Shown one piece after another: positions 1-64,000 of a stretch of 64,000 nt of DNA. Under the pieces are notes generated by a model. That model was given only the letters and a program-made list of their open reading frames with translations, had not been told where the DNA came from and did not search any database. Origin of the DNA: Symbiodinium sp. CCMP2592 (taxonomy: Eukaryota > Sar > Dinophyceae > Suessiales > Symbiodiniaceae). The DNA lies in the NCBI GenBank assembly GCA_905221615.1, contig CAJNDT010000502.1, positions 248,001-312,000 on the forward strand, given 5' to 3'. A program made the position numbers and the translations under genes. How positions within the stretch are numbered: position 1 is the stretch's first letter; each line of letters starts with the position of its first letter.

Positions 1-235
1 TTTTTGGATTGTGGATGCTGCTTTCGTTTGGTTTATCGCATCTTGTTGCAGGGATAGTGCTTTACCCGAAATGTCAATGCATACTCAATACTCAAGCCCT
101 AAGGCCTGTTCCCGAAAGCCTGAGCCCCTGAACCTTCGACCTCAAATCAAATGAGTCTATGAAAGCCCGAAGCCATGAAGTCCGAACTCAAGGCACACCT
201 GGAGCTGCTGGAGACCCTACCGCAAGATATGCGGC
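1..235. other. No recognisable feature
   Basis: I see no coding region and no clear repeat here. The reading frames are short and have no recognisable motif. Confidence 0.5.
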
Positions 236-455
236 TTGGGCTTAGGGTTTTGGATTTCGGGTGCAGGGTTTGGGGTTTAAGCTTTAGGGGTTTAGGATTT
301 AAGGGTTTAGGGGTTTGGGGGCCTAGGGGCTTTGGGTTTAGGGTTTTAGGGTTTAGGGATTTAGGGGTTTAGGGTTTAGGGGTTTAGGGGCTTAGGGTTT
401 AGGGGCTTAGGGGTTTAAGGGCTTAGGGGTTTAGGGGTTTAGGGCCTTGGAGTTG
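236..455 (+). repeat. Degenerate TTTAGGG interspersed telomere-like repeat
   Basis: Repeated TTTAGGG, TTTAGGGG and CTTAGGG heptamers/octamers in the G-rich-on-plus orientation. The short open frame across it (Gly/Leu/Phe-rich) is a by-product of the repeat. Confidence 0.8.
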
Positions 456-536
456 CAGGTTTCAGGATGGACGCAGCAAAGGTTTCGTCGGAGAGGGATC
501 AGTGGTGATGGGGTTAGTGCAGTAGCAGCAGCAATA

Positions 537-567
537 CCAGTAACTCAGTAGCAGTAGGAGTAGTAGC

Positions 568-626
<59 letters not shown>

Positions 627-640
627 CAGTAGCAGTAACT
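537..640. repeat. (AGT)n triplet microsatellite
   Basis: About 100 bp of AGT/AGC triplets, nearly uninterrupted from about 560 to 630. Confidence 0.9.
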
Positions 641-943
641 CAGTAGGAGTCGCATTACTTTTCTAGCCACTCTTGCTGCTGCCGCTGCTGCTACACTACT
701 TCTTCTTCTACCAGTGCTCCCACTACGACTGCTACTACAGTGCTACTGCTAGGCTTGTAGTACAACGGGCATTCCGTATGCCTACACTACACATCTTGTA
801 CAATTTGTGCGACAATCGCGGCCTGTACAGCGACAAGGAGTGCTGTCGTCAACGACAACTGTATCCGCGTTTTCCGATATATGCACATGTAGCTGTATAT
901 ACACAGCATAGAACATACATATGCATTTAGCTACCTGCAAACG

Positions 944-992
944 TTCTTACCTACCTACCGATCTACCTACCTACCTGACTAACCTACCTACA
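944..992. repeat. (CTAC)n tetranucleotide microsatellite
   Basis: Imperfect CTAC repeats. The bases between 640 and 940 are CTG/CTA-rich without any recognisable gene. Confidence 0.65.
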
Positions 993-1032
993 TATGTCCG
1001 CACGTGCATACATGCATACATACAGACAGACA

Positions 1033-1137
1033 TGTGGGAGTTTCCCAAAATACGGGACCCTGGTAGGACCCTAAATTGCAGGATCCTTATTACAAGGACG
1101 CCAAAATGAGGTACCCCTAATTTTCGGAAACTTCCCC
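1033..1137. mobile_element. Palindromic MITE-like element, family B
   Basis: The left end resembles GGGAGTTTCCCAAAATA and the right end is the inverse TTTTCGGAAACTTCCCC, with the internal family motif CCTTATTACAAGGAC. No flanking duplication was found, so it is probably an older copy. A loose right-end fragment of the same family lies at 1205-1233. Confidence 0.75.
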
Positions 1138-1630
1138 AAGCCCTAAATCCTATAGCTCCCTTAAAGGAACCCTTAACGGAACCGTAAGATAGATCCCTTT
1201 AAAGGTACCCCGAATTTTCGGAAACTCACATGGGGGAAAAGGAGGGACCCTTAATAAGGACCCTTAGGTATATACCCTTAATGTAGCTATTATATACCCA
1301 GTATACGGTCCATTATAGGGTAGGGGTCCATCAAGGGTCCCTCCTTTTCCCCTAAACCCCCTAAACCCCCCAAAACCCCTAACCCCTATACCCTTCTAGA
1401 AACCCTATAGATCCCTTTAAAGGGTCCCCATTAAGGGTCCCTTCCTATCCCCCAAACCCTAAACCCTAAACCCTCATAGATTCCTTTAAAGGAACCCTAA
1501 GAGATCTAAATTAAGGGTCCCTCCTTTTCCCCTTATAGAATCCCTCTAGATCCCTTTAAAGGGTCCCCAAACCCTAAACCCTTATAGAATCCCTATAGAT
1601 CCCTTTAAGGGTCCCTCCTTTTCCCCTTGG
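1138..1630. repeat. Dispersed GATCCCTTTAAAGG-type short repeats
   Basis: Several degenerate units around CCTATAGATCCCTTTAAAGG, mixed with CCCTAAA heptamers and solitary family L half-ends near 1434, 1513 and 1610. The same short unit recurs across the window, including at 19.6, 23.3, 28.5, 39.3-39.7, 43.8, 52.3, 54.5-54.8 and 59.4 kb. Confidence 0.6.
1232..1352. mobile_element. Palindromic MITE-like element, family L
   Basis: It begins GGGGAAAAGGAGGGACCC and ends with the inverse GGGTCCCTCCTTTTCCCC. The centre is A/T-rich with GTATATACCC-type steps. A second full copy is at 54572-54688. Confidence 0.85.
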
Positions 1631-1714
1631 ATTTAAGGCTCCGGGAGCTCTTTCACGAAGCCCGTAGTTCGACGCTGGAAAGCCACATGTTCTTCTACGA
1701 CATAGGCCTTTGGG

Positions 1715-2034
1715 GGGGGTTTAGGGTTTAGGGTTTAGGGTTTGGGGTTTAGGGTTTAGGGTTTTGGGTTTGGGGGGGTTTAGGATTCAGGGTACCTTTA
1801 AAGGGATCTATTCAGGCTTCCGTTAAGGGTTCGGCCTTTGGGGGGGTTCATATTGAGAATCTTATAGGGTAATCCCAACAAGGGGGGGTTTCTGGCTTTA
1901 AGGGTTTTAAGGGTTCCTATAAGGGATCTAGAGGGTTTAGGGTTTAGGGTCTAGGGGTTTAGGTTTTAGGGTTTAGGGTTTAGGGGTTTTAGGGTTTTTG
2001 GGTTTAGGGTTTAGGGTTTAGGGTTTAGGGACTC
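1715..2034 (+). repeat. TTTAGGG telomere-like blocks
   Basis: Two blocks (about 1717-1790 and 1925-2034) of TTTAGGG heptamers, separated by degenerate TTTAAAGGGATCTA units. Confidence 0.8.
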
Positions 2035-2644
2035 CCAGTATAGAGCCTCAACCTAAGACCCTGCAACAGCCGCGGAGAAACTCGCCGGAAGGCTAACACA
2101 ATCTGAAGCTGAGAAAATACAGAGTCCTTGTGGGGTGATCTCCGTTTATTTGGGTCCTGAGGCTGAGGATTGTGGATTTCCGGGTTTCCGAACGATGGTT
2201 TCTTAAGCTTAGGGCTTAGCAGATGCCTCATTAGGGGGCCGGCCAAGCCGGAGCCTATTATTTCGGGTCTAGATGAGGGTCCCTTATCTTCCTACACTCG
2301 TGGCGCTTTTCTGCTTCAGGGAAAGACTCACGTTCATGGAGTGTAAGAGCAACTTTAGATGATTCTGGGAATGAAAAACAATAGACAAAAGGGATCGTCG
2401 ATATGGGTTCTCACCGCAACAGGCTTGTCAAGCGGAGTTGAATCCGTCCGCTGACCCACCGGATCGTCGTAGTACGACTCAGCTCATAGTTGAGGGTTCA
2501 GGGTATAGGGACTTTTTTCGGAAGCCACAGAGGACTCTGAGCATAGGAATCTTTTTGCGCAACTTTCTTCCCGGAAAACCCCAGCAGCTCTTATCAACCC
2601 TTCAAAGACAGATCAATCTTCTTCGACCTGCTAGCACGTCTCAC
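2035..2644. other. Unique-looking spacer, nothing recognised
   Basis: No palindromic element or microsatellite is evident. Two 73-codon frames (one per strand) lack any motif and show no support as genes. Confidence 0.5.
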
Positions 2645-2882
2645 AACTCTAAACCCTGATTAACGCTTAAACTCTAAATCCTAAACCCCAGATCTAAAGC
2701 CTAAGCCCTAAACCCTAACGCTAAAACCTAAACCCTAAGCCCTAAAACTAAAACCTAAAGCCTAAACCCTAAAGCTAAAACCTTAAACCCTAAATCCTAA
2801 ACCTTAAACCCTACATGTAAATCCTAGATCCTAAACCCCTAAACCCTAAATCCTAAACCCTCAATTCTAAACCCTAAGTCTT
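2645..2882 (-). repeat. Degenerate CCCTAAA block
   Basis: About 30 diverged CCCTAAA-like heptamers, in the opposite orientation to the neighbouring blocks. Confidence 0.8.
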
Positions 2883-3012
2883 ATGCACCCACTTTAGAAG
2901 CTCCTGAATTTCAGCTTCTCTTCTCACGCCTTGGCCAGTCGCAGGCCAGAAAGACCGGCCCATGACAATGGACTTGTGCTGCAAAGCGGTGAATGAGCAG
3001 CCACTTGCTGCG

Positions 3013-3120
3013 GTTTTGGGTTTAGGGTTTAGGGGTTTAGGATCTAGGATTTACATGCAGGGTTTAGGGTTTAGGGTTTAGGATTTAGGGTTTAGGGTTG
3101 AGGGTTTAGAGTGAGAGTTT
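3013..3120 (+). repeat. TTTAGGG block
   Basis: Heptamers with variants such as TTTAGGA. Orientation is opposite to the block 130 bp upstream. Confidence 0.75.
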
Positions 3121-3690
3121 AGAGGCTGAATGCTGTTTTGGAGCCTAGTAGTAGAGGAGGTAACCTTTAACCTTTGTTGGGTAGTTTAGCGCATATAAAA
3201 TCACTATATGACCACAAAGGTTAATTTTTTTGTTCCGCATGATACCCGACAAGTAGGGGAAGGGTTTAGAGTTTTCAGGGCGTCAAACCTCATTGTGGAC
3301 CCTGTTTACCGCGCCCCCTTCCTGCAAGGCCTTATTCTTGAGATTCGTATTGTAACGTTTCGGATCTTTAGCTAAGGTCACACAGGATGCGCCTATCTTG
3401 CAAGCAGTCTTTCCTTGGCTTGACCGCTGAAGGAAAGGAACCCAGCACACTGTAGTAGCGCTGTTTGACTTAATTAGAGTATGTACCGTAAGACCCCAGA
3501 CAAAACTCCACAGTAATCTCCCAAGAAGTTGGGATTTTTGTTGCCGGGACCCTCTTCTATCTTTTAGCTGAAAGTCATGTGGGGAATGATACTCCCCACT
3601 TTCTGGCTTCTACTTTGAAGCCAACGCTTCAATCCTTGACTGGGGCTCCCTACCGAACACCCTGCAACCCTGAATCCCACAGCCCACCAA
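3121..3690. other. Spacer with one short sequence shared with 53.4 kb
   Basis: No gene seen. Positions 3238-3259 match 53445-53466 over 22 bp. Near 3595-3616 there is a solitary right-end fragment of a family P element (CTTTCTGGCTTCTACT). Confidence 0.5.
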
Positions 3691-3691
3691 A

Positions 3692-3800
3692 TCGGTAACC
3701 CTAAACCCTAAACCCTAAAACCCTAAACCCTAAGACCCCAAACCCTAAAACCCCTAAGACCCTAAGACCTTAAGACCCTAAAACCCTATCCCCTAAAAAG
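3692..3800 (-). repeat. CCCTAAA block
   Basis: Diverged CCCTAAA/CCCTAAGA heptamers just upstream of the nested insertion. Confidence 0.75.
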
Positions 3801-3830
3801 CCCCGAGCCATCAGCCCTCTACTTCAACCC

Positions 3831-3849
3831 TAAGCCCTGAGACGTAAAG
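3831..3849. repeat. 19-bp direct repeat, left copy
   Basis: TAAGCCCTGAGACGTAAAG occurs here and again, perfectly, at 13828-13846. The two copies bracket the whole nest of family P, family X and the copia element, so they may be a long target duplication or the scar of a local duplication. Confidence 0.7.
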
Positions 3850-3880
3850 GGAACTCCAGCAAGCTTAGGGCTTACCCATA

Positions 3881-3913
3881 GGCCCCAAAGTAGTTTCTTT
3901 TTGGGAGTACCTT
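3881..3913. mobile_element. Left half of a split palindromic element, family X
   Basis: This arm (GGCCCCAAAGTA ... TTTTTGGG) is the inverted match of the arm at 13669-13720. The two halves belonged to one palindrome before the copia element inserted near its centre. Confidence 0.75.
3909..3913. repeat. Target-site duplication of the copia element, left copy
   Basis: ACCTT immediately outside the LTR, matched by ACCTT at 13669-13673. Five bases is the usual duplication for Ty1/copia integrases. Confidence 0.85.
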
Positions 3914-4141
3914 CCCGGAAGGGGGATGGCCACAGCAGTACTGTTTCCACGAGCGAACGACCGACAGAAAAGCATCTTAACAGCTTGCTGTACAAGTTCC
4001 TATACACTTCTGTCTTTTGTCGAGAAGGTGCTTTACCCCCCAATAAGCAGAGCAACATGTTTCTTCTTCTATACAACTACTTTCTACTCTATCTTCTTCT
4101 TCTTGCATCCAGAGCCTGAGCATCGGCTTACCTGATCTCCG
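3914..4141 (-). repeat. 3' LTR of the copia element
   Basis: This 228-bp LTR is identical to 13441-13668. On the minus strand it starts CGGAGATCAGG and ends TTCCGGG, so it lacks the usual TG...CA ends. Near its start it contains CAGGTAAG, a perfect canonical 5' splice-site match whose use is unknown. Confidence 0.95.
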
Positions 4142-4149
4142 CTCCCCCT
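4142..4149 (-). promoter_or_regulatory. Polypurine tract (PPT)
   Basis: On the minus strand AGGGGGAG lies directly against the 3' LTR, where the plus-strand DNA primer of LTR retrotransposons is made. It is short but correctly placed. Confidence 0.7.
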
Positions 4150-4192
4150 GCTGGCATGGCCGTTGCCGTGCCTGCAAACTCCACGTGGCTCA

Positions 4193-7100
4193 TCAATACC
4201 GCCGGTGCTGATGCAGGAAGTCATCCTGTCCAGGTCCTGCTGCCGAGAGCCTGCTTCCCCAGACCGACCGCTGCTGATCGATGTCCCGTAAAGGAACCCT
4301 AACCGGCACTTGCCAATCTTCCGTGATTGCAGGAGCAACCATACGATCGGGATGAAGGCCAACGACACCCGCCCTTGGGCCTTGGGTCCCAAAAAACTGA
4401 GGATTATTAGCCCTAATCGCCTGTTGTCTAGCCTCTTCGAAACTCAACACTCGCACGTGTGGGGCAGGGCGGTCGTCCGAAGGACTTACAGGGATTTCAA
4501 CAGCATCGTCCAAATACCTGATCACTCGAGTGGGCACCTGCTGAGATGCCGGTTCAAGTTCCGGCTCAGTGGTTTGAACTGGTAGTCCTCGACGCCTAGC
4601 TCTCAAACGACTCTCTCTCTCCTCTCTGAGCTCTGTCTGCATCTGCAGTGCTTCTACATGGTCCTCAGGTAAAGGCTCTTGTAAATCCGGCCTTCGCAGC
4701 CGAGCTAGAACCGCCGAAAGAGTCCTAATCCCAAACTTCAGCCCTTCCCAACAGCACACGACCGTAACTACGACCCCTATCCAGAACATCCATTCGATTC
4801 CGTCATCATCAACCTCAGTGGACCGGTGTCCTTCAGCTTGGCAAACCATACATGCCAAAAGCACAACCTGCAAACACTTCAACGTGGCCTTCGACAGACC
4901 CTGGCTCTCCTTCGGGTTGTGGACTGAAGTGTTTCCTATCTCTTGAACTCCGATCAGACTGCACAGATACTTTACGCGTTGAGCTCCCAAAGGCTTGGTA
5001 CCTAAATCAGCTCCGTTCTGCAACCCCTCAATGTGGCTAATCATGTAAAACCCCATTTCCCACCGCTCGCGCATCGTGCGAGCTTTGATTCTCAACGACC
5101 TCGTTCTCCAATGGGAGTTTTGCCCTACGAAGACAGATACGGCTGCTTGATTATCATTGTAGATGTGGACGCGCGGCGCTTTCTGGGCCAATTCCGCCAA
5201 GAGGTAGACATGAGCCTGTGCAAAGCAACATCCTGTAGCCGTTGCTAAGAGCTCAGTCTCACATGAGCTTTGAGTCATATAAGCCTGGCGCGTGACATGC
5301 CAACCAACAAGGCAGTTTTCAACGAACAACAAGCAGCATTCATTAGAGCGTGACGCATCCGGTGCAAATGAACTGTCCGTGAGCACTTCCAGCAGGTTGT
5401 TACATCCAGCCTCCTTTCGTCCCGGTCTTGGGCCGCTCGGATCAGAACACAAGTACACCAATCCAACATTCGCAGAATCAACCAGGTAAGCAAGCACATG
5501 CAACCCCAGTTGGTAAGTTCTGGACGGGTCACGATTCATCCACTGCGCAAGTTTGGATATCGAAAACGACACATCTGGACGCGTACGCACACTGACCCAC
5601 AGGATTTCGCCAATCAAACGCTGACACTTACGAAGTACACTGCTGTCAATGTTCTCCACTGCTTCCGGCTCCATTACCCCTGGTCCCAACGGGGTCCCGC
5701 AATGCTTAACCTTCTGAAGCTCATGGGAGTACCGATCCGCAAGGTCTTTAATGTACGACTCCTGCCAGATAAGCAAATTGCGCTCAGACGACCAAGCCAA
5801 CTGCAACCCAAGAAATCGCAACGGCTTACACAAATCGGCGGTCAACCATTCTGGGTCTCCACATTTCCACATAGTGGTAATAGTCTTCAGCAACAACTTA
5901 ACCAATTCACAGCACGCAGCGATAATAAGGTCGTCTATGTACACTCCAATCCAACCCCAAACCGAAACTCCAGACTCCTCATGCTGATCAAGCCCTAGAC
6001 CCGATCTGCTCCAGCATCTTTCCGGTTCGCTCTCGGCGATAAGCCAGAGATTGGGGTCCGCAAACGATTGAAACAATCTGAGCTCCTGATCTTTATACTT
6101 CACGACTACCCGCCTCAGCGAGAAATCTCGACTCAGGCTCCAGTCTCTAGGACTAGTGTCAAGTCCGTAAATCGCCTTGGCCACCTGCCAAAGGGTGTTT
6201 TTGCCGACTAAGCCCCGCTGCACCAAACAACGCGGAGGGATTAAGATCACGATTTCATCGATTGGTACGCTCTCTCCCTGCGCAGCCGCCGCAGCGGCTT
6301 GCTCCGCCTTGACCCTCGCCCTCGGTAAAAGCTCCGCATTAAGAAATGCGGTCCTAATGTCAGTGATGGCTATCTCATAGGAACGTCTCGCAGCTACTGC
6401 CAAGGCACATCGAAGGTGTGTGACATCAAGGGAAGAGGCAAACACAGCATCCTTGTGATCCTGCCGACTTTCATCCTTCGAGGGTGCCATGTTTCCACAC
6501 GCCACTATTCGACATTTATGCCGACCATCCGGAGCCTTAATTGTCCACACAGCCTTAGCAGGGATGGTGATTACTCGTTTTCCAGAGTCTTTCCACCGCT
6601 GCACTTGTTTCCAATCAACTGGAATCAAGGCGCGCTTCTCATCCACCAAGGCCGAAATCTCCTTGTTTGCAGGATGCTCCCAAACTTCCCAGTTCGCCAG
6701 GACCTCCGACAGAGATACAGTTCGGGTCTGCAGCACCGTGTCTGTACCATCATCCTCAGACGCACGCGTGGACACCTCAACCGCAGTTAGAGCTTTCAGT
6801 TCCTCGCGAAGCTCGTGGACTCTATCCCATGCCCCTTGGACCTCAGCCAAGTCCGTATCGCCTAAAGTAGCAACGGCCTCACTCCCACCTGCATGCTCAA
6901 GCCAACGCGCCAAACGGTCCTCAGCGAACCCGCTCAACCTCAACTGAGCACGATCAAGCTCCTCAATGTGAGCCGTCAGCTCTGACAAGTCCCATGGAGC
7001 TTGCTCAACTTCACCTTCAGACGCGGTATGCCAACTACACACGCTAGCAGCATCATCCTCTTGATCCTGACGGTCAGCTGCATCAAAAGTTTCACCACTC

Positions 7101-10100
7101 AGCAACCAAGCGCAAGGACCATCAACATGACTCCCAGTGCCATCCACTTGAGCAGAAGTTTGGTCACCAAGACAACTCAAGGTAGCCTCATCCATGGGGC
7201 ACGACGCTTCAACCAAGTTATCCTCCAAGGTCAAGCCAAGATCCACCGCACCCTTATCACGCACAGCCAAACTCATGTCCGAGACCGCCTGAACGCTATC
7301 AACCAAGCTCACGTCGACATCACAACCAAGCTTCACGCAACTCAACACAACCTCAACTTCACCTGGCACAAGCTCCACTCGTGCCTCCGCTTCCTTTTTA
7401 TAGGTTATACAATTTTTATTTGGGTTTTCAAAGTCTTTTTCTACCGCGCTCTCCACAGAAGTGTTTATTTGAGTTGGAGTGGAGGGACACGGCTCATCAG
7501 CAACACTAGCTATACATGCATGCTCATGCAAGCTCGCAAAATTTCCAGGGTACCCCGTCACGGTGGCTCCCCCTTTTGTCTGCCCTTCAGGCAGACAAAA
7601 CCGCAACTTACGAAGAGTCTGCTCCTGCTCATCGCTCATGTTGGACCAACAACCAACGGTATATGCAATCAACACGACACGGCGATCAGGAGGCTGCCAG
7701 GCTTCAGTGGCGTGTAAAACCCCAGGCTTAAACAGCAGAGGCGCAGACCAGGGATGCAGCTGGCCGACCACTTCACGGCCTTTATGTCGCACGACCTGAA
7801 TCTCGCCCGAAACAACCTCACCAACCTCAAGTGCAGTCCACAAGCGCCCTCCGCGCTCCGGAACCTGCAAAGGCACCAAACCGGAACGCGACTCATAATC
7901 GTTCGACGTGTCCTTGTGCACCACGGCCTGAGCGTCAACTGACAAGCTCACCGTTGTGAAAGTAAGATCCGGCAGGCGTTCATGGAGTACACGACTTAGC
8001 AGCGTGGCAAAGCCTGGATGGGATTTGGTGAGACGGGTCATAGACACCACACCACCATGACGACAAGCTCCAAAGAGGTAATGAACTCCCCCCAAACAGC
8101 GAGTAGGAGCCTGGTGAGACGACCTATGTACAAACTCGGACCCCAGCACGAAATCCATAGCGGCTTGACAATCAAAAGGAACCTGTTCTGCCAACCGGGC
8201 CGCCTGAGCATCCTCATCAATCCCTGGCCCCGGTCTCTCGCGCAAAGCTCGCAAAGACCGCTTACCCCAAATCCGAAATGCAGGAGAGGGAGTTACCTTG
8301 CCACGCATGCGCCGTCTCACGGCCCCGGGCTCGGCAATCGGAGGTAAGCCCTTGCCAACGAAAAGTTGCAGATCCGATTCTTCGCCAAAGTGAAGTTTAC
8401 TAACGACAGAAAGCTTGTTGCCTACTTTGACGACATAGCCTTGTCTCACATACGTGGCCGGTGCCAAAACGACAGCCGGAGTAGCACGCATATGCCATTC
8501 TCGCTGCCGACGCCTGAGCCAGTGTCGAACCAAAACCTGGGTCCGGGTGCCGAACGGCACTATCGGTTTAACCGCCATACCAAACTTCCTCAAGGTATCG
8601 GCTCGCCATGTGGCGGCCGCCGCACGAAAGGCCAGGGCCCACTTAGATGTATCATTACCCACCAGCTGCAAATACACTCGTACTTGGACTTTGAGTCTTT
8701 TGACGACGTTCTCAACTCTACCGTTACTGTCATGCTCGGTGGGAGGGGCGAGTGTAAGGAGGATACCGCGAGACGCAGCATACTCCCGCAGACGCTCATC
8801 AGTAAACTCAGTACCAGCGTCAGCATGAATGCGAGCTAATGGAAAGCCAAGCTCCACAAGTTGAGCATGAATACGGCCAACCGCCAAGCACACGCTTTGC
8901 GGGGTCTTACGATCCAACAGCTCCACAAAAACAACTTCTCTCCACGCCATGCCCTCAGCCTCCTTTTCATAATCGGATTGCTGCTTAGCCCACGCATCCT
9001 CAGGACCTCCAACCTCTGGAGCGTCCAATCGTTCACCTTCCAGCGGGACCTCAGCTTCCAAGTTTTCGCCTTCCCAAAGGGCCTCAGGACCCTCATAGAC
9101 TTCGGAAGCATCATCCGCAAGAGCACCGAACCACTCATCAACGTCCTTCTGAAGCTCCTCGAAGTCAGGATCAACATCCCGCACGCAAGCATCCTTATCC
9201 TCACCCGAAGCCTGCTCTTGGTCTTCACCCAAAACTGGTTTACCCTGCGCATCGACAGGGACCACGAGGACACCTACCAGTGCATACCGACGCTTATGCG
9301 AGACATCATCTGCCACACGCACAAACGGTCCCACGACATCAAGGGAGAGACAAAACGAAGCCGGAGAATGCTGACGACGGTGCGCACGCTGCTGTGCCGA
9401 GGCCATAATACAGTACTTACACCTTCTATGCGGGGGCCAGTGTCCTGACCGAATGTGCTGAGGCCAATCAACAGAGTCAACCTTACAAGCCGACGCGCGA
9501 GAACGACTCAACAGCACCGAGGAAAGCCTGTCCCTAGCTGGCTCCCCCCAACTTGCATGCTCACACAACAACTCACCGAAGTAACTCAAGTTCTGCACGC
9601 CCGAACCGGGAACAGGACTAAGAGCATGGTCCCCTGTGCCAACAACCAACACAGACGGCTTATCCTTTCCAAGTGTTTCACACGCAACACAACTCACCTT
9701 TGCTAACAAGCCAAGGAAGATGGACTCATCCTGATCCAAGCCGCGCCTGTTATCAACCAGAATCACAGCAATCTTTCCATCAACCGCCAGCTCAAGCAAC
9801 AGTCTCTGAGTGGAAGGGCTCATGAGGTGATCCTTAACTGGCAGAAGCAACGGCTCACAGCCCGACTGATGTGCCATCTTGCGGCACTCACTCCACCAAG
9901 GATCTCCTTTATAACTTATCACTACCCTATCACTCTTATTACATGCCCGGCGCTGCCGACGATTCCAACACGCGAGCGCTCCACTCCGAGGAGCCCAAGT
10001 GAACGGACAACCAACAGCCAAGTCAAACTGCCCTGACCATAACCGCCGGACTACTGCCTCCAGACTCGCAGCAACATCTTGATCCATCCGAATGGCCTCA

Positions 10101-13100
10101 ACCAAAAACTTTACAAGGTGACGTTCTTCAGTACTCGAATACTCATGCGCAATCTGGATCGCTCTTACCGAGGTGGCTAATGCTTCGTGATATCCACTCT
10201 CAATGTCTCGAAGAAGCTCCAATGCTAGGTCTTCACTCATGCGCGGACAACCACTCGAATCGTCCATCGTGAGAACGCCCCTTACCGGATGAATCAATTC
10301 ACACCTCCCTTCAGACCAAAACCAATGACACCCGAGCTTAATCAAAGGTCTCAATGCCACAATACACTCAATGTCTTGAGTGGAAACCAACGTGCCATAC
10401 TCATTCATGTACAACACAGCGTTTCCCTCGGCCAAGTCTACCAGCCGACGCGTCATCCCCTCCGTAGTCTCCCCGGGCTTTAGTCCCCGAAGACAAGTGG
10501 AGGCTCCAGAATCCAACAACCCCGTACGAACACCACGAGCCTCAAGCCTGTTCAATGTTGGCTTCATTCGCAATGCTTTAGCTTGCATGGTCTTTATCAA
10601 GTTCTGGGTTTCTTTCAACAACTCAAGCTGGGCTTTAGAGGCTTGGGAACTCTCGGACGGCCTCTCTTCCTCCACTCCTTTCAAGAGGGGCTTGTTAGGA
10701 TCAGGCTTATCAGCACCCTTTCCACCCGAGCCCTTGGGTTTACCACCCTTTTGACCCTTGCTTGTGTCCCCAGCATCCGTGGGACACTGATATGCCATAT
10801 GACCCAACCCGCTACACACAAAACACCTGCTTCTAGCATCTGGGGCCTTCTGGAGGTCTTCATGGCTATGGGCAAAGTTGCATCGCGCTCCCCTCGAGCA
10901 CCCTTTCGAGGTAAGCCAGTGATAACAAGCGTTACCCGAAGCTGACTCACTCGCCTTCCCTGAACCTTTGTTCCCTTTAGAACCCTTTTTACCACCATCC
11001 TTCCCACCATGAGGCGGATCGGCACCGTCCAATCGGGTATCAACCCGAGCAAGCTTTGGCTTTTTAGCCCCAGAAGATTCCAGAGTCTGAAGCTCTGCTT
11101 GCATCATCTCCCCTAAAGAAACCGCCTTATCTAAGGTGGGGACCAAGTCAACCGAATGTTGATGACGAAACGTTTGAAGTCTAAACTGCACGTCCGGAAA
11201 CTGGGCTACAACTGACGACGTCAAGCAGTCCAGGCCGGATATTAGCAGCGTGGCATCCGGTAATGTCACTCCCAATTCAACAGCCCTCCTACGCCAACGA
11301 GCCCAACGCTTGACACCTCTCAAAGCATCCGAAACCGTTTTGGCCCCTTCTGGTGTAGCAAGATACCTCAGCAGCGCCGTACGCTCTCTAAGGCCACCAG
11401 GCTGAAATGTTGTAAGGATGATGCCCATTATCTCGATGGATGTCATGCGCCTCATTGACACTACTTCGTCCTTGATGGTAGGGGGAACTGCTTTCAACAG
11501 AAGTGCCACTGCACGCTGCTCCACTCTAGCGTACTTGCCTCTCTCGAACCTATCGGGCCTTTCAGGTTTTAGAGTGAGACGCTCAATCGGTCCACTATCC
11601 AACCACCTCGCATAATAGTCCTGGGCCGCAGATAGAGACTCGGCCCACCAATCAGAGGCATGCGCGGACAAATCCCGCAAGGAAGGGCCTATCAAAGCAA
11701 CCCAATCCCCAGCAATCAAAGGAGTCAACTCCCGCTCAGTTTCCTTAACCTCAAGCTTGGGCAATTCCCCTACATTTTTCACATCCTCAACCCGATCTCG
11801 ATCCACCGACCCTGTTCCTCGGATCGCCCCTTCGAGGGCGGCTGTTAACTTTTGAATGTCATTCTCCGGAGCAGGAGGTGGGGGCAAAGGACGGTAATCG
11901 TCGTGTTGAAGTTGTTCACTCCTACTGGGGGACCTACGAGGAGGAGGAGGTTTGATTTCTGTTCCACCGGGTGAAATCGGATAAACAATTCTGGGTCGTC
12001 GAGTTGGAGACTGTTCAGATACACCCGGTGCGGAAGTAGCAGTCACGTTAGCACCTTCTGCAGGAGTTCGATTTCTTTCAGGAGAGCGACTGTAACTCCT
12101 AGCATCCAAACCTCGCGACCGAGACAAACCCTCACCAGGCACAAAATCATGTGGCTCTTCCCTCGTCCGTGCCGCAGCACCTGATTGATATGGACTGAAG
12201 GGAGTCCTGGCCTTCGGGTCGAAAGGAGATGCACAACGAGTTTCAGTAGTACGATTCTTACTTCCAGCAAGATGAAGTTCCACCGAATCGCAAATCGCCC
12301 CCGGTCTATCCACTCTCCCTCTTTCTCTCGACTCTCGGAGCATCTCATTTCTATCACTCAACTCCCGTTCTCTCACCCGTCTCTCACTAAACTCTCGCTC
12401 ACGCTCACCTCTCTCAACACATGGTTCGAGAACCAACTCTCCTTCAGGAGAAAAGCGCCAAGAATGTCGAGTACCATCCACCACCACTGTCCCAGAACCC
12501 TTGGGGCCTCTAGCCGAGCCATGATCTAATGGAACCCCCGCAACCTGGGTTGGATTGGCATCGTCCACCCCGACATTCCCTAACGGAACAACAGCAGCAG
12601 GTCTTGGATCTGCAATGGCAAGGCTTCTCATAGCAGCTGTGACGTTGGATCCACCGGTTGTTTGATCCCCAGGTCTACGCCTAGGTCCAACATCCACTCC
12701 TCTCTCCATCCGTCTATGGCTACCAACACTTCGCTCAGATGCTGAGTTCTCGCTCGAGTGCTCCACCTCCAGCCTTTCCAAGCGTGAAAGCATGGTCGCT
12801 TGCGCCATCCTAACTTGATCAAGTGCCGGTGCCAGACTAGCCTGAATAACCGATTGTAGCATCACGCTCATTTCACCCAATACCTCATGCCGCACTCTCG
12901 CCAAACCTTCCTCAAGTTGCGTCTGCCCTGTATTCCAACTGCTCGGCGAACCCGAGGCTGCACCCGGTGATAAACCAACCGCTGCTAGTGCACGGTTCGG
13001 ATCATGGTCTACACTACCTGCTCCAGGTCGTAACACTGGTCGTGATGATGTCTGCGGCTTCTCAGGGCTGGCAACTTCCGATTTGGAGCTTTCTTCAGCC

Positions 13101-13414
13101 GGTAAGGCCGAATAATCTGGGACCAGTTCTGGCTCATCGATGTCCATAACCGGTAGTCTTGACCCCTGGGAAGCTGGAGAAGGACCAGTTGCTTCTACAC
13201 GATAAACTCCCAACCTCGGTGACTCTTGATGTTCGCGGTCCATAGCCTCTCTCTCATATGGCGGATGAAGGTCCTGCTCTGATACACAGCTCATGTGTGA
13301 TCTTTCTGAAATACCACCGTGGTCATCACCACCATACATAGCCGCCTGCACTGAATAACCCCAATTCGTTGGGGAGCTGTCTCTTGCAGATTCGGGCGGA
13401 GCTGAACTATCCAT
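4193..13414 (-). CDS. Ty1/copia Gag-Pol polyprotein, 3,073 aa
   Basis: A single frame encodes all retrotransposition functions. Residues 1-550 are low-complexity, Ser/Pro/Arg-rich (RSYSRSPERNR, about 440), with a likely coiled coil at 165-220. Residues 560-780 form a Trp-rich Gag-like region. A C3H1 finger (C830-x8-C-x5-C-x3-H849) precedes a CCHC knuckle (C864-x2-C-x4-H-x4-C877). Protease: DSGA at 968-971. Integrase: zinc-binding H1320/H1325/C1332/C1335, then D1359, D1532 and E1568 (D,D-35-E), with an acidic insert at about 1395-1490. Residues 1770-1925 resemble a 2OG-Fe(II) dioxygenase. Reverse transcriptase 2240-2540 has D2352 and YIDD 2492-2495. RNase H has D2680, E2719, D2754 and D2803. 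Two hydrophobic segments (2843-2860, 2875-2892) lie in the tail. The start ATG is 26 nt inside the LTR edge, and the TGA stop is 51 nt before the 3' LTR. All expected catalytic residues are present, with no frameshift or stop. Plus-strand frames over it are shadows. Confidence 0.95.
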   Translation of the reverse strand: MDSSAPPESARDSSPTNWGYSVQAAMYGGDDHGGISERSHMSCVSEQDLHPPYEREAMDREHQESPRLGVYRVEATGPSPASQGSRLPVMDIDEPELVPDYSALPAEESSKSEVASPEKPQTSSRPVLRPGAGSVDHDPNRALAAVGLSPGAASGSPSSWNTGQTQLEEGLARVRHEVLGEMSVMLQSVIQASLAPALDQVRMAQATMLSRLERLEVEHSSENSASERSVGSHRRMERGVDVGPRRRPGDQTTGGSNVTAAMRSLAIADPRPAAVVPLGNVGVDDANPTQVAGVPLDHGSARGPKGSGTVVVDGTRHSWRFSPEGELVLEPCVERGEREREFSERRVRERELSDRNEMLRESRERGRVDRPGAICDSVELHLAGSKNRTTETRCASPFDPKARTPFSPYQSGAAARTREEPHDFVPGEGLSRSRGLDARSYSRSPERNRTPAEGANVTATSAPGVSEQSPTRRPRIVYPISPGGTEIKPPPPRRSPSRSEQLQHDDYRPLPPPPAPENDIQKLTAALEGAIRGTGSVDRDRVEDVKNVGELPKLEVKETERELTPLIAGDWVALIGPSLRDLSAHASDWWAESLSAAQDYYARWLDSGPIERLTLKPERPDRFERGKYARVEQRAVALLLKAVPPTIKDEVVSMRRMTSIEIMGIILTTFQPGGLRERTALLRYLATPEGAKTVSDALRGVKRWARWRRRAVELGVTLPDATLLISGLDCLTSSVVAQFPDVQFRLQTFRHQHSVDLVPTLDKAVSLGEMMQAELQTLESSGAKKPKLARVDTRLDGADPPHGGKDGGKKGSKGNKGSGKASESASGNACYHWLTSKGCSRGARCNFAHSHEDLQKAPDARSRCFVCSGLGHMAYQCPTDAGDTSKGQKGGKPKGSGGKGADKPDPNKPLLKGVEEERPSESSQASKAQLELLKETQNLIKTMQAKALRMKPTLNRLEARGVRTGLLDSGASTCLRGLKPGETTEGMTRRLVDLAEGNAVLYMNEYGTLVSTQDIECIVALRPLIKLGCHWFWSEGRCELIHPVRGVLTMDDSSGCPRMSEDLALELLRDIESGYHEALATSVRAIQIAHEYSSTEERHLVKFLVEAIRMDQDVAASLEAVVRRLWSGQFDLAVGCPFTWAPRSGALACWNRRQRRACNKSDRVVISYKGDPWWSECRKMAHQSGCEPLLLPVKDHLMSPSTQRLLLELAVDGKIAVILVDNRRGLDQDESIFLGLLAKVSCVACETLGKDKPSVLVVGTGDHALSPVPGSGVQNLSYFGELLCEHASWGEPARDRLSSVLLSRSRASACKVDSVDWPQHIRSGHWPPHRRCKYCIMASAQQRAHRRQHSPASFCLSLDVVGPFVRVADDVSHKRRYALVGVLVVPVDAQGKPVLGEDQEQASGEDKDACVRDVDPDFEELQKDVDEWFGALADDASEVYEGPEALWEGENLEAEVPLEGERLDAPEVGGPEDAWAKQQSDYEKEAEGMAWREVVFVELLDRKTPQSVCLAVGRIHAQLVELGFPLARIHADAGTEFTDERLREYAASRGILLTLAPPTEHDSNGRVENVVKRLKVQVRVYLQLVGNDTSKWALAFRAAAATWRADTLRKFGMAVKPIVPFGTRTQVLVRHWLRRRQREWHMRATPAVVLAPATYVRQGYVVKVGNKLSVVSKLHFGEESDLQLFVGKGLPPIAEPGAVRRRMRGKVTPSPAFRIWGKRSLRALRERPGPGIDEDAQAARLAEQVPFDCQAAMDFVLGSEFVHRSSHQAPTRCLGGVHYLFGACRHGGVVSMTRLTKSHPGFATLLSRVLHERLPDLTFTTVSLSVDAQAVVHKDTSNDYESRSGLVPLQVPERGGRLWTALEVGEVVSGEIQVVRHKGREVVGQLHPWSAPLLFKPGVLHATEAWQPPDRRVVLIAYTVGCWSNMSDEQEQTLRKLRFCLPEGQTKGGATVTGYPGNFASLHEHACIASVADEPCPSTPTQINTSVESAVEKDFENPNKNCITYKKEAEARVELVPGEVEVVLSCVKLGCDVDVSLVDSVQAVSDMSLAVRDKGAVDLGLTLEDNLVEASCPMDEATLSCLGDQTSAQVDGTGSHVDGPCAWLLSGETFDAADRQDQEDDAASVCSWHTASEGEVEQAPWDLSELTAHIEELDRAQLRLSGFAEDRLARWLEHAGGSEAVATLGDTDLAEVQGAWDRVHELREELKALTAVEVSTRASEDDGTDTVLQTRTVSLSEVLANWEVWEHPANKEISALVDEKRALIPVDWKQVQRWKDSGKRVITIPAKAVWTIKAPDGRHKCRIVACGNMAPSKDESRQDHKDAVFASSLDVTHLRCALAVAARRSYEIAITDIRTAFLNAELLPRARVKAEQAAAAAAQGESVPIDEIVILIPPRCLVQRGLVGKNTLWQVAKAIYGLDTSPRDWSLSRDFSLRRVVVKYKDQELRLFQSFADPNLWLIAESEPERCWSRSGLGLDQHEESGVSVWGWIGVYIDDLIIAACCELVKLLLKTITTMWKCGDPEWLTADLCKPLRFLGLQLAWSSERNLLIWQESYIKDLADRYSHELQKVKHCGTPLGPGVMEPEAVENIDSSVLRKCQRLIGEILWVSVRTRPDVSFSISKLAQWMNRDPSRTYQLGLHVLAYLVDSANVGLVYLCSDPSGPRPGRKEAGCNNLLEVLTDSSFAPDASRSNECCLLFVENCLVGWHVTRQAYMTQSSCETELLATATGCCFAQAHVYLLAELAQKAPRVHIYNDNQAAVSVFVGQNSHWRTRSLRIKARTMRERWEMGFYMISHIEGLQNGADLGTKPLGAQRVKYLCSLIGVQEIGNTSVHNPKESQGLSKATLKCLQVVLLACMVCQAEGHRSTEVDDDGIEWMFWIGVVVTVVCCWEGLKFGIRTLSAVLARLRRPDLQEPLPEDHVEALQMQTELREERESRLRARRRGLPVQTTEPELEPASQQVPTRVIRYLDDAVEIPVSPSDDRPAPHVRVLSFEEARQQAIRANNPQFFGTQGPRAGVVGLHPDRMVAPAITEDWQVPVRVPLRDIDQQRSVWGSRLSAAGPGQDDFLHQHRRY
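7640..8107 (-). other. Dioxygenase-like domain inside the polyprotein (residues 1770-1925)
   Basis: Between integrase and RT the polyprotein holds a segment with H1833-x-D1835, a GG-x-LW strand (1855-1859), H1901 in VLHATEAW and R1911/R1912 followed by VVLIAYTVG. Order and spacing (HxD, 65 residues to the distal His, Arg 10-11 later) match the double-stranded beta-helix of 2-oxoglutarate/Fe(II) oxygenases such as the AlkB, TET/JBP and prolyl hydroxylase families. The subfamily and substrate cannot be told from the sequence alone. Nucleic-acid or histone demethylation/hydroxylation is a hypothesis. The domain is not part of the standard copia complement. Confidence 0.65.
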
Positions 13415-13428
13415 GGCACGAACGACTT

Positions 13429-13440
13429 GGGCTCATAACC
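13429..13440 (-). promoter_or_regulatory. Primer-binding site for a half initiator tRNA-Met
   Basis: On the minus strand GGTTATGAGCCC follows the 5' LTR directly. Its complement GGGCTCATAACC is the anticodon arm (anticodon CAU) of eukaryotic initiator tRNA-Met rather than its 3' acceptor end. Drosophila copia and yeast Ty5 are primed this way, by a tRNA cut in the anticodon region. Confidence 0.8.
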
Positions 13441-13668
13441 CCCGGAAGGGGGATGGCCACAGCAGTACTGTTTCCACGAGCGAACGACCGACAGAAAAGC
13501 ATCTTAACAGCTTGCTGTACAAGTTCCTATACACTTCTGTCTTTTGTCGAGAAGGTGCTTTACCCCCCAATAAGCAGAGCAACATGTTTCTTCTTCTATA
13601 CAACTACTTTCTACTCTATCTTCTTCTTCTTGCATCCAGAGCCTGAGCATCGGCTTACCTGATCTCCG
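13441..13668 (-). repeat. 5' LTR of the copia element
   Basis: This LTR is identical over 228 bp to 3914-4141. It should carry the promoter; I cannot identify a promoter element with confidence, since dinoflagellates generally lack a classical TATA box. Confidence 0.95.
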
Positions 13669-13673
13669 ACCTT
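13669..13673. repeat. Target-site duplication of the copia element, right copy
   Basis: ACCTT, identical to 3909-3913. Confidence 0.85.
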
Positions 13674-13720
13674 ATAGGGTTCTATATATGAACCCCAAAA
13701 AGGGATTACTTTGGGGGGCC
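13669..13720. mobile_element. Right half of the split palindromic element, family X
   Basis: Its end (CCCAAAAAGGGATTACTTTG, then GGGGGCC) is the inverse of 3881-3905. Without the copia element and one ACCTT copy, the halves form an ~80-bp palindrome. A fragment of the same terminus occurs near 37212-37230. Confidence 0.75.
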
Positions 13721-13721
13721 T

Positions 13722-13827
13722 TATAGGGAACTCCAGAAAGTTGGAGTATGGTTTCAGGGTAGGACCCCCTATAATTTACCATAGAAGGGTTTTTGATAAT
13801 CATATTCCAACTTTCTGGCTTCTACTG
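13722..13827. mobile_element. Palindromic MITE-like element, family P
   Basis: It begins GGGAACTCCAGAAAGTTGG and ends CCAACTTTCTGGCTTCTACTG, sharing the inverted core CCAGAAAGTTGG. It is immediately followed by the right copy of the 19-bp direct repeat. Other copies lie at 30601-30711 and at the window edge. Confidence 0.8.
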
Positions 13828-13846
13828 TAAGCCCTGAGACGTAAAG
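13828..13846. repeat. 19-bp direct repeat, right copy
   Basis: Perfect copy of 3831-3849. See that entry. Confidence 0.7.
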
Positions 13847-13906
13847 CCGCAGGTATATGCTCTTCGGCGACAAGATCTTCAGGACCGGCGAGCCTGGGGA
13901 AGCCGC

Positions 13907-14050
13907 TTGGGAGTTCCCCAAAATTGGGGACCCTAATATAGTACCCTGAATAGTAAGACTCTTATTATAAGGACTCTAAAATAGCTTGGCTCACCTCTGG
14001 TAGGTAGGGAATGGAGGAATGGGGTACAATTATAACTGCTATTGCTTTAC
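13907..14050. mobile_element. Truncated family B element joined to a decayed family C element
   Basis: The left arm of family B (GGGAGTTCCCCAAAATTGGG, internal CTTATTATAAGGAC) stops near 13983. A diverged family C stretch (GGTAGGTAGGGAATGGAGG) then runs to about 14050. Confidence 0.6.
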
Positions 14051-14067
14051 TACACCCAGGACTGTTT

Positions 14068-14168
14068 GGGAGTTTCCTAAGATTGGGGACCCTAATATAG
14101 TACCCTAAATAATAGCATCCTTCAGCTAAGGCCCCCAGACGAAGGTACCCCTGATTTTCGGAAACTCC
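14068..14168. mobile_element. Palindromic MITE-like element, family B
   Basis: Termini GGGAGTTTCCTAAGATTGGG and TTTTCGGAAACTCCC. The centre has diverged. Confidence 0.8.
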
Positions 14169-14388
14169 CACTTGGGCCAGCTGATTGTAGGACCTCTTGC
14201 AGAATTTCGTAGGGCTGCAGAAGAGTTTCCTGTGGCATAAAGGATTTCTAGGCCCCAGGCAAATCCATGAACACTGGTTTGGTTTCTGTCCTGGTCCCCT
14301 AAACCCTGAACCCTGCTTCGGTTTCTGTCCTGAAGCTTCTCGGTAGCTCAGGTTTAAACTTCAGCGCTGATGGATCCATCGACAAAAC
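14169..14388. other. Spacer, nothing recognised
   Basis: Unique-looking DNA. CCTAAACCCTGAACCCTG near 14297 is a short telomere-like fragment. Confidence 0.45.
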
Positions 14389-14389
14389 A

Positions 14390-14490
14390 TGGGAGTTTCC
14401 GAAAATAGGGGACCCTAATATAGTACCCAAAAATAGTAGGATCCTGAATATAAGGACCCCCAAATCAGGTACCCCCATTTTCGGAAACTC
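14390..14490. mobile_element. Palindromic MITE-like element, family B
   Basis: Good inverted ends GGGAGTTTCCGAAAATAGGG and TTTTCGGAAACTCC, with AACAT-like sequence on both sides as a possible short target duplication. Confidence 0.85.
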
Positions 14491-14496
14491 CAACAT

Positions 14497-14975
14497 GAGG
14501 GTGTATGGGTTCAGGTTTTCAGCAGAAGCTTCATATAGCATAACATGCAACAGGGTAAATGTAATGTAACGTACTGTGATAGAATAGAGTAGACTGTATG
14601 GCATTATCATCTGCGATGCAACACAATACGAAATTCTGTATCAGAATAAAGCGCGATCTTATTGTCATGTTACTTGTCGGGTTCAAGGCGAACAGGAGCA
14701 TTGAGCAGGTTGTGTAGGTGCAAGGGCATTGTGTTTAGGGTGTCGAATTTAGCGTTTAGGGCTCAGGACAGGTTGAGGGTGGGCGTATATCGAATCCCCA
14801 AACTTCCCAACTTGCCAAACCCAAATCCTACTGCAGACCTGCGTGTGGCATAGCCTTCACACGCCTACTGGCGAGCAGATTGCAATAATGGAGGCAAGCA
14901 TCGCCAAGCTCGACTGACGCACTGGCAACTTGTAGGGGGTAGCTTGATCATGGTTCTCTCGGCAGGTGAATGCCT
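14497..14975. other. Spacer, nothing recognised
   Basis: No gene or clear repeat. Short reading frames only. Confidence 0.45.
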
Positions 14976-15096
14976 AAAGGATCGTGGGACTTAGTAAATA
15001 GGGTTATAAATAAGGTAACTATACTTGTAATTACTTATAACCCAAATTAAGGTAATTGCTTATAGCCTCACTTACTAAGTCCCATGATCCTCCAAG
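14976..15096. mobile_element. Palindromic MITE-like element, family A
   Basis: Ends GGATCGTGGGACTTAGTAA and TTACTAAGTCCCATGATCC, with internal family motifs GGGTTATAAATAAGGTAAC and CTTATAACCC. Confidence 0.9.
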
Positions 15097-15307
15097 CAAG
15101 CCCCAAGGATAACACTCGACAACCCCAAGCCCAGCGACAAACACGAAGCCAAATAATAGCAGCCCGTTGATCCCAAACACCGGGCCTCCTAAGCCCCGAA
15201 GGCAGTGAAGCAGAATTCTCAGAGACTTCACAATCTTTCGCGTGAGGAATGCTCCTTATTGAGGATCCCGCTATCATTCAGCTACATTGTACATATATAT
15301 ATATATA

Positions 15308-15338
<31 letters not shown>

Positions 15339-15600
15339 CTTATATCTTAGTCGGGAGTTTTTTTTGGGGGGTTTGGGATGCACCCTTCGACCGAGGCCAT
15401 GTATTTCGTGTCAACGGGGTACTGCAAGTACGAGTTTACTCCACCAAGACCACCAAAATCGCAGCCGGCTTCGCCCCGTCTTCAGCCACCTCGATGCACG
15501 GAGACTTTCCTGGGGCTTTACGAGACTTGCAAACGGGTGTCGGAAGAAAAAACTGTGTTAAGATCCATTCATAGTCCTGAGGTACAATATGACCCAAAGC
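15097..15600. repeat. Spacer with a (TA)n microsatellite
   Basis: (TA)n occupies about 15293-15338. The rest is unique-looking. Overlapping frames of 95-118 codons at 15205-15561 begin in or near the TA repeat, and I see no domain in them. Confidence 0.6.
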
Positions 15601-15606
15601 CTTATT

Positions 15607-15692
15607 CTTACCTTTGGTTAGTAGGGAATAGAAGAATGGTAGTAATAATAGTTATAATAGTACCCCATTCTTCCATTCCCTACTAACCAAAG
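15607..15692. mobile_element. Palindromic MITE-like element, family C
   Basis: Inverted ends CTTTGGTTAGTAGGGAAT and ATTCCCTACTAACCAAAG enclose an AATAATAGTTATAATAG centre. AAAGCCTTATT occurs on both sides (15596-15606 and 15689-15699), suggesting a target duplication or partial terminal overlap. Confidence 0.85.
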
Positions 15693-15786
15693 CCTTATTG
15701 CGATAATCACGGCCTGTATGGCGCCGAGAAATTTCCATGCGCCTTGGAATGGTCGCGGGGCTCAGCAAGTAGGTTATACTTATGGT

Positions 15787-15845
15787 TATTAAACCCTAAG
15801 CCCTAAACCCTAAGCCCTAAACCCTAATATACCCCTAAACCCTAG
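15787..15845 (-). repeat. CCCTAAA block
   Basis: CCCTAAAC/CCCTAAGC heptamers. A small opposite-orientation TTTAGGG patch follows at about 15886-15903. Confidence 0.75.
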
Positions 15846-15903
15846 ATCCCAGACTTGGGGCAGCCGTACCTACACCCTGAACCTTTAGGGTTTAGGGTTT
15901 AGG

Positions 15904-16500
15904 GACTTGCTATACCACTATAAGTCGCGTGATCCTTGAAAGGGTTGTTTTGTTTGCAAGCTGTTGCGTTTTCTTGGTGCATTCATACCATTCTGGAGGC
16001 TTCCCGAACACAGAGTGCATCGAACACTCCCCAACAACCTGGTCTAACTAATTAGGTCTCCGTATTTCTACTATATATAATACATACCTCCACACCTAAA
16101 TCAACCCTGCGCAATGTATAAGCCCTGTTTAACAGAGTAGCGCCCTCCAAGAGCACTGGTGCACAGACTCACCGACCCCACGGCGAATTTCTTTATCGCT
16201 CTCAGGGTTGCAGGTTATTCACCGAAGCCCCTTTGAGTTTAGGGGTTCAGGGCTTCCATAGGATGTATGGTTTAGGATTTGGGGTTTTGAGTTTCGGGTT
16301 TAGGGCTTTCACGGTTGTGGGTTTTGGGTATAGCGCGAAGCCTCAACCACACGCCCAGGAGCTTCGAATCAGGGGTTCAGATCTGTTGCTGGGTTCTTAG
16401 GGTATCGGATTTGCGGTTCAGTGGATTCGGGTTTCGGGGTTAAGGATTTAGGCTTTTTGGGTTCCTAGTTGAGGAACTCAGCTTAACTTGCCATGTACAT
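15904..16500. other. Spacer, nothing recognised
   Basis: Unique-looking DNA with scattered TTTAGG-like words from 16235 to 16470. No supported gene. Confidence 0.45.
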
Positions 16501-16511
16501 ACATATGAGTG

Positions 16512-16556
16512 TGTATATACATATATATATATATACACATATATATATATATATAC
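16512..16556. repeat. (TA)n microsatellite
   Basis: TA dinucleotides with TACA interruptions. Confidence 0.85.
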
Positions 16557-17155
16557 AAATCAAAACGGTGTACTGTAACCATCTGTCCCCTAAGCCCTTT
16601 ATCATGCTGACTGTTGCCATGCGAACTCACATAGACGAAGACGGGCAATCAGACAACAAACATAAATACGAAGCCACCAAAAAACGAGCGCAAATTGAAG
16701 CAGAAGGGATAGCGACAACAACGCAGAAGAAACTCTCATGGCTTTGATCGACACAAGTCCTGCCTGCATGACGCATATTCAGGAAATCGCCTAATTCAAT
16801 GCAACGCAAGGTTGTGTCCATCGCAGGTCCTGTAACACCAAACTCGAAAAGCCCCGAGCAAGCCAACAGCCATGCAACAATGCCACAGCCCTATATCTCT
16901 ATACCTGATACTCCCTAAACCCTAACCCTAAACCCTAAACACCAAACCCTGTACGGGTAAAGAGCCACTGCACGTTAACAAAAACAAGCCCTGCCCTACC
17001 CCCTAAACCCCAAGCCCAAAACGCCCTCAATGACTCAAGCTGAATCAAATGGAACTCAACCTCAGGACTGCCGGCCCGGCTGGCAGAAGGCCGGAACGTT
17101 TTGTGTTTCAGATTATTTCTTCTAATAACAATATTTATATGAATAGTGTTAGTAC
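16557..17155. other. Spacer, nothing recognised
   Basis: Frames of 79-84 codons on both strands have no recognisable motif. A short CCCTAAA patch lies at 16915-16945. Confidence 0.4.
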
Positions 17156-17159
17156 TGTT

Positions 17160-17169
17160 CGTACAATCG

Positions 17170-17200
<31 letters not shown>

Positions 17201-17290
17201 CAGTAGTAGAAGTACAACACCAACAACAACAGCAACTATTGCCACTAATACTACTACCAAGGCAAATATTATTAGCAATACTAACTACTG

Positions 17291-17337
<47 letters not shown>

Positions 17338-17935
17338 GCTACTACTACCACTACCACCACTAGTGATGATAGCAATAAACGCAAATATCATAGTTGTACA
17401 ATAGTAACAATAATAGCTACAACAGCAATAGTAATCACAACCTGAACAAAACGAGTCTGAAATATCAATATCTACAATATTGTCGATAATATTAATACCT
17501 ACTGTACATGATTACTAACCAGCTAATGTTTCACGAATGTTAATATTCATTTACATACTAAAACTAATGTATATTAATAGCAGTAGTACGTGGTACTAAC
17601 AGTAGAAGCAGCATTAGTAGTGCTAATGCTAATAATAGTAGTTGCGATAATAATAGTAGCAATAACAGCACTAACAATTTAAAGCAACAAAGCAAACAAT
17701 GATGCGAGTTGCAGTAGTAGTAGAAGAAGTAGCAGTAGTCGTCGTTGTCAATAACACTAACCAAAATAGCAGTAATTCAGGCAAAATAATCACATTAATA
17801 ATAATACCAACAAGAAGACGAATAGCAATAATGGTAACAATAATCAAAATGACAGTAACAATATTGCGAGTATTAACCACAACATCAACAGTAGTTCAAA
17901 TAACAGTACAACAGCAACACTAACAACAATGACGC
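17160..17935. repeat. Triplet-repeat region (AGT/ACT/AAT-like)
   Basis: (AGT)n at about 17170-17210 and (ACT)n at 17285-17362 are complementary and could pair with each other. The remainder is a degenerate A-rich triplet pattern. The Val-, Ser- and Tyr-homopolymer frames here are artefacts of the repeats. Confidence 0.85.
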
Positions 17936-18409
17936 TCGCAGTTTTACTGGTAGTCTTTTGCCGGGTTTGGGCTGCTTAGGGTTTAAGAGGGTTTAAGGGT
18001 CTTGGAATTCAGGGTGTCAGTTTTCCTTTGATGTCTTGTTGCTGGGTTGGTGATTCCAGTCTTCACAGCGAATGGCGCTTGCGGCGAGAGCCCCAAAGCC
18101 CCAGACCCTAAAGGGCCCCAACCCCAACAAACCCAAACCATATGCACGAAAACACAACAACGATTGAAAGCTTGAAACGGACGTTTTGTATGGAATCCTT
18201 AAACAGAGGCCTGAAAAGGAACCGCAAAGGAACCCTAACACCCCTAAACTCTCTAGCACTCCTAAACCCCTAGACCCGTAGAATTTTTAAGGCCCGAGGC
18301 ACGCCGCAGTAGAATCTTCACACAACCCCAGTATCAAGCCCGAACCCCATAGGCCTTGTCCACCCCGAACTAAACCCTCTAGAAAGCCTTTAGGTATCAA
18401 CCCTCTAAG
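17936..18409. other. Spacer, nothing recognised
   Basis: Unique-looking DNA. No supported gene. Confidence 0.4.
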
Positions 18410-18510
18410 CCCTCTAGACCCCTAAACCCTAAACCCTAACCCCTAAAACTCCTAAACCCTAACCCCTACACCCCTGAAACCCCTACACCCCTACATCCCT
18501 GAACCCGAGT
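18410..18510 (-). repeat. CCCTAAA/CCCCTAAA block
   Basis: Mixed CCCTAAA, CCCCTACA and CCCCTGAA units. Confidence 0.75.
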
Positions 18511-18890
18511 AATAACTGACCTGGACCCTAAACCTTATACATCCTCTATGAACCCTATAGAACCCGGCTATTGGCAGAGCAGCTTCTCGCTCAATCTTAT
18601 AGAACCCGTACTTGGAGGGTCAGGCACTTAGTAGGTACTTACCTTATAGAGTTATAAGCAGCATGACTCCAATTGGGATCCCACTTTAGGCACCTCTAGC
18701 TCTATTTATTACCTCTTGACTATGTCCTCCGACGGGAACCCTGAAAAGGAGGTTCTGAAGGAAGCCCTGCAGATGTAGAACCCTTTGACGCACACGCTTA
18801 AAAGATCCACGTAAAGCAAGCCACAAGAATCGTAATGTCGGGGTCTGACGTAGTAGTAACCTTTGCTTTATAGTCCTTAAACTATGACAT
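18511..18890. other. Spacer, nothing recognised
   Basis: No gene. Near 18640 a short GTACTTACCTTATAGAGTTATAAG stretch resembles the interior of family A. Confidence 0.35.
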
Positions 18891-18892
18891 AC

Positions 18893-18928
18893 CCTAAACC
18901 CTAAACCCTAAACCCCTAAACCCTAGTC
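18893..18928 (-). repeat. Short CCCTAAA block
   Basis: About five CCCTAAA/CCCCTAAA units. Confidence 0.7.
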
Positions 18929-19012
18929 TTCTTGAGGCCCCCCCTCTTAGGCAGAGCCCTATTAAGGCCCCCCAAAGCGAACCTTCCAAGCAGCCTCCGC
19001 AAGGAGCCCCAG

Positions 19013-19089
19013 TCAGGCAGAGCGGCTTCCTCCCCCAAACGCTTAACCCTCAGCCCCGAATCCCAAGCCCCAAACCCTACACCCTCTTA
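19013..19089. repeat. 77-bp repeat, copy 1 (duplicated segment)
   Basis: Matches 19304-19380 with a few substitutions (GGCAGAGCGGCTTCCTCCCC at the start, ACCCTCTTA at the end). Copy 1 is interrupted at its right edge by a family G element. Confidence 0.8.
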
Positions 19090-19194
19090 CCAGGCTGTTC
19101 AGTGGTGCACTTTTTTACTTTCAGGTTTCTGGGTTTCTATTATAAGAAGCCTCAAAGTTTATACTTTTTCCCAGTGGGTTGCTGAACAGCCTAG
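19090..19194. mobile_element. Palindromic MITE-like element, family G, with proven empty site
   Basis: Inverted ends CCAGGCTGTTCAG and CTGAACAGCCTAG, flanked by CTTA on both sides (19086-19089 and 19195-19198). The related sequence at 19461-19485 reads straight through CTCTTAAGGCC without the element, so this is an insertion with a 4-bp duplication. Confidence 0.9.
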
Positions 19195-19239
19195 CTTAAG
19201 GCCTCCGGAAATGAGGCAGAGCAGCTTCCTCCCCAAACT

Positions 19240-19300
19240 ACCTATAACCCCAATGAAGGTACTTATAACCTTACTTGCTAAGTCCCATGATCCTTTAATT
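19240..19300. mobile_element. Right half of a family A element
   Basis: Interior AAGGTACTTATAACCTTAC and right end CTAAGTCCCATGATCCTT are present; the left half is missing. A shorter right-end remnant follows at 19422-19460. Confidence 0.8.
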
Positions 19301-19303
19301 CCA

Positions 19304-19380
19304 TGAGGCAGAGCCACTTCCTCCCCCAAACCCTTAACCCTCAGCCCCTAATCCCAAGCCCTAAACGCTACACCCTCTTA
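19304..19380. repeat. 77-bp repeat, copy 2
   Basis: Second copy of 19013-19089. Further partial copies of the GAGGCAGAGCAGCTTCC motif are at 19213 and 19483, so the segment was locally multiplied. Confidence 0.8.
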
Positions 19381-19499
19381 ACACTTAAGGCCCCCTGCCC
19401 TAAACCCTAAACCCTAAACCCTATAACCCTCGTTACTAAGTCCCATGATCCTTTAAGTACACCCTCTTAAGGCCACCGGAAATGAGGCAGAGCAGCTTC

Positions 19500-20110
19500 C
19501 TGGGTGTCTTCGGACAGGGAGGTCCGGAGGTGTCCGTGCAAGTTCGACGCCTCAGCTCGGCCCCTGCTCCGAACAGAAGGGTTCCTATAAGGTTTCCTAT
19601 AAGGGTTCCTTTAATGGTTCCTTTAAGGGATCTATAGGGTGTGGGTTTCTGGGGTTTCTAGGGGTTTCTGGTGGTTTTTAGGGGATTAGGGTTTAGGGTT
19701 GAGGGTCTAGGTTTAAGGATGAAGGATTTAGGGTTAGGGTTTAGGGGTTTAGGTTTAAGGCTTTAGGGGTTTGGGGTTTAGGGATTTGCCGTCACGGTAA
19801 CAGGAAATAGTCGCTGGAGTAGTTTTCACAGCTATGGACGGCTTTGCGAAGGTTTCGACTCCCAGGCAGGCCTGTTGTGCTTCGTAAGTCTCTATAGAGA
19901 AATGAGCGAGTGAATGAACGTAGTTTGGCAGGCCAGCGGATGCAGCGGACATGATGGAGCTCTTCCATCCGATAATCGGTTGGTTTTCCAACATTGAGAC
20001 GCGTTTATGCTGGAACTGGGGTTTAAACTTGTGTTTTTCGGTTTTATGTTTCGACTTTTAGGGGTTGAGGGTTTAGGGTTTAGGTTGTAGTTTGTTTAAG
20101 GGCTTATTGT
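19500..20110. other. Spacer with degenerate TTTAGGG and GATCTA-type repeats
   Basis: GGTTCCTTTAAGGGATCTAT-type units are at 19575-19635 and TTTAGGG-like units at 19640-19785. The remainder has no supported gene. Confidence 0.5.
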
Positions 20111-20250
20111 TACTTGGAGGGTCGGGGGACTTAGGAAGTAGGTAGTAAGTAGACTTATAAGCACCCTAAAAGGGGCCCTAACTGGGCATATGGTACTTAA
20201 TTATAAGTCCCTAAAATAACCAGTTGCTAAGTCCCCCGACCCTCCAAGTA
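20111..20250. mobile_element. Palindromic MITE-like element, family A2
   Basis: Inverted ends TACTTGGAGGGTCGGGGGAC and GTCCCCCGACCCTCCAAGTA are perfect over 20 bp. The interior shares TTATAAGTCCC and GGGGCCCTAA with family A. The sister copy at 54367-54504 has the same ends. Confidence 0.9.
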
Positions 20251-20370
20251 CGGGTTTTGGGGTTTTAGGGGAAGCTCCGGCACCTTCAACTCGCCGAGGG
20301 CAACATCTTCAGGGACGTGCCCGCGTCGACGAGCCTCTGTGCCGGCTGCTGGATTAGTGCCCCTTGGCAG

Positions 20371-20435
20371 CGGGATCCTACTATTTAAGGTACTATATTA
20401 GTAGGGTCCCCTATTTTTGGAAACTCCCATATGGG
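20371..20435. mobile_element. Right half of a family B element
   Basis: Interior ACTATATTAGTAGGGTCCCC and terminus TTTGGAAACTCCCATATGGG are present without a matching left arm. Confidence 0.65.
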
Positions 20436-20509
20436 ACAAGAGACCAAATTTGGCGGGGGGCCTCCGAGGATCCCCAGTCGTAGGACAGCCGCCACCACCC
20501 AACAGCAGC

Positions 20510-20622
20510 TAGGATGCCCAGTAGTACCCTTATTCCCTTTTTGTAGTCCTAGGTTCCGTACAAAGTTACCCAATACCAAAAAGAGTGGCCTTGTTATTCT
20601 TAGGTTACTGGGTATCTTAGGC
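20510..20622. mobile_element. Palindromic MITE-like element, family H, copy 1
   Basis: Starts AGGATGCCCAGTAGTACCC; its right end GGTTACTGGGTATCTTAG is the approximate inverse. It is very similar to the copy at 21031-21142. Confidence 0.8.
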
Positions 20623-20765
20623 AGCAACAGCGGCAACAGCGGCAGCAGCAACAGCGACAGCGACAGCAATAGCACCAGCACGGGCAGTAGCAGTAGCAGT
20701 AGCAGCAACAACAGAAACAGCAGCGACAACGACGACGACGACGGCAACAACAAAGCACTCACAGT
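20621..20765. repeat. (CAG/CAA/GAC)n triplet repeat
   Basis: Degenerate CAR and GAC triplets. The Ser/Asn- or Leu-rich open frames are artefacts. Confidence 0.85.
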
Positions 20766-20879
20766 CACCGTAGCAATGATCCGGAGGCTCAGAACCCAAC
20801 ACCCAACAGCAGATGCAGATGCTGAGCACGGAGACCTCGCTCATCCCAAACTAACGCATCTCAAGCCCGACGGTATCGA

Positions 20880-20987
20880 CCAGGCTGTTCAGTGGTACAC
20901 TTTTTACTTTCAGGTTTCTGGGCTTCTATTATAGGATAAGAAGCCTCAAAAGTATATACTTTTCCCAGTGGGTTACTGAACAGCCTA
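20880..20987. mobile_element. Palindromic MITE-like element, family G
   Basis: Ends CCAGGCTGTTCAG and CTGAACAGCCTAG as in the 19.1-kb copy. Flanks TCGA/CCGA are a near-match 4-bp duplication. Confidence 0.85.
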
Positions 20988-21030
20988 GCCGATGATCAGA
21001 GAGGTGTATTCTCTGCGGCCAGGGCCCCAA

Positions 21031-21142
21031 CTAGGATGCCCAGTAGTACCCTTATTCCCTTTTTGTAGTCCTAGGTCCCTTATAAAGTTACCCAATACCA
21101 AAAAGAGTGGCCTTTTCATTCTTAGGTTACTGGGTATCTTAG
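21031..21142. mobile_element. Palindromic MITE-like element, family H, copy 2
   Basis: Near-identical to 20510-20622 over about 110 bp. The two copies flank the family G copy. Confidence 0.8.
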
Positions 21143-21714
21143 CCAACGTAAATGCATCCCAACAGTCAAACTTCGGAGGAGGAACAGGGCCCTGGTAGAG
21201 CATGCCGTGATACAGCTCACATTCTGAAGCGTCAGCCTTAAACCCCAATCCTTTGAAAAACCTAAAGAACAGACCTGTAATTTCTCAAACCTAAAACCCC
21301 AGCAAGCATACCTGCAAAGCTGGAACAGAGGCACCTCAAACAAAACGCACTCAACCCTGGGCCTCGTCCGGAAACGGTCATCAGGAGCACGCCTTGTGGG
21401 TGCTTGGTTGGAAGGTACATGGAGTGCTGGAGGCCGCAAGATTTCTTCAGATTTCTGGCAGATTAATCAGGGTTTAGAAGATTTGGGGTTCAGGGTTCAG
21501 GGAGTTGGGGTCCAGGGTGCAGGGTTTAGAGGATGACGGGGAGTTCAGGCGGTAAGGGGGCAGAATTTAGGATTCGGCGGATACGGTTTGTGGGTTTGGG
21601 GTTTGGGAATTAGGCTTCAGGGGTGCAATGTTTAGGGCTGCCGGTTGGTTGGAAGGTTTTGCGCAAGTGAGTGGGTGAAAGCTTCTTGCCGAAGTTGTGG
21701 TCCTCCTGATGAAA
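21143..21714. other. Spacer, nothing recognised
   Basis: A 105-codon minus-strand frame at 21122-21439 has no recognisable motif. From 21465 to 21640 there are loose GGGTTCAGGG/GGGTTTAGGG words. Confidence 0.4.
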
Positions 21715-21886
21715 GAGGTACTAGGGTTGTAATTAGGGTAACTCTACTTATAACCCCAATTATGGTACTTATAACCTTACTTACTAAGTCCCATGCATCC
21801 CTTATAGTACCCTTATAGATCCCTTTAAGGATCCCTTTTTTAGGAGCCCTTTATATAACCTTACTAAGTCCCATGATCCTCCAAGA
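21715..21886. mobile_element. Decayed family A element plus a second right-end fragment
   Basis: The interior TTATAACCCCAATTATGG and ACTAAGTCCCATG are recognisable up to 21805. A separate right end (CTAAGTCCCATGATCCTCC) ends at 21886, with GATCCCTTTAAGG units between. Confidence 0.65.
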
Positions 21887-21984
21887 AAAGGAGTTCGGCC
21901 CAGTGAGGGGAGCTTCTTGGGTGTGGAGGATGCAGGGTCAGAACTGTTTGTCGCGATGCTTCAAGGCCAAAATCTTGCAAAGCT

Positions 21985-22180
21985 TTAGGGGTTTAGGGTT
22001 TAGGGGTTCAGGGTTTAGGGTTTAGGGGTTCAGGGTTTAGGGTTTAGGGGTTCAGGGTTTAGGGTTTAGGGGTTTAGGGTTTAGGGGTTCAGGGGTTTAG
22101 GGTTTAGGGGTTCAGGGTTTAGGGTTTAGGGGTTCAGGGTTTAGGGTTTAGGGTTCGGGGGTTTAGGGTTTAGGGTTTTA
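21985..22180 (+). repeat. Telomere-like array with 22-bp higher-order unit
   Basis: Repeats of TTCAGGG + TTTAGGG + TTTAGGGG (22 bp) occur at least five times, with a few deletions. This shows multi-heptamer units being amplified together. Confidence 0.9.
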
Positions 22181-22200
22181 GACTCCAAGAAAGCATTCCA

Positions 22201-22258
22201 TACTTAGAGGTTCATGGGACTTAGTAGCTATGGTTGTAAAATAAGGTAACTACACTTC
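22201..22258. mobile_element. Left half of a family A element
   Basis: TTCATGGGACTTAGTAG followed by AAATAAGGTAACTACAC; then the match ends. Confidence 0.65.
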
Positions 22259-22599
22259 ACTCTACCGAATCATACCTGCCACGCCCTGCAGCGACGAGGC
22301 TGCCTGCCCGAAACCCGGAGCTTGAAGCAAAACCCCAGGGTTCTAAACCCTAACGCCCAACAACCCTTAGAGTATATCCCCAAAGGCCCAAACCCAAACC
22401 GCCAAACCCCCTCCTGAAAATTTGGGTTTGGTTTTAGGGACTAAGCCGTGAACCCGAAGTCCTAGTCCCGAAACCCCAAGCTCAAAGGTGTAGTGTTTAA
22501 GATGTTTAAGGTTACGAGGTATACTTTTCGATTTCATTTGGTTGAACATAGAACCCCAGCCGAACAATGATTTTTGAGGGCTTTTGAAATCGACGCTTA

Positions 22600-22805
22600 G
22601 GCTTCAACCCTAAACCCACAAACCCTAGAATCCTAAACCCACAAACCCGCAAACCCTAAAATCCTAAACCCACAAACCCTGAAAACACTAAACCCACAAA
22701 CCCACAAACCCCTAAACCCACAAACCCTAAAACGCCTAAACCCACAAACCCTAAACCCCCTAAACCCACGAACCCACAAACCCACAAACCCTAAACCCTA
22801 AACCC
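22600..22805 (-). repeat. CCCACAAACCCTAAA array
   Basis: About 22-bp units built from CCCACAAA and CCCTAAA words (for example AAACCCACAAACCCTAAAA). It is a diverged relative of the telomere-like heptamer array. Confidence 0.8.
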
Positions 22806-22922
22806 GCCTTAGGTTCGGCCCTGGAAAGCCCCTAGCCTGCAAAGGCCACCACGGATGGCTGGCTCTTGACGTTGAATGCCACCGACGCGCATCTGGGCCG
22901 TGCTCATAGGCTTGAGGCATCG

Positions 22923-23026
22923 TACTTCGGGGGACTTAATAACTGGGGGTATAAGTAAGGTAACTGTACTTTTAACTACTTAGGTACTTATAACCTTACT
23001 TACTAAGTCCCATGATCCTTTAAGTA
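22923..23026. mobile_element. Palindromic MITE-like element, family A
   Basis: The left end has diverged (GGGGGACTTAATAAC); the right end TTACTAAGTCCCATGATCC is intact. Interior GTATAAGTAAGGTAAC. Confidence 0.8.
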
Positions 23027-23149
23027 GGGCTGTTGAAGGCTTTTTTGTAGGGATTTCGATAAGGGTTTGCTGAGGTTTGACTGTTGTTAAACCTCAAAGC
23101 CCTAAAACCCTAAAACCCTAAACCCATCAATAGGCTGCTGGTGGGGTGC

Positions 23150-23315
23150 TTCGGTTGATGATAGAAATCCTGCATGACCTCAATGACCCCAAACTATGGG
23201 ATATATTCCTTGTTATGGGATTTATATCCCTAAACCCTAAAAGATCCCTTAAGGGAATCCTTAAAGGTACCCTTATAGATCCCTGTAAAGGAACCCCCCA
23301 GGATTTATATCACCG
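23150..23315. mobile_element. Family D element with an internal insertion
   Basis: Left end GGTTGATGATAGAAATCCTG; right end CAGGATTTATATCACC. The centre carries about 70 bp of GATCCCTTAAGGG-type units not present in the ~100-bp copies. Confidence 0.7.
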
Positions 23316-23690
23316 TTTGTCATGCCTAGTTGTTGCTTACCACATGAGGTCATGGGCTCGGTCCAGGAGCCCTCCCACAAAAGTTCGAAGCAACATGTCC
23401 CAGACTGCGGCTATTCCTCCGCAACGGTTCCTCTGTCCTGCTGCCACTTCAGCTGACCTTGAGGCAGATGTACATCGACTTCAGGAAAGAGGGAGCATTA
23501 ATACAGACAGTAGGATCCCAAGACAGGGATTCCTACACAACATCCCGAGAAGACCTGCAGAAACCCTATACTAAGCCCTCAAAGGGTACTGCAAAGCTTC
23601 AGAGACCACGCCGAATCAGAGCTCCTTAAGCCTTGAGCCCCAAGACCCGTACCCTAAACCCCTGAACCCCTAAACTCTAAACCTGAAAAG
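23316..23690. other. Spacer, nothing recognised
   Basis: A 142-codon plus-strand frame at 23146-23574 starts inside the family D element and has no recognisable domain; it is judged non-coding. Confidence 0.4.
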
Positions 23691-23781
23691 CTGCCCCCAC
23701 CCTGTAATAGTGACTATAAGGATGATATTAGGGCCCTATTGTATTCCTATTATACCACTTTTACAGGGTGGGCGCCCCTTC
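23691..23781. mobile_element. Palindromic MITE-like element, family I
   Basis: CCCCCACCCTGTAATAGTG at the left and its inverse (ACTTTTACAGGGTGGGCGCC) at the right, around a GGGCCC centre. Confidence 0.85.
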
Positions 23782-23939
23782 TAACCTAAACCCTGAACCT
23801 AAACCCTATAAAAAAGCCTTGAACCCTGAACCCTAAACCGTCCTTAAGAAGGCCCTAAGTTGAATCCAAGCCTGGGAAACCGTTTTGCTTGAAGCCCTCA
23901 ACGCTGCAACCCCCAGAAAATTTCAAACCGCAAGCCGCC

Positions 23940-24060
23940 GTAGCGTTTGGGGTTCATGTAAAGGATCATTGGTAACTAGGATTTAGGGTTTAGGGGTTTC
24001 GGGTTTAGGGCAAGGGTCTTTGGAATGAGTAACTAGGGTTATAAATAAGGTACCTACCCC
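23940..24060. mobile_element. TTTAGGG patch and left half of a family A element
   Basis: A few TTTAGGG words, then GTAACTAGGGTTATAAATAA of family A (24020-24056), cut off. Confidence 0.5.
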
Positions 24061-24126
24061 GCAGCCTTAAGCCAGAAACCTCGTCTGCAGCCTCTTACAC
24101 AAGTCGCTGTAGAAAGGATTCGGGTT

Positions 24127-24222
24127 CTTAACATAGGGGCCTTAACAATTACCTCTACTATTTTGGGGGTTCCTGACTGTAATTATAGTACCTTGGTTCT
24201 CAAAACCCTGTTCTAATCATCT
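24127..24222. mobile_element. Family J element missing its right end
   Basis: Matches 30162-30255 over 94 bp with one substitution. The right terminus (AAGGCCCCTA) is replaced by unrelated sequence. Confidence 0.8.
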
Positions 24223-24246
24223 TGGGCGTGGCAGGATTTCCTGGAC

Positions 24247-24352
24247 TGGCGACTCCAATATCCCTTAATTAGGGAATGTTCCTTAGATCGTGTTACTGTT
24301 CCTACTATACTTTAAGGGATATTCCTTTATTCCAAGGGATATTGGAGTCTCT
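24247..24352. mobile_element. Palindromic MITE-like element, family K
   Basis: Inverted ends GACTCCAATATCCCTT and AAGGGATATTGGAGTC around an A/T-rich centre. Confidence 0.85.
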
Positions 24353-24965
24353 GGTAGCGGACCGGTGGCTTAAACCCTAAAGCCCTAAAGCCTGAATTCT
24401 TAGCCTCCCTGCACCCTAAACGTACCCAAACCCTGAGCCCCAAGCCCTGAGCCCGAAACCAGATCTTCAGCCCTCATCTTGCCTTCCCCGACTTGCACAA
24501 CAGGTATTGCAGGGTTTACGAGGGGTTAAAAGGTTTTTCCGTGTAATGTGGGACTGATGAGAGTTCTATTGGTTTCTACAGGGTTTAAGGGTCTTAGACC
24601 ATTAGCTCTAAACCCTAAAAGAAAAAGCCTGTGAAACCCTGTACGCACTCAACACAAGCAGCCTTGTACATCCTTATACACCAAGCAATTTGAAAGTATA
24701 AAGCCCTGCAAACCCGTAGAAAAAGCCTCAATCCAAAGGCCAAACATCCAAAGGCACAAAACCTAAACGCTGAACCCTGAAAACACTCGAAATCCTGAGG
24801 CACCAACCCTAAACCCTTTAAACCCCAAGCCCGAAAACTCTAATCCGTGTTACAAAGCCCGAAATCCCAAGGCACAAGTGCTTCCAAGAGTATCCCGACA
24901 CCCTCGTTGATGCCGTCGTTCATGCGAGGAGGCTCAACGGAGCGTTGTCACCATATTAGAACGAC
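24353..24965. other. Spacer, nothing recognised
   Basis: CCCTAAA-like words near 24370 and 24780. No supported gene. Confidence 0.4.
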
Positions 24966-24966
24966 A

Positions 24967-25070
24967 CGGGAGATTCCGAAAATATGGGACCCGAATCTAG
25001 CACCCTAAATAGTAGGGTCCGTATGATAAGGACTCAAAATAAGGTACCCCTAATTTTCGGAAACCCCCCA
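24967..25070. mobile_element. Palindromic MITE-like element, family B
   Basis: GGGAGATTCCGAAAATATGG at the left and TTTTCGGAAACCCCCC at the right, with the internal GATAAGGACTC core. Confidence 0.8.
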
Positions 25071-25074
25071 CATA

Positions 25075-25427
25075 GGGGCCATAACATTGAGGGTTTGGTT
25101 GAGGGTTAGGGCCGGTTTGGGGGTTTATGGTTGAGGAGCTGAGGATCTTTTACAGGGATCTTATTACTAGAGTCTAAGGGACCATATACTATCGAGTCTC
25201 ACCCTTGCGTTGGGGGGATATAAGTACACTAATTCACCAACACTGACTCTTCTGCTACTTACTAAGATCCTTGGAGTATCGGGTTTTGTAATGGTCGAGA
25301 CGGCTTCGTACCGTTTGCCTTCAACCATGACGGTTCGGGGAAGGTAGGTTTTAGGTGGTATTCCGTGGAAAGCACAATGAATCCGGGCCTTGATCCTCGC
25401 AAGCCAATCGCTAACACCGAAAAGCCC
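25075..25427. other. Spacer, nothing recognised
   Basis: Unique-looking DNA. No gene seen. Confidence 0.4.
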
Positions 25428-25519
25428 TACTTAGAGGATCATGGGACTTAGTAACTAGGGGAAAAATTTTCGGTAACTATGCTTATAATTGCCTATAACC
25501 CTGATTGATCCTCTAAGTA
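25428..25519. mobile_element. Family A element, shortened
   Basis: Left end TACTTAGAGGATCATGGGAC; right end reduced to TGATCCTCTAAGTA, losing the TTACTAAGTCCCA part. Confidence 0.75.
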
Positions 25520-25549
25520 ACACGGGCTTAGGGTTTAGCGCCCAGCACT

Positions 25550-25720
25550 AAAGCCTAAACCCCTAAACCCGTAAACCCTAAACCCCTAAACCCCCAAACC
25601 CTAAACTCCTAAACCAGGGTTTAGGGGTTTAGGGGCTTTAAGGGCTTTAAGGGCTTCAGGGGGTTATGGGTGTTTGTGGTTTAGGGTCTCGGGCTCAGGG
25701 GTTTAGGCGCCGAAACCCAC
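25550..25720. repeat. Back-to-back CCCTAAA and TTTAGGG blocks
   Basis: CCCCTAAA units on one side (to about 25615) directly meet TTTAGGGG units (from 25617), forming a head-to-head telomere-like inversion. Confidence 0.65.
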
Positions 25721-25847
25721 AGCTCTGAACCGGTAGGTTCCTGGACAAGCTCAACGAGACCTTTGCCACTTTTGGCTGCAGAGTTCGGGGTTTGGGATTC
25801 CGTTTAGGGTGTAGGGTTTAGGGTGCGAGAAGGGTTTGCAAGGGGGC

Positions 25848-26048
25848 TACTGAGAGGATCATGGGACGTAGTAACTAGGGTTATAAGTAAGGTAACTATA
25901 CTTATAACTCTTGAGAACCCCAATTGAGGTACTTGTAACCTTACTTACGAAGTCCCATGATCCTCCTTATAAGTCCCCTAAGTGGGATTATCCTGATTAC
26001 AACGTACTTATTACCTTACTTACGAAGTCCAACACGATCCTCCAAGTA
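25848..26048. mobile_element. Two joined family A elements
   Basis: The first element runs from GAGGATCATGGGACGTAGTA to CGAAGTCCCATGATCCTCC at about 25973. A second right-half unit with a different interior (GTGGGATTATCCTGATTAC) follows directly and ends GATCCTCCAAGTA. Confidence 0.8.
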
Positions 26049-26087
26049 GGGCTTGCAAGGGGGCTAGGGGGGCCTTTAGGGCTTGGG

Positions 26088-26292
26088 GCTCGGTTTAGGG
26101 TTTAGGGTTTAGGGTTTAGGGTTCAGGGTTCAGGGTTTAGGGTTTAGGGTTTAGGGTTTAGGGTTTAGGGTTTAGGGTTTAGGGTTTAGGGTTCAGGGTT
26201 TAGGGTTTAGGGTTTAGGGTTTAGGGTTTAGGGTTTAGGGTTCAGGGTTCAGGGTTTAGGGTTTAGGGTTTAGGGTTTAGGGTTTAGGGTTG
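26088..26292 (+). repeat. Near-pure TTTAGGG array
   Basis: About 28 heptamers, almost all TTTAGGG with a few TTCAGGG. This is the most homogeneous plus-orientation telomere-type array in the window. Confidence 0.95.
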
Positions 26293-26920
26293 GGATCTAC
26301 GTTCTTGGAATCAGTGTTTCGGGGTTTGTGGCTCACTGCCTCGGGACTATCGTTTTCGGTTTAGGTTGCATATCTACGTCAGATCCCAGGAAATTAAGGT
26401 CTGAACTCTTGGGGACTATTGTCGCAGATCAGACTCTGGCGGCTAGTTTTCTGAATCAGAGTCGCTTTCCGATACAGTTGGAAATCCAGCTTAACTATGG
26501 ATGAAGCCAAACTGATGCGAGCTCTGACTCCTACCAATATGGAGAAAGCCCGCCAATCCATGCCAGTGTTCAACACGCCGTGAGAGGGCTTGCGTGTCGG
26601 AGGGCATTGGAGAAGGCGAGGTGCTCTCTGTAGGACTGTCGCGTATGCTTTAGAAACTTGTGATTCTCGTGCAGGCCTTAAGGTGGGAAGTTTCGGATCA
26701 GCACGTTGCTCGTGTTGGTTTTGAACCCGTTCGCGTGCCTTACGGCGAGAATCCTGAAGCCTAATCTCGAGATCCCGTGGAGGGAAACGGCAAAGACTGT
26801 TCAAAGCAGGTTGAGGGTTCAGGGTTTAGGAATTATGGTTAGGGCTTGGCGTCGAGGGGTTTAGCGTTTGGGAATTATCCTAAACCCCTGCTGACGCCCT
26901 AGCGGCCCGAACTTGCCTAG
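26293..26920. other. Spacer with an unsupported 136-codon frame
   Basis: A minus-strand frame at 26394-26804 is open but has no recognisable domain. I see no other feature and do not call it a gene. Confidence 0.35.
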
Positions 26921-27006
26921 AGTAGGCCCTTATTCCCTTTCTTAGGGTTCAGGTTTCCTTATAAGCCCCTTTAAACCAAAAAGGGGCACCCTTTTTAATC
27001 ATAGGT
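26921..27006. mobile_element. Diverged family H-like element
   Basis: TAGGCCCTTATTCCCTTTCT and a right half with AAAAAGGGGC resemble family H. A second such fragment is at 50768-50832. Confidence 0.5.
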
Positions 27007-27120
27007 TACTTAGAGGATCATGGGACTCAGTAACTAGGGTTATAAGTAAGGTAACTATACTTATAGCCCCAATTAAGGTGCTTATAACCTTACGTACTAA
27101 GTCCCATGATCCTTCAAGTA
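27007..27120. mobile_element. Palindromic MITE-like element, family A
   Basis: TACTTAGAGGATCATGGGAC at the left and GTCCCATGATCCTTCAAGTA at the right. The interior is close to the consensus. Confidence 0.92.
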
Positions 27121-27227
27121 CTCTCGGATCTAGGCTCTCTCCACAGCGGAAGAGCTTAGGAGCTGTCATACGTCTCGGACCTACCAATGAACTTGGAGGC
27201 TGGCGAGGGTAGGGCCTTGATCTCCCT

Positions 27228-27392
27228 ACCTTTGGTTAGTAGGGAATAGACGTCTATAAGGGCTACTATAGGGGATCTATAAGGGTACTATAATTTAGGG
27301 GCCTTAATAATCCTATAGCTTACCTTTGGTTAGTAGGGAATGGAGGCATGGGGTACTATAACTACTATTACTACCATTCTTCCAAAGGTAAG
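27228..27392. mobile_element. Family C fragments
   Basis: A left-end fragment CTACCTTTGGTTAGTAGGGA at 27228 and a fuller copy at 27330-27392 ending CTTCCAAAGGTAAG. J-like and GATCTATAAGGG units lie between. Confidence 0.7.
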
Positions 27393-27810
27393 TGGCGGCT
27401 TAGCCTTCCAATAAAAGGGCTCCTTGAATGGGCTCCTTTAAAGAGACACCGGGAGTACTAGGTTCAAGCCTTCAGGGGTTTAGGGTTTAGGTTGCTTCAG
27501 TGGTACCACCGGCCTGTTGATTGAGCCAACGGCCGTCCAGCTCAGCACCAAAATTCTCCCTGAACCCCAAAACCGTAAACCTTCCTACAATTCCCACGTG
27601 CGCGATATCTACCCCCACACGGCGTTTCGGAAGTCACACCCACTATGAGTATTCTTCGAATCGTGCGCGTCGACAACATGATTGACGGTCACGCTGAGAA
27701 AGTTTTGAACCCCTGATATTGCTGCCACGTTCCGTCCATGACGGCTTTTCGTTCGGACCGCTGGAGACTGTTTCATAAAGATCTATTTATACCCTAAACC
27801 CTAACCCCTA
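27393..27810. other. Spacer, nothing recognised
   Basis: Unique-looking DNA. No supported gene. Confidence 0.4.
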
Positions 27811-27811
27811 T

Positions 27812-27917
27812 TTGGGAGTTTCCGAAAACAGGGGTACCTTATTTAGGGGTCCTTATAACAAGGATCCGATTGTTTAGGGTTCTATATTAGGGTCCCCTAT
27901 TTTGGGAAACCCCCCCA
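27812..27917. mobile_element. Palindromic MITE-like element, family B (inverted relative to most copies)
   Basis: TGGGAGTTTCCGAAAACAGG at the left and TTTTGGGAAACCCCCCC at the right. Interior CCTTATAACAAGGATCC. Confidence 0.85.
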
Positions 27918-27920
27918 TTT

Positions 27921-28373
27921 ATGGACTAACCACACCCAGGCGACTCCCACAGAAACTTTGGATTAGGGATACACCTTACACCTTAAGCCCTAAACACCCC
28001 AAGTCCTGACCCCTGTCAGCCGTCTGTACGTTGCCTTCGTGTTGCTTCCTTCTGCACTTTTATCTTCTGAGTTTCTATAACTCCGCTTCTGACGTTCGGT
28101 TTTGACTTCAGGAATAATCGAACCCTCAGCCTTGAACCCTTTTTTTCCCTAAACCCTCCGCCCTAATAGGTTCAAGGTCTAATCCGTCATCAATGAGATC
28201 AGGAGTCCGGCCCTACGAAACTTCGACAAGTCTCATAGAACTCTAGAGCACTTAAAGCCCTATCGCCAAGTGAACCAAACCCTATGGCTTAAACCCTGAA
28301 CCTTAAACCATTTGGGCTTTAGACGGGTTGGGTCTTAAACCTGAATCCTAGCCTCAAGCCCAAAACACCCTAA
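27921..28373. other. Spacer, nothing recognised
   Basis: CCCTAAA-like words are scattered. No supported gene. Confidence 0.4.
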
Positions 28374-28474
28374 TGCAGGAGCCTGATTAAGAAACCCTGG
28401 GCCTATAACCCCAATATATTAGGATTCATACAATGCACCCGAATGAAGGCCCAAGGTTGCTTAATCAGGTTCCT
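28374..28474. mobile_element. Palindromic MITE-like element, family E
   Basis: GCAGGAGCCTGATTAAGAAA and the inverse CTTAATCAGGTTCCTAC, with the internal GGGCCTATAACCCC motif. Confidence 0.85.
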
Positions 28475-28680
28475 ACATTACCCCTCAACCCTAAACCTAA
28501 ACCTGAACCCTATAGATCCCTTACGGGAACCCTTCAAGGAACCGCTCTTAGAGCCTAAACCCCAAACCCTAGTCTATATTCATCAGGACGAGACGATGGC
28601 GCATGCTCACGGCTTTCTGAGCGGTTGGATGGTGAACGAGAAGAGGTCCCTCCCCGAGACTTTCCGGGGGTTTTCCATGT

Positions 28681-28781
28681 GGGTGGTGGTCAAAATAGGG
28701 GTCCCTTTTTGGGTACCTTAGATAATAGGTGCCGTATTATAATAGGGACCCAAAAAGGAACCATAATTTTGACAACCACCC
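28681..28781. mobile_element. Palindromic MITE-like element, family F
   Basis: GGGTGGTGGTCAAAATAGG and TTTTGACAACCACCC with ATGT on both sides (28677-28680 and 28782-28785), a 4-bp target duplication. Confidence 0.9.
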
Positions 28782-28784
28782 ATG

Positions 28785-29364
28785 TGGGAGTCTGCGAAAA
28801 TTAGGGGTCCTTTAGGGTACCTTTCTGTGGGTGTCTATAAGGGTACTCCAAGGGGCTCCTTTAAAGGGCTCTATACGGGTTTAGGGTTTCCGAAAGTTGG
28901 GGCGTCCGTATAAGAAAGATCCTACTATTTCGGATACAAGGTCCCCCGATTTTCAAACTTTCGGAAACCAGCAACTGTCAATTTCATGGTCTCTTCTCGG
29001 GAGCCCTACAGAATTCTATTCTGAATGCGGCACCCTACAGTTCGGGAAAATTCAAGAGGGACCCAATGTAGGCCCAGTGGTTTAAGGGCTTTCAGGAGGG
29101 GGCTTTAAGGGCTTTCAGGCGGTTGAACAGGCCTTAAGGTGCGGGAGTTTAGTTTAAGTGCTTGAGGTATGGCGGACGGATTTAGGGTTCACAGCTGCGC
29201 TGTAGGCTTCGGGGCTCCGTGGGTTAAAGGGTTTACGAGCTGGCTTGCAAGACAATGGGAACCCGCACCCCCACAAACTAGCATGCGCAGCAGCAGCAGC
29301 AGCGCGAAGCGCTGCACAGATCACCTTGGGGTGCTTTGGACCTTTGTTGAACTGAAGATGCAAA
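28785..29364. other. Spacer with decayed palindrome fragments
   Basis: GGGAGTCTGCGAAAATTAGG (28786) is a family B-like left end; GTTTCCGAAAGTTGGGG to CTTTCGGAAAC (28885-28967) is a further decayed palindrome. No supported gene. Confidence 0.45.
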
Positions 29365-29365
29365 T

Positions 29366-29455
29366 GGGTGCTTGCGAAAATAGGGGACCCAAATATAGTA
29401 CCCTAAATAGTAGGATCCTTATTTTAAGGACCCCAAAATAAGGTACCCCTAATCT
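29366..29455. mobile_element. Family B element with decayed ends
   Basis: GCGAAAATAGGGGACCC, the interior CCTTATTTTAAGGACC and GGTACCCCTAAT are clear; the right terminus is lost. Confidence 0.7.
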
Positions 29456-29524
29456 CAAGGGAACCAGCTCTGATTTTTGGAGACGGTGATTCGGGCCGAC
29501 CGGGAACACCGCATGGCGTGTCAA

Positions 29525-29742
29525 TGTGGATCATGGGACTTAGTAACTAGGCTTCCTTTAATGGGCTCCTTTAAGGGATCTATAAGGGTTACTATTAAGG
29601 GTTCGATATATGGGTTTGGGGGGTATGTAGAGGATCATGGGACTTAGTAAGGTTATAAGTATCTTAATTGGGGTTATAAGTAGTTATAAGTATAGTTCCT
29701 TACTTACAACCCTAGTTCCCAAGTCCCGTGATCCTCTAAGTA
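29525..29742. mobile_element. Composite family A unit
   Basis: A solitary left terminus (GGATCATGGGACTTAGTAAC) at 29529 is joined through GGATCTATAAGGGTTACTAT and TTAAGGGTTCGATATATGGG to a full family A element at 29628-29742. The same architecture occurs near 59.5 kb, and in reverse at 48.6, 52.2 and 58.6 kb. Confidence 0.85.
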
Positions 29743-29822
29743 GGCCTGGTACATACCCCGCTCGCAACCCTCGCCTCATTGTTCAGTTCCATATCCCCCC
29801 AACTCTAGCTAGACTGCCTGAT

Positions 29823-29935
29823 GTAGGGGCCTCAATAATTACTGTACCCATACTATTTTAGCGATTCCTTATTATATGTATAGTGTAGTATAATATACTC
29901 CAAAACCCTGTTCTAGTTATTGAGGCCTCTGTATC
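29823..29935. mobile_element. Palindromic MITE-like element, family J
   Basis: TAGGGGCCTCAATAATTAC at the left and AGTTATTGAGGCCTCT at the right, with an A/T-rich centre. Confidence 0.8.
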
Positions 29936-30161
29936 ATTCAGACCCCCTTCTCCTCGCAGAAGCAACTTCTGACCAAGGATGGTGCACCCAGCTGAGGAAG
30001 CCTTCGCCGTGAACTTCTGAGCCCACCTACAGGGCCAGGTATGCATTGAGTTCAAAGGGCACCAAAGGCGGAATGAAGGTCGGTGGCCTGAGCCTTATAA
30101 ACCCTAAAGCTTAAACCCTAAACCCGAAAGCCCTCCCCAAGCTAAGAGCACGGTAATGCTG
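29936..30161. other. Spacer, nothing recognised
   Basis: Unique-looking DNA without a supported gene. Confidence 0.4.
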
Positions 30162-30268
30162 CTTAACATAGGGGCCTTAACAATTACCTCTACTATTTTG
30201 GGGGTTCCTGACTGTAATTATAGTACATTGGTTCTCAAAACCCTGTTCTAATCATTAAGGCCCCTATA
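30162..30268. mobile_element. Palindromic MITE-like element, family J
   Basis: Full copy, TAGGGGCCTTAACAATTACC to TCATTAAGGCCCCTA. It is near-identical to 24127-24220. Confidence 0.85.
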
Positions 30269-30600
30269 TTACCTTCATCCACTTTTTGAGGTCCTCTATC
30301 AGTGTGGCCCACGACACTTGCGTTCAATCAAGCCATATTTTGCAAATGTCAGTAGGGGCCTAACCCCAAACCCTAGCCTCAGCCCTGAAAGCGTTTCGGC
30401 GTCAAAGGAACAGGTGCCCAGCAATTTTTAGCCTCAGCGATCTCTTGCGTGAAGTCCGGCTCGGGGCTGAACAATATTAAGCCTATATGATAGTACCCTT
30501 ATAGATCCCTTACAGTAGCCATAGCTCTTATGGACCCCTTTGAGCGAAGCCTGTACTTCCTAGATCCTCCCTGAGCCTCACTAGCCTTCTGGGCTTGAAG
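30269..30600. other. Spacer, nothing recognised
   Basis: No gene. GATCCCTTACAG-type units near 30500. Confidence 0.4.
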
Positions 30601-30711
30601 ATATAAAGGGAACTCCAGAAAGTTGGAATATGGATTAATGGTAGGATCCCCTATAAATTACCTTAAAGGGGATACGATAATGTTTTTCCAACTTTCTGGC
30701 TTCTACTGTAT
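30601..30711. mobile_element. Palindromic MITE-like element, family P
   Basis: GGGAACTCCAGAAAGTTGGA and CCAACTTTCTGGCTTCTACT, with a GGTAGGATCCCCTATAAATT centre. Confidence 0.85.
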
Positions 30712-30779
30712 TAAGCTTCAGGCCTTCGAGGTTTATTGGGGCTTCAGGGTTCCTTACACTACCCTGCTAGGTTTAGTTA

Positions 30780-30880
30780 CGGTTGATGATATAAATCCTG
30801 CATGACCCGTAATAAGGAATATACCATAATTCCCATAGTTTAGGGTCCTTAAGGTAATGCAGGATTTATATCATCAACCG
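30780..30880. mobile_element. Palindromic MITE-like element, family D
   Basis: CGGTTGATGATATAAATCCT and AGGATTTATATCATCAACCG are perfect inverted ends of at least 20 bp. Confidence 0.92.
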
Positions 30881-31008
30881 TAGGGCTTCCACAATCTACA
30901 GGTCTCCACAGCCACCCCTTATCCCAGCCGATTAACCCCACCTAAACCCCAAACCCTAGCAACCACGGCCCTGGACCTGGAAGCTCTCACCCCAGGACCT
31001 CACACCCC

Positions 31009-31120
31009 TACTTGAAGGATCCTGGGACTTAGTAAGTAGGTTATAACTGGGGTTATAAGTCCCCTGAGTGGGGTTATCTTAATGATAACCTAATTATAAC
31101 CTTACTTACCAAGTCCCATC
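31009..31120. mobile_element. Family A element, variant interior
   Basis: TACTTGAAGGATCCTGGGAC at the left and TTACCAAGTCCCAT at the right. The interior has CCCCTGAGTGGGGTTATC as in copies at 25.98, 56.25 and 63.49 kb. Confidence 0.8.
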
Positions 31121-31284
31121 CCTAAACCCTAGGCCCTCAGCCCTAAATCCTAAGCCCTATGGCTAGAGACTAGTGCAGTTGCAAAAAAAGCCCTCAAAAG
31201 AGCCCCAAGCCCAGAGCCCGAAGCCCTTCCGAATCCCCGAGCCCGACACCTTTTCGACCGGTCTCTTCGCTCTGATATCCAGAT

Positions 31285-31387
31285 GGGAGTTTCCGAAAAT
31301 AGGGGACCCTAATATTAGCATCCTAAATAGTAGCTTCCTTATTATAAGGACCCCCAAATAAGGTACCTCTAATTTTCGGAAACTCCC
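31285..31387. mobile_element. Palindromic MITE-like element, family B, with 10-bp direct repeats
   Basis: GGGAGTTTCCGAAAATAGGG to TTTTCGGAAACTCCC. ATATCCAGAT directly abuts both ends (31275-31284 and 31388-31397). Confidence 0.92.
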
Positions 31388-31397
31388 ATATCCAGAT

Positions 31398-31760
31398 CAG
31401 TGACGCGAATCTACAGGCCGAGTCCCACCAACAAGCAAAAGGGGGCCTTAATGATTAGAATAGGGTTCCTTCAAAAGGGTTCACAAAAAAGGTCAAGGGC
31501 CTTAATGATCAGAATAGGGTTCCTTCAAAGGGTTCTTAGAAAGGGTTACGATAGGGGTTGCCATAGGTGTACTATGATATGTGGGCTTCGGAACCGCAGC
31601 CCCCTCCTGAAGCTCAAGACCCTATAGCCAACACTTCCATAATATAGGATCCTGAACGATTATCAATAATATGCCTTATGGTTCCTCATTTTTCGAAACA
31701 TCTGTTGATAACTATAACACTAATCCCCCAAACCGTTCTGACGACAGAGGCGCCTTACAA
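31398..31760. other. Spacer with repeated half-ends
   Basis: GGGCCTTAATGATTAGAATA and GGGCCTTAATGATCAGAATA (31443 and 31498) are two family J-like half-ends in tandem. No gene. Confidence 0.45.
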
Positions 31761-31766
31761 CCTCAA

Positions 31767-31875
31767 CCCAGAGAGCCCAATACCCCTTAATTACGGAATA
31801 TACCTTAAATTATAAGGGGGTTCATATTATGATTTAAGCTATATTCCTTAATTAAGGGGTATTGGGCTCTCTGGG
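31767..31875. mobile_element. Palindromic MITE-like element, family K variant
   Basis: The two ends are perfect inverted repeats over 27 bp, starting CCCAGAGAGCCCAATACCCC and ending with its exact inverse. Confidence 0.92.
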
Positions 31876-31957
31876 AACCCCCTGGCCTTGACAACTATCC
31901 TCGACCTCGAGAAGTATGCAGGATCATAAGCGCAGTCTCTTGTGGTAGCAGCGATAC

Positions 31958-32065
31958 GGGAGTTTCCGAACATTAGGGGTACCTTATTTAGGGGTCCTTA
32001 GAATAAGGATCCTACTATTCAGAGTACTATATTAGGGTCCCCTATTGTACTTTTCGGAAACTCCC
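31958..32065. mobile_element. Palindromic MITE-like element, family B
   Basis: GGGAGTTTCCGAACATTAGG to TTTTCGGAAACTCCC, with ATAC on both sides (31954-31957, 32066-32069). Confidence 0.9.
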
Positions 32066-32198
32066 ATACGTAGCAACATTCGCAATTCTGCCAGTGCTAG
32101 TCATGATCGCATGGTGCTAACATAGGCAATGCTGGCTGCTGCTGCTGTTGCCGTTGCTGTTGCGCACGCACACGCACGCATATATCACAGTTTGTATA

Positions 32199-32229
<31 letters not shown>

Positions 32230-32232
32230 TAT
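32199..32232. repeat. (TA)n/(CA)n microsatellite
   Basis: TA dinucleotides run into CA dinucleotides; looser TG/CA/TA words continue to about 32440. Confidence 0.85.
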
Positions 32233-32439
32233 TTTTACACCTCACAGTATATCATATTACATTGTGTTATATTGTGTTACATTTTTAGTTCCACACACAC
32301 ACACAGACTCAAGTTTGTACACATGTGTATGCATACATTGCAAAGACATACATGTATGTATGTGTGTACATCGCATATATAGACATATTAGATGCGAAGA
32401 CATGTATACATGTATGTATAAACATGTACAAACATAAGG

Positions 32440-32900
32440 CCCCTGGATTACCGAAAGCCGGGTCTCGACCTCCGAAAGGCTTTTCCTCTGCAGTCAGGTC
32501 GGAAGCTACTGCATGCCCCAAGGCTACTACAGGGGTTTAAGGTTTAGGGGTTTAGGGTGTGGGGTTTAGGGCTTTAGGAGCTTAGGGGTTTAGGGGTTTA
32601 GGGTTTCTCCTTGAAGAACTAGGGTTAGTTAAGGTTGCGCGTTTAGGGCTTTTGGTTCTTGCAGGGCTCACAGCAGGTGTAGCCCCGTGAAGGGTTCTGC
32701 AAAGAGGTCTATGGGGGTAGTCACTGACAATAAGGTGATAGTCTTGCTAGTCTTTGGATCCGAGTGACTTCCAATCGCAACCGAAGACACACTTGTTGCC
32801 CGAAAACGAGTTTACGGTGCGAGGTGTGTGGTTTAAGGTCTGTCGCAGGACCGCACCAGCAGCCACGATAAGGAGATCAACAAGAGAGTGGGGGTAGAAG
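32440..32900. other. Spacer, nothing recognised
   Basis: A TTTAGGG-like patch lies at 32535-32610. No supported gene. Confidence 0.4.
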
Positions 32901-32904
32901 GACC

Positions 32905-33026
32905 ACCATAACTAACAACAGCAGCGGCAGCAACAACACCCCCGGCAGCACGCGTAGCGACCCCAGCAGGAGCAACGACTACTTCACCATTTACAGCACC
33001 AACAACAGAGGGTCTTTTAGCAGCAC

Positions 33027-33065
<39 letters not shown>

Positions 33066-33555
33066 CTGCACCACCACTGCCACCACCAACCACCGCAAAA
33101 ACGCCAACAGCAGCAGGATGCAACTCATCAGCAACAGATGCAGCAACAACTACTGCAGCAATACTAGCAGTCCTCGTCGTCGCCGTCGTCGTCGTTGTCG
33201 CAGTCATATTCGCGGTCGCAGTCGCAGCAACGGCGGTAGTCGCGGTGACAAGTCGTAGCCGTTGTAGCAGTGGCCGCTGTCGTAGCCGTAGCGGCAGTCG
33301 TAGTCGGAGCCGTAGTGTTAGCCGCAGTCGTAGTCGTGGTCGTCGGCGTTTTTCGTGGTGGTGGTAGTAGTAGCGGTAGTAGCAGTAGTAGCAGTAGTAG
33401 TAGCTTACTTCTATCCCAGCAGTATCGAGCACCACAGGTTGATCTTGAATCTTGATGGTCATGATGGTGATGTCGATGGCGATGACGGTGATCACGACGA
33501 CTACGAAGATGATGTTGATGCTGATGCTGATGCTCATGGCGGGCGAATGGGATGA
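32905..33555. repeat. Triplet-repeat region
   Basis: CAG/CAA/CAC triplets with pure (CAG)n at about 33030-33064, then CGT/CGC/AGT triplets and GAT triplets. The long minus-strand frames (234 and 211 codons) are Ala-, Arg/Leu- and His-rich products of the repeat and are not called as genes. Confidence 0.85.
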
Positions 33556-34190
33556 GCATAGTCTTGAGCAGCATGGTCATGGTGATGCTGATGGCGATGA
33601 TTTTTCTTTGATGGTGAGATACTGACTGGTAGTGATTTGGATTGGGCTTGAAGTTTGAAGTTTCGTCGTATCTCATGCAAGCCACATGGACGATAAATGC
33701 TATGTCATGTCCCAAGATTGCGATCAAGCAGTTCTCCCAACACAGATCGTTGCCGAAGATACTGATATGGGTTTGAACCTCAGCAGCTTTATCAGGCACC
33801 TTGCTGGAAGTACCGGCAAAGGCATGTGCAATTTGGCTTCCTGGTGCCTTAGGTTGTTTGAGCCATGGCCCTTTTCAAAGGGGGGGTGTTCAGAAAACTC
33901 AGCTAGAGACACAGTTCCCTGAAGCCTAAACCCCAAACCCCTAAACCCTAAACCACGATCAAGAATCGAGCAGCCCCTGGGTGGATGCTCTGCCAAGCAG
34001 ACGATGATTCTCAAGCCTCTCCATCAGGATGAAGTCTGCTAATGTAGTCTCCTGAAGTTCTCCTGACCTTCACAAGCTGGGTTATGCAACAGCATCTGGC
34101 TCTGCTTAATGTTGCAGTTAAGTACATGCTCAAGTTTTGATCAGGGAATAGGCGTATTGGTGTTCAACAAGTATTGTGTTGGGCTGGCAC
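33556..34190. other. Unique-looking block, no gene called
   Basis: Low in repeats. Open frames of 78-96 codons on both strands show no recognisable motif. A CCCTAAA patch is at 33932-33953. Confidence 0.35.
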
Positions 34191-34194
34191 TATG

Positions 34195-34560
34195 TCTCGC
34201 CATCACCATCAGAATCAGCATCATAGTATTCATCACGATCACAGTCACCGTCATTTTCACCATAACTACCATCATCACCATCATCGTCACTATCACCACC
34301 ATCGCCATCATCATCTCCATCACCGCCATCAGCACCATCACCATCATCACCACCATCAGCACCCTCATCACCGTCATCATCACCGTCATCATCACGCTCA
34401 TCATCATGCTCATCATCGTGCTCATCATCCTCATCATCCTCATCATCATCATCATCATCATCATAGGTCATCATGTTCATGGCCATGCCCATCATGTTTA
34501 GCATGATTGCCATGCTCGTCAACAACATCACCACCATCATCATCACCACCAATACTATCA
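34195..34560. repeat. (CAT/CAC)n triplet repeat
   Basis: About 365 bp of CAT, CAC and CGT triplets. Met-, His-, Ile- and Asp-rich frames are artefacts. Confidence 0.9.
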
Positions 34561-34958
34561 CCAGGTAATCTTCGGAACCATTAAGACGTTGATGGATGAC
34601 GTCATCATCTTCTTCTGCCTCATCTTCAACGCTTAACTATCGACATTGTCACCATAACAGCGCGAGGCCACCAGTTTGCGACCCCAGCTTGTCATATCGA
34701 CCCGACAGCTGTTGATCACGTTGAATCAGAGCTTTCTGTTGAGGAGTTGGGACGTGTGGATGAGATCGGCAAGTCTGCCCTCCAAACAAGTAAGTTGACA
34801 TTCAAGGCTTGGTTCGAAACACTGACCGGTGTAAGGTCTCAGTGCGCGTGACTTGCGCTTCGTTTTGCGCGTAAGGTCGACCTGCGCCGTGGAACTGTCT
34901 CAAGAGCATTTGGCCGCGGGCAAGCACCGTGCCCCCGTCACTCAGCCGATACCTCCCA
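34561..34958. other. Unique-looking block, nothing recognised
   Basis: No repeat and no supported gene. Confidence 0.35.
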
Positions 34959-34959
34959 A

Positions 34960-35146
34960 CTTGGAGGATCATGGGACGTCATAAGGTTCTTTAAAGGGTT
35001 ACTTAAAGGGATCCTCGAAGGTTTCCTCCAAGGGATCTATAAGGGATGTATGTGAGGTTATCGGTACATTAATTGGGGGTTATAAGTAGTTATAAAGTAT
35101 AGTTGCCTTACCTATAACCCTAAGTACGCAGTCCCATGATCCTCCT
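34960..35146. mobile_element. Enlarged family A element
   Basis: Ends CTTGGAGGATCATGGGAC and GTCCCATGATCCTCC. The left arm is interrupted by about 80 bp of GGGATCCTCGAAGG/GGGATCTATAAGGG-type units. Confidence 0.8.
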
Positions 35147-36800
35147 ATAATGTGATTCGACCATAGAAATCGCCGTGAACATTGCAGTAATCGCTGCTAC
35201 GAGTATTATTCTTCTTGTTCTCATTTTTCGATTATTCGTATTGCCATTCGTATTCGTATGATTGCTCTATTATTAGTATTATTTGACAATTGTTTTTACT
35301 ATACTGATTTTAAACAATAGCTATGTCAAGTTATGCCACTATTACTACTTTTCCTAGCACTACGCAGTTCTGTGATCAGCTCGGGGACTGCCAGAACGAG
35401 TTTCAGATCGTCCGGTCTTTGGTTTCGAAGATCTCAGGTGTGGGGTTTAGACATCGCTTAGAAGCTGCCAGCATCCTGTAATAGTGACTATAAGGATTAT
35501 AATAGGGCGCTTAAGATCTAGGACTTTGTTGATTAAACCCAACCCCTGACATCCTCACGATAGAAGATTTTCCGAGGCGTCTAGGTTCCCTTGTTCTAAT
35601 TCCCAAGAGCTCCGTTTCCACCTCCCAACGCCCACTTGGTCCCTGAATATGGGCGTTTTCAATCACGCCGGCGGCAGTCTCACCACAGATCAGGCCAAGG
35701 ATTGGGAGCTTCGCTTCGAAGTCGTTGTGTTTTTTTTGGGTTTAGGGTTTTGTATTAGGGGTGTAGACCTTAGGGTATGGGTTGGGCTTCGGGTTTGGGG
35801 TCTAGCTTCGGAGATTTCGCTGTTAGTTTTTTGAGTGCGCAATATCCGGCCAACCCGAAACCCCTCAAAACCCAGCAAGCACAAAGCGGAGGCTAAGGCA
35901 ACCAAGTTTCATGTCACGCACCATCTGCGATATCGTAGAGTAGGTTTCTTGTAAGGGTTACCTTTTTTGGGTTTCTACAGGTTGTTGCAGAAGAGGTAGT
36001 GATTTTGAATTCGGGTTTAGGGTAGTGGTCATTTTTGCCAACTACTGTAAAGGTTCGCGGGGAGGATGCTACAAGGGTTACTGCAAGTTGTGCTGTACGT
36101 AGAGCCTACAAGAACAGCAGCCTCAGGATTATCATAGGGGCTGCGAACATATGTCAAGTTGTCGGCTGTAAGCTGTTTCATATAGCGGGCTGAATAATTA
36201 GCAGTTTTTGCCTCTGGGTTCCTTATTCAAACAGGCAGCGAAACACTTCTGTATAGACTCGGGAATCCTTTGCATAGCCCTGGAGCGAACAAGAAAGGGT
36301 GTAGGGTTTGCGAACAGCTCTCAATCCAAGTTAGAGAATGGCGCCCACTCGGCCAGCATGCCTCCAAAAACAGAAAGGGGCCCAGTCGGGACACTCACGA
36401 GCCAGCGGCTGCTTGAATCGAAGGCATGACTCCTTAACTGAGCCACAAGGGAAAGAACTCTTCTCATTCTTCGCCCCAGCCGAAATTGAGGTCTTGCGGT
36501 TAGCACCTTTGCATGAAGATGAAGGGGGTAGTGGTCGTCAGAAAAATCTCGCTCCGCACATGGTTTTTCAAGCCTTGAAAACATAATCAAGGCTGACAAA
36601 CAGCTGTCGGTCGTGGTGGCATTGATGTAGCAAACCCTAAACCCTAAACCCCTCGATTCACCTTCCCTTAAGGACCCTATAAGACTGGCGTGAGCCTGCG
36701 GAGGGTCCTGGAGGGTCCCTGCTGGACATCGAGTGGCCGCTTCGGCTAGACTCCACCATTCCGAACTACGGCTCGTGAATAGCGTCACTTTAAGGGCTAT
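35147..36800. other. Mostly unique-looking block
   Basis: Contains one half of a family I element (TGTAATAGTGACTATAAGG, 35466-35515) and otherwise little repeat. Frames of up to 155 codons (36321-36788, minus) lack recognisable domains. If a host gene with short exons exists in the window, this is one possible place, but I cannot support one. Confidence 0.35.
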
Positions 36801-36809
36801 TATAAGGGA

Positions 36810-37190
36810 TTTAGGGATATAGGAGCCTAAGTAGGTGCCTGTACTCTTTTGGGAGTTCCTTATTAGTACAATGGGTCAATAGAGTCCAGGGTTTGTATAC
36901 ATTGCTGTTCCTTAGGATCCCAGTACCCAGCTATCATATACCCTCCTAAAATACTAACACTAACCTACATAACCCACCATCCTAAACCCGAGTACCAAAT
37001 GACTGGGTCCTTTGCACCCTTCGGGGTTCCTCAAAATCCCCTTCCCAATATACAAGTATAGTATAAGGGATTTAGGGATATCGGAGCCTAAATAACTACC
37101 TATACTATTTTGGGAGAGTTCCTTATTATAGTTATAGCATGATGGGGCCCAAAACCCTATTCTAATTATTAAGGTTTCTATAGTATGGGC
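36810..37190. mobile_element. Two decayed family J elements
   Basis: GGGATATAGGAGCCTAAGTAG (36813) and GGGATATCGGAGCCTAAATA (37075) begin two J-like units. The second ends ATTATTAAGGTTTCTAT near 37180 and keeps the CAAAACCCTATTCTAATTAT motif. Confidence 0.65.
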
Positions 37191-37255
37191 ACCAGCCATG
37201 GTGTGGGAAGAGGGTTACTTTGGAGGGCCTGTATGCCTTGAAGCTTCAGTTGTAG

Positions 37256-37393
37256 TATCCTTAAGGGAGGGGGGTCCAAGGGGGGTATATAGCCTAGTGA
37301 TCCCTAATTCTCCCTAGTACTCCCCAAGGTTCCCTTACAGTCCCCTAAAGATTCCTTATACCCTCCCCCCTTGAACCACCCTCCCTTAAGGAT
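37256..37393. mobile_element. Palindromic element, family Q
   Basis: ATCCTTAAGGGAGGG near the left and CCCTCCCTTAAGGATCC at the right. The arms are G-rich and C-rich (GGTCCAAGGGGGGTATA and TATACCCTCCCCCC). Only clear copy in the window. Confidence 0.75.
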
Positions 37394-37566
37394 CCTATAA
37401 TTCAGTCTAAGGACCAAGGCTGCGATGACACAGGAGTTCCTGGCGCCTTATCTAGCCCAGAGGCTCCAATAATATTTGGGTGGTTCTCAAACCCTAGGGT
37501 TCCTTTAAAGGGTTCCTTAAGGGGATCGTTCAGGGTTCTATAAAGGGTTTAGGGTTTAGGGTATTT

Positions 37567-37670
37567 GGGAGTGTCCGAAAATAGGGGACCCTAATATGGT
37601 TGTCTAAATAGTAGGATCCTCATTCTAAGGACCCCATAATAAGGTAACCCCCTAATTTTCGGAAACTCCC
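37567..37670. mobile_element. Palindromic MITE-like element, family B
   Basis: GGGAGTGTCCGAAAATAGGG to TTTTCGGAAACTCCC, flanked by ATTT at 37563-37566 and 37671-37674. Confidence 0.9.
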
Positions 37671-37674
37671 ATTT

Positions 37675-37813
37675 GGGTGGCTGTCAAAATTAAAGTCCCT
37701 TTTTGGGTCCTGAGTAGAACACGGCACCTAACATTTAGGGCACGGTACCTTAAATATTAGGTGCCGTATTGTACTAGGGACCCAAAAAGGGACCCTAGTT
37801 TTGACAACCACGC
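37675..37813. mobile_element. Palindromic MITE-like element, family F, enlarged
   Basis: GGGTGGCTGTCAAAATTAA to TTTTGACAACCACGC, flanked by ATTT at 37671-37674 and 37814-37817. It shares the middle ATTT with the adjoining family B element. The centre holds a local inverted duplication of the GCACCTAA/TTAGGTGC motif. Confidence 0.85.
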
Positions 37814-37889
37814 ATTTAGCTGATTGAACTTACCGTTATAGTAGGACGCCTAACATGATTTCAGGAATCTTCCGAACCGAAGGGGTATC

Positions 37890-37990
37890 CGGTTGATGAT
37901 AAAAATCCTGCATTACTTTGATGACCCTAAACTATGGGAGTTATGGTATATTCCCTATTATGGGTCATGCAGGATTTAGATCATCAACCG
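37890..37990. mobile_element. Palindromic MITE-like element, family D
   Basis: CGGTTGATGATAAAAATCCT to AGGATTTAGATCATCAACCG. Confidence 0.9.
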
Positions 37991-38049
37991 TCGGAGTCGC
38001 TGGCTACAGTGTCACGACTCCAAGATTCTTCGCAGAAGCGTTCTAGACG

Positions 38050-38152
38050 CCCCAAGACCCTAAACCTTAATACCCTAAGCCCTTACACCCTAAACCCTAA
38101 ATTCTAAGACCCTAAACCCTTGCACCCTAAACCCTAAGACCCTATACTACAA
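38050..38152 (-). repeat. CCCTAAA block
   Basis: CCCTAAACC/CCCTAAGAC units. Confidence 0.7.
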
Positions 38153-38443
38153 ATTCCTGGGTTTGGGATGCTGGACGTGCACCGGCCTGAGGTGACGAAC
38201 ACCGCTCTCACCCTGAATCTGCAGCTTTAGTAGCCCACAAAGGCGAGTTACTGTCCTCCAATTTATCGAGTGATCCTGAGGATGATGTAAGTAAACCTTA
38301 AGCCCTAAACCCTAAACCCTAAAGTGTCTTGCACAAAGAAGGCCGTCAACCTAACCTAACTTAAGAAAAAGTATCTTGCCTTACTCCCATTGTTAAATAC
38401 CAGCCCTCAGCCCCAAATCCGAAACGCTGCAGACACAGCTCAG

Positions 38444-38541
38444 GGTTAGACAGTAGGGAATGGGAAAATTGATCCCTGTAGTAGTCCCTATATAATCCCC
38501 AATAATGGTCCCCATAACCATTCCCCACACCCTACTAAGAA
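38444..38541. mobile_element. Possible palindromic element, family O
   Basis: Left GTAGGGAATGGG and right CCATTCCCCACACCCTACTA are imperfect inverses around TAATCCCCAATAATGG. Single copy, so the assignment is tentative. Confidence 0.5.
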
Positions 38542-39605
38542 CCAGACAGGGCTTATGCGAGCTTTGGATTTGAATTTCGGTGGATGTTTCGCACAATCTC
38601 CGTCCCAAACTCCTTGCTTCTCGACGCTCGGATTTTGCGTATGCTTGCCCTCGTTTATGGGATTTGAACTCGCTTGGGTGTTGATGATTTGCAACACCCC
38701 TTCGTTGGATTTTGCTTGCAACCCAGAATGAGTTGCTTACTGCTTACTTTTTACTAGACGCTTCGCAGATGAGCCGTTGCAAAGGCTATTTCGTAGGGAT
38801 TCCTTTAGACAGTATACTATATCCCGAAACCCTCTTCGTTAGAGCAAGGTTTCGGGGCATATTCTTTTTTTTACGTTCAATCAGGAACCAAACGAACCCT
38901 AAGGTCCCTCATCACTCTTCTTTAAAGAACTACCTTTGTGGCTCAGGGTCTAGAATCGAAGAGCCTTGTTCTGTCACAGCTGTTATTCAGACATGGACGT
39001 CCATGCAAGCCCGGGCGAAAATTCAAGCGCTTTGCGTTAAACACTTGGCTTGCTTTTCAGACTTTCTAAAGTGGGCGTGGGCCCATCTACAATTTGGAGG
39101 CTGGAAGCAAAACCTTTAACGACTGTTCGGGAGTCAATCAAGGTAGATCGAAGATTTTGATGCTGGCAGGGGTCGCTCGTTTTCTGATTAGAGATTAGAG
39201 TTTTTGGGATCTAGCTAGGGATCCCTCATGTAATGTAATTTAAGGTAGATCCCTTACTTAAGGGGTTTTGGAGGCTCCGGGTAAGGAACCCTTCTTATTG
39301 TACCCTTATAGAACCCTTTAAAGGAACCCTTATTGTAGTACCCGTATAGAAAGGCTTGGAGTGTGGGGTCCTGTGGTTTTGGCTTTTCTTGGGCCCAAGA
39401 GGCTAGGAGACACCCTCAACCCGAAACTCAACACCTGAAGCCCTGAACTAGGTTTAGGGTTTGGGGGTTCCTTTTAAATTAAAGGGATCCTTTAAGGGTT
39501 TCTTTAAGGGCCCCTTTCAGGGATCTATAGGGTTTAGGGGTTTCAGGTTTTGGGGTTTAGGGTCTAGCGCTTAGGGCCCCTGCACCCTAGAACTCCAAAG
39601 CCCTG
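38542..39605. other. Unique-looking block, no gene called
   Basis: A 135-codon plus-strand frame at 38712-39119 is the longest; I recognise no domain in it. GATCCCTTTAAAGG-type units are at 39280-39340 and 39440-39530. Confidence 0.35.
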
Positions 39606-39606
39606 T

Positions 39607-39703
39607 ATGGGTAGTTGTCAAAAACTATGGTCCCTTTTTGGGCACCCGAAATTTTAGGTGCCGTATTATAATAAGGACCCCAAAAGGGACCATAATTTTT
39701 GAC
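39607..39703. mobile_element. Family F element with truncated right end
   Basis: GGGTAGTTGTCAAAAACTAT, the GGTGCCGTATTATAATAAGG core and ACCATAATTTTTGACA; the terminal CCACCC is missing. A right-end family A remnant follows at 39738-39770. Confidence 0.75.
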
Positions 39704-39898
39704 ACTTATAGATCCCTTTATCAGCACCCTTTAAGGGAACCCTAGTTACTAAGTCCCATGATCCTTTAAGTAGAACTCCAAAGCCCTGTATACACAAGCC
39801 CTGCACCCCAGAAACCCAACCCTGAACCCCCAAGAGCCTCACCACCGCAGCAGCCCTGGGCTTACTTATTTCCCAGACCTTCCAAAATCCCTTCAATC

Positions 39899-39930
39899 TC
39901 TATATATATATATATACACACATATACATA

Positions 39931-39966
<36 letters not shown>
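39899..39966. repeat. (TA)n microsatellite
   Basis: TA dinucleotides with one CACACATA interruption. Confidence 0.9.
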
Positions 39967-39973
<7 letters not shown>

Positions 39974-40018
39974 GCGCCTCTAGGGTCTATTTTACGCTCT
40001 ATTCTTTTCTGCATGACT

Positions 40019-40135
40019 AATATTATTTAAAATAATTGAAATAATTGAAATCAGCAGAGTTGATTTCAATTATTTCAATTATTTAAATCCGCAAAAGGGC
40101 CCAAATAATTGAAATAATTGAAATCCGAAGGCTGT
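40019..40135. repeat. AATTGAAAT palindrome, outer block
   Basis: AATAATTGAAATAATTGAAAT is followed by its inverse and then by the direct form again, spaced by GC-rich linkers (CAGCAGAGTTG, CCGCAAAAGGGCCC). It is related to the foldback at 40151-40349. Confidence 0.85.
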
Positions 40136-40150
40136 TCAGTGGGCCCAAGC

Positions 40151-40349
40151 CACCAAATCCAGGGATTTCAATAATTGAAATAATTGTAATAATTGAAATA
40201 ATTGAAATGGGGGGATTTCAATTATTTCAATTATTTAAATCCGCCTAAGGCCCCAAATAATTGAAATAATTGAAATCCCCCCATTTCAATTATTTCAATT
40301 ATTTCAATTATTTCAATTATTTCAATTATTGAAATCCCTGGATTTGGTG
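40151..40349. repeat. ~199-bp foldback of AATTGAAAT units
   Basis: The arms start CACCAAATCCAGGGATTTCA and end with the exact inverse. Each arm is about 80-85 bp of 9-bp AATTGAAAT units; the right arm has about one unit more. A second palindrome (GGGGGGATTTCAATTATT ... AAATCCCCCC) is nested at the centre. Confidence 0.92.
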
Positions 40350-40359
40350 CACCCCCCTA

Positions 40360-40600
40360 TCTCAGCCCCTTGCCTCGTACCCCATCACCACCCACCACCC
40401 ACCACCTATTATCCACCACCCGGCACCCCTCACCCGCCACGCCCACCACCCACACCCTCCCCACCAACCACCACACACCACCCACCACACACCACCCACC
40501 ACACCACCCATCACCCACCACCCACCACCCACCACTACCCAGCACCCGCCAGCCACCACTACCCACTACCCACCACCCACCACCTACTCCTCCCCATCAT
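40360..40600. repeat. C-rich (CACCCACCAC)n tract
   Basis: About 240 bp almost free of G on the plus strand, built of CACC and CCAC words. The open frames (Pro/His/Thr-rich on plus, Gly/Trp/Val-rich on minus) are artefacts. Confidence 0.9.
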
Positions 40601-40784
40601 CGTTATCACCATCCTATTATCATTTATCATCGGTTTATCACCTTTATCACCCACTCCCCCAAACCCACCCCTCACAACGCCAGCACAAACCCCCTGCCCA
40701 TTCACATCCCTCCCCCACCCCACCCACTACCCCCACCCCCACCACGAACCCATTAGGGTCCAACAGGGCTGCGGACACCCCACC

Positions 40785-40905
40785 CCCTCTCCATCATCTT
40801 CATCATCTTCATCATCTGCATCATCATTCATCATCTTCATCATCTCCATCATCTTCATCATCTCCATCATCTTCATCATCTTCTTCATCGTCATCATCTT
40901 CGTTG
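40785..40905. repeat. (CATCTT/CATCAT)n repeat
   Basis: Hexanucleotide-like CATCTTCATCAT pattern. Confidence 0.85.
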
Positions 40906-41064
40906 CCGGTTTCATTGGTTTTAATACCGCTCCCTCTATTCTTAAAGGTAATTTCATAGGTATTGTACGAACCATGATACAATCGATTTATTCTAACTAC
41001 TATATCAAGAATAGCTTACCACATCGCATCTACATACTTTGTAACCGGGCTTACTATAAAGGCC

Positions 41065-41475
41065 CCATATGAGGGATCCATAATGGGTTTCTAGAAAGTC
41101 TCTCTGTAAGGGATCTATAGTTTTTAATATAATGGGTTTCTATAAGGTCTCTACATCGAGGGTCTATAAGATTTCTATAAGCAATCTGTAAGGGTTTTCC
41201 AGAAGGGCTCCATACGAGCGATCTATGCAGGGCTTCCATGTGGTTTCTACAAAGGGTAAGGAATATATAGCAGTTGTCTATGAAAGCTCCATGTAAGGGA
41301 TCTTGTAAAGTTTTCTACAAAGAACTCCATTTGTTGATCTATACGGGGTTTCTATAAGTTCTCTATATAGGGGATCTATAAAGTTGCTATACGAATCTAT
41401 AAAGGCTGTCTATGAGGGCTCCATACAAGGGATCTGTGAAGGGATCTATAGGGATTTTTTCATGGGAATGTATAC
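41065..41475. repeat. Degenerate tandem repeat of GGGATCTATAAGGGTTTCTA type
   Basis: About ten diverged ~35-45-bp units containing GGATCTAT, GGTTTCTATAAG and GGGCTCCATA. It is a local expansion of the short unit dispersed throughout the window. Confidence 0.75.
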
Positions 41476-41610
41476 CTTCGATACGGATAATTGCGCCTTT
41501 GTTAAGATCGTGAAGACTATTAACTACGTGATATCCTTCTTGGCTAATGCTGTGATCACATCAGATCTGATATGTATAGAAATACATTGGAAGGCACATG
41601 GGAAAACAAA

Positions 41611-42760
41611 CTGACACATTACAGGCCTTCTAATGTGTCATTATTCCTATTGAAACCCTAAAGGCAAGGAACTTATACACTGTAGGGCATCTGTATATTG
41701 GAAGGTCTCTGGGTAGTATAAATTGACGCATTACAGGCCCTCTAATGTGTCACTCCACTCCTTCCTATGGAACCTCTATTGCAATGGAACTTTTCCACTA
41801 GAAAACCCCTGGACATAATAAACTGACACACTGCAGGCCCTATAATGTGTCGCTCCACCTATCCTATTGAAACCCTACTGATAAGAAATTGATACATCGG
41901 AAAGCACTTTTTATGGACATAACAAACTGGCACATTAAACCCACTATAATGTGTATCTTCACTTCCTGGGTCCTGGACTGGGCAAATTGACATATTACAT
42001 GCCCTCTAATGTGTCACTCCATTTCTCCTACTGAAACCCTACTAACAAGGAACTTATACATTGTCAGGCCCCTGTACCTGGGCATATCAAATTGACATAT
42101 TACAGGCACCCTAATGTGTCACTCCATCCACTCCGATTGACCCTCTACTGACAAGGAACTTATAACAGATTGGCACATTACATGCCCTGTAAAGTGTTAC
42201 TCCACTTCCCCTGTTCAAACTCTATTGACCTGGGCATAACGAATTAACACATTACAAGCCCTCTAATGTGTCACTTCACCCCTTCTATTGAAAGTATATT
42301 GACAAGGAAAATCCTACTTTGGAAGGCTCCTGGACACAGCGACCTGACACATTACAGACCCTCTAATGTGTTACTCCATTCCCCATGGAAACCTATTGAC
42401 AAGGAACTTATACACTGAAGCGACCCTGTATATTGGAAGGCCCCTGGGCAGAACAAACTGACACAATATAGACTCTCTAATGTGTCACTCCACTCCCGCC
42501 TATCGAAACTCTTTTGGCGAGGAACTTATACATTCGAAAGCCCCCAGACAGAACAAACGAACACATTACAAGCCTTTGACCTGTCACGCCCACTCATCCT
42601 ACTGAAGCCCTCTTGATATGAAGCTGATACATCGGAAAGCCCTTCTTACGGACAGAAGAAACTGGCACATTGCAGGGGCTATAATGTTTCTCTTCACTTC
42701 CTGGACAGGGCGAACCAATACATTACATGCACTCCTCATATTGAAACCCTATTGACAAGG
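41611..42760. repeat. ~105-bp tandem array with a hairpin in every unit
   Basis: Thirteen units start near 41611, 41723, 41824, 41929, 41988, 42093, 42173, 42245, 42345, 42458, 42558, 42661 and 42713. Most carry GACACATTA-N9-TAATGTGTC, then ACTCCACTCC, ATTGAAACCCTATTGAC and AAGGAACTTATACATTG. Some units are shortened. I recognise no known family. Confidence 0.85.
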
Positions 42761-43455
42761 AGCTAGTTTGTTCAGACCTGGCTTGCCTCAGTAGATATAT
42801 GTAGCATATGTAACAACAGAATATAACAGGCAACGAGTTGTAGTAAGTGTTGCGACAGCATCATGTGATATGGATGTGCCATGCCGTATGTATTCCCATA
42901 ATTTGTCATATGAACACATCCGATTCATGAGTACCGAACCTGTCAGGTTTTGCATTCTGGCCTGTGCGGAAATTACAAACAAATTTATGCCATATTACAG
43001 CGTGCATGCTTATTACGTGATTCTTGGGTGGATATGTCGTATGCAATTACTCAAACGCTGGCAAGTCAACAATAAGTCGAATTGTGAAATATTGGGACAG
43101 GACAATTTGTCCGTGTTGCCGATATACTGCTGACAGTGCTATGCATATCTCCACGACGATACATCATTCCTGGAAGATGTATGGACTATATACACTGAAA
43201 TGTGTCATCACAACGAATGTTTATTCATCGACAGTGTTGGGATCAGCACTCGATGTTCTGTTTATATAATACTCGTCTCCCTGAATGCGAATAATTTGCT
43301 ATAATTACTTGATAGAAAAATATAGCCTAGTCGATCCGAAACTTTTCAGGTCGTGGCTTTGTAATGTGGGCTGTGCTTATACCCTATATTTTGCTTTCCA
43401 TTATGTGCTGAAGACAACAAACCGCGGTTATATAGACCCTAAAGGTATCGGGCAC
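42761..43455. other. AT-richer block, no gene called
   Basis: Visibly richer in A/T than the rest of the window and free of palindromic elements. Frames of 64-87 codons have no recognisable motif. Confidence 0.4.
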
Positions 43456-43457
43456 AT

Positions 43458-43495
43458 CTATATATATATATATATACATATGTATGTATATATAC
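43458..43495. repeat. (TA)n microsatellite
   Basis: TA dinucleotides ending in TATGTATGTA. Confidence 0.85.
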
Positions 43496-43548
43496 CGTAA
43501 TGCATATTAGGGTTCCTGCTATAGCTTGAAGTATATTCCTTCATAGGG

Positions 43549-43628
43549 ATCCTTAGGGGGTAGGGGAAGGTTCTTATTGGGGGTATTACGGCCGTCCCCA
43601 ACTCCCCCCCGACGCCCCTAAGGGTCCC
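43549..43628. mobile_element. Small palindrome
   Basis: GGGATCCTTAGGGGGTAGGGG and CCCCTAAGGGTCCCT are approximate inverses around ATTACGGCCGT. Confidence 0.5.
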
Positions 43629-43654
43629 TATGATTCCTACAGTAAGAGGGAAAT

Positions 43655-43760
43655 GTAGGAACCTGATTAAGAAACCTTGGGCTTTTATTAGGGTTCCTCA
43701 TGCGAATCCTGGTTACTATTTTGGGGATATAGGCCCAGGGTTTCTTAATCAGGTTCCTAC
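43655..43760. mobile_element. Palindromic MITE-like element, family E
   Basis: GTAGGAACCTGATTAAGAAA to TTTCTTAATCAGGTTCCTAC, a perfect 20-bp inverted end. A right-end fragment recurs at 43849-43877. Confidence 0.92.
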
Positions 43761-44100
43761 ACTATACAATATAGAACCTTTATAGAGCCCTTATAGTAGC
43801 CCTTCAAAGGTACTCTTACCGTAAAGGAACCCTATTCTAATTAATGTCCAGGGTTCTTAATCTGGTTCCCACATTATCCTTATAGTACCCGTACCCTCTT
43901 AAAGGAACCCTTACACCCCTAAACACCCTAAATAAGCCACCTAAACAGCCTAAACCCTCTTTTCGGAAACTCCCAGTTCTCTGGAAGGTCTGAGAACCCT
44001 TCGCTGGAACTAAACAGTATAGATCCCATATAGGAACCCTTAAAGGAACCCTGATAGATCCCTTTAAAGATACCCTGGTTTTCGGAAACTCCGATGACTG
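43761..44100. repeat. Dispersed short repeats and family B end fragments
   Basis: AACCCTTATAGAGCCCTTAT-type units, plus TTTTCGGAAACTCCC at 43960-43975 and a second such end at about 44077-44092. Confidence 0.55.
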
Positions 44101-44615
44101 AAGCCAAGGAGATGAATGGGCTCTGGGCCGCCGAAGCCAAGCGCACAGCAGCTCGTGTCGGTCTCGGAATGCAAGTTCAGGTGCAGGGTAGGGTCTAGGG
44201 TGTTGAGTTTGGGGTGTAGGGTTCAGGGTGTAGGGTTGAGGGTTGAGGGTTTAGGGTTGAGGGTTCAGGGGTTTTAGAGTTCCAGAGAAGTTCTTAGGGT
44301 TATATGAAGGTCTTATATCAGGCTTTATCGAAGGTCATACGGTTGTTTGGAATGGCCCGGTATATAGTGACAATATGATGGCATGTGCATTCGCTGGTGA
44401 AGGGGTTTGGGAGGCTCCTCGGGGGTAGGGCGTAGGGTTGATGCTGCTATTAAAACCTTGAAGCCCTTGTAAACCCGTTTAAGCCCCTTATCAGGCTGAC
44501 TAAAACCATCCACTAGAGTAGGTTGGGGTGTTTAAGCCTAGTTTAAAAAGCTGGCACTGGAGATCCAAGCACAGGGAGACCACACACAGGCATTTCATGG
44601 TAGGTTTAGGTAGCT
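44101..44615. other. Spacer, nothing recognised
   Basis: GGGTGTAGGGTT/GGGTTGAGGGTT words are at 44185-44275. No supported gene. Confidence 0.4.
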
Positions 44616-44732
44616 TCTCTGATCGTGGGACTTAGTAACTAGGGTTGTAAGTAAGGTATCTGTACTTAACAAGACTTAAAGCTCCAATCAAGGTACTCAT
44701 GACCTTATTTACTAAGTCCCATGATCCTACTC
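44616..44732. mobile_element. Palindromic MITE-like element, family A
   Basis: TGATCGTGGGACTTAGTAAC to TTACTAAGTCCCATGATCC, with a diverged interior. Confidence 0.85.
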
Positions 44733-45368
44733 CAGGTGGGGTCTGTTAGGGTCCTTGTTTGATTGCTAACCTAAGCAGCCCAAAACGGGGAGGCCAGATA
44801 GGGCTTCTACAGGCTTCCCCACCGAGCGCCTTGGGCGACTGTGATTTGCATGTATCCCGAAAGGCTTGGGTTTGTCAGGGCTCAAATATCTACTATTGCT
44901 CTTATTATCAGTATTTTTGTTACTGTTACAAGTACTGTTACTACTATTCTTCTATTCTCATGATTATGCACAATAGCCTCTTCAAGCAGATATGCTTCTT
45001 GGTGTAGAGGTAGGGATTAAGGTAGTTTAGTGTTGGGTTGAGCATCCCTTCCTCTGGTGTTGCGTTGTCCAGGGCTGCTTTACAGGGGCGCAGAGGCTCA
45101 GACATGCATTGTTCCAGCAGCTATGTGCCACAAAGCAAGTTGAGAATCCCGGCATGCCGAAAATTTCCAGATTCAAACCCATGTCAGGAATCGGAGGCAA
45201 TGAACAAAGTTCCAATCAAGCATGCATTCCACCTAAACCCTAAACCCTAAACCCTAAGCCCTTTTGTTGCACTCGACAGCCTGGCTCTTTTGTAATGAGG
45301 TTTGTATAGGGGCCTCGAGAGGCTTTGGTTGAGGGTGCAGGGCTCAAGGTTCAGGGTTTATGATAGCT
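44733..45368. other. Spacer, nothing recognised
   Basis: Unique-looking DNA with a CCCTAAA patch at 45233-45260. No supported gene. Confidence 0.4.
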
Positions 45369-45450
45369 TATATATATATATATAATATAGTCTATTCTTT
45401 ATATATACATATATACATTTATATATAGATGTATATAAATATATATAGTC
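45369..45450. repeat. (TA)n-rich microsatellite
   Basis: Interrupted TA dinucleotides. Confidence 0.8.
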
Positions 45451-45764
45451 ATATGAATATTCACGCGTGCAGGGTTGAACGGTTTAGGCTTGGGGGTTGA
45501 AGTTTAGGGTGTCGCTTTCATGGCGTCTACTCCCCCGAAGCTTGCAGTTCTCGGCCTTCCAAACAAGGAACCTCGAAGCCCGAAGTCCCCACAATCTTTG
45601 GAGCCTTCCCCCAAGCTCCCCCACCGGCGCGCCATGTGGCCCAAGCTAGGAAGGCCAAAAGACCTTGATGCTTGGGAAGATAGGGCAAAGTAAAGTTTCA
45701 ACGCCCCAAGACAGCAAGTCTAGTGTTTCGTGATGTTGCAAACTGTGAACCATAACATATTAAT

Positions 45765-45868
45765 GTAGGAGCCTGATTAAGAATCCCTGGGCCTATAACC
45801 CCCAAAATAGTAGGATTCATATACGGAACCCTGATAAAGGCAGAAGGTGTCTTAACCAGGTTCCTACA
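45765..45868. mobile_element. Palindromic MITE-like element, family E
   Basis: GTAGGAGCCTGATTAAGAAT to TCTTAACCAGGTTCCTAC. Confidence 0.85.
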
Positions 45869-46224
45869 TGAAACTATATTCGCGCAAACCCTAAGCCTTA
45901 ATCCCTAAAGCCGCTTCGATTCGGCCCTAAGCCCCGGCAGCCCTGAGCTGAACAAGTGAAGACATGTGCCAGCTTGTGCCTGCGTCCTCGTCCTAAAGTC
46001 AAGGCAGGGTCTGGAAGACCATTCATAATTAGAATAGGGTTTGGGGGTATATGATTCTTGACTTATGGTAGAATAGGGTTTGGGGTATCTTATGCTACAA
46101 AGATAGTAGCATAGGGCTCTGGGGGGTGAAGTATGCTAGAATAGGGGAAGACCCAACCCTTGATAGTTAGAACAGGGTTTCGGTGAATATTATACATATG
46201 GTAGAGTAGGAGGTTTGGGTTACG
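45869..46224. other. Spacer with repeated AGAATAGGGTTTGGGG half-ends
   Basis: Four related stretches (46020-46205) containing AGAATAGGG or AGAACAGGG resemble the right part of family J in inverse. No gene. Confidence 0.4.
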
Positions 46225-46278
46225 CTACCTGCTGCTGCTGCTGCTGCTGCTAGTACTAGTACTAGTTTTACTACGACG

Positions 46279-46311
<33 letters not shown>

Positions 46312-46330
46312 GCTACTGCTACTGCTACTG

Positions 46331-46386
<56 letters not shown>

Positions 46387-46442
46387 GCTACTGCTACTAC
46401 TACTACTACTACTACTACTACTAGTACGACTACTACTGCTAC

Positions 46443-46540
<98 letters not shown>
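46225..46540. repeat. (CTA)n triplet microsatellite, left part
   Basis: About 315 bp of CTA/CTG triplets. The same triplet continues to the right of the inserted element at 47311. Confidence 0.92.
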
Positions 46541-46541
<1 letters not shown>

Positions 46542-46558
46542 GGCCTTCCCCCCCTGGT

Positions 46559-46861
46559 GCGACGCCGGTCGCTGAGTTCGTGGATGTACAACATGTTCCA
46601 TCACAGCTGTCGCGGTCCAAGATGCGGCGTAGCAAGGACAAGGATCGTCCACACCGCTGCAGTAAATGTCAGCAGGTGGGACATAGAAAAGACAGTTCGA
46701 AATGTCCTTTCTACGATGGATCGACGCCGGAGAAGCCGCAGAATGCTCTTTTGGCTAAGTTTGCACCTGCTTACTTGGAGCAAAATGTGAGAGCGAGAAC
46801 ATTAGGTTTTGGACATGGATGCTCTCCAAACCAAAATGCGCTAGACCATGGACGTCATTAG
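46559..46861 (+). pseudogene. CCHC zinc-knuckle fragment
   Basis: An open frame running in from the left inverted repeat encodes a basic stretch followed by RCSKCQQVGHRKDSSKC, a C-x2-C-x4-H-x5-C knuckle. This resembles the C-terminal knuckle of some MULE transposases and of Gag proteins. No catalytic domain is present, upstream the frame dissolves into the triplet repeat, and its last part reads into the 56-bp tandem repeat. It is best seen as a captured or leftover fragment. Confidence 0.4.
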
Positions 46862-47002
46862 GTTTTGGACATGGATGCTCTCCAAGCCAAAATGCGCTAG
46901 ACCATGGACGTCCTTAGGTTTTGGACATGGATGCTCTCCAAACCAAAATGCGCTAGACCATGGATGTCATTAGGCTTTGGACATGGATGCTCTCCAAACC
47001 AA
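46801..47002 (+). repeat. 56-bp tandem repeat, about 3.6 copies
   Basis: Units start ATTAGG/CTTAGG at 46801, 46857, 46913 and 46969, exactly 56 bp apart, with one to three differences between units. Confidence 0.95.
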
Positions 47003-47310
47003 CGATTTGAATGAAAATCATGATCAAAATGAGGCCCAAAAAACCTTGATTCTGATCGCTAGGTTTTGGGCACGAAAATCGAGACACCCAAAAACAGTAA
47101 AAAATCATGAAATTCGCAAAGACAATTGCTGTAAATACCAGCATTTTCGGGATGAACAATGTTAGAAAATATGATAAACATACACACGAAACCCGGAACA
47201 GTTGCCACTTTCGATAACTGCGGAAAAAAAGTGCTGTAAAACACAGCATTTCCGACCACAGCAAGTCCCAAAAATAAGAGGTTTGGGCGTCGCACCGGGG
47301 GGGATGCCTT

Positions 47311-47425
47311 ACTACTACTATTACGACGACGACGACGACTACTACTACTACTACTACGACGACGACGACGACGACTACTACTACTACTACGGCAATAGCA
47401 ACAACTACGACGACGACTACTGCTA
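47311..47425. repeat. (ACT/ACG)n triplet microsatellite, right part
   Basis: ACT and ACG triplets, the continuation of the microsatellite at 46225-46540. Confidence 0.9.
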
Positions 47426-48300
47426 CAATTTTCTGTTTCATTCGTAGACTTTTTTTAGCATTGTGAGCGCTGCATGTTCTCGAAGGTTGTCCCTGTGACC
47501 CTAAGGTTGTCCCGGGACTTTGAGGTCTTCAGAAGAAGAGCTCCTTTTAAAGGATGATGGGAACACTGCAGATACTGTGCATGATATCGGAAATGCTGCG
47601 TTCACACGGCCTGGCAGGATAAACTTGGGCCTGCTGAGATCGTTTGCTGGACGGTTTGACAAAAGGTTTAAAGATGCATCAGAGTGTGCAAAATCCTTAG
47701 TCCTTAATCCCCGAACCCAAAATACCCAACAGTACACGAGGAGGGTGTCGAAAATCTTGCAGGGACTGTATTGCATCCAAGAAGCCAGGCCTGGGGCTCC
47801 CTGGATGTTAGAATATATGGTGGGATAAAAACTATAGTGTATCATAGTTGATTATGGTATCTTCTTAATAGTAGTCTATTTATTATGGCGTGTCGTGCTT
47901 GTTGATAGTCGTGGATGGTCGGTGTGAAAGTGCTTGTCGTATCGTCGTTTCTGATAGTACGGCAGGCCGGGATACGTCTGAACTGCCACGGGCACTGAGT
48001 AATTTCATGCTGCTCCTCTTGTTCATGTGTGAGTTCCCACGCGCACACAGCAGCAAGTTTATGTTGAGCATTTTGACTTTCTGGTCTGGTCAAGATGCTG
48101 ACAGGAATGACAACCGAGGATGCCCATGACTTTGACAATGATGACAATTCGTTATGGTGTTGTGGTTCAGGATGATGGTGATGATGACGATCACGATGAT
48201 GATTTCGGGGGTCGTTTCCGATGGCATGATTCTCAGGCTGAAGATGATAATTGTCTTCATAATGGTCCCTTGTTGGAGTTACGAAGGCGCCTTTGCCTTA
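47426..48300. other. Unique-looking block with unsupported small frames
   Basis: A 102-codon plus frame at 47520-47828 and a 101-codon minus frame at 47842-48147 have mixed composition, unlike the repeat-derived frames, but no motif I recognise. This is the least repetitive stretch and a second possible place for a host exon; I do not call one. Confidence 0.3.
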
Positions 48301-48314
48301 ATCCCACCGAGCCC

Positions 48315-48600
48315 TAAACACAAAACCAGAGCCCACAAACCCAAAGCCCAAAAACAACACACTGAAAACTCAACCCAACACTCTAAAACCCCCAAACCCC
48401 AACACCTAACCCTAAGCCCACAACCCTAAACCCACAAAGCCCAACACCCTAAACCCTCTGAGCCCAAAAATCCCAAAGCCCAAAGCCCTACATTCTAAAC
48501 CCCTATATACCCTACACTCAACAAGCTCAACACCTTAAACCGCAGGCCCGAACCCTGAACCCACAACCCGAAACCCAAAACCCTGAGCCCAAAACCTAAA
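48315..48600 (-). repeat. Diverged CCCTAAA/CCCAAAC-type words
   Basis: Many CCCACAAA, CCCTAAA and CCCAAAGC words without regular spacing. Confidence 0.55.
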
Positions 48601-48618
48601 CTCCCAAGGCCCTTTACC

Positions 48619-48834
48619 TTACTTAGAGGATCATGGGACTTAGTAAGACAGGTTATAAGTACCTCAATGAGGGTCATAAGCAATTACAAGCATAGTTACA
48701 GTATTTATAACCCTAGCCTAGTTACTAAGTCCCATGATCCTCTAAATATCCACCCAAACCCATTCAGAACCTTGAATAGTAGCCCTTACAGATCCCTTTT
48801 CGGAACCCTTTAAAGGACCCCTAGATACAAAGTA
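48619..48834. mobile_element. Family A element with appended composite arm
   Basis: The element runs from ACTTAGAGGATCATGGGACT to CTAAGTCCCATGATCCTCTA (48748), followed by CATTCAGAACCTTGAATAGT and GATCCCTTTTCGGAACCC units, as in the composites at 52.2 and 58.6 kb, but without the final family A terminus. Confidence 0.8.
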
Positions 48835-48837
48835 CCC

Positions 48838-49055
48838 TAACCCCTAAACCCCTAAACCCCTAAACCCTAAACCCCGAAACCCCCAAGCCCTGAACCCTAA
48901 ACCCTGAAACCTGAACCCTAAACCCCTAAACCCTAAACCCTACACCCTACACCCTGCGCACTAAACCCTGAACCCTAAACCCTAAACCCTAAACCCTAAA
49001 CCCCAAACCCCTAAACCCCTAAACCCTAAACCCTAAACCCTGAACCCTAACCCTA
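48838..49055 (-). repeat. CCCTAAA array
   Basis: About 29 CCCTAAA/CCCCTAAA/CCCTGAA units. Confidence 0.9.
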
Positions 49056-49365
49056 AGTAGAGAGGCGAGATGGATTTTCCAGCGGCGCCCACCGGGCCGC
49101 CGCCCAAATTCCCGAACGAAATCCCCGAGGCGGAGGCCTTGCGTGGGGTTTCGTAGGGGAACTTCAGAAATTTGGGTTCCTTAAAGGGATCCATAAGGGG
49201 TTTTGTAGGGTTTCTTAAGGGAACTTCAGAGTTTGGGTCTACGGTTTACCCGGACCTCTTGAGTTTAGGGGTTAGGGGTTTAGGGTTTAACTCCTACACA
49301 AGAAACCCTGGTAAAACTCGTTTGAGGCCCCTCTTAAACATAGAGCCCTTCTGAACCCATTTTAA
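49056..49365. other. Spacer, nothing recognised
   Basis: Short GGGATCCATAAGGGG-type units. No supported gene. Confidence 0.4.
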
Positions 49366-49473
49366 CTTACCTTAACCTCCCAAAACCTACTTTTTTGTAG
49401 GGTCCCTATATTTTCCGTATTAGGGTGTATAATAAGAGCCTACAAAAAGTAGGGTTTGGTAGTTTAAGGTAGA
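49366..49473. mobile_element. Palindromic MITE-like element, family N
   Basis: Left TTACCTTAACCTCCCAAAAC and CCTACTTTTTTGTAGGG; right CCTACAAAAAGTAGGGTTTG and GTAGTTTAAGGTAG. Fragments recur at 57831-57873 and 63924-63950. Confidence 0.85.
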
Positions 49474-50233
49474 GCTCTTGTAGGAACCCTGACAAGAAGG
49501 CCCCTAAAGCCCTAAACCTTAAGCCCTTATGTAACCCTTCCAGGGAGTCGGGTGGGTTCTGCAGGTGCTGGCAGTGTCGGCAATGCGATCACACCGCCTC
49601 TTGGACCTGTCACATAGGGTTTAGTAAACCTGAGTCCTGTATTACAAGCCTAAACCCTGAACCCTAAATCCTAAACCCTAAACCCTATAGGCCCAAAAGG
49701 AACTTTAAGCCTTAAGCCCGCAAGGCTTCCAAAAATGCCAGTACGAACATGTCGGCAAATGGCCGATGAAGCTAGAACCATTATAGAGCGCGAAAGATGG
49801 AACGACGGCCGCATCTAGGCAAAAGGCGCAGCGAGCCTTAGCAAGCCCTCGGCCCTAAACCGGACACCTTAAACCCGAAAGCTCAAGGCATCGGCCGCCC
49901 ACCTACCTTGGGCTGGTTCGGGACCCCCTCCAAAATGTTGCAGTACCCCTAACTTTCGGAAACCCTAGACCCTGCTAGAGCCCTTAAAAGGAACCCCTTA
50001 TAGTATCCGTTTACTAACCCATAAAGGGTACCCTAAGGTACCCCTACTTTTCGAAACTCCCAAATGGGCCAGCCCAAGACTGCCTTGCGACCGTTCCGTA
50101 CTTCCATAGGCAGGCTTTCACAGCTCGCAATGGTACGATGCGCTCGGCACGACCTTGTCTGTCACCGCTCTACGGCAAACCCTACACGACAAACCCTGAA
50201 CACCTAAAGCCCAAACCTTCGTCTTCCACCCTC
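49474..50233. other. Spacer with family B fragments
   Basis: ACTTTCGGAAACCC (49949) and GGTACCCCTACTTTTCGAAAC (50038) are family B right ends. A CCCTAAA patch is at 49655-49690. No supported gene. Confidence 0.45.
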
Positions 50234-50342
50234 CTAGGATGCCCAGTAGTACCCTTATTCCCTTTTTGTAGTCTTACGTTCCTTATAAAGTTGCCCAATA
50301 TCAAAAGGGAGCCCTTTCTATTCCCAGGTTGCTGGGAACCCT
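50234..50342. mobile_element. Palindromic MITE-like element, family H
   Basis: AGGATGCCCAGTAGTACCC to CCAGGTTGCTGGG; otherwise close to the 20.5- and 21.0-kb copies. Confidence 0.8.
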
Positions 50343-50837
50343 ACATCCCTAAACCCTAATCCCTAAAACCGCTAAGCCCTAAACCCTAAAACCCCTAATC
50401 CCGAAAACCCCTGAAAGCCCTAATCCTAGTTCATCCTAGCCTCAGGCTCCTCCATTTCAAATTCGGCTCCGTCTTCGGCGAAATCATCGATGAAACAGAG
50501 CGCCTTCGGGCGACTGCTTGAGGTCACCGGGCGGCGATTGGGGTTTGCTGCAGGGGTGTGTGGCCTTTATGGGCTTAGGGGCTTCAGGCTGTATCTTAAC
50601 CTCAAATGACGTATCTTTTGAAGGACTTACATAAAGCACTCATATGAGGGAACCTTCAAAAAAGTTGGGGTGCAGGTAGGGATTAGAGGTTGAAAAGTCT
50701 ATGATGTTTAGCCGGGGGGCCGCAGAAGATCCGGATTATCATGACAAGCTTCACCCAAGTAGGACCTAGAGTAGGCCCTTATTCCCTATTTTAGGGTTCA
50801 GGTTCCCTTATAAGCCCCCCTAGGTTACTCTTAGGTC
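50343..50837. other. Spacer with family H-like fragment
   Basis: CCCTAAA words at 50345-50420 and an H-like fragment at 50768-50832 (TAGGCCCTTATTCCC). No supported gene. Confidence 0.4.
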
Positions 50838-50950
50838 TAGTGGAGGATCATAGGACTTAGGAAGTAAGGTTATAAGTACCTTAATTGGGGTTATAAGTTT
50901 GGCTACCTTACTTATAACCCTAGTTACTAAGTCCCATGATCCTCTAAGTA
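50838..50950. mobile_element. Palindromic MITE-like element, family A
   Basis: AGTGGAGGATCATAGGACTT to CTAAGTCCCATGATCCTCTA, consensus-like interior in inverse orientation. Confidence 0.9.
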
Positions 50951-51596
50951 AGCGCATCCGATTACCAGCGAAGCCATGCCCTAACCACGATAATGAACAC
51001 TAGGATCCCATTTCGGGTCTTAGTGTGTGTTGGGCTTAGGCTCTCAAAGCATCGGTGCCCCAACCATGTTGACGCCCACTGGGTTTAGCCGGTACGTATC
51101 CTTTACGTGTGAAGACATCGGAGACTTTGTCGGGCGTAGTTGGGGCTACAAGACTCAGTGCAACTACTGTGTTGCAAGGTGGTGCCAAAACCCTAAACCC
51201 TAAACGCTTTAGGGTTTGCCCAACACCGCAAGCCCGCTGACCTTCCTAAATACATCGGAGCTCGAGTCACGGACTTCAAACCTGAATAAGAAAGGGGTCA
51301 TGGAGTTCTGTAGCCCTCGATAGCTTACTTTTCCGAAAAGGACTGCACAAAGGGAAACATAATAACTAGTCCCCAAGATCTAAACCCAGAGTTTTGTTGG
51401 CAATGGGGTGTAGGCTTCATGGGTGTGCGGGGCGCGATACTTAGATTACGCGTATGGCTACGGCTTACGACTTTGAAATCTCAGCAACAAGAAAGACCTT
51501 TCTTCAAATTTGTTGCACGTAATTGAATTCGTGGTCGATGTTGCGGCCACGGCTGATGCTGACGAGAGCGAAAGTGGTTAGGACGGCGAGACGACC
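50951..51596. other. Spacer, nothing recognised
   Basis: Unique-looking DNA. No supported gene. Confidence 0.35.
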
Positions 51597-51735
51597 ATGA
51601 TGACATGCGTGATCATCATCACCAGCATCATCATCGTCATCATCTTCATCATCATCATCATCACCATCATCTTCACCACCATCGTCGCCATCATCGCCAT
51701 TATGATCATGCTGGTCATGATGACATTGGTCATGT
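51597..51735. repeat. (CAT/CAC)n triplet repeat
   Basis: CATCAT and CACCATC words. Met/Asp- and Ile-rich frames are artefacts. Confidence 0.85.
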
Positions 51736-52157
51736 CGGTGGCCATTGGGGCCAGAAGCAAAATTAATCGCTATGACATCAGCTGGTGGTCCTGTCTTTAC
51801 AAAGTTCAGCTTGAGGAGCTCTTGTTTCTCCCCAGCAGCCTCATTGGACCACACCCGCACCCAAGCTTTCAAACCTGCAGCCGTACCCCGCAAGAGCCCT
51901 CTTGGTGATAGAGCTGAACATGCACGCACATCTCGGAAGCCGTGCCCCCTTAAATCTTGAACCCGCAGGCATGCCCTGCCCCACTAAAGCCTCAAACGAC
52001 GGCCAAGGAGCTCCAATCTCTGAAGGTGCAGTCGGGATTTCAGGGTTTAGTGTTTAGGTTTTAGGGGTATAGGATTTAGGGTTTAGGGTTTGCTGAGAGA
52101 GGTCGAGGGAATTCGGGTTTAACCCCAGGATGCTTGCCGGGGGTCGAAAGCACATGC
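51736..52157. other. Spacer, nothing recognised
   Basis: A TTTAGGG patch is at 52043-52090. No supported gene. Confidence 0.35.
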
Positions 52158-52376
52158 TACTTGAAGGCTCATGGGACGTAGTAAGTAAGGTTATAAGTAC
52201 TTTGATTGGGGTTATAAGTATAGTTACCTTACTTATAACCCTAGTTACTAAGTCCCATGATCCTCTAAGTACACCCCAAGACCCATATAGAACCTTTAAT
52301 AGTAACCCTTATAGATCCCTTTATAGGAACCCTCTAAGGGAACCCCAGTTACTAAGTCCCATGATCCTTTAAGTAG
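52158..52376. mobile_element. Composite family A unit
   Basis: A full element 52158-52271 (TACTTGAAGGCTCATGGGAC to GATCCTCTAAGTAC), then ACCCATATAGAACCTTTAAT and TATAGATCCCTTTATAGGAA, then a second right terminus CTAAGTCCCATGATCCTTTA. It is the mirror image of the 29.5- and 59.5-kb composites. Confidence 0.88.
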
Positions 52377-52464
52377 GCACTTTTCAAGCTGTGTCCTTCC
52401 CTGTCTCGGCCCTTCTGCTCTTGGCGACCCATTGGCCTAAACTCCCAAACTAACCCACGATTTT

Positions 52465-52882
52465 GGGGGTTTAGGGTTTTAGGGTTTAGGGTTTTAGGGT
52501 TTAGGGTTTTAGGGTTTAGGGTTTTAGGGTTTAGGGTTTTAGGGTTTAGGGTTTTAGGGTTTAGGGTTTTAGGGTTTAGGGGGTTTTAGGGTTTAGGGTT
52601 TTAGGGTTTAGGGTTTTAGGGTTTAGGGTTTTAGGGTTTAGGGTTTTAGGGTTTAGGGTTTTAGGGTTTAGGGTTTTAGGGTTTTAGGGTTTAGGGTTTT
52701 AGGGTTTAGGGTTTTAGGGTTTAGGGTTTTAGGGTTTAGGGTTTTAGGGTTTAGGGTTTTAGGGTTTAGGGTTTTAGGGTTTAGGGTTTTAGGGGTTTAG
52801 GGTTTTAGGGTTTAGGGTTTTAGGGTTTAGGGTTTTAGGGTTTAGGGTTTTAGGGTTTAGGGTTTTAGGGTTTAGGGTTCTA
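52465..52882 (+). repeat. ~420-bp telomere-like array with 15-bp higher-order unit
   Basis: A regular alternation of TTTAGGG and TTTTAGGG gives a 15-bp unit repeated about 27 times with very few exceptions (near 52580, 52680 and 52792). Real telomeres of this type would be plain heptamers. Confidence 0.95.
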
Positions 52883-53150
52883 GGATTTTACCCTAAACCC
52901 GCAGCCCACGAGCTTCAACCGTAAAAGCTCAACCTGCAATACCTAAACCCCGGTTTAGGGTGTTTAGGATCCAGAGTTTAGGGCTTAGACAAGCTCCAAC
53001 CTAAAAAACTAAGCCCGTAATCCCGAAACCCCAAGCCGTTCTGGGCACGGGAGGGCTCTGCAGGGTTTCCTATGGGTGTATGAGGGTTTCGCGCAGGATC
53101 AGAGCCCCTTTCATCTTAGGAAGGTGCACCTTGAATACTCTAGCAGCGGT
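52883..53150. other. Spacer, nothing recognised
   Basis: No supported gene. Confidence 0.35.
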
Positions 53151-53279
53151 ATCCCAGACCCCCGGGAGGATCTAGAAAGTAGATCCCCTAATTTGGGGCC
53201 CTATATTTCTCAGGGTACTTTATAGGAACCCCCATTAAGGGATCTACTTTTTGGATCCTCCAAAGGGGGGTCTGGGATT
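53151..53279. mobile_element. Palindromic MITE-like element, family M
   Basis: ATCCCAGACCCCC at the left and GGGGGGTCTGGGAT at the right; also paired are GAGGATCTAGAAAGTAGATC and GATCTACTTTTTGGATCCTC. Only copy in the window. Confidence 0.85.
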
Positions 53280-53922
53280 ATGTTGAAATCGATGTCACTT
53301 GTGTTGCTTAAGGGAGAGATGGAGGCCCAAGCGCCAGGCACTGCAAATGCAAGTCCTACCCTGGGAAGCCCTGAACCTCCACAACCCCAAGACCCTAAAG
53401 CCGCAAACCCTAAACTCTAAAGTTTTGGTTAACCTTTAGTTCCCCATGATACCCGACAAGTAGGGGTTTGCCACGAAGGATGCAAGCCCAAACTCTAGAC
53501 CCACGCCGCAAAGACAGAGACTCAGTAGACTTGAACCCTTGAACCCAAATCCTGACCCAGGGCATCCCCATCCCTCTAATCATAGCTTTTGGGCGCAGCT
53601 GCGGCGACTGGTTCCACTTTCGTCGGCAGATCAGATTCGCATCAACTCATCTGTCAAGACATGTTCGACCCAGCTTCATGCCCTCATTTCGAGGATTTTT
53701 CGTGGTTTCGATGTCCTCTTGCAGTGTTTTCTTCTATCCCCTGGCACTCTCGAGTTTCTTTTGCGACGCCCCAAGACCGAAACCCCTGTGTTAAGGGTTT
53801 CGGGTTCCTTCAAGCCTCAGCCTCCTGTTTGGACCCAGCCGAAGGAGAAGCTGCAGCATGCTACTTGACCTGGAGTGGTGATAGGCTTTGGTTCATGGTT
53901 GAGGGTTGAAGGCAGAGTTGCG
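53280..53922. other. Unique-looking block
   Basis: Includes the 22-bp match to 3238-3259 at 53445-53466. Overlapping 106- and 109-codon frames at 53539-53909 have no recognisable motif. Confidence 0.35.
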
Positions 53923-53926
53923 ATAT

Positions 53927-54027
53927 GGGTGGTTGTCAAAATTATGGTCCCTTTTTGGGTACCCTAAATATTAGGTGCCGTATTATAATAAGGACCCGGA
54001 AAGGGCTCCTAATTTTGACAACCACCC
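53927..54027. mobile_element. Palindromic MITE-like element, family F
   Basis: GGGTGGTTGTCAAAATTATG to TTTTGACAACCACCC, flanked by ATAT on both sides (53923-53926, 54028-54031). Confidence 0.92.
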
Positions 54028-54210
54028 ATATATTAGGTTCTGACTCCCGTAAACTCTTCCAGTTCAAGAGGACGGCCCTGCGAAATGGCTGTAAGGTAGG
54101 TCTTGTGGACCGTGAAAAACTCTAAACCCTAAACTGTTTCTGTCTGGGATTTCGATTGGGGTGAGGAGGTATATAACTCCTTTTCAAGGATCTGTTCAAG
54201 AATGCCTTAG

Positions 54211-54303
54211 AAGGCCCCCCCTGTAATAGTGGTATAATGGGAATATAATAGGGCCCTAGTATAATCCTTATAGTCACTATTGCACGGTGGGGGCAGCTTC
54301 TAA
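54211..54303. mobile_element. Palindromic MITE-like element, family I
   Basis: CCCCCCCTGTAATAGTGG to ACTATTGCACGGTGGGGGC. Confidence 0.85.
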
Positions 54304-54366
54304 AGAATGCCGCAAGCCTTGTGCTATCCTCTGAAACCCCTTCTTGAAAGGGGCAGTCAGAAAACC

Positions 54367-54504
54367 TACTTGGAGGGTCGGGGGACTTAGTAAGTAGGTA
54401 GGAAGTAGACTTATAAGTATTCTATAAAAGGGGCCCTAATTGGGGTTGTGGTACGTATAAGTCCCGAAAGTAACCAGTTACTAAGTCCCCCGACCCTCCA
54501 AGTA
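54367..54504. mobile_element. Palindromic MITE-like element, family A2
   Basis: TACTTGGAGGGTCGGGGGAC to GTCCCCCGACCCTCCAAGTA, perfect 20-bp ends, matching the 20.1-kb copy. Confidence 0.92.
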
Positions 54505-54571
54505 AGGTCTACCTAAAAGGTGCTACTTTTAAGGACCCTTGAAGATCCCTTAAAGGAGCCCTTATATCAAA

Positions 54572-54688
54572 GGGGAAAAGGAGGGACCCTTAATGGGGAC
54601 CCTTACCCTATAATGGGCTAGATAATGGGTATATAATAGCTGTATTAAGGGTATATACCTAGGGGTCCTTATTAAGGGTCCCTCCTTT
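54572..54688. mobile_element. Palindromic MITE-like element, family L
   Basis: GGGGAAAAGGAGGGACCC to GGGTCCCTCCTTT, followed by GATCCCTTAATGGAACCC-type units to 54780. Confidence 0.85.
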
Positions 54689-54921
54689 CAATTATAGATC
54701 CCTTAATGGAACCCTTATGGATCCCTTAAAGGAATACAGGAACCCTTATAGATCGCTTTATGGAACCCTTATGGATGGTAGATATCGGGCGCAGTGCTTG
54801 GAGATCCAAGCAGCCTACGTCGCCCTGTTTTTGCTGAGGCACATGAGTGTGAGCTTTTCCAGCTTCGCAGCGAGGTCACCACGTGGCAGTCTTTGCTATA
54901 CTTCTTTATGCAGGGCTCCTC

Positions 54922-55023
54922 CGGTTGATGATATAAATCCTGCATTACCCCTAATAAAAAATGCACCATCTTCCCCATAGTCTAGGGGTCAGAATGGTAG
55001 TGCAGGATTTATATCATCAACCG
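54922..55023. mobile_element. Palindromic MITE-like element, family D
   Basis: CGGTTGATGATATAAATCCT to AGGATTTATATCATCAACCG, perfect 20-bp ends. Confidence 0.93.
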
Positions 55024-55613
55024 TCTCAGTAGACTTTGAGCCCTGAACATTAAACAGCGCTATATAGACAACCCTCAACCTCACCGGGCGTAGTGTTGAA
55101 CTCAACTCTGAACCGAAAGCCCCGCAGTGCAGGGTTTTCGGGTTCGGAGATCGGATCGCTGCAACGTAAAACTTCAAACAAATGACGTAATAGAGGGGCA
55201 TGAAAAATTGCCTATACTTTTGTTTTCTCTTGAGGGGGGGTTCCTTGTTGTAGATATAGTAGTCCCAAAACCCTATATAAACTATTAAGCCCCTATATAA
55301 ACCTTGTACATACGAAGTCGATAAATAGAACTGTGTTTCTATTTTGTAAATCGCAAAGCTTCAGCCGAACACCGCCAAACCGGCACTCCTTACTACTGTT
55401 TTTGGCCCTGAAAAATTTCAATACTGTTCTTGAAGGTTTTCTTATTCTAGTAATGAATATAGTGCAGTCTACCCTTGTCTACCCCAAAGCCAAGTTCCAG
55501 TTTATTTAGGCCCCCACGTGACTGTTGATGGACAAGGTGCTGAATTACCCACCATACTAGGTTTCTACCATACTTCCCATAGGTTAAGGCACGCCTAGCC
55601 TGATCCATCACAT
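55024..55613. other. Spacer with a decayed family J element
   Basis: TTGCCTATACTTTTG and CCCAAAACCCTATATAAACT near 55210-55300 recall family J. No supported gene. Confidence 0.4.
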
Positions 55614-55700
55614 GGGAGTTTCCCAGAATAGGGAACCCTAATATAGCACCCTAAATAGTAGGATCCTTATTACAAGGTACCCCTGATTTTCGGAAACTCT
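55614..55700. mobile_element. Family B element, shortened
   Basis: GGGAGTTTCCCAGAATAGGG to TTTTCGGAAACTC with CACAT on both sides. About 15 bp shorter than the others in the right arm. Confidence 0.85.
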
Positions 55701-55791
55701 CACATCAGTCTCTCTCACCCAAACATGACCAAATTTCGAGGAGGCTTATCAATGTTTACCGCCACCCGGCCTCTTCTTTCAGGTTTCATAT

Positions 55792-55892
55792 GGGTGGTTG
55801 TCAAAATTATAACCCCTTTTTGGGGACCCTCAATATTAGGTGCCGTATTATATTAAGGACCCAAAAAGGGACCATAATTTTGACAACCACCC
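55792..55892. mobile_element. Palindromic MITE-like element, family F
   Basis: GGGTGGTTGTCAAAATTATA to TTTTGACAACCACCC, flanked by ATAT on both sides (55788-55791, 55893-55896). Confidence 0.92.
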
Positions 55893-56019
55893 ATATATAC
55901 ATGTAAAGGAATCATAGCAAGAGTCGGCCCAAACGATAGGTTTTGAAGAGCCAAGAACCAGCCTTGGACTCGAATCCACTCGCACCTGAACCCCCAAGTT
56001 TCCGCCCGATACTTTAGAA

Positions 56020-56103
56020 GGGGCCCCCACCCTGTAATAGTGGTATAATAGGAATATAATAGGGCCCGATTATAATCCTTATAGTCACCATTAAAGGGTG
56101 CTC
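56020..56103. mobile_element. Family I element with decayed right end
   Basis: GGGCCCCCACCCTGTAATAG at the left; the right end AGTCACCATTAAAGGGTG has lost the terminal G run. Confidence 0.8.
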
Positions 56104-56245
56104 TACAAGCTTACCTTGCGGTGTTTTTGATTTTGACCAAACCCACTATGAAAGAATGGGGATGATCCTCTAGATACCCCAACTAGAGAGCCGTATATAT
56201 TCTTCTAGCCCTATGGGATGTTCAATTGTATAGAGGTTGAGGGTT

Positions 56246-56364
56246 TACTTGAAGGGTCATGGGACTTAGTAAGGAGGTTATAATTGCGGTTACAGTTCCT
56301 TCAGGTGGGGTTATCCTAATTAGAACCGACTTCTAACTTCTAACCTTACGTACTAAGTCCCACG
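56246..56364. mobile_element. Family A element, variant interior
   Basis: TACTTGAAGGGTCATGGGAC to GTACTAAGTCCCACGA. The right end runs straight into a CCCTAAA array. Confidence 0.82.
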
Positions 56365-56572
56365 AACCCTAAACCCTAAACCCCTAAACCCTAAACCCCT
56401 AAACCCCTAAACCCTAAACCCCTAAACCCTAAACCCTAAACCCTAAACCCTAAACCCTAAACCCCTAAACCCCTAAACCCCTAAACCCTAAACCCCTAAC
56501 CCTAAACCCTAAACCCTAAACCCTAAACCCTAAACCCTAAACCCTAAACCCTAAACCCCTAACCCTAAGCTG
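56365..56572 (-). repeat. CCCTAAA array
   Basis: About 29 units of CCCTAAA with scattered CCCCTAAA. The array is homogeneous and in minus orientation. Confidence 0.95.
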
Positions 56573-56676
56573 CCGCGGTCGCAGGCCTCCATGGCACCGA
56601 GGAAGGTGGGGAGTACCGAGTCGCTCGTGCCGCCAAAGAAAGAGGTGGTGAAAGCAAGGCGCCTCCAGAGACGGTT

Positions 56677-56725
56677 TAAGGTTTAAGGTTTAGGGTTTAG
56701 GGTTTAGGGTTTAGGGTTTAGGGCA
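56677..56725 (+). repeat. Short TTTAGGG block between GGCGCCTCCAGAGA copies
   Basis: About six heptamers, flanked on both sides by the 16-bp direct repeat CAAGGCGCCTCCAGAG. Confidence 0.8.
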
Positions 56726-56756
56726 AGGCGCCTCCAGAGAGGGCTTAGGGACCCTG

Positions 56757-56894
56757 CTTTAGAGGATCATGGGGCTTAGTAACCGGGGTTATAAGTAAGG
56801 CGACTATACCTATAGCTACTTAAACTGAAACAAAAACACCGATTGAGGTACTTGTAACTTTATTTGATTACTGAGTCCCATGATTCTCCAAGTG
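56757..56894. mobile_element. Family A element, diverged
   Basis: TAGAGGATCATGGGGCTTAG to TGAGTCCCATGATTCTCCAA. The interior carries an A-rich insertion (AACTGAAACAAAAAC). Confidence 0.82.
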
Positions 56895-58515
56895 GTGGGT
56901 TTAGGGTGGAGGGTTCCCTAAGCTTTAAGCCTACACCCCGAACCCTAGTGGGTTTAGTCAAACGGGTTCTAGAAGGGTACTACACACGTTTAGGGTTTCT
57001 TCAAAAGGGTTGTAGAAGGGTGCTGTGTTCGGGGTTAAGGCTTTTTAGGGTTCAGGGCGGAAGTGTTGCGGCCCTCCCGACTATATACATCCCCGATTGT
57101 GTGCAAGCAGCAGAGAGCTAGCTCCATAAAGGAGCTCCTTACAATTCTATGTGTATCCGGGTAGGATTTCGGGTTTGGGGTTTAGGGCTGCATGCAATGT
57201 TGTTAAAGGCTTGACAGGCTGTTCGTAGCTTTTGAAATGAAATTTTAGTAGTTTGTATTTCAGACTAGGGTACCTAAGACAGGGATGCAACAATATCAGC
57301 TTCCTGCCATTCGGGGCTTATGAGGGTCCCGTATTTTCTGCAGCGCGCTCACCTAACCTGTTACAGTCTTGTGTTCTTCGGGCTCCAGGGGTTCCGGCTT
57401 CAGGGATTTTGGTGTGTTGCGTACTTGAGCTTGGGGGGTTAGGGTTAGGGGTTTAGGGTTTAGGGTTGAGGGTTGAGGGTTCGGCACGCAACAGCCTCCC
57501 CAGTCAGTTTGTCCGGACAAGTTCGCCAGCATAATGTGCTGACGCCGGGGGGCAAGAAACAGGCCCAATACGTCCCTGGTTGCCATCAAACCTCTGGGAA
57601 GCGGAGTTGAGCTGTGCAGAAGACAGAGAAAACTTTGACGGTTTCCGCACCTTCCCCAATTGCTCACCCACAAGTATGAAGCCTATAAATCCCAACACCC
57701 ATGCTTAGGGTTCAGGCTTCAGACTCGTTGGTTGATTGGACCCTCAGACCTTAAACTCTGGACTCGAAGCTCTACCACCTAGACCCTCAATCCTAAAGCC
57801 CTGCCTTGACCTACCCAAATATGAACTTTATAGGGACCCTCCAAAAAGTAGGTTTTGGAGGTGAAGGTAATCCCTAAACTCTAAACCACCTGCGTCGATA
57901 GGTCCGTGTCCTATGGCGATGCACTGTCGAAAGAGGATCCGCCCTCGAAGGAGGTGGAGCTGCCTGTGACGCTGCAGCCCCTCCTTGGCACAGGTATTCA
58001 TCTATTCGGAGCTTTGGGGTTTAATTGGGTTTGGTTTAGGGTTGGCACATGTATTCGTGTTGAGGGTTTTGTTGAGTTTGGGCAGGTTTTAGGGTTTTGA
58101 TGGGTTTGGGGTGTATGGGCTTAGGGTTTTTTCGGGTTTAGGATTCAAGGCATCCCTGGCGAATGTGAGGTTTCTTTGGAGCTGCAGGGTTTGCAGCGTC
58201 AGCCTAGGGACCCGGGATGGAGTTCTGGATTTCGGACCCAGGGTCAATCATGGAGAACCTTAGGGGGGGTAGGGGCCCTTAATGCCCATAATAAGGACCT
58301 AATAGGGCCTATTTGAGGAAGTAGTCCCACGGCTCCAATTTCAGAGGCGCATTACGTGTTCTTTTTAAGGGTTTAAGGTTGAGGTTATATGGGTTTAGGG
58401 TTTGGGATCCGATTCCGATACCCGCGAAGGAACGAAGCAGTCCTGGCCTAGGCCCCTTGGTGCTGGCTTGTGGGGACCTTCCATCCTCAGGGCAAAAGGT
58501 TCAACCGCAGCCATA
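56895..58515. other. Mostly unique-looking block
   Basis: Contains TTTAGGG words at 57425-57480 and 58015-58145 and a family N fragment at 57831-57873 (CAAAAAGTAGGTTTTGGAGG). Small frames up to 106 codons have no recognisable domain. Confidence 0.4.
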
Positions 58516-58517
58516 CC

Positions 58518-58621
58518 CAGAGACTCCAATATCCTTTTATTAAGGATTATTCCTTAAATCATATTAGGGATCCTATTATAATTTAAGGAATATTCCTGAA
58601 TTAAGGAATATTGGAGTCTCT
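58518..58621. mobile_element. Palindromic MITE-like element, family K
   Basis: AGAGACTCCAATATCCTTTT to AAGGAATATTGGAGTCTCT. Confidence 0.9.
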
Positions 58622-58623
58622 CG

Positions 58624-58835
58624 GTACTTGGAGGATCATGGGACTTAATGAAAAAGGTTATAACTACCTTAATTGGGCTTTTAGGTAGTTGTAAATACCA
58701 TTACCTTACTTCTCACCCCAGTTACTAAGTCCCATGATCCCCTAAATACCCCCAAAGACCCATATAGAACCCTTAATAGTAGCCCTCATAGATCGCTCTT
58801 AAAGGAGCCCTTTAAGGGAACCCCAGGTACTAAGT
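58624..58835. mobile_element. Composite family A unit
   Basis: Full element 58624-58748 followed by ACCCATATAGAACCCTTAAT and TAGATCGCTCTTAAAGGAGC, ending in the decayed terminus TACTAAGTCCC. Confidence 0.85.
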
Positions 58836-58850
58836 CCCTAAGGTAGGCTC

Positions 58851-58965
58851 TACTTAAAGGACCATGGGACTTAGTAACTAAGGTTATAAGTAAGGTAACT
58901 ATACTTATAACCCCAATTAAGGTACTTATAACCTTACTTACTAAGTCCCAGGATCCTCCAAGTAG
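58851..58965. mobile_element. Palindromic MITE-like element, family A, near consensus
   Basis: TACTTAAAGGACCATGGGAC to GTCCCAGGATCCTCCAAGTA. The interior GGTTATAAGTAAGGTAACTA and its partner GTACTTATAACCTTACTTAC are intact. Confidence 0.93.
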
Positions 58966-59080
58966 ATCCCAAAGCCAACATCCGAAACCCCAAATGGCCA
59001 GATCCCAGCCATCCTGAGATTCTCAAACAGAGCCCTCGGCCCTAAGCAGGGTTCAGGGTTTAGGGCCCTAAGCCCTAAAT

Positions 59081-59174
59081 GTAGAAACCTGCTTAAGAAA
59101 CCTTGGGTCGTTCCTTGCATGAGTCCTACTATGTTGGGGTTATAGGCACAAGGTTTCTTAATCAGGTTCCTACA
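59081..59174. mobile_element. Palindromic MITE-like element, family E
   Basis: GTAGAAACCTGCTTAAGAAA to TTTCTTAATCAGGTTCCTAC. Confidence 0.88.
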
Positions 59175-59300
59175 TCAACCCTAAACTAAATCCTAAGCCC
59201 TAAACCCTCAACCCTACAAACCCTAAACTCTGAACCCTAGACCCTACAAACCCTAAACCCTAATCCTAAACCCCGAACCCTAAACCCTACAAACCCTGAA
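59175..59300 (-). repeat. CCCTAAA-like block
   Basis: CCCTAAAC, CCCTACAAA and CCCTGAAC words. Confidence 0.65.
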
Positions 59301-59510
59301 GCAAACAGCCTTTTTTCGCAAAGCGAAGGTCTTCCGATGGAAGAGCTTCAGATGGCAAGTTGAGTAAGGCTCCCCTGCCGGGGTTCCTTGAAGGGCTCCG
59401 TCTAGGGGATCCCTTAAGGGCTCCTTTAAGGGCATCCTTTCAGACCCCTTTTAAAGGATCCTTTAAGGGATCTATATGCAAGATGAAGGTTCCCAACAGT
59501 TCTGGGGTTT

Positions 59511-59787
59511 CGGGTTTCTAGAGGATCATGGGAGTTAGTAACTAGGGCCTAGGGTTCTTTTAAGGGGTTCCTTTAAGGGATCTATGAGGGCTACTAGTAA
59601 GGGTTCTATATGGGTATTGAGGGTATACTTAGAGGATCATGGGAGTTAGTAACTAGGGTTATAAGTTGTTAACTATACTTATAACTACTTATAGCCCTAA
59701 TTAAGGTACTTATAACCTTACTCACTAAATAGCCCTAATTAAGGTACTTATAACCTTACTCACTAAGTCCCATGATCCTCCAAGTAG
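59511..59787. mobile_element. Composite family A unit with internal duplication
   Basis: Solitary terminus GGATCATGGGAGTTAGTAAC (59522), then GGATCTATGAGGGCTACTAG and AAGGGTTCTATATGGGT, then a full element from 59626. Within it TAGCCCTAATTAAGGTACTT and the following TATAACCTTACTCACTAA occur twice in tandem. Confidence 0.88.
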
Positions 59788-60105
59788 ACCCCAAGCCCCA
59801 AATGTCTTGGGGCAGACCAACTCGGCTCGCTCGCGGACGGTGACGGGACAGCTGATGCAGTCGGTGAAGAGGATCAGTGCCTGGGCTTACTTTGAGGGAT
59901 TTAGGGTTAGGGGTTAAATTCTAGGGTTTAGGCTTTCGGGTTTAGGGTTTCGGGTTTAATTAGGGTTTCGGGTTCCCTAAACCCTAAACCTAAGAGGACG
60001 GTGCCATGTTGGGGCGACTCTCGGGGATGTGTTTACAGATTTATCAAAGCGCTTCGAGACTTGTCACGGGGAGTGTGGCAGATACTTTGCTGGGTGCTGG
60101 TATTG
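59788..60105. other. Spacer, nothing recognised
   Basis: TTTAGGG-like words at 59900-59990. No supported gene. Confidence 0.4.
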
Positions 60106-60106
60106 T

Positions 60107-60214
60107 AGGGGCCTTAATCATTACCTATATTATTATGGGGGCTCCTTATGATAATGGTAGTATACTGGTCCCAAATACCCTATTCTAATTTCGAAGGCCC
60201 CTATATTACTTTTC
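60107..60214. mobile_element. Palindromic MITE-like element, family J
   Basis: TAGGGGCCTTAATCATTACC to CGAAGGCCCCTA, with a GGGGGCTCCTTATGATAATG centre. Confidence 0.85.
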
Positions 60215-60770
60215 TGAATGTAGGCTCCCGATTGATGAAACCGCCTTCCCTTGATCAGGAATAGATCAAGGATCCGATGATACTGGCCCTTGCAGAAACG
60301 AAGAGATCACCAAGTAACCTTCCACTGAGCAAACCCATCTGTTTTATCTTATCGCGTCGTGGTTGGTGTCTTTACTGCTGGTGTTAACTCCAGTAATCAT
60401 ACCGTTGCCGGAAAGCAAGTGTTTCGTTGGCTTTTGTTTCCATGCAGTGCTGTGATACACGGAAGCGGCTGCCATAACTCTGATTCTTTCTGAAGTTCCC
60501 CTTTAACTCAGCGCCCAAACCCAAACCCTTAACCGTTAGTTAAGCCCTAAACCCCAACCCCAACCTCGCCCCCACTCCGAACCCGAAATCTAAAACCGCC
60601 AAATCGATAATTTTAAAGCCTGAACCCTAAACCCAAACCGAAGAAGCCAAACACCCCCTAAAATCGTAAGACCCTAAGCCACTCCAATGCCTTTGTGAAG
60701 CGTGCTTGGGAGGTCTGGTCGTTGTGATACCAGTGTTTCAACAGCAACAGTATCAATAGTCAATAGTAGT
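60215..60770. other. Spacer, nothing recognised
   Basis: Unique-looking DNA. No supported gene. Confidence 0.35.
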
Positions 60771-60814
60771 AGTGAGAACTGTAATAAAGCAAAATGTCAC
60801 TGTAATTAGAATTG

Positions 60815-61180
<366 letters not shown>

Positions 61181-62000
61181 CCGCCGCTTCACTATGATTA
61201 CGATCGATATTCATGTTATCACTGCTGGTTTAGTTCTTGCAGATACTCGTATTCGCATATCTTTCTGCTACTTGTTCCATGCCAGGCTTTACGATTCAGC
61301 AGTTTAGGTGCAGGGTTGCCTGTCATTTTACTTTGTAAAAAACTCCTGGACCTTAAATACGGGACCCGTAATCCCGCAGATTATGGAAGCCTGAATACTT
61401 GGTACTACTATTCTTCGGAGTTTATACAAAAGCTTACTCCAAGACCTGTCTAGTCATCATGCCGGCCATGTTACTTTGACTTAAAAGACCCCTCAATCCT
61501 ATACTCGAAACCTAAACCCTCAAGCCCAAACGGTGAAGGGTTTGTGCATGCGAGGTTCCGACCTAGCCGACCGAGCACAAGAGGTGCTTGGATGCGACAA
61601 ATCAGTGTTGGGGACTACTAGATGAGGCGAGCTTAGTGTTTAGAGGTTGAGGGTTTGCTGCAGTTTAGGGTTTAGGGTTGAAGGTTGCCAAGAGGGTTAC
61701 TACATGGATGACCGCAAGGTTTACAAAGAGGGTACAGGGATCAAGAACGGCTTAACTTTGGGTTTGTAAGATAGAGAAGACAGGCTGTTTCACCAAAGCC
61801 GGAATCCTACGATGACTCCCCATAAGCCCTGTCGAATTCGCGCTAGCACATTGCAATTACCGCCGACGACGTTTCAATCACACCAAAACCCTTGTACAGC
61901 CCAAAAGGGAGAAGAAGGGCCATAGTCTCGCTGCACCCTACCTTCACTATGAATCCTCTAAACCCGACGCTGTCAACCCTAGTTTTTACAATTGAGTTTT
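61181..62000. other. Spacer, nothing recognised
   Basis: Unique-looking DNA. No supported gene. Confidence 0.35.
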
Positions 62001-62004
62001 CAGG

Positions 62005-62040
62005 AAACCCTAAACCCTAAACCCTAAACCCTAAACCCTA
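62005..62040 (-). repeat. Short CCCTAAA block
   Basis: Five CCCTAAA units. Confidence 0.75.
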
Positions 62041-62479
62041 GTTTCAGGGCCATGGCTCTAAAGGTCTTGAACGTGAGGCCTTCAATCGGACATAAGGTGT
62101 GTGCAGCGGGATTCATGAGGGTCCATGTGCCAACACAGTAAATGCTTAGGGCCTTAAGCGGGTCCCCACAAAATACATGAGGGACCAACATGTCTTAGGG
62201 GTACTTAGAAATAATTTCTATTTTTGGGTTATTATAATCCCTAAGAAACACCTAAAATTATACTTGTTGCTAGGGTTCTAAGTTCAGTATAGATGTGTAC
62301 CGAACCCTAAACCCCCACTGTGTTGCAGGATCTGAAAACCAAGTGGGCAAGCCAGAACTTGATGCCCGACGCCCTTCAACATGCCCCACACTACATGCCC
62401 CTAAACCCTAAACCCTTAAAGCCCCAAGCAATACATGCGGTAGTACTTCTGGTGGGCCAACTCCTGCTTCACACTCCCC
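62041..62479. other. Spacer with a weak palindrome
   Basis: CAACATGTCTTAGGGG (62188) and CCTAAAATTATACTTGTTG (62252) suggest a decayed palindromic element. No supported gene. Confidence 0.35.
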
Positions 62480-62489
62480 ACCCTATGGG

Positions 62490-62599
62490 GATGACTCCAA
62501 TAACCGAAATAATCACCAATACTATTTTGGGGGCTCATTAATATAGTTATAGTGTAATGGGCCCCAAGACCCTGTTCTAATTATTAAGGCCCCTATATT
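62490..62599. mobile_element. Family J element with decayed left end
   Basis: The right part CCTGTTCTAATTATTAAGGC + CCCTATA is clear. The left arm has AATAATCACCAATACTATTT only. Confidence 0.75.
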
Positions 62600-63486
62600 C
62601 CAGTACTCCGATCCTGCCGGATGTCCATCAGCATTAGTGTGACGTTTCACAGGTTTAGCCCACCGGGGCGGGAGTTTCCGGATCGTGCCTGAGTGAAATT
62701 CCACTACAGCTTATCACAGAACCCGAAGCCTAAACAGTCAGTAGTGTTCCCCTTATACTCCCAGAATAATGGGGCCATAATATGCCCCACCACCCTAGTC
62801 TACCCAGGCATTCGATTCTGATGAAGATGGGAGGCAGTTCGAGCTACGGAAGGACGATGGGGTCTGGGGCCGGCAGGTCAAGTAAATCTCCCCACTGTAG
62901 CAGAAGGAGGGTTGATCCCACAAGTCATGCACCCATGCACGGATGAGGATTCAGGGGAATTCAGAGCCCGACACACTGGTTTGTCTCCGAGCTTTAAGCT
63001 TAGGACCTTTCAGTTGAACGGTGTTGGGTTCGGGGGTTATAGCAACTGTGGGGTGCGGGGTTTACCGTAACCCTAAACCCTTTAGAGTTCAGTAATTTCG
63101 GATGGGAGGTTGTTGGTTTAGGGTTCAGGGTTCAGTCAGCACAACTGTTGTAGGGGGTCGAACACTTTGCTGAACCCTTAAAACCACAGGCCCAACGGAA
63201 TTGTAGGAAGAAGGGTAGCTTTTGTTAAGGGGCTGCTGCGGAACTTGGTTCAAGTCCCCGGATAGCTGCCAGACAGATCAGCAAAGATATCCCGAACCCC
63301 AAAGTCTAAACCCCCAAGCCCTAAACCCTGAACCCAGAACCCTATCCCACTATAGCCTGAAGCCTTAACCCTAAGCCCCTAAACCCATTAAGCCCTAAAC
63401 CCCTAAACTCTTGTAGGACCCTTATAGAACCCATATAGAACCCCGCAAAATCGTGGCCACGGTGGTAGGGTTTGAGGACTGTGCCC
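62600..63486. other. Spacer, nothing recognised
   Basis: CCCTAAA words at 63310-63410 (minus orientation). No supported gene. Confidence 0.35.
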
Positions 63487-63610
63487 TACTTGAAGGTTCA
63501 TGGGATTTAGTAAGTAAGGATATAAGTAAGTTATAATTAGGATAACCCCACTTAGGGGACTTACAACCCCAACTGTAACCTACTTACTAAGTCCCATGAT
63601 CCTTCATGTA
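63487..63610. mobile_element. Family A element, variant interior
   Basis: TACTTGAAGGTTCATGGGAT to CTAAGTCCCATGATCCTTCA, with the CCCCACTTAGGGGAC centre of the 25.98/31.0/56.25-kb type. Confidence 0.87.
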
Positions 63611-63611
63611 A

Positions 63612-63672
63612 TGTAGGGGCCTTCATGATTGGAGTAGGGTTTTGGGTTCCTTGATCATGGTATTATCAGAAG
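63612..63672. mobile_element. Left half of a family J element
   Basis: TGTAGGGGCCTTCATGATTG then GGTTTTGGGTTCC; no right arm. Confidence 0.6.
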
Positions 63673-63763
63673 AAGGAGCCTTAAAGGAGTAAGCTGGTAA
63701 TCACTCAAGGTTAGATGTTGCTATGAGCTTCCACAAACCCGCGTAGAATCCTAGAAAAAGTAT

Positions 63764-63869
63764 GGGAGTTTCCGAAGATAGGGGACCCTAATAACGTATC
63801 CTACATAGTAGGATCCTTATTATATATAAGAACCCCCAAAATAAGGTGCCCCTAATTTTCGGAAACCCC
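63764..63869. mobile_element. Palindromic MITE-like element, family B
   Basis: GGGAGTTTCCGAAGATAGGG to TTTTCGGAAACCCC, with a TTATATATAAGAAC expansion at the centre. Confidence 0.85.
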
Positions 63870-63923
63870 ACATGTTAAGGCACTTGAACCCTGGGCCCTG
63901 ATCCCGAAATCCGTCTGCTTGTA

Positions 63924-63950
63924 AACCTTACCTTAACCTACCAAAACCTA
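63924..63950. mobile_element. Left-end fragment of a family N element
   Basis: AACCTTACCTTAACCTACCA, as at 49366. The following base pairs belong to family P. Confidence 0.6.
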
Positions 63951-64000
63951 AAGGGAACTCCAGAAAGTTGGAATATGGTTTCAGGGTAGGATACCCTATA
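63951..64000. mobile_element. Family P element cut by the window edge
   Basis: GGGAACTCCAGAAAGTTGGA followed by ATATGGTTTCAGGGTAGGAT as in the 13.7-kb copy. The right half lies beyond the window. Confidence 0.8.

Follow-up and report, generated by a model that had tools for sequence, protein, structure and literature searches.

What is a segment with the motifs of an iron-dependent oxygenase doing inside the polyprotein of a retrotransposon, between its integrase and its reverse transcriptase (RT)? One element in the window, the whole 64,000-nucleotide stretch of Symbiodinium DNA analysed here (G000:C502:248001-312000), raises the question. A preliminary description, made from the letters of the window, had read the segment as a 2-oxoglutarate/Fe(II) oxygenase captured by a copia element and acting perhaps on DNA, RNA or protein. 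The answer is taken in steps: what the element is, what the domain is and how faithfully it has been kept, and what it might be for. The host assembly searched for this purpose comprises 1.098 Gb in 5,383 contigs.

The element and its polyprotein

The window holds a 9,755-bp Ty1/copia-type LTR retrotransposon with 228-nt LTRs and an RVT_2 match over the Pfam cut-off. It reads on the minus strand, and its parts are these:

3914..13668 (-), whole Ty1/copia-type LTR retrotransposon (identical LTRs, ACCTT on both sides, RVT_2)
13441..13668 (-), 5' LTR, 228/228 nt identical to the 3' LTR
3914..4141 (-), 3' LTR, 228/228 nt identical to the 5' LTR
3909..3913 (unstranded), target site duplication ACCTT, left copy, 5 bp, adjoining the 3' LTR
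13669..13673 (unstranded), target site duplication ACCTT, right copy, 5 bp, adjoining the 5' LTR
4193..13414 (-), single open frame for a 3,073-aa polyprotein (uninterrupted translation)
10784..10927 (-), gag zinc fingers CCCH (residues 830-849) and CCHC (864-877) (motifs; Pfam below cut-off)
10499..10513 (-), aspartic protease motif DSGAS (residues 968-972) (motif only)
8435..9466 (-), integrase region, about residues 1317-1660 (alignment to other copia polyproteins)
4733..6706 (-), RT and RNase H region, about residues 2237-2894 (RVT_2; alignment to the related protein P0003)

This is a Ty1/copia element: RVT_2 (33.6 bits against a cut-off of 31.6, residues 2278-2365), LTRs, a short target duplication and an integrase that precedes RT are all present. 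Pfam recognizes the integrase weakly (rve 0.029 at residues 1512-1558, below cut-off) and places both gag fingers under their cut-offs as well (zf-CCCH 0.0012, zf-CCHC 0.0044). The element has moved recently, as had been claimed: its two LTRs are identical, it is flanked by the 5-bp duplication, and the host genome holds five copies, the window copy counted, that are 99-100% identical in the domain. (An observation on the surroundings: TTTAGGG/CCCTAAA-like units are abundant near the element, at window positions 230-470, 1700-2060, 3052-3143 and 3691-3809; these stretches sit at about 248-252 kb of a 1.26-Mb contig.)

A dioxygenase-like domain after the integrase

The features of the domain, all on the strand of the polyprotein, are:

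7580..8218 (-), TET/JBP-like 2-oxoglutarate/Fe(II) dioxygenase domain, residues 1733-1945 (alignments A2-A4, AlphaFold2 model, structural matches)
7901..7918 (-), H1833-x-D1835-x-x-N1838, two presumed metal ligands and an Asn (locus conservation; profile alignment with TET2 HRDLHN)
7838..7852 (-), GGRLW, residues 1855-1859 (W in 103/103 loci, each G in 98/103)
7712..7714 (-), H1901, presumed third metal ligand (103/103 loci)
7679..7681 (-), R1912, presumed 2-oxoglutarate-binding Arg (locus conservation; role suggested by the superfamily)

The residue numbering of the preliminary description is exact (1770 at 8105-8107, H1833 at 7916-7918, D1835 at 7910-7912, H1901 at 7712-7714, 1925 at 7640-7642); its "GG-x-LW" is GGRLW; and the domain is, as it said, in frame and intact, 13414..4193 (-) being open over 3,073 aa. 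Two details need amending: the extent given, 1770-1925, is in the right place but too short, and of the paired arginines R1911 and R1912 the second is conserved but column 1911 is mixed, with R in 28 of 103 loci.

Relatives were collected from protein databases and from the host genome. The domain itself, used as the first database query, returned four proteins, every one with RVT_2; a second search, with P0003 as the query, returned eight including P0003 itself, of which P0005-P0009 were new; a third, with a ten-member alignment, returned seven short proteins, P0010-P0016. Alignment A2, which joins the window domain to nine relatives, has 15 invariant columns, H1833, D1835, N1838, the GG pair, F1895, H1901, R1912 and Y1918 among them. 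Five of the seven short proteins cover the HxD site and two have changed it (HVE in P0011, GID in P0015), so that some copies do lose a metal ligand. A scan of viral contigs with A2 gave 11 pattern matches and zero relatives.

The host genome is richer. Scoring 150 of 3,797 candidates gave 150 matches at E<=0.001, 146 of them over a stop-free stretch and many belonging to frames 2-3.5 thousand residues long. All 68 loci that were aligned (60 fetched and eight returned by the search, with duplicates: the window's own locus recurs as L002, L006 and L009 overlap, and five come from near-identical copies of the window element) read without a stop. With two further groups of 15 and 20 loci, both found with the Pfam Tet_JBP profile, the set grows to 103, duplicates included; H1833, D1835, W1859 and H1901 are each present in 103/103 and N1838 in 101/103, and column 1912 holds R in 89, K in 12, P in 1 and S in 1. 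The His/Asp/His triad has not been lost from related elements: it is kept at 103/103 loci and in 10/10 members of A2, in samples chosen for their resemblance to the domain or to Tet_JBP, a choice that favors intact copies and under-represents lost or broken ones. It is likewise invariant in 56/56 non-redundant host sequences, the other 55 of which are 20-45% identical to the window domain. One copia-like clade (L084-L090, L092-L095, L101) has Lys for the presumed 2-oxoglutarate Arg (GGPKWT/GGTKWT) and His for the strand Tyr; its metal ligands are all kept.

The domain is under purifying selection and has been co-inherited with RT. Among 78 pairs of the 103 loci with dS of 0.05-1.2 and more than 120 codons, the median dN/dS is 0.127 (range 0.031-0.695), the highest values coming from pairs with L070, whose upstream frame looks altered; 20 pairs that exclude the DIRS-type loci L069-L083, and that are partly non-independent, give 0.031-0.236. 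In 11 long polyproteins, some of which end at the limit of the fetched stretch, distances between domains correlate with those between RT parts (r 0.755) and with those of the upstream gag-protease side (r 0.622); in neither case did any of 2,000 permutations reach as high. A tree groups the window domain with P0001 and L006. Low dN/dS, correlated distances and tree together mark the domain as long established in the element and retained by it.

What kind of oxygenase?

The AlphaFold2 model of the window domain, built on a ten-row alignment, is confident (mean pLDDT 90.1, pTM 0.88; five models, 88.1-90.1), and the predicted fold is a jelly-roll. When it was compared with 1,000 PDB chains, the first solved structures to match were TET enzymes: the top three are NgTET1 (5mC DNA in the titles of two, 5hmC DNA in that of the third), followed by SnoN, a Burkholderia oxygenase, FTO, TET2, AlkB and CcTet. 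All of these are 2-oxoglutarate oxygenases, and none of the best 50 of the 1,000 is named as an aspartyl/asparaginyl hydroxylase. TET leads SnoN by about one Z unit, and the Burkholderia oxygenase, FTO and AlkB by 1.1-1.6. This is close to a tie, and the fold by itself accordingly suggests TET rather than proving it.

Sequence profiles point the same way when the family is large enough. A ten-member profile found no match in the PDB. A 56-member profile found TET2 in three chains (E 0.031-0.032) and a single unrelated chain (1.3); a 13-member profile, drawn from loci that had been found with Tet_JBP, found TET2 at 0.0028-0.0029, CcTet at 0.89-0.94 and an unrelated chain at 0.95. HxDxxN aligns with HRDLHN of TET2 in both searches; the Asn of this motif in human TET2 is N1387, which contacts the cytosine.

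Pfam is more reticent. Tet_JBP does not match the window domain; among the ten A2 members it appears in one, at 0.057, no better than chance families alongside it; and over the host genome it gives 148 matches at E<=10, the best at 2.2e-4, with none over the cut-off of 34.9 bits (best, 29.6). The domain is for this reason called TET/JBP-like here and is not filed as a member of the Pfam family. Of the places that Tet_JBP finds, 35 were taken: 35/35 match a copia-domain profile built without them, at E 2.2e-26 or better, and the two sets compared as profiles give probability 100, E 7e-46. Five long frames at Tet_JBP-found loci run to 2,599-2,963 aa within the fetched stretch. Four of the loci (L106, L107, L109 and L110, with Tet_JBP at 2.1e-5, 3.3e-5, 0.0021 and 0.01) align with copia polyproteins across gag, integrase, domain and RT. 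The 2,754-aa frame at L108 (G000:C2846:374500-384400) includes the dioxygenase-like domain but aligns weakly with copia outside it, and is perhaps a further element type. In the 56-member set Tet_JBP matches 19, the best at 4.5e-7, a count not taken as proof because 17 of the 56 had been found with Tet_JBP.

On this evidence from sequence and predicted fold the domain is a well-supported 2-oxoglutarate/Fe(II) oxygenase, as the preliminary description proposed: a predicted jelly-roll whose first structural matches are TETs, with a triad kept at all 103 host loci. That it would be catalytically active is a further step; that it acts on nucleic acid is likely, and less secure than its identity as an oxygenase.

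A methyltransferase-like companion

Ahead of the integrase lies a second segment:

9473..9979 (-), methyltransferase-like remnant without the PPC loop, about residues 1146-1314 (position corresponds to that of the FSG...GGPPC segments in relatives)

The FSG...GGPPC segment is kept in P0002-P0005 and P0009, reads GGPPG or GSPPG in P0006-P0008, and has lost the loop in the window and in P0001; an intact methyltransferase in the window element is ruled out, the PPC loop being gone. Assignment to the C5 methyltransferases is weak: Pfam gives no match for the segment, its profile reaches only E 2.1 against the PDB, and comparison with 13 DNA_methylase matches of the host genome gives probability 68.9 over the PPC loop only. 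(Run over the host genome, the DNA_methylase profile gave 125 matches, with 123 of 1,338 candidates scored and a longest frame of 2,034 aa; so limited a search says little about copia elements.) The preliminary description had it that dinoflagellate copia-like elements are reported to carry methyltransferases. That does not stand: the portion of PMC5890265 drawn on here attributes them to LINE and DIRS elements and says that copia "lacks any DNMT domain", from which it follows that a divergent copia segment may have been overlooked there.

The same domain in a DIRS-like element

The best Tet_JBP matches of the host genome lie in frames of about 1,200-1,285 residues, shorter than the copia polyprotein. 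Two of the elements were read (L104:46-7938 and L105:1049-7855, in G000:C485 and C1301); several copies have equal Tet_JBP scores. In L104 a 591-aa frame looks, by eye, like a tyrosine recombinase (Pfam Phage_int_SAM_1 0.3, below cut-off), and the layout of the two goes on with a 401-aa frame and then one of 1,274-1,276 aa. In the last, Tet_JBP (7.6e-6 and 5.8e-5) and RVT_1 (0.012 and 0.005) are all below cut-off; this Pol frame has the TET/JBP-like domain, a methyltransferase-like segment immediately after it, then RT and, by eye, RNase H, and at its end a direct repeat of 297 or 290 nt is present in two identical copies. The layout recalls that of DIRS elements, given as A-coding-B-A-B in the cited portion of PMC5890265, and the label "DIRS-like" leans on that resemblance. 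Aligned with P0003, the methyltransferase-like segments of L104 and L105 have in common with that of the copia relative PPCxTxSRxR, LE[NQ]PA and KxTxLxTN.

What might the domain do?

The reading favored here, and considered probable, takes the domain for an active Fe(II)/2-oxoglutarate dioxygenase of TET/JBP-like type, fixed in the Pol of many dinoflagellate-type copia elements and oxidizing DNA bases to counter silencing. It builds on the position of the domain, its intact frame, predicted fold, conserved ligands, purifying selection and co-inheritance with RT; catalysis, the DNA substrate, processing and an anti-silencing role would be added as follows. The protease of the element presumably frees the dioxygenase together with, or attached to, integrase or RT. 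Traveling with the pre-integration complex, the enzyme would be brought to element DNA and would there, or at the insertion site, oxidize the methyl group of a base, 5-methylcytosine or thymine. The silencing of new copies would thereby be weakened in a heavily CG-methylated host; most of the Symbiodinium genome is so methylated, according to the part of PMC5890265 used here. Oxidation of 5-methylcytosine would lift silencing while oxidation of thymine would mark the DNA, and both are possible; the match of HxDxxN to TET2 slightly favors the former. As to the latter, the sections of PMC11071213 consulted report that 5-hydroxymethyluracil replaces 12-68% of thymine in dinoflagellate DNA and is enriched on most repeats in Breviolum, and in those sections no dinoflagellate enzyme is named for it. 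An anti-silencing role has been proposed for TET-carrying fungal DNA transposons (PMC12730594, in part).

Could it be a true Fe(II)/2-oxoglutarate oxygenase of another subfamily, working on protein in the manner of aspartyl/asparaginyl hydroxylases, on RNA, or on alkylated bases like AlkB and FTO, with integrase, capsid or element RNA as its substrate? This is unlikely. Among the 39 members of the non-redundant set that were not picked by Tet_JBP, Asp_Arg_Hydrox matches 8 (best 1.3e-4) against 2 for Tet_JBP (best 0.0096), which is why "TET/JBP-like" is meant without fixing the exact subfamily; and the structural near tie with SnoN, the Burkholderia oxygenase, FTO and AlkB also counts against the favored reading. 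Against the rival, the family profiles pick out no oxygenases in the PDB other than TET2 and CcTet (the second of these profiles being Tet_JBP-drawn), and HxDxxN is all but universal at the loci. Asp_Arg_Hydrox (PF05118) does not match the window domain at E<=1, and its 31 places in the host genome all lie in frames of <=522 aa, which is weak evidence, as weak long-frame matches may be missed.

That the jelly-roll is non-catalytic and serves the polyprotein for structure or binding is improbable. For it, the methyltransferase-like segments of the same elements, with PPC decayed to PPG in P0006-P0008 and lost in the window and P0001, illustrate that catalysis can disappear from captured domains, and Arg at 1912 is missing from 14 of 103 loci (12 have Lys); low dN/dS and metal ligands invariant across sequences as divergent as those of the non-redundant set speak against it. 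That the motifs are a chance resemblance in a polyprotein spacer is hardly credible, even though the window segment alone matches nothing in Pfam, nor in the PDB by phmmer: an invariant triad and a confidently predicted jelly-roll make their order more than chance, and TET structures come first among the matches to that fold.

A bolder extension of the dioxygenase reading, quite doubtful as it stands, is that thousands of candidate TET/JBP-like copies across copia and DIRS-like elements are one source of 5-hydroxymethyluracil (or oxidized 5-methylcytosine) in dinoflagellate DNA, and that a paired methyltransferase-like/oxygenase module has been swapped between two unrelated classes of retroelement. 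If that were true, mobile elements would be responsible for part of the hydroxymethyluracil in dinoflagellate chromosomes.

Comparison with known systems

With the TET/JBP enzymes (NgTET1, TET2, CcTet; PF12851, Tet_JBP) the window domain shares a predicted jelly-roll, the HxD...H triad, an Arg after the distal His and an Asn three residues past the Asp, aligned with HRDLHN of TET2; NgTET1 is its top structural match. It differs in being 12% identical to NgTET1 over 153-155 residues, in staying under the Pfam cut-off, and in sitting inside a retrotransposon polyprotein. From Ty1/copia elements at large, with which it has in common LTRs, a 5-bp duplication, gag zinc fingers, a protease motif and an integrase before RVT_2, the window element departs by the dioxygenase after the integrase and the very long polyprotein; several relatives add the methyltransferase-like segment before the integrase.

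SymbioLINE-Dnmt and SymbioDIRS-Dnmt3 of Symbiodinium are likewise dinoflagellate retroelements with a captured DNA-modifying enzyme, but they carry methyltransferases instead of oxygenases and are LINE and DIRS elements, not copia (PMC5890265, in whose main text the words "oxygenase", "hydroxylase" and "TET" do not occur). Among the matches listed in a search of open-licence papers there was no TET/JBP or 2-oxoglutarate oxygenase in a dinoflagellate retrotransposon, and no report of TET-like cargo in any retrotransposon. The fungal TET/JBP-carrying DNA transposons and Helitrons, as presented in part of PMC12730594, also have a mobile dioxygenase that possibly counters host cytosine methylation; in those fungi it rides on DNA transposons and Helitrons, in this genome on an LTR retrotransposon and a DIRS-like element. 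Retrotransposons with DNA methyltransferases are known, then, and so are DNA transposons with TET/JBP enzymes; a TET/JBP-like oxygenase in a retrotransposon supplies the missing combination. For the oxidation of DNA bases in dinoflagellates it offers a family of candidate enzymes that comes in many natural variants, and in such a host the arms race over DNA methylation becomes directly testable.
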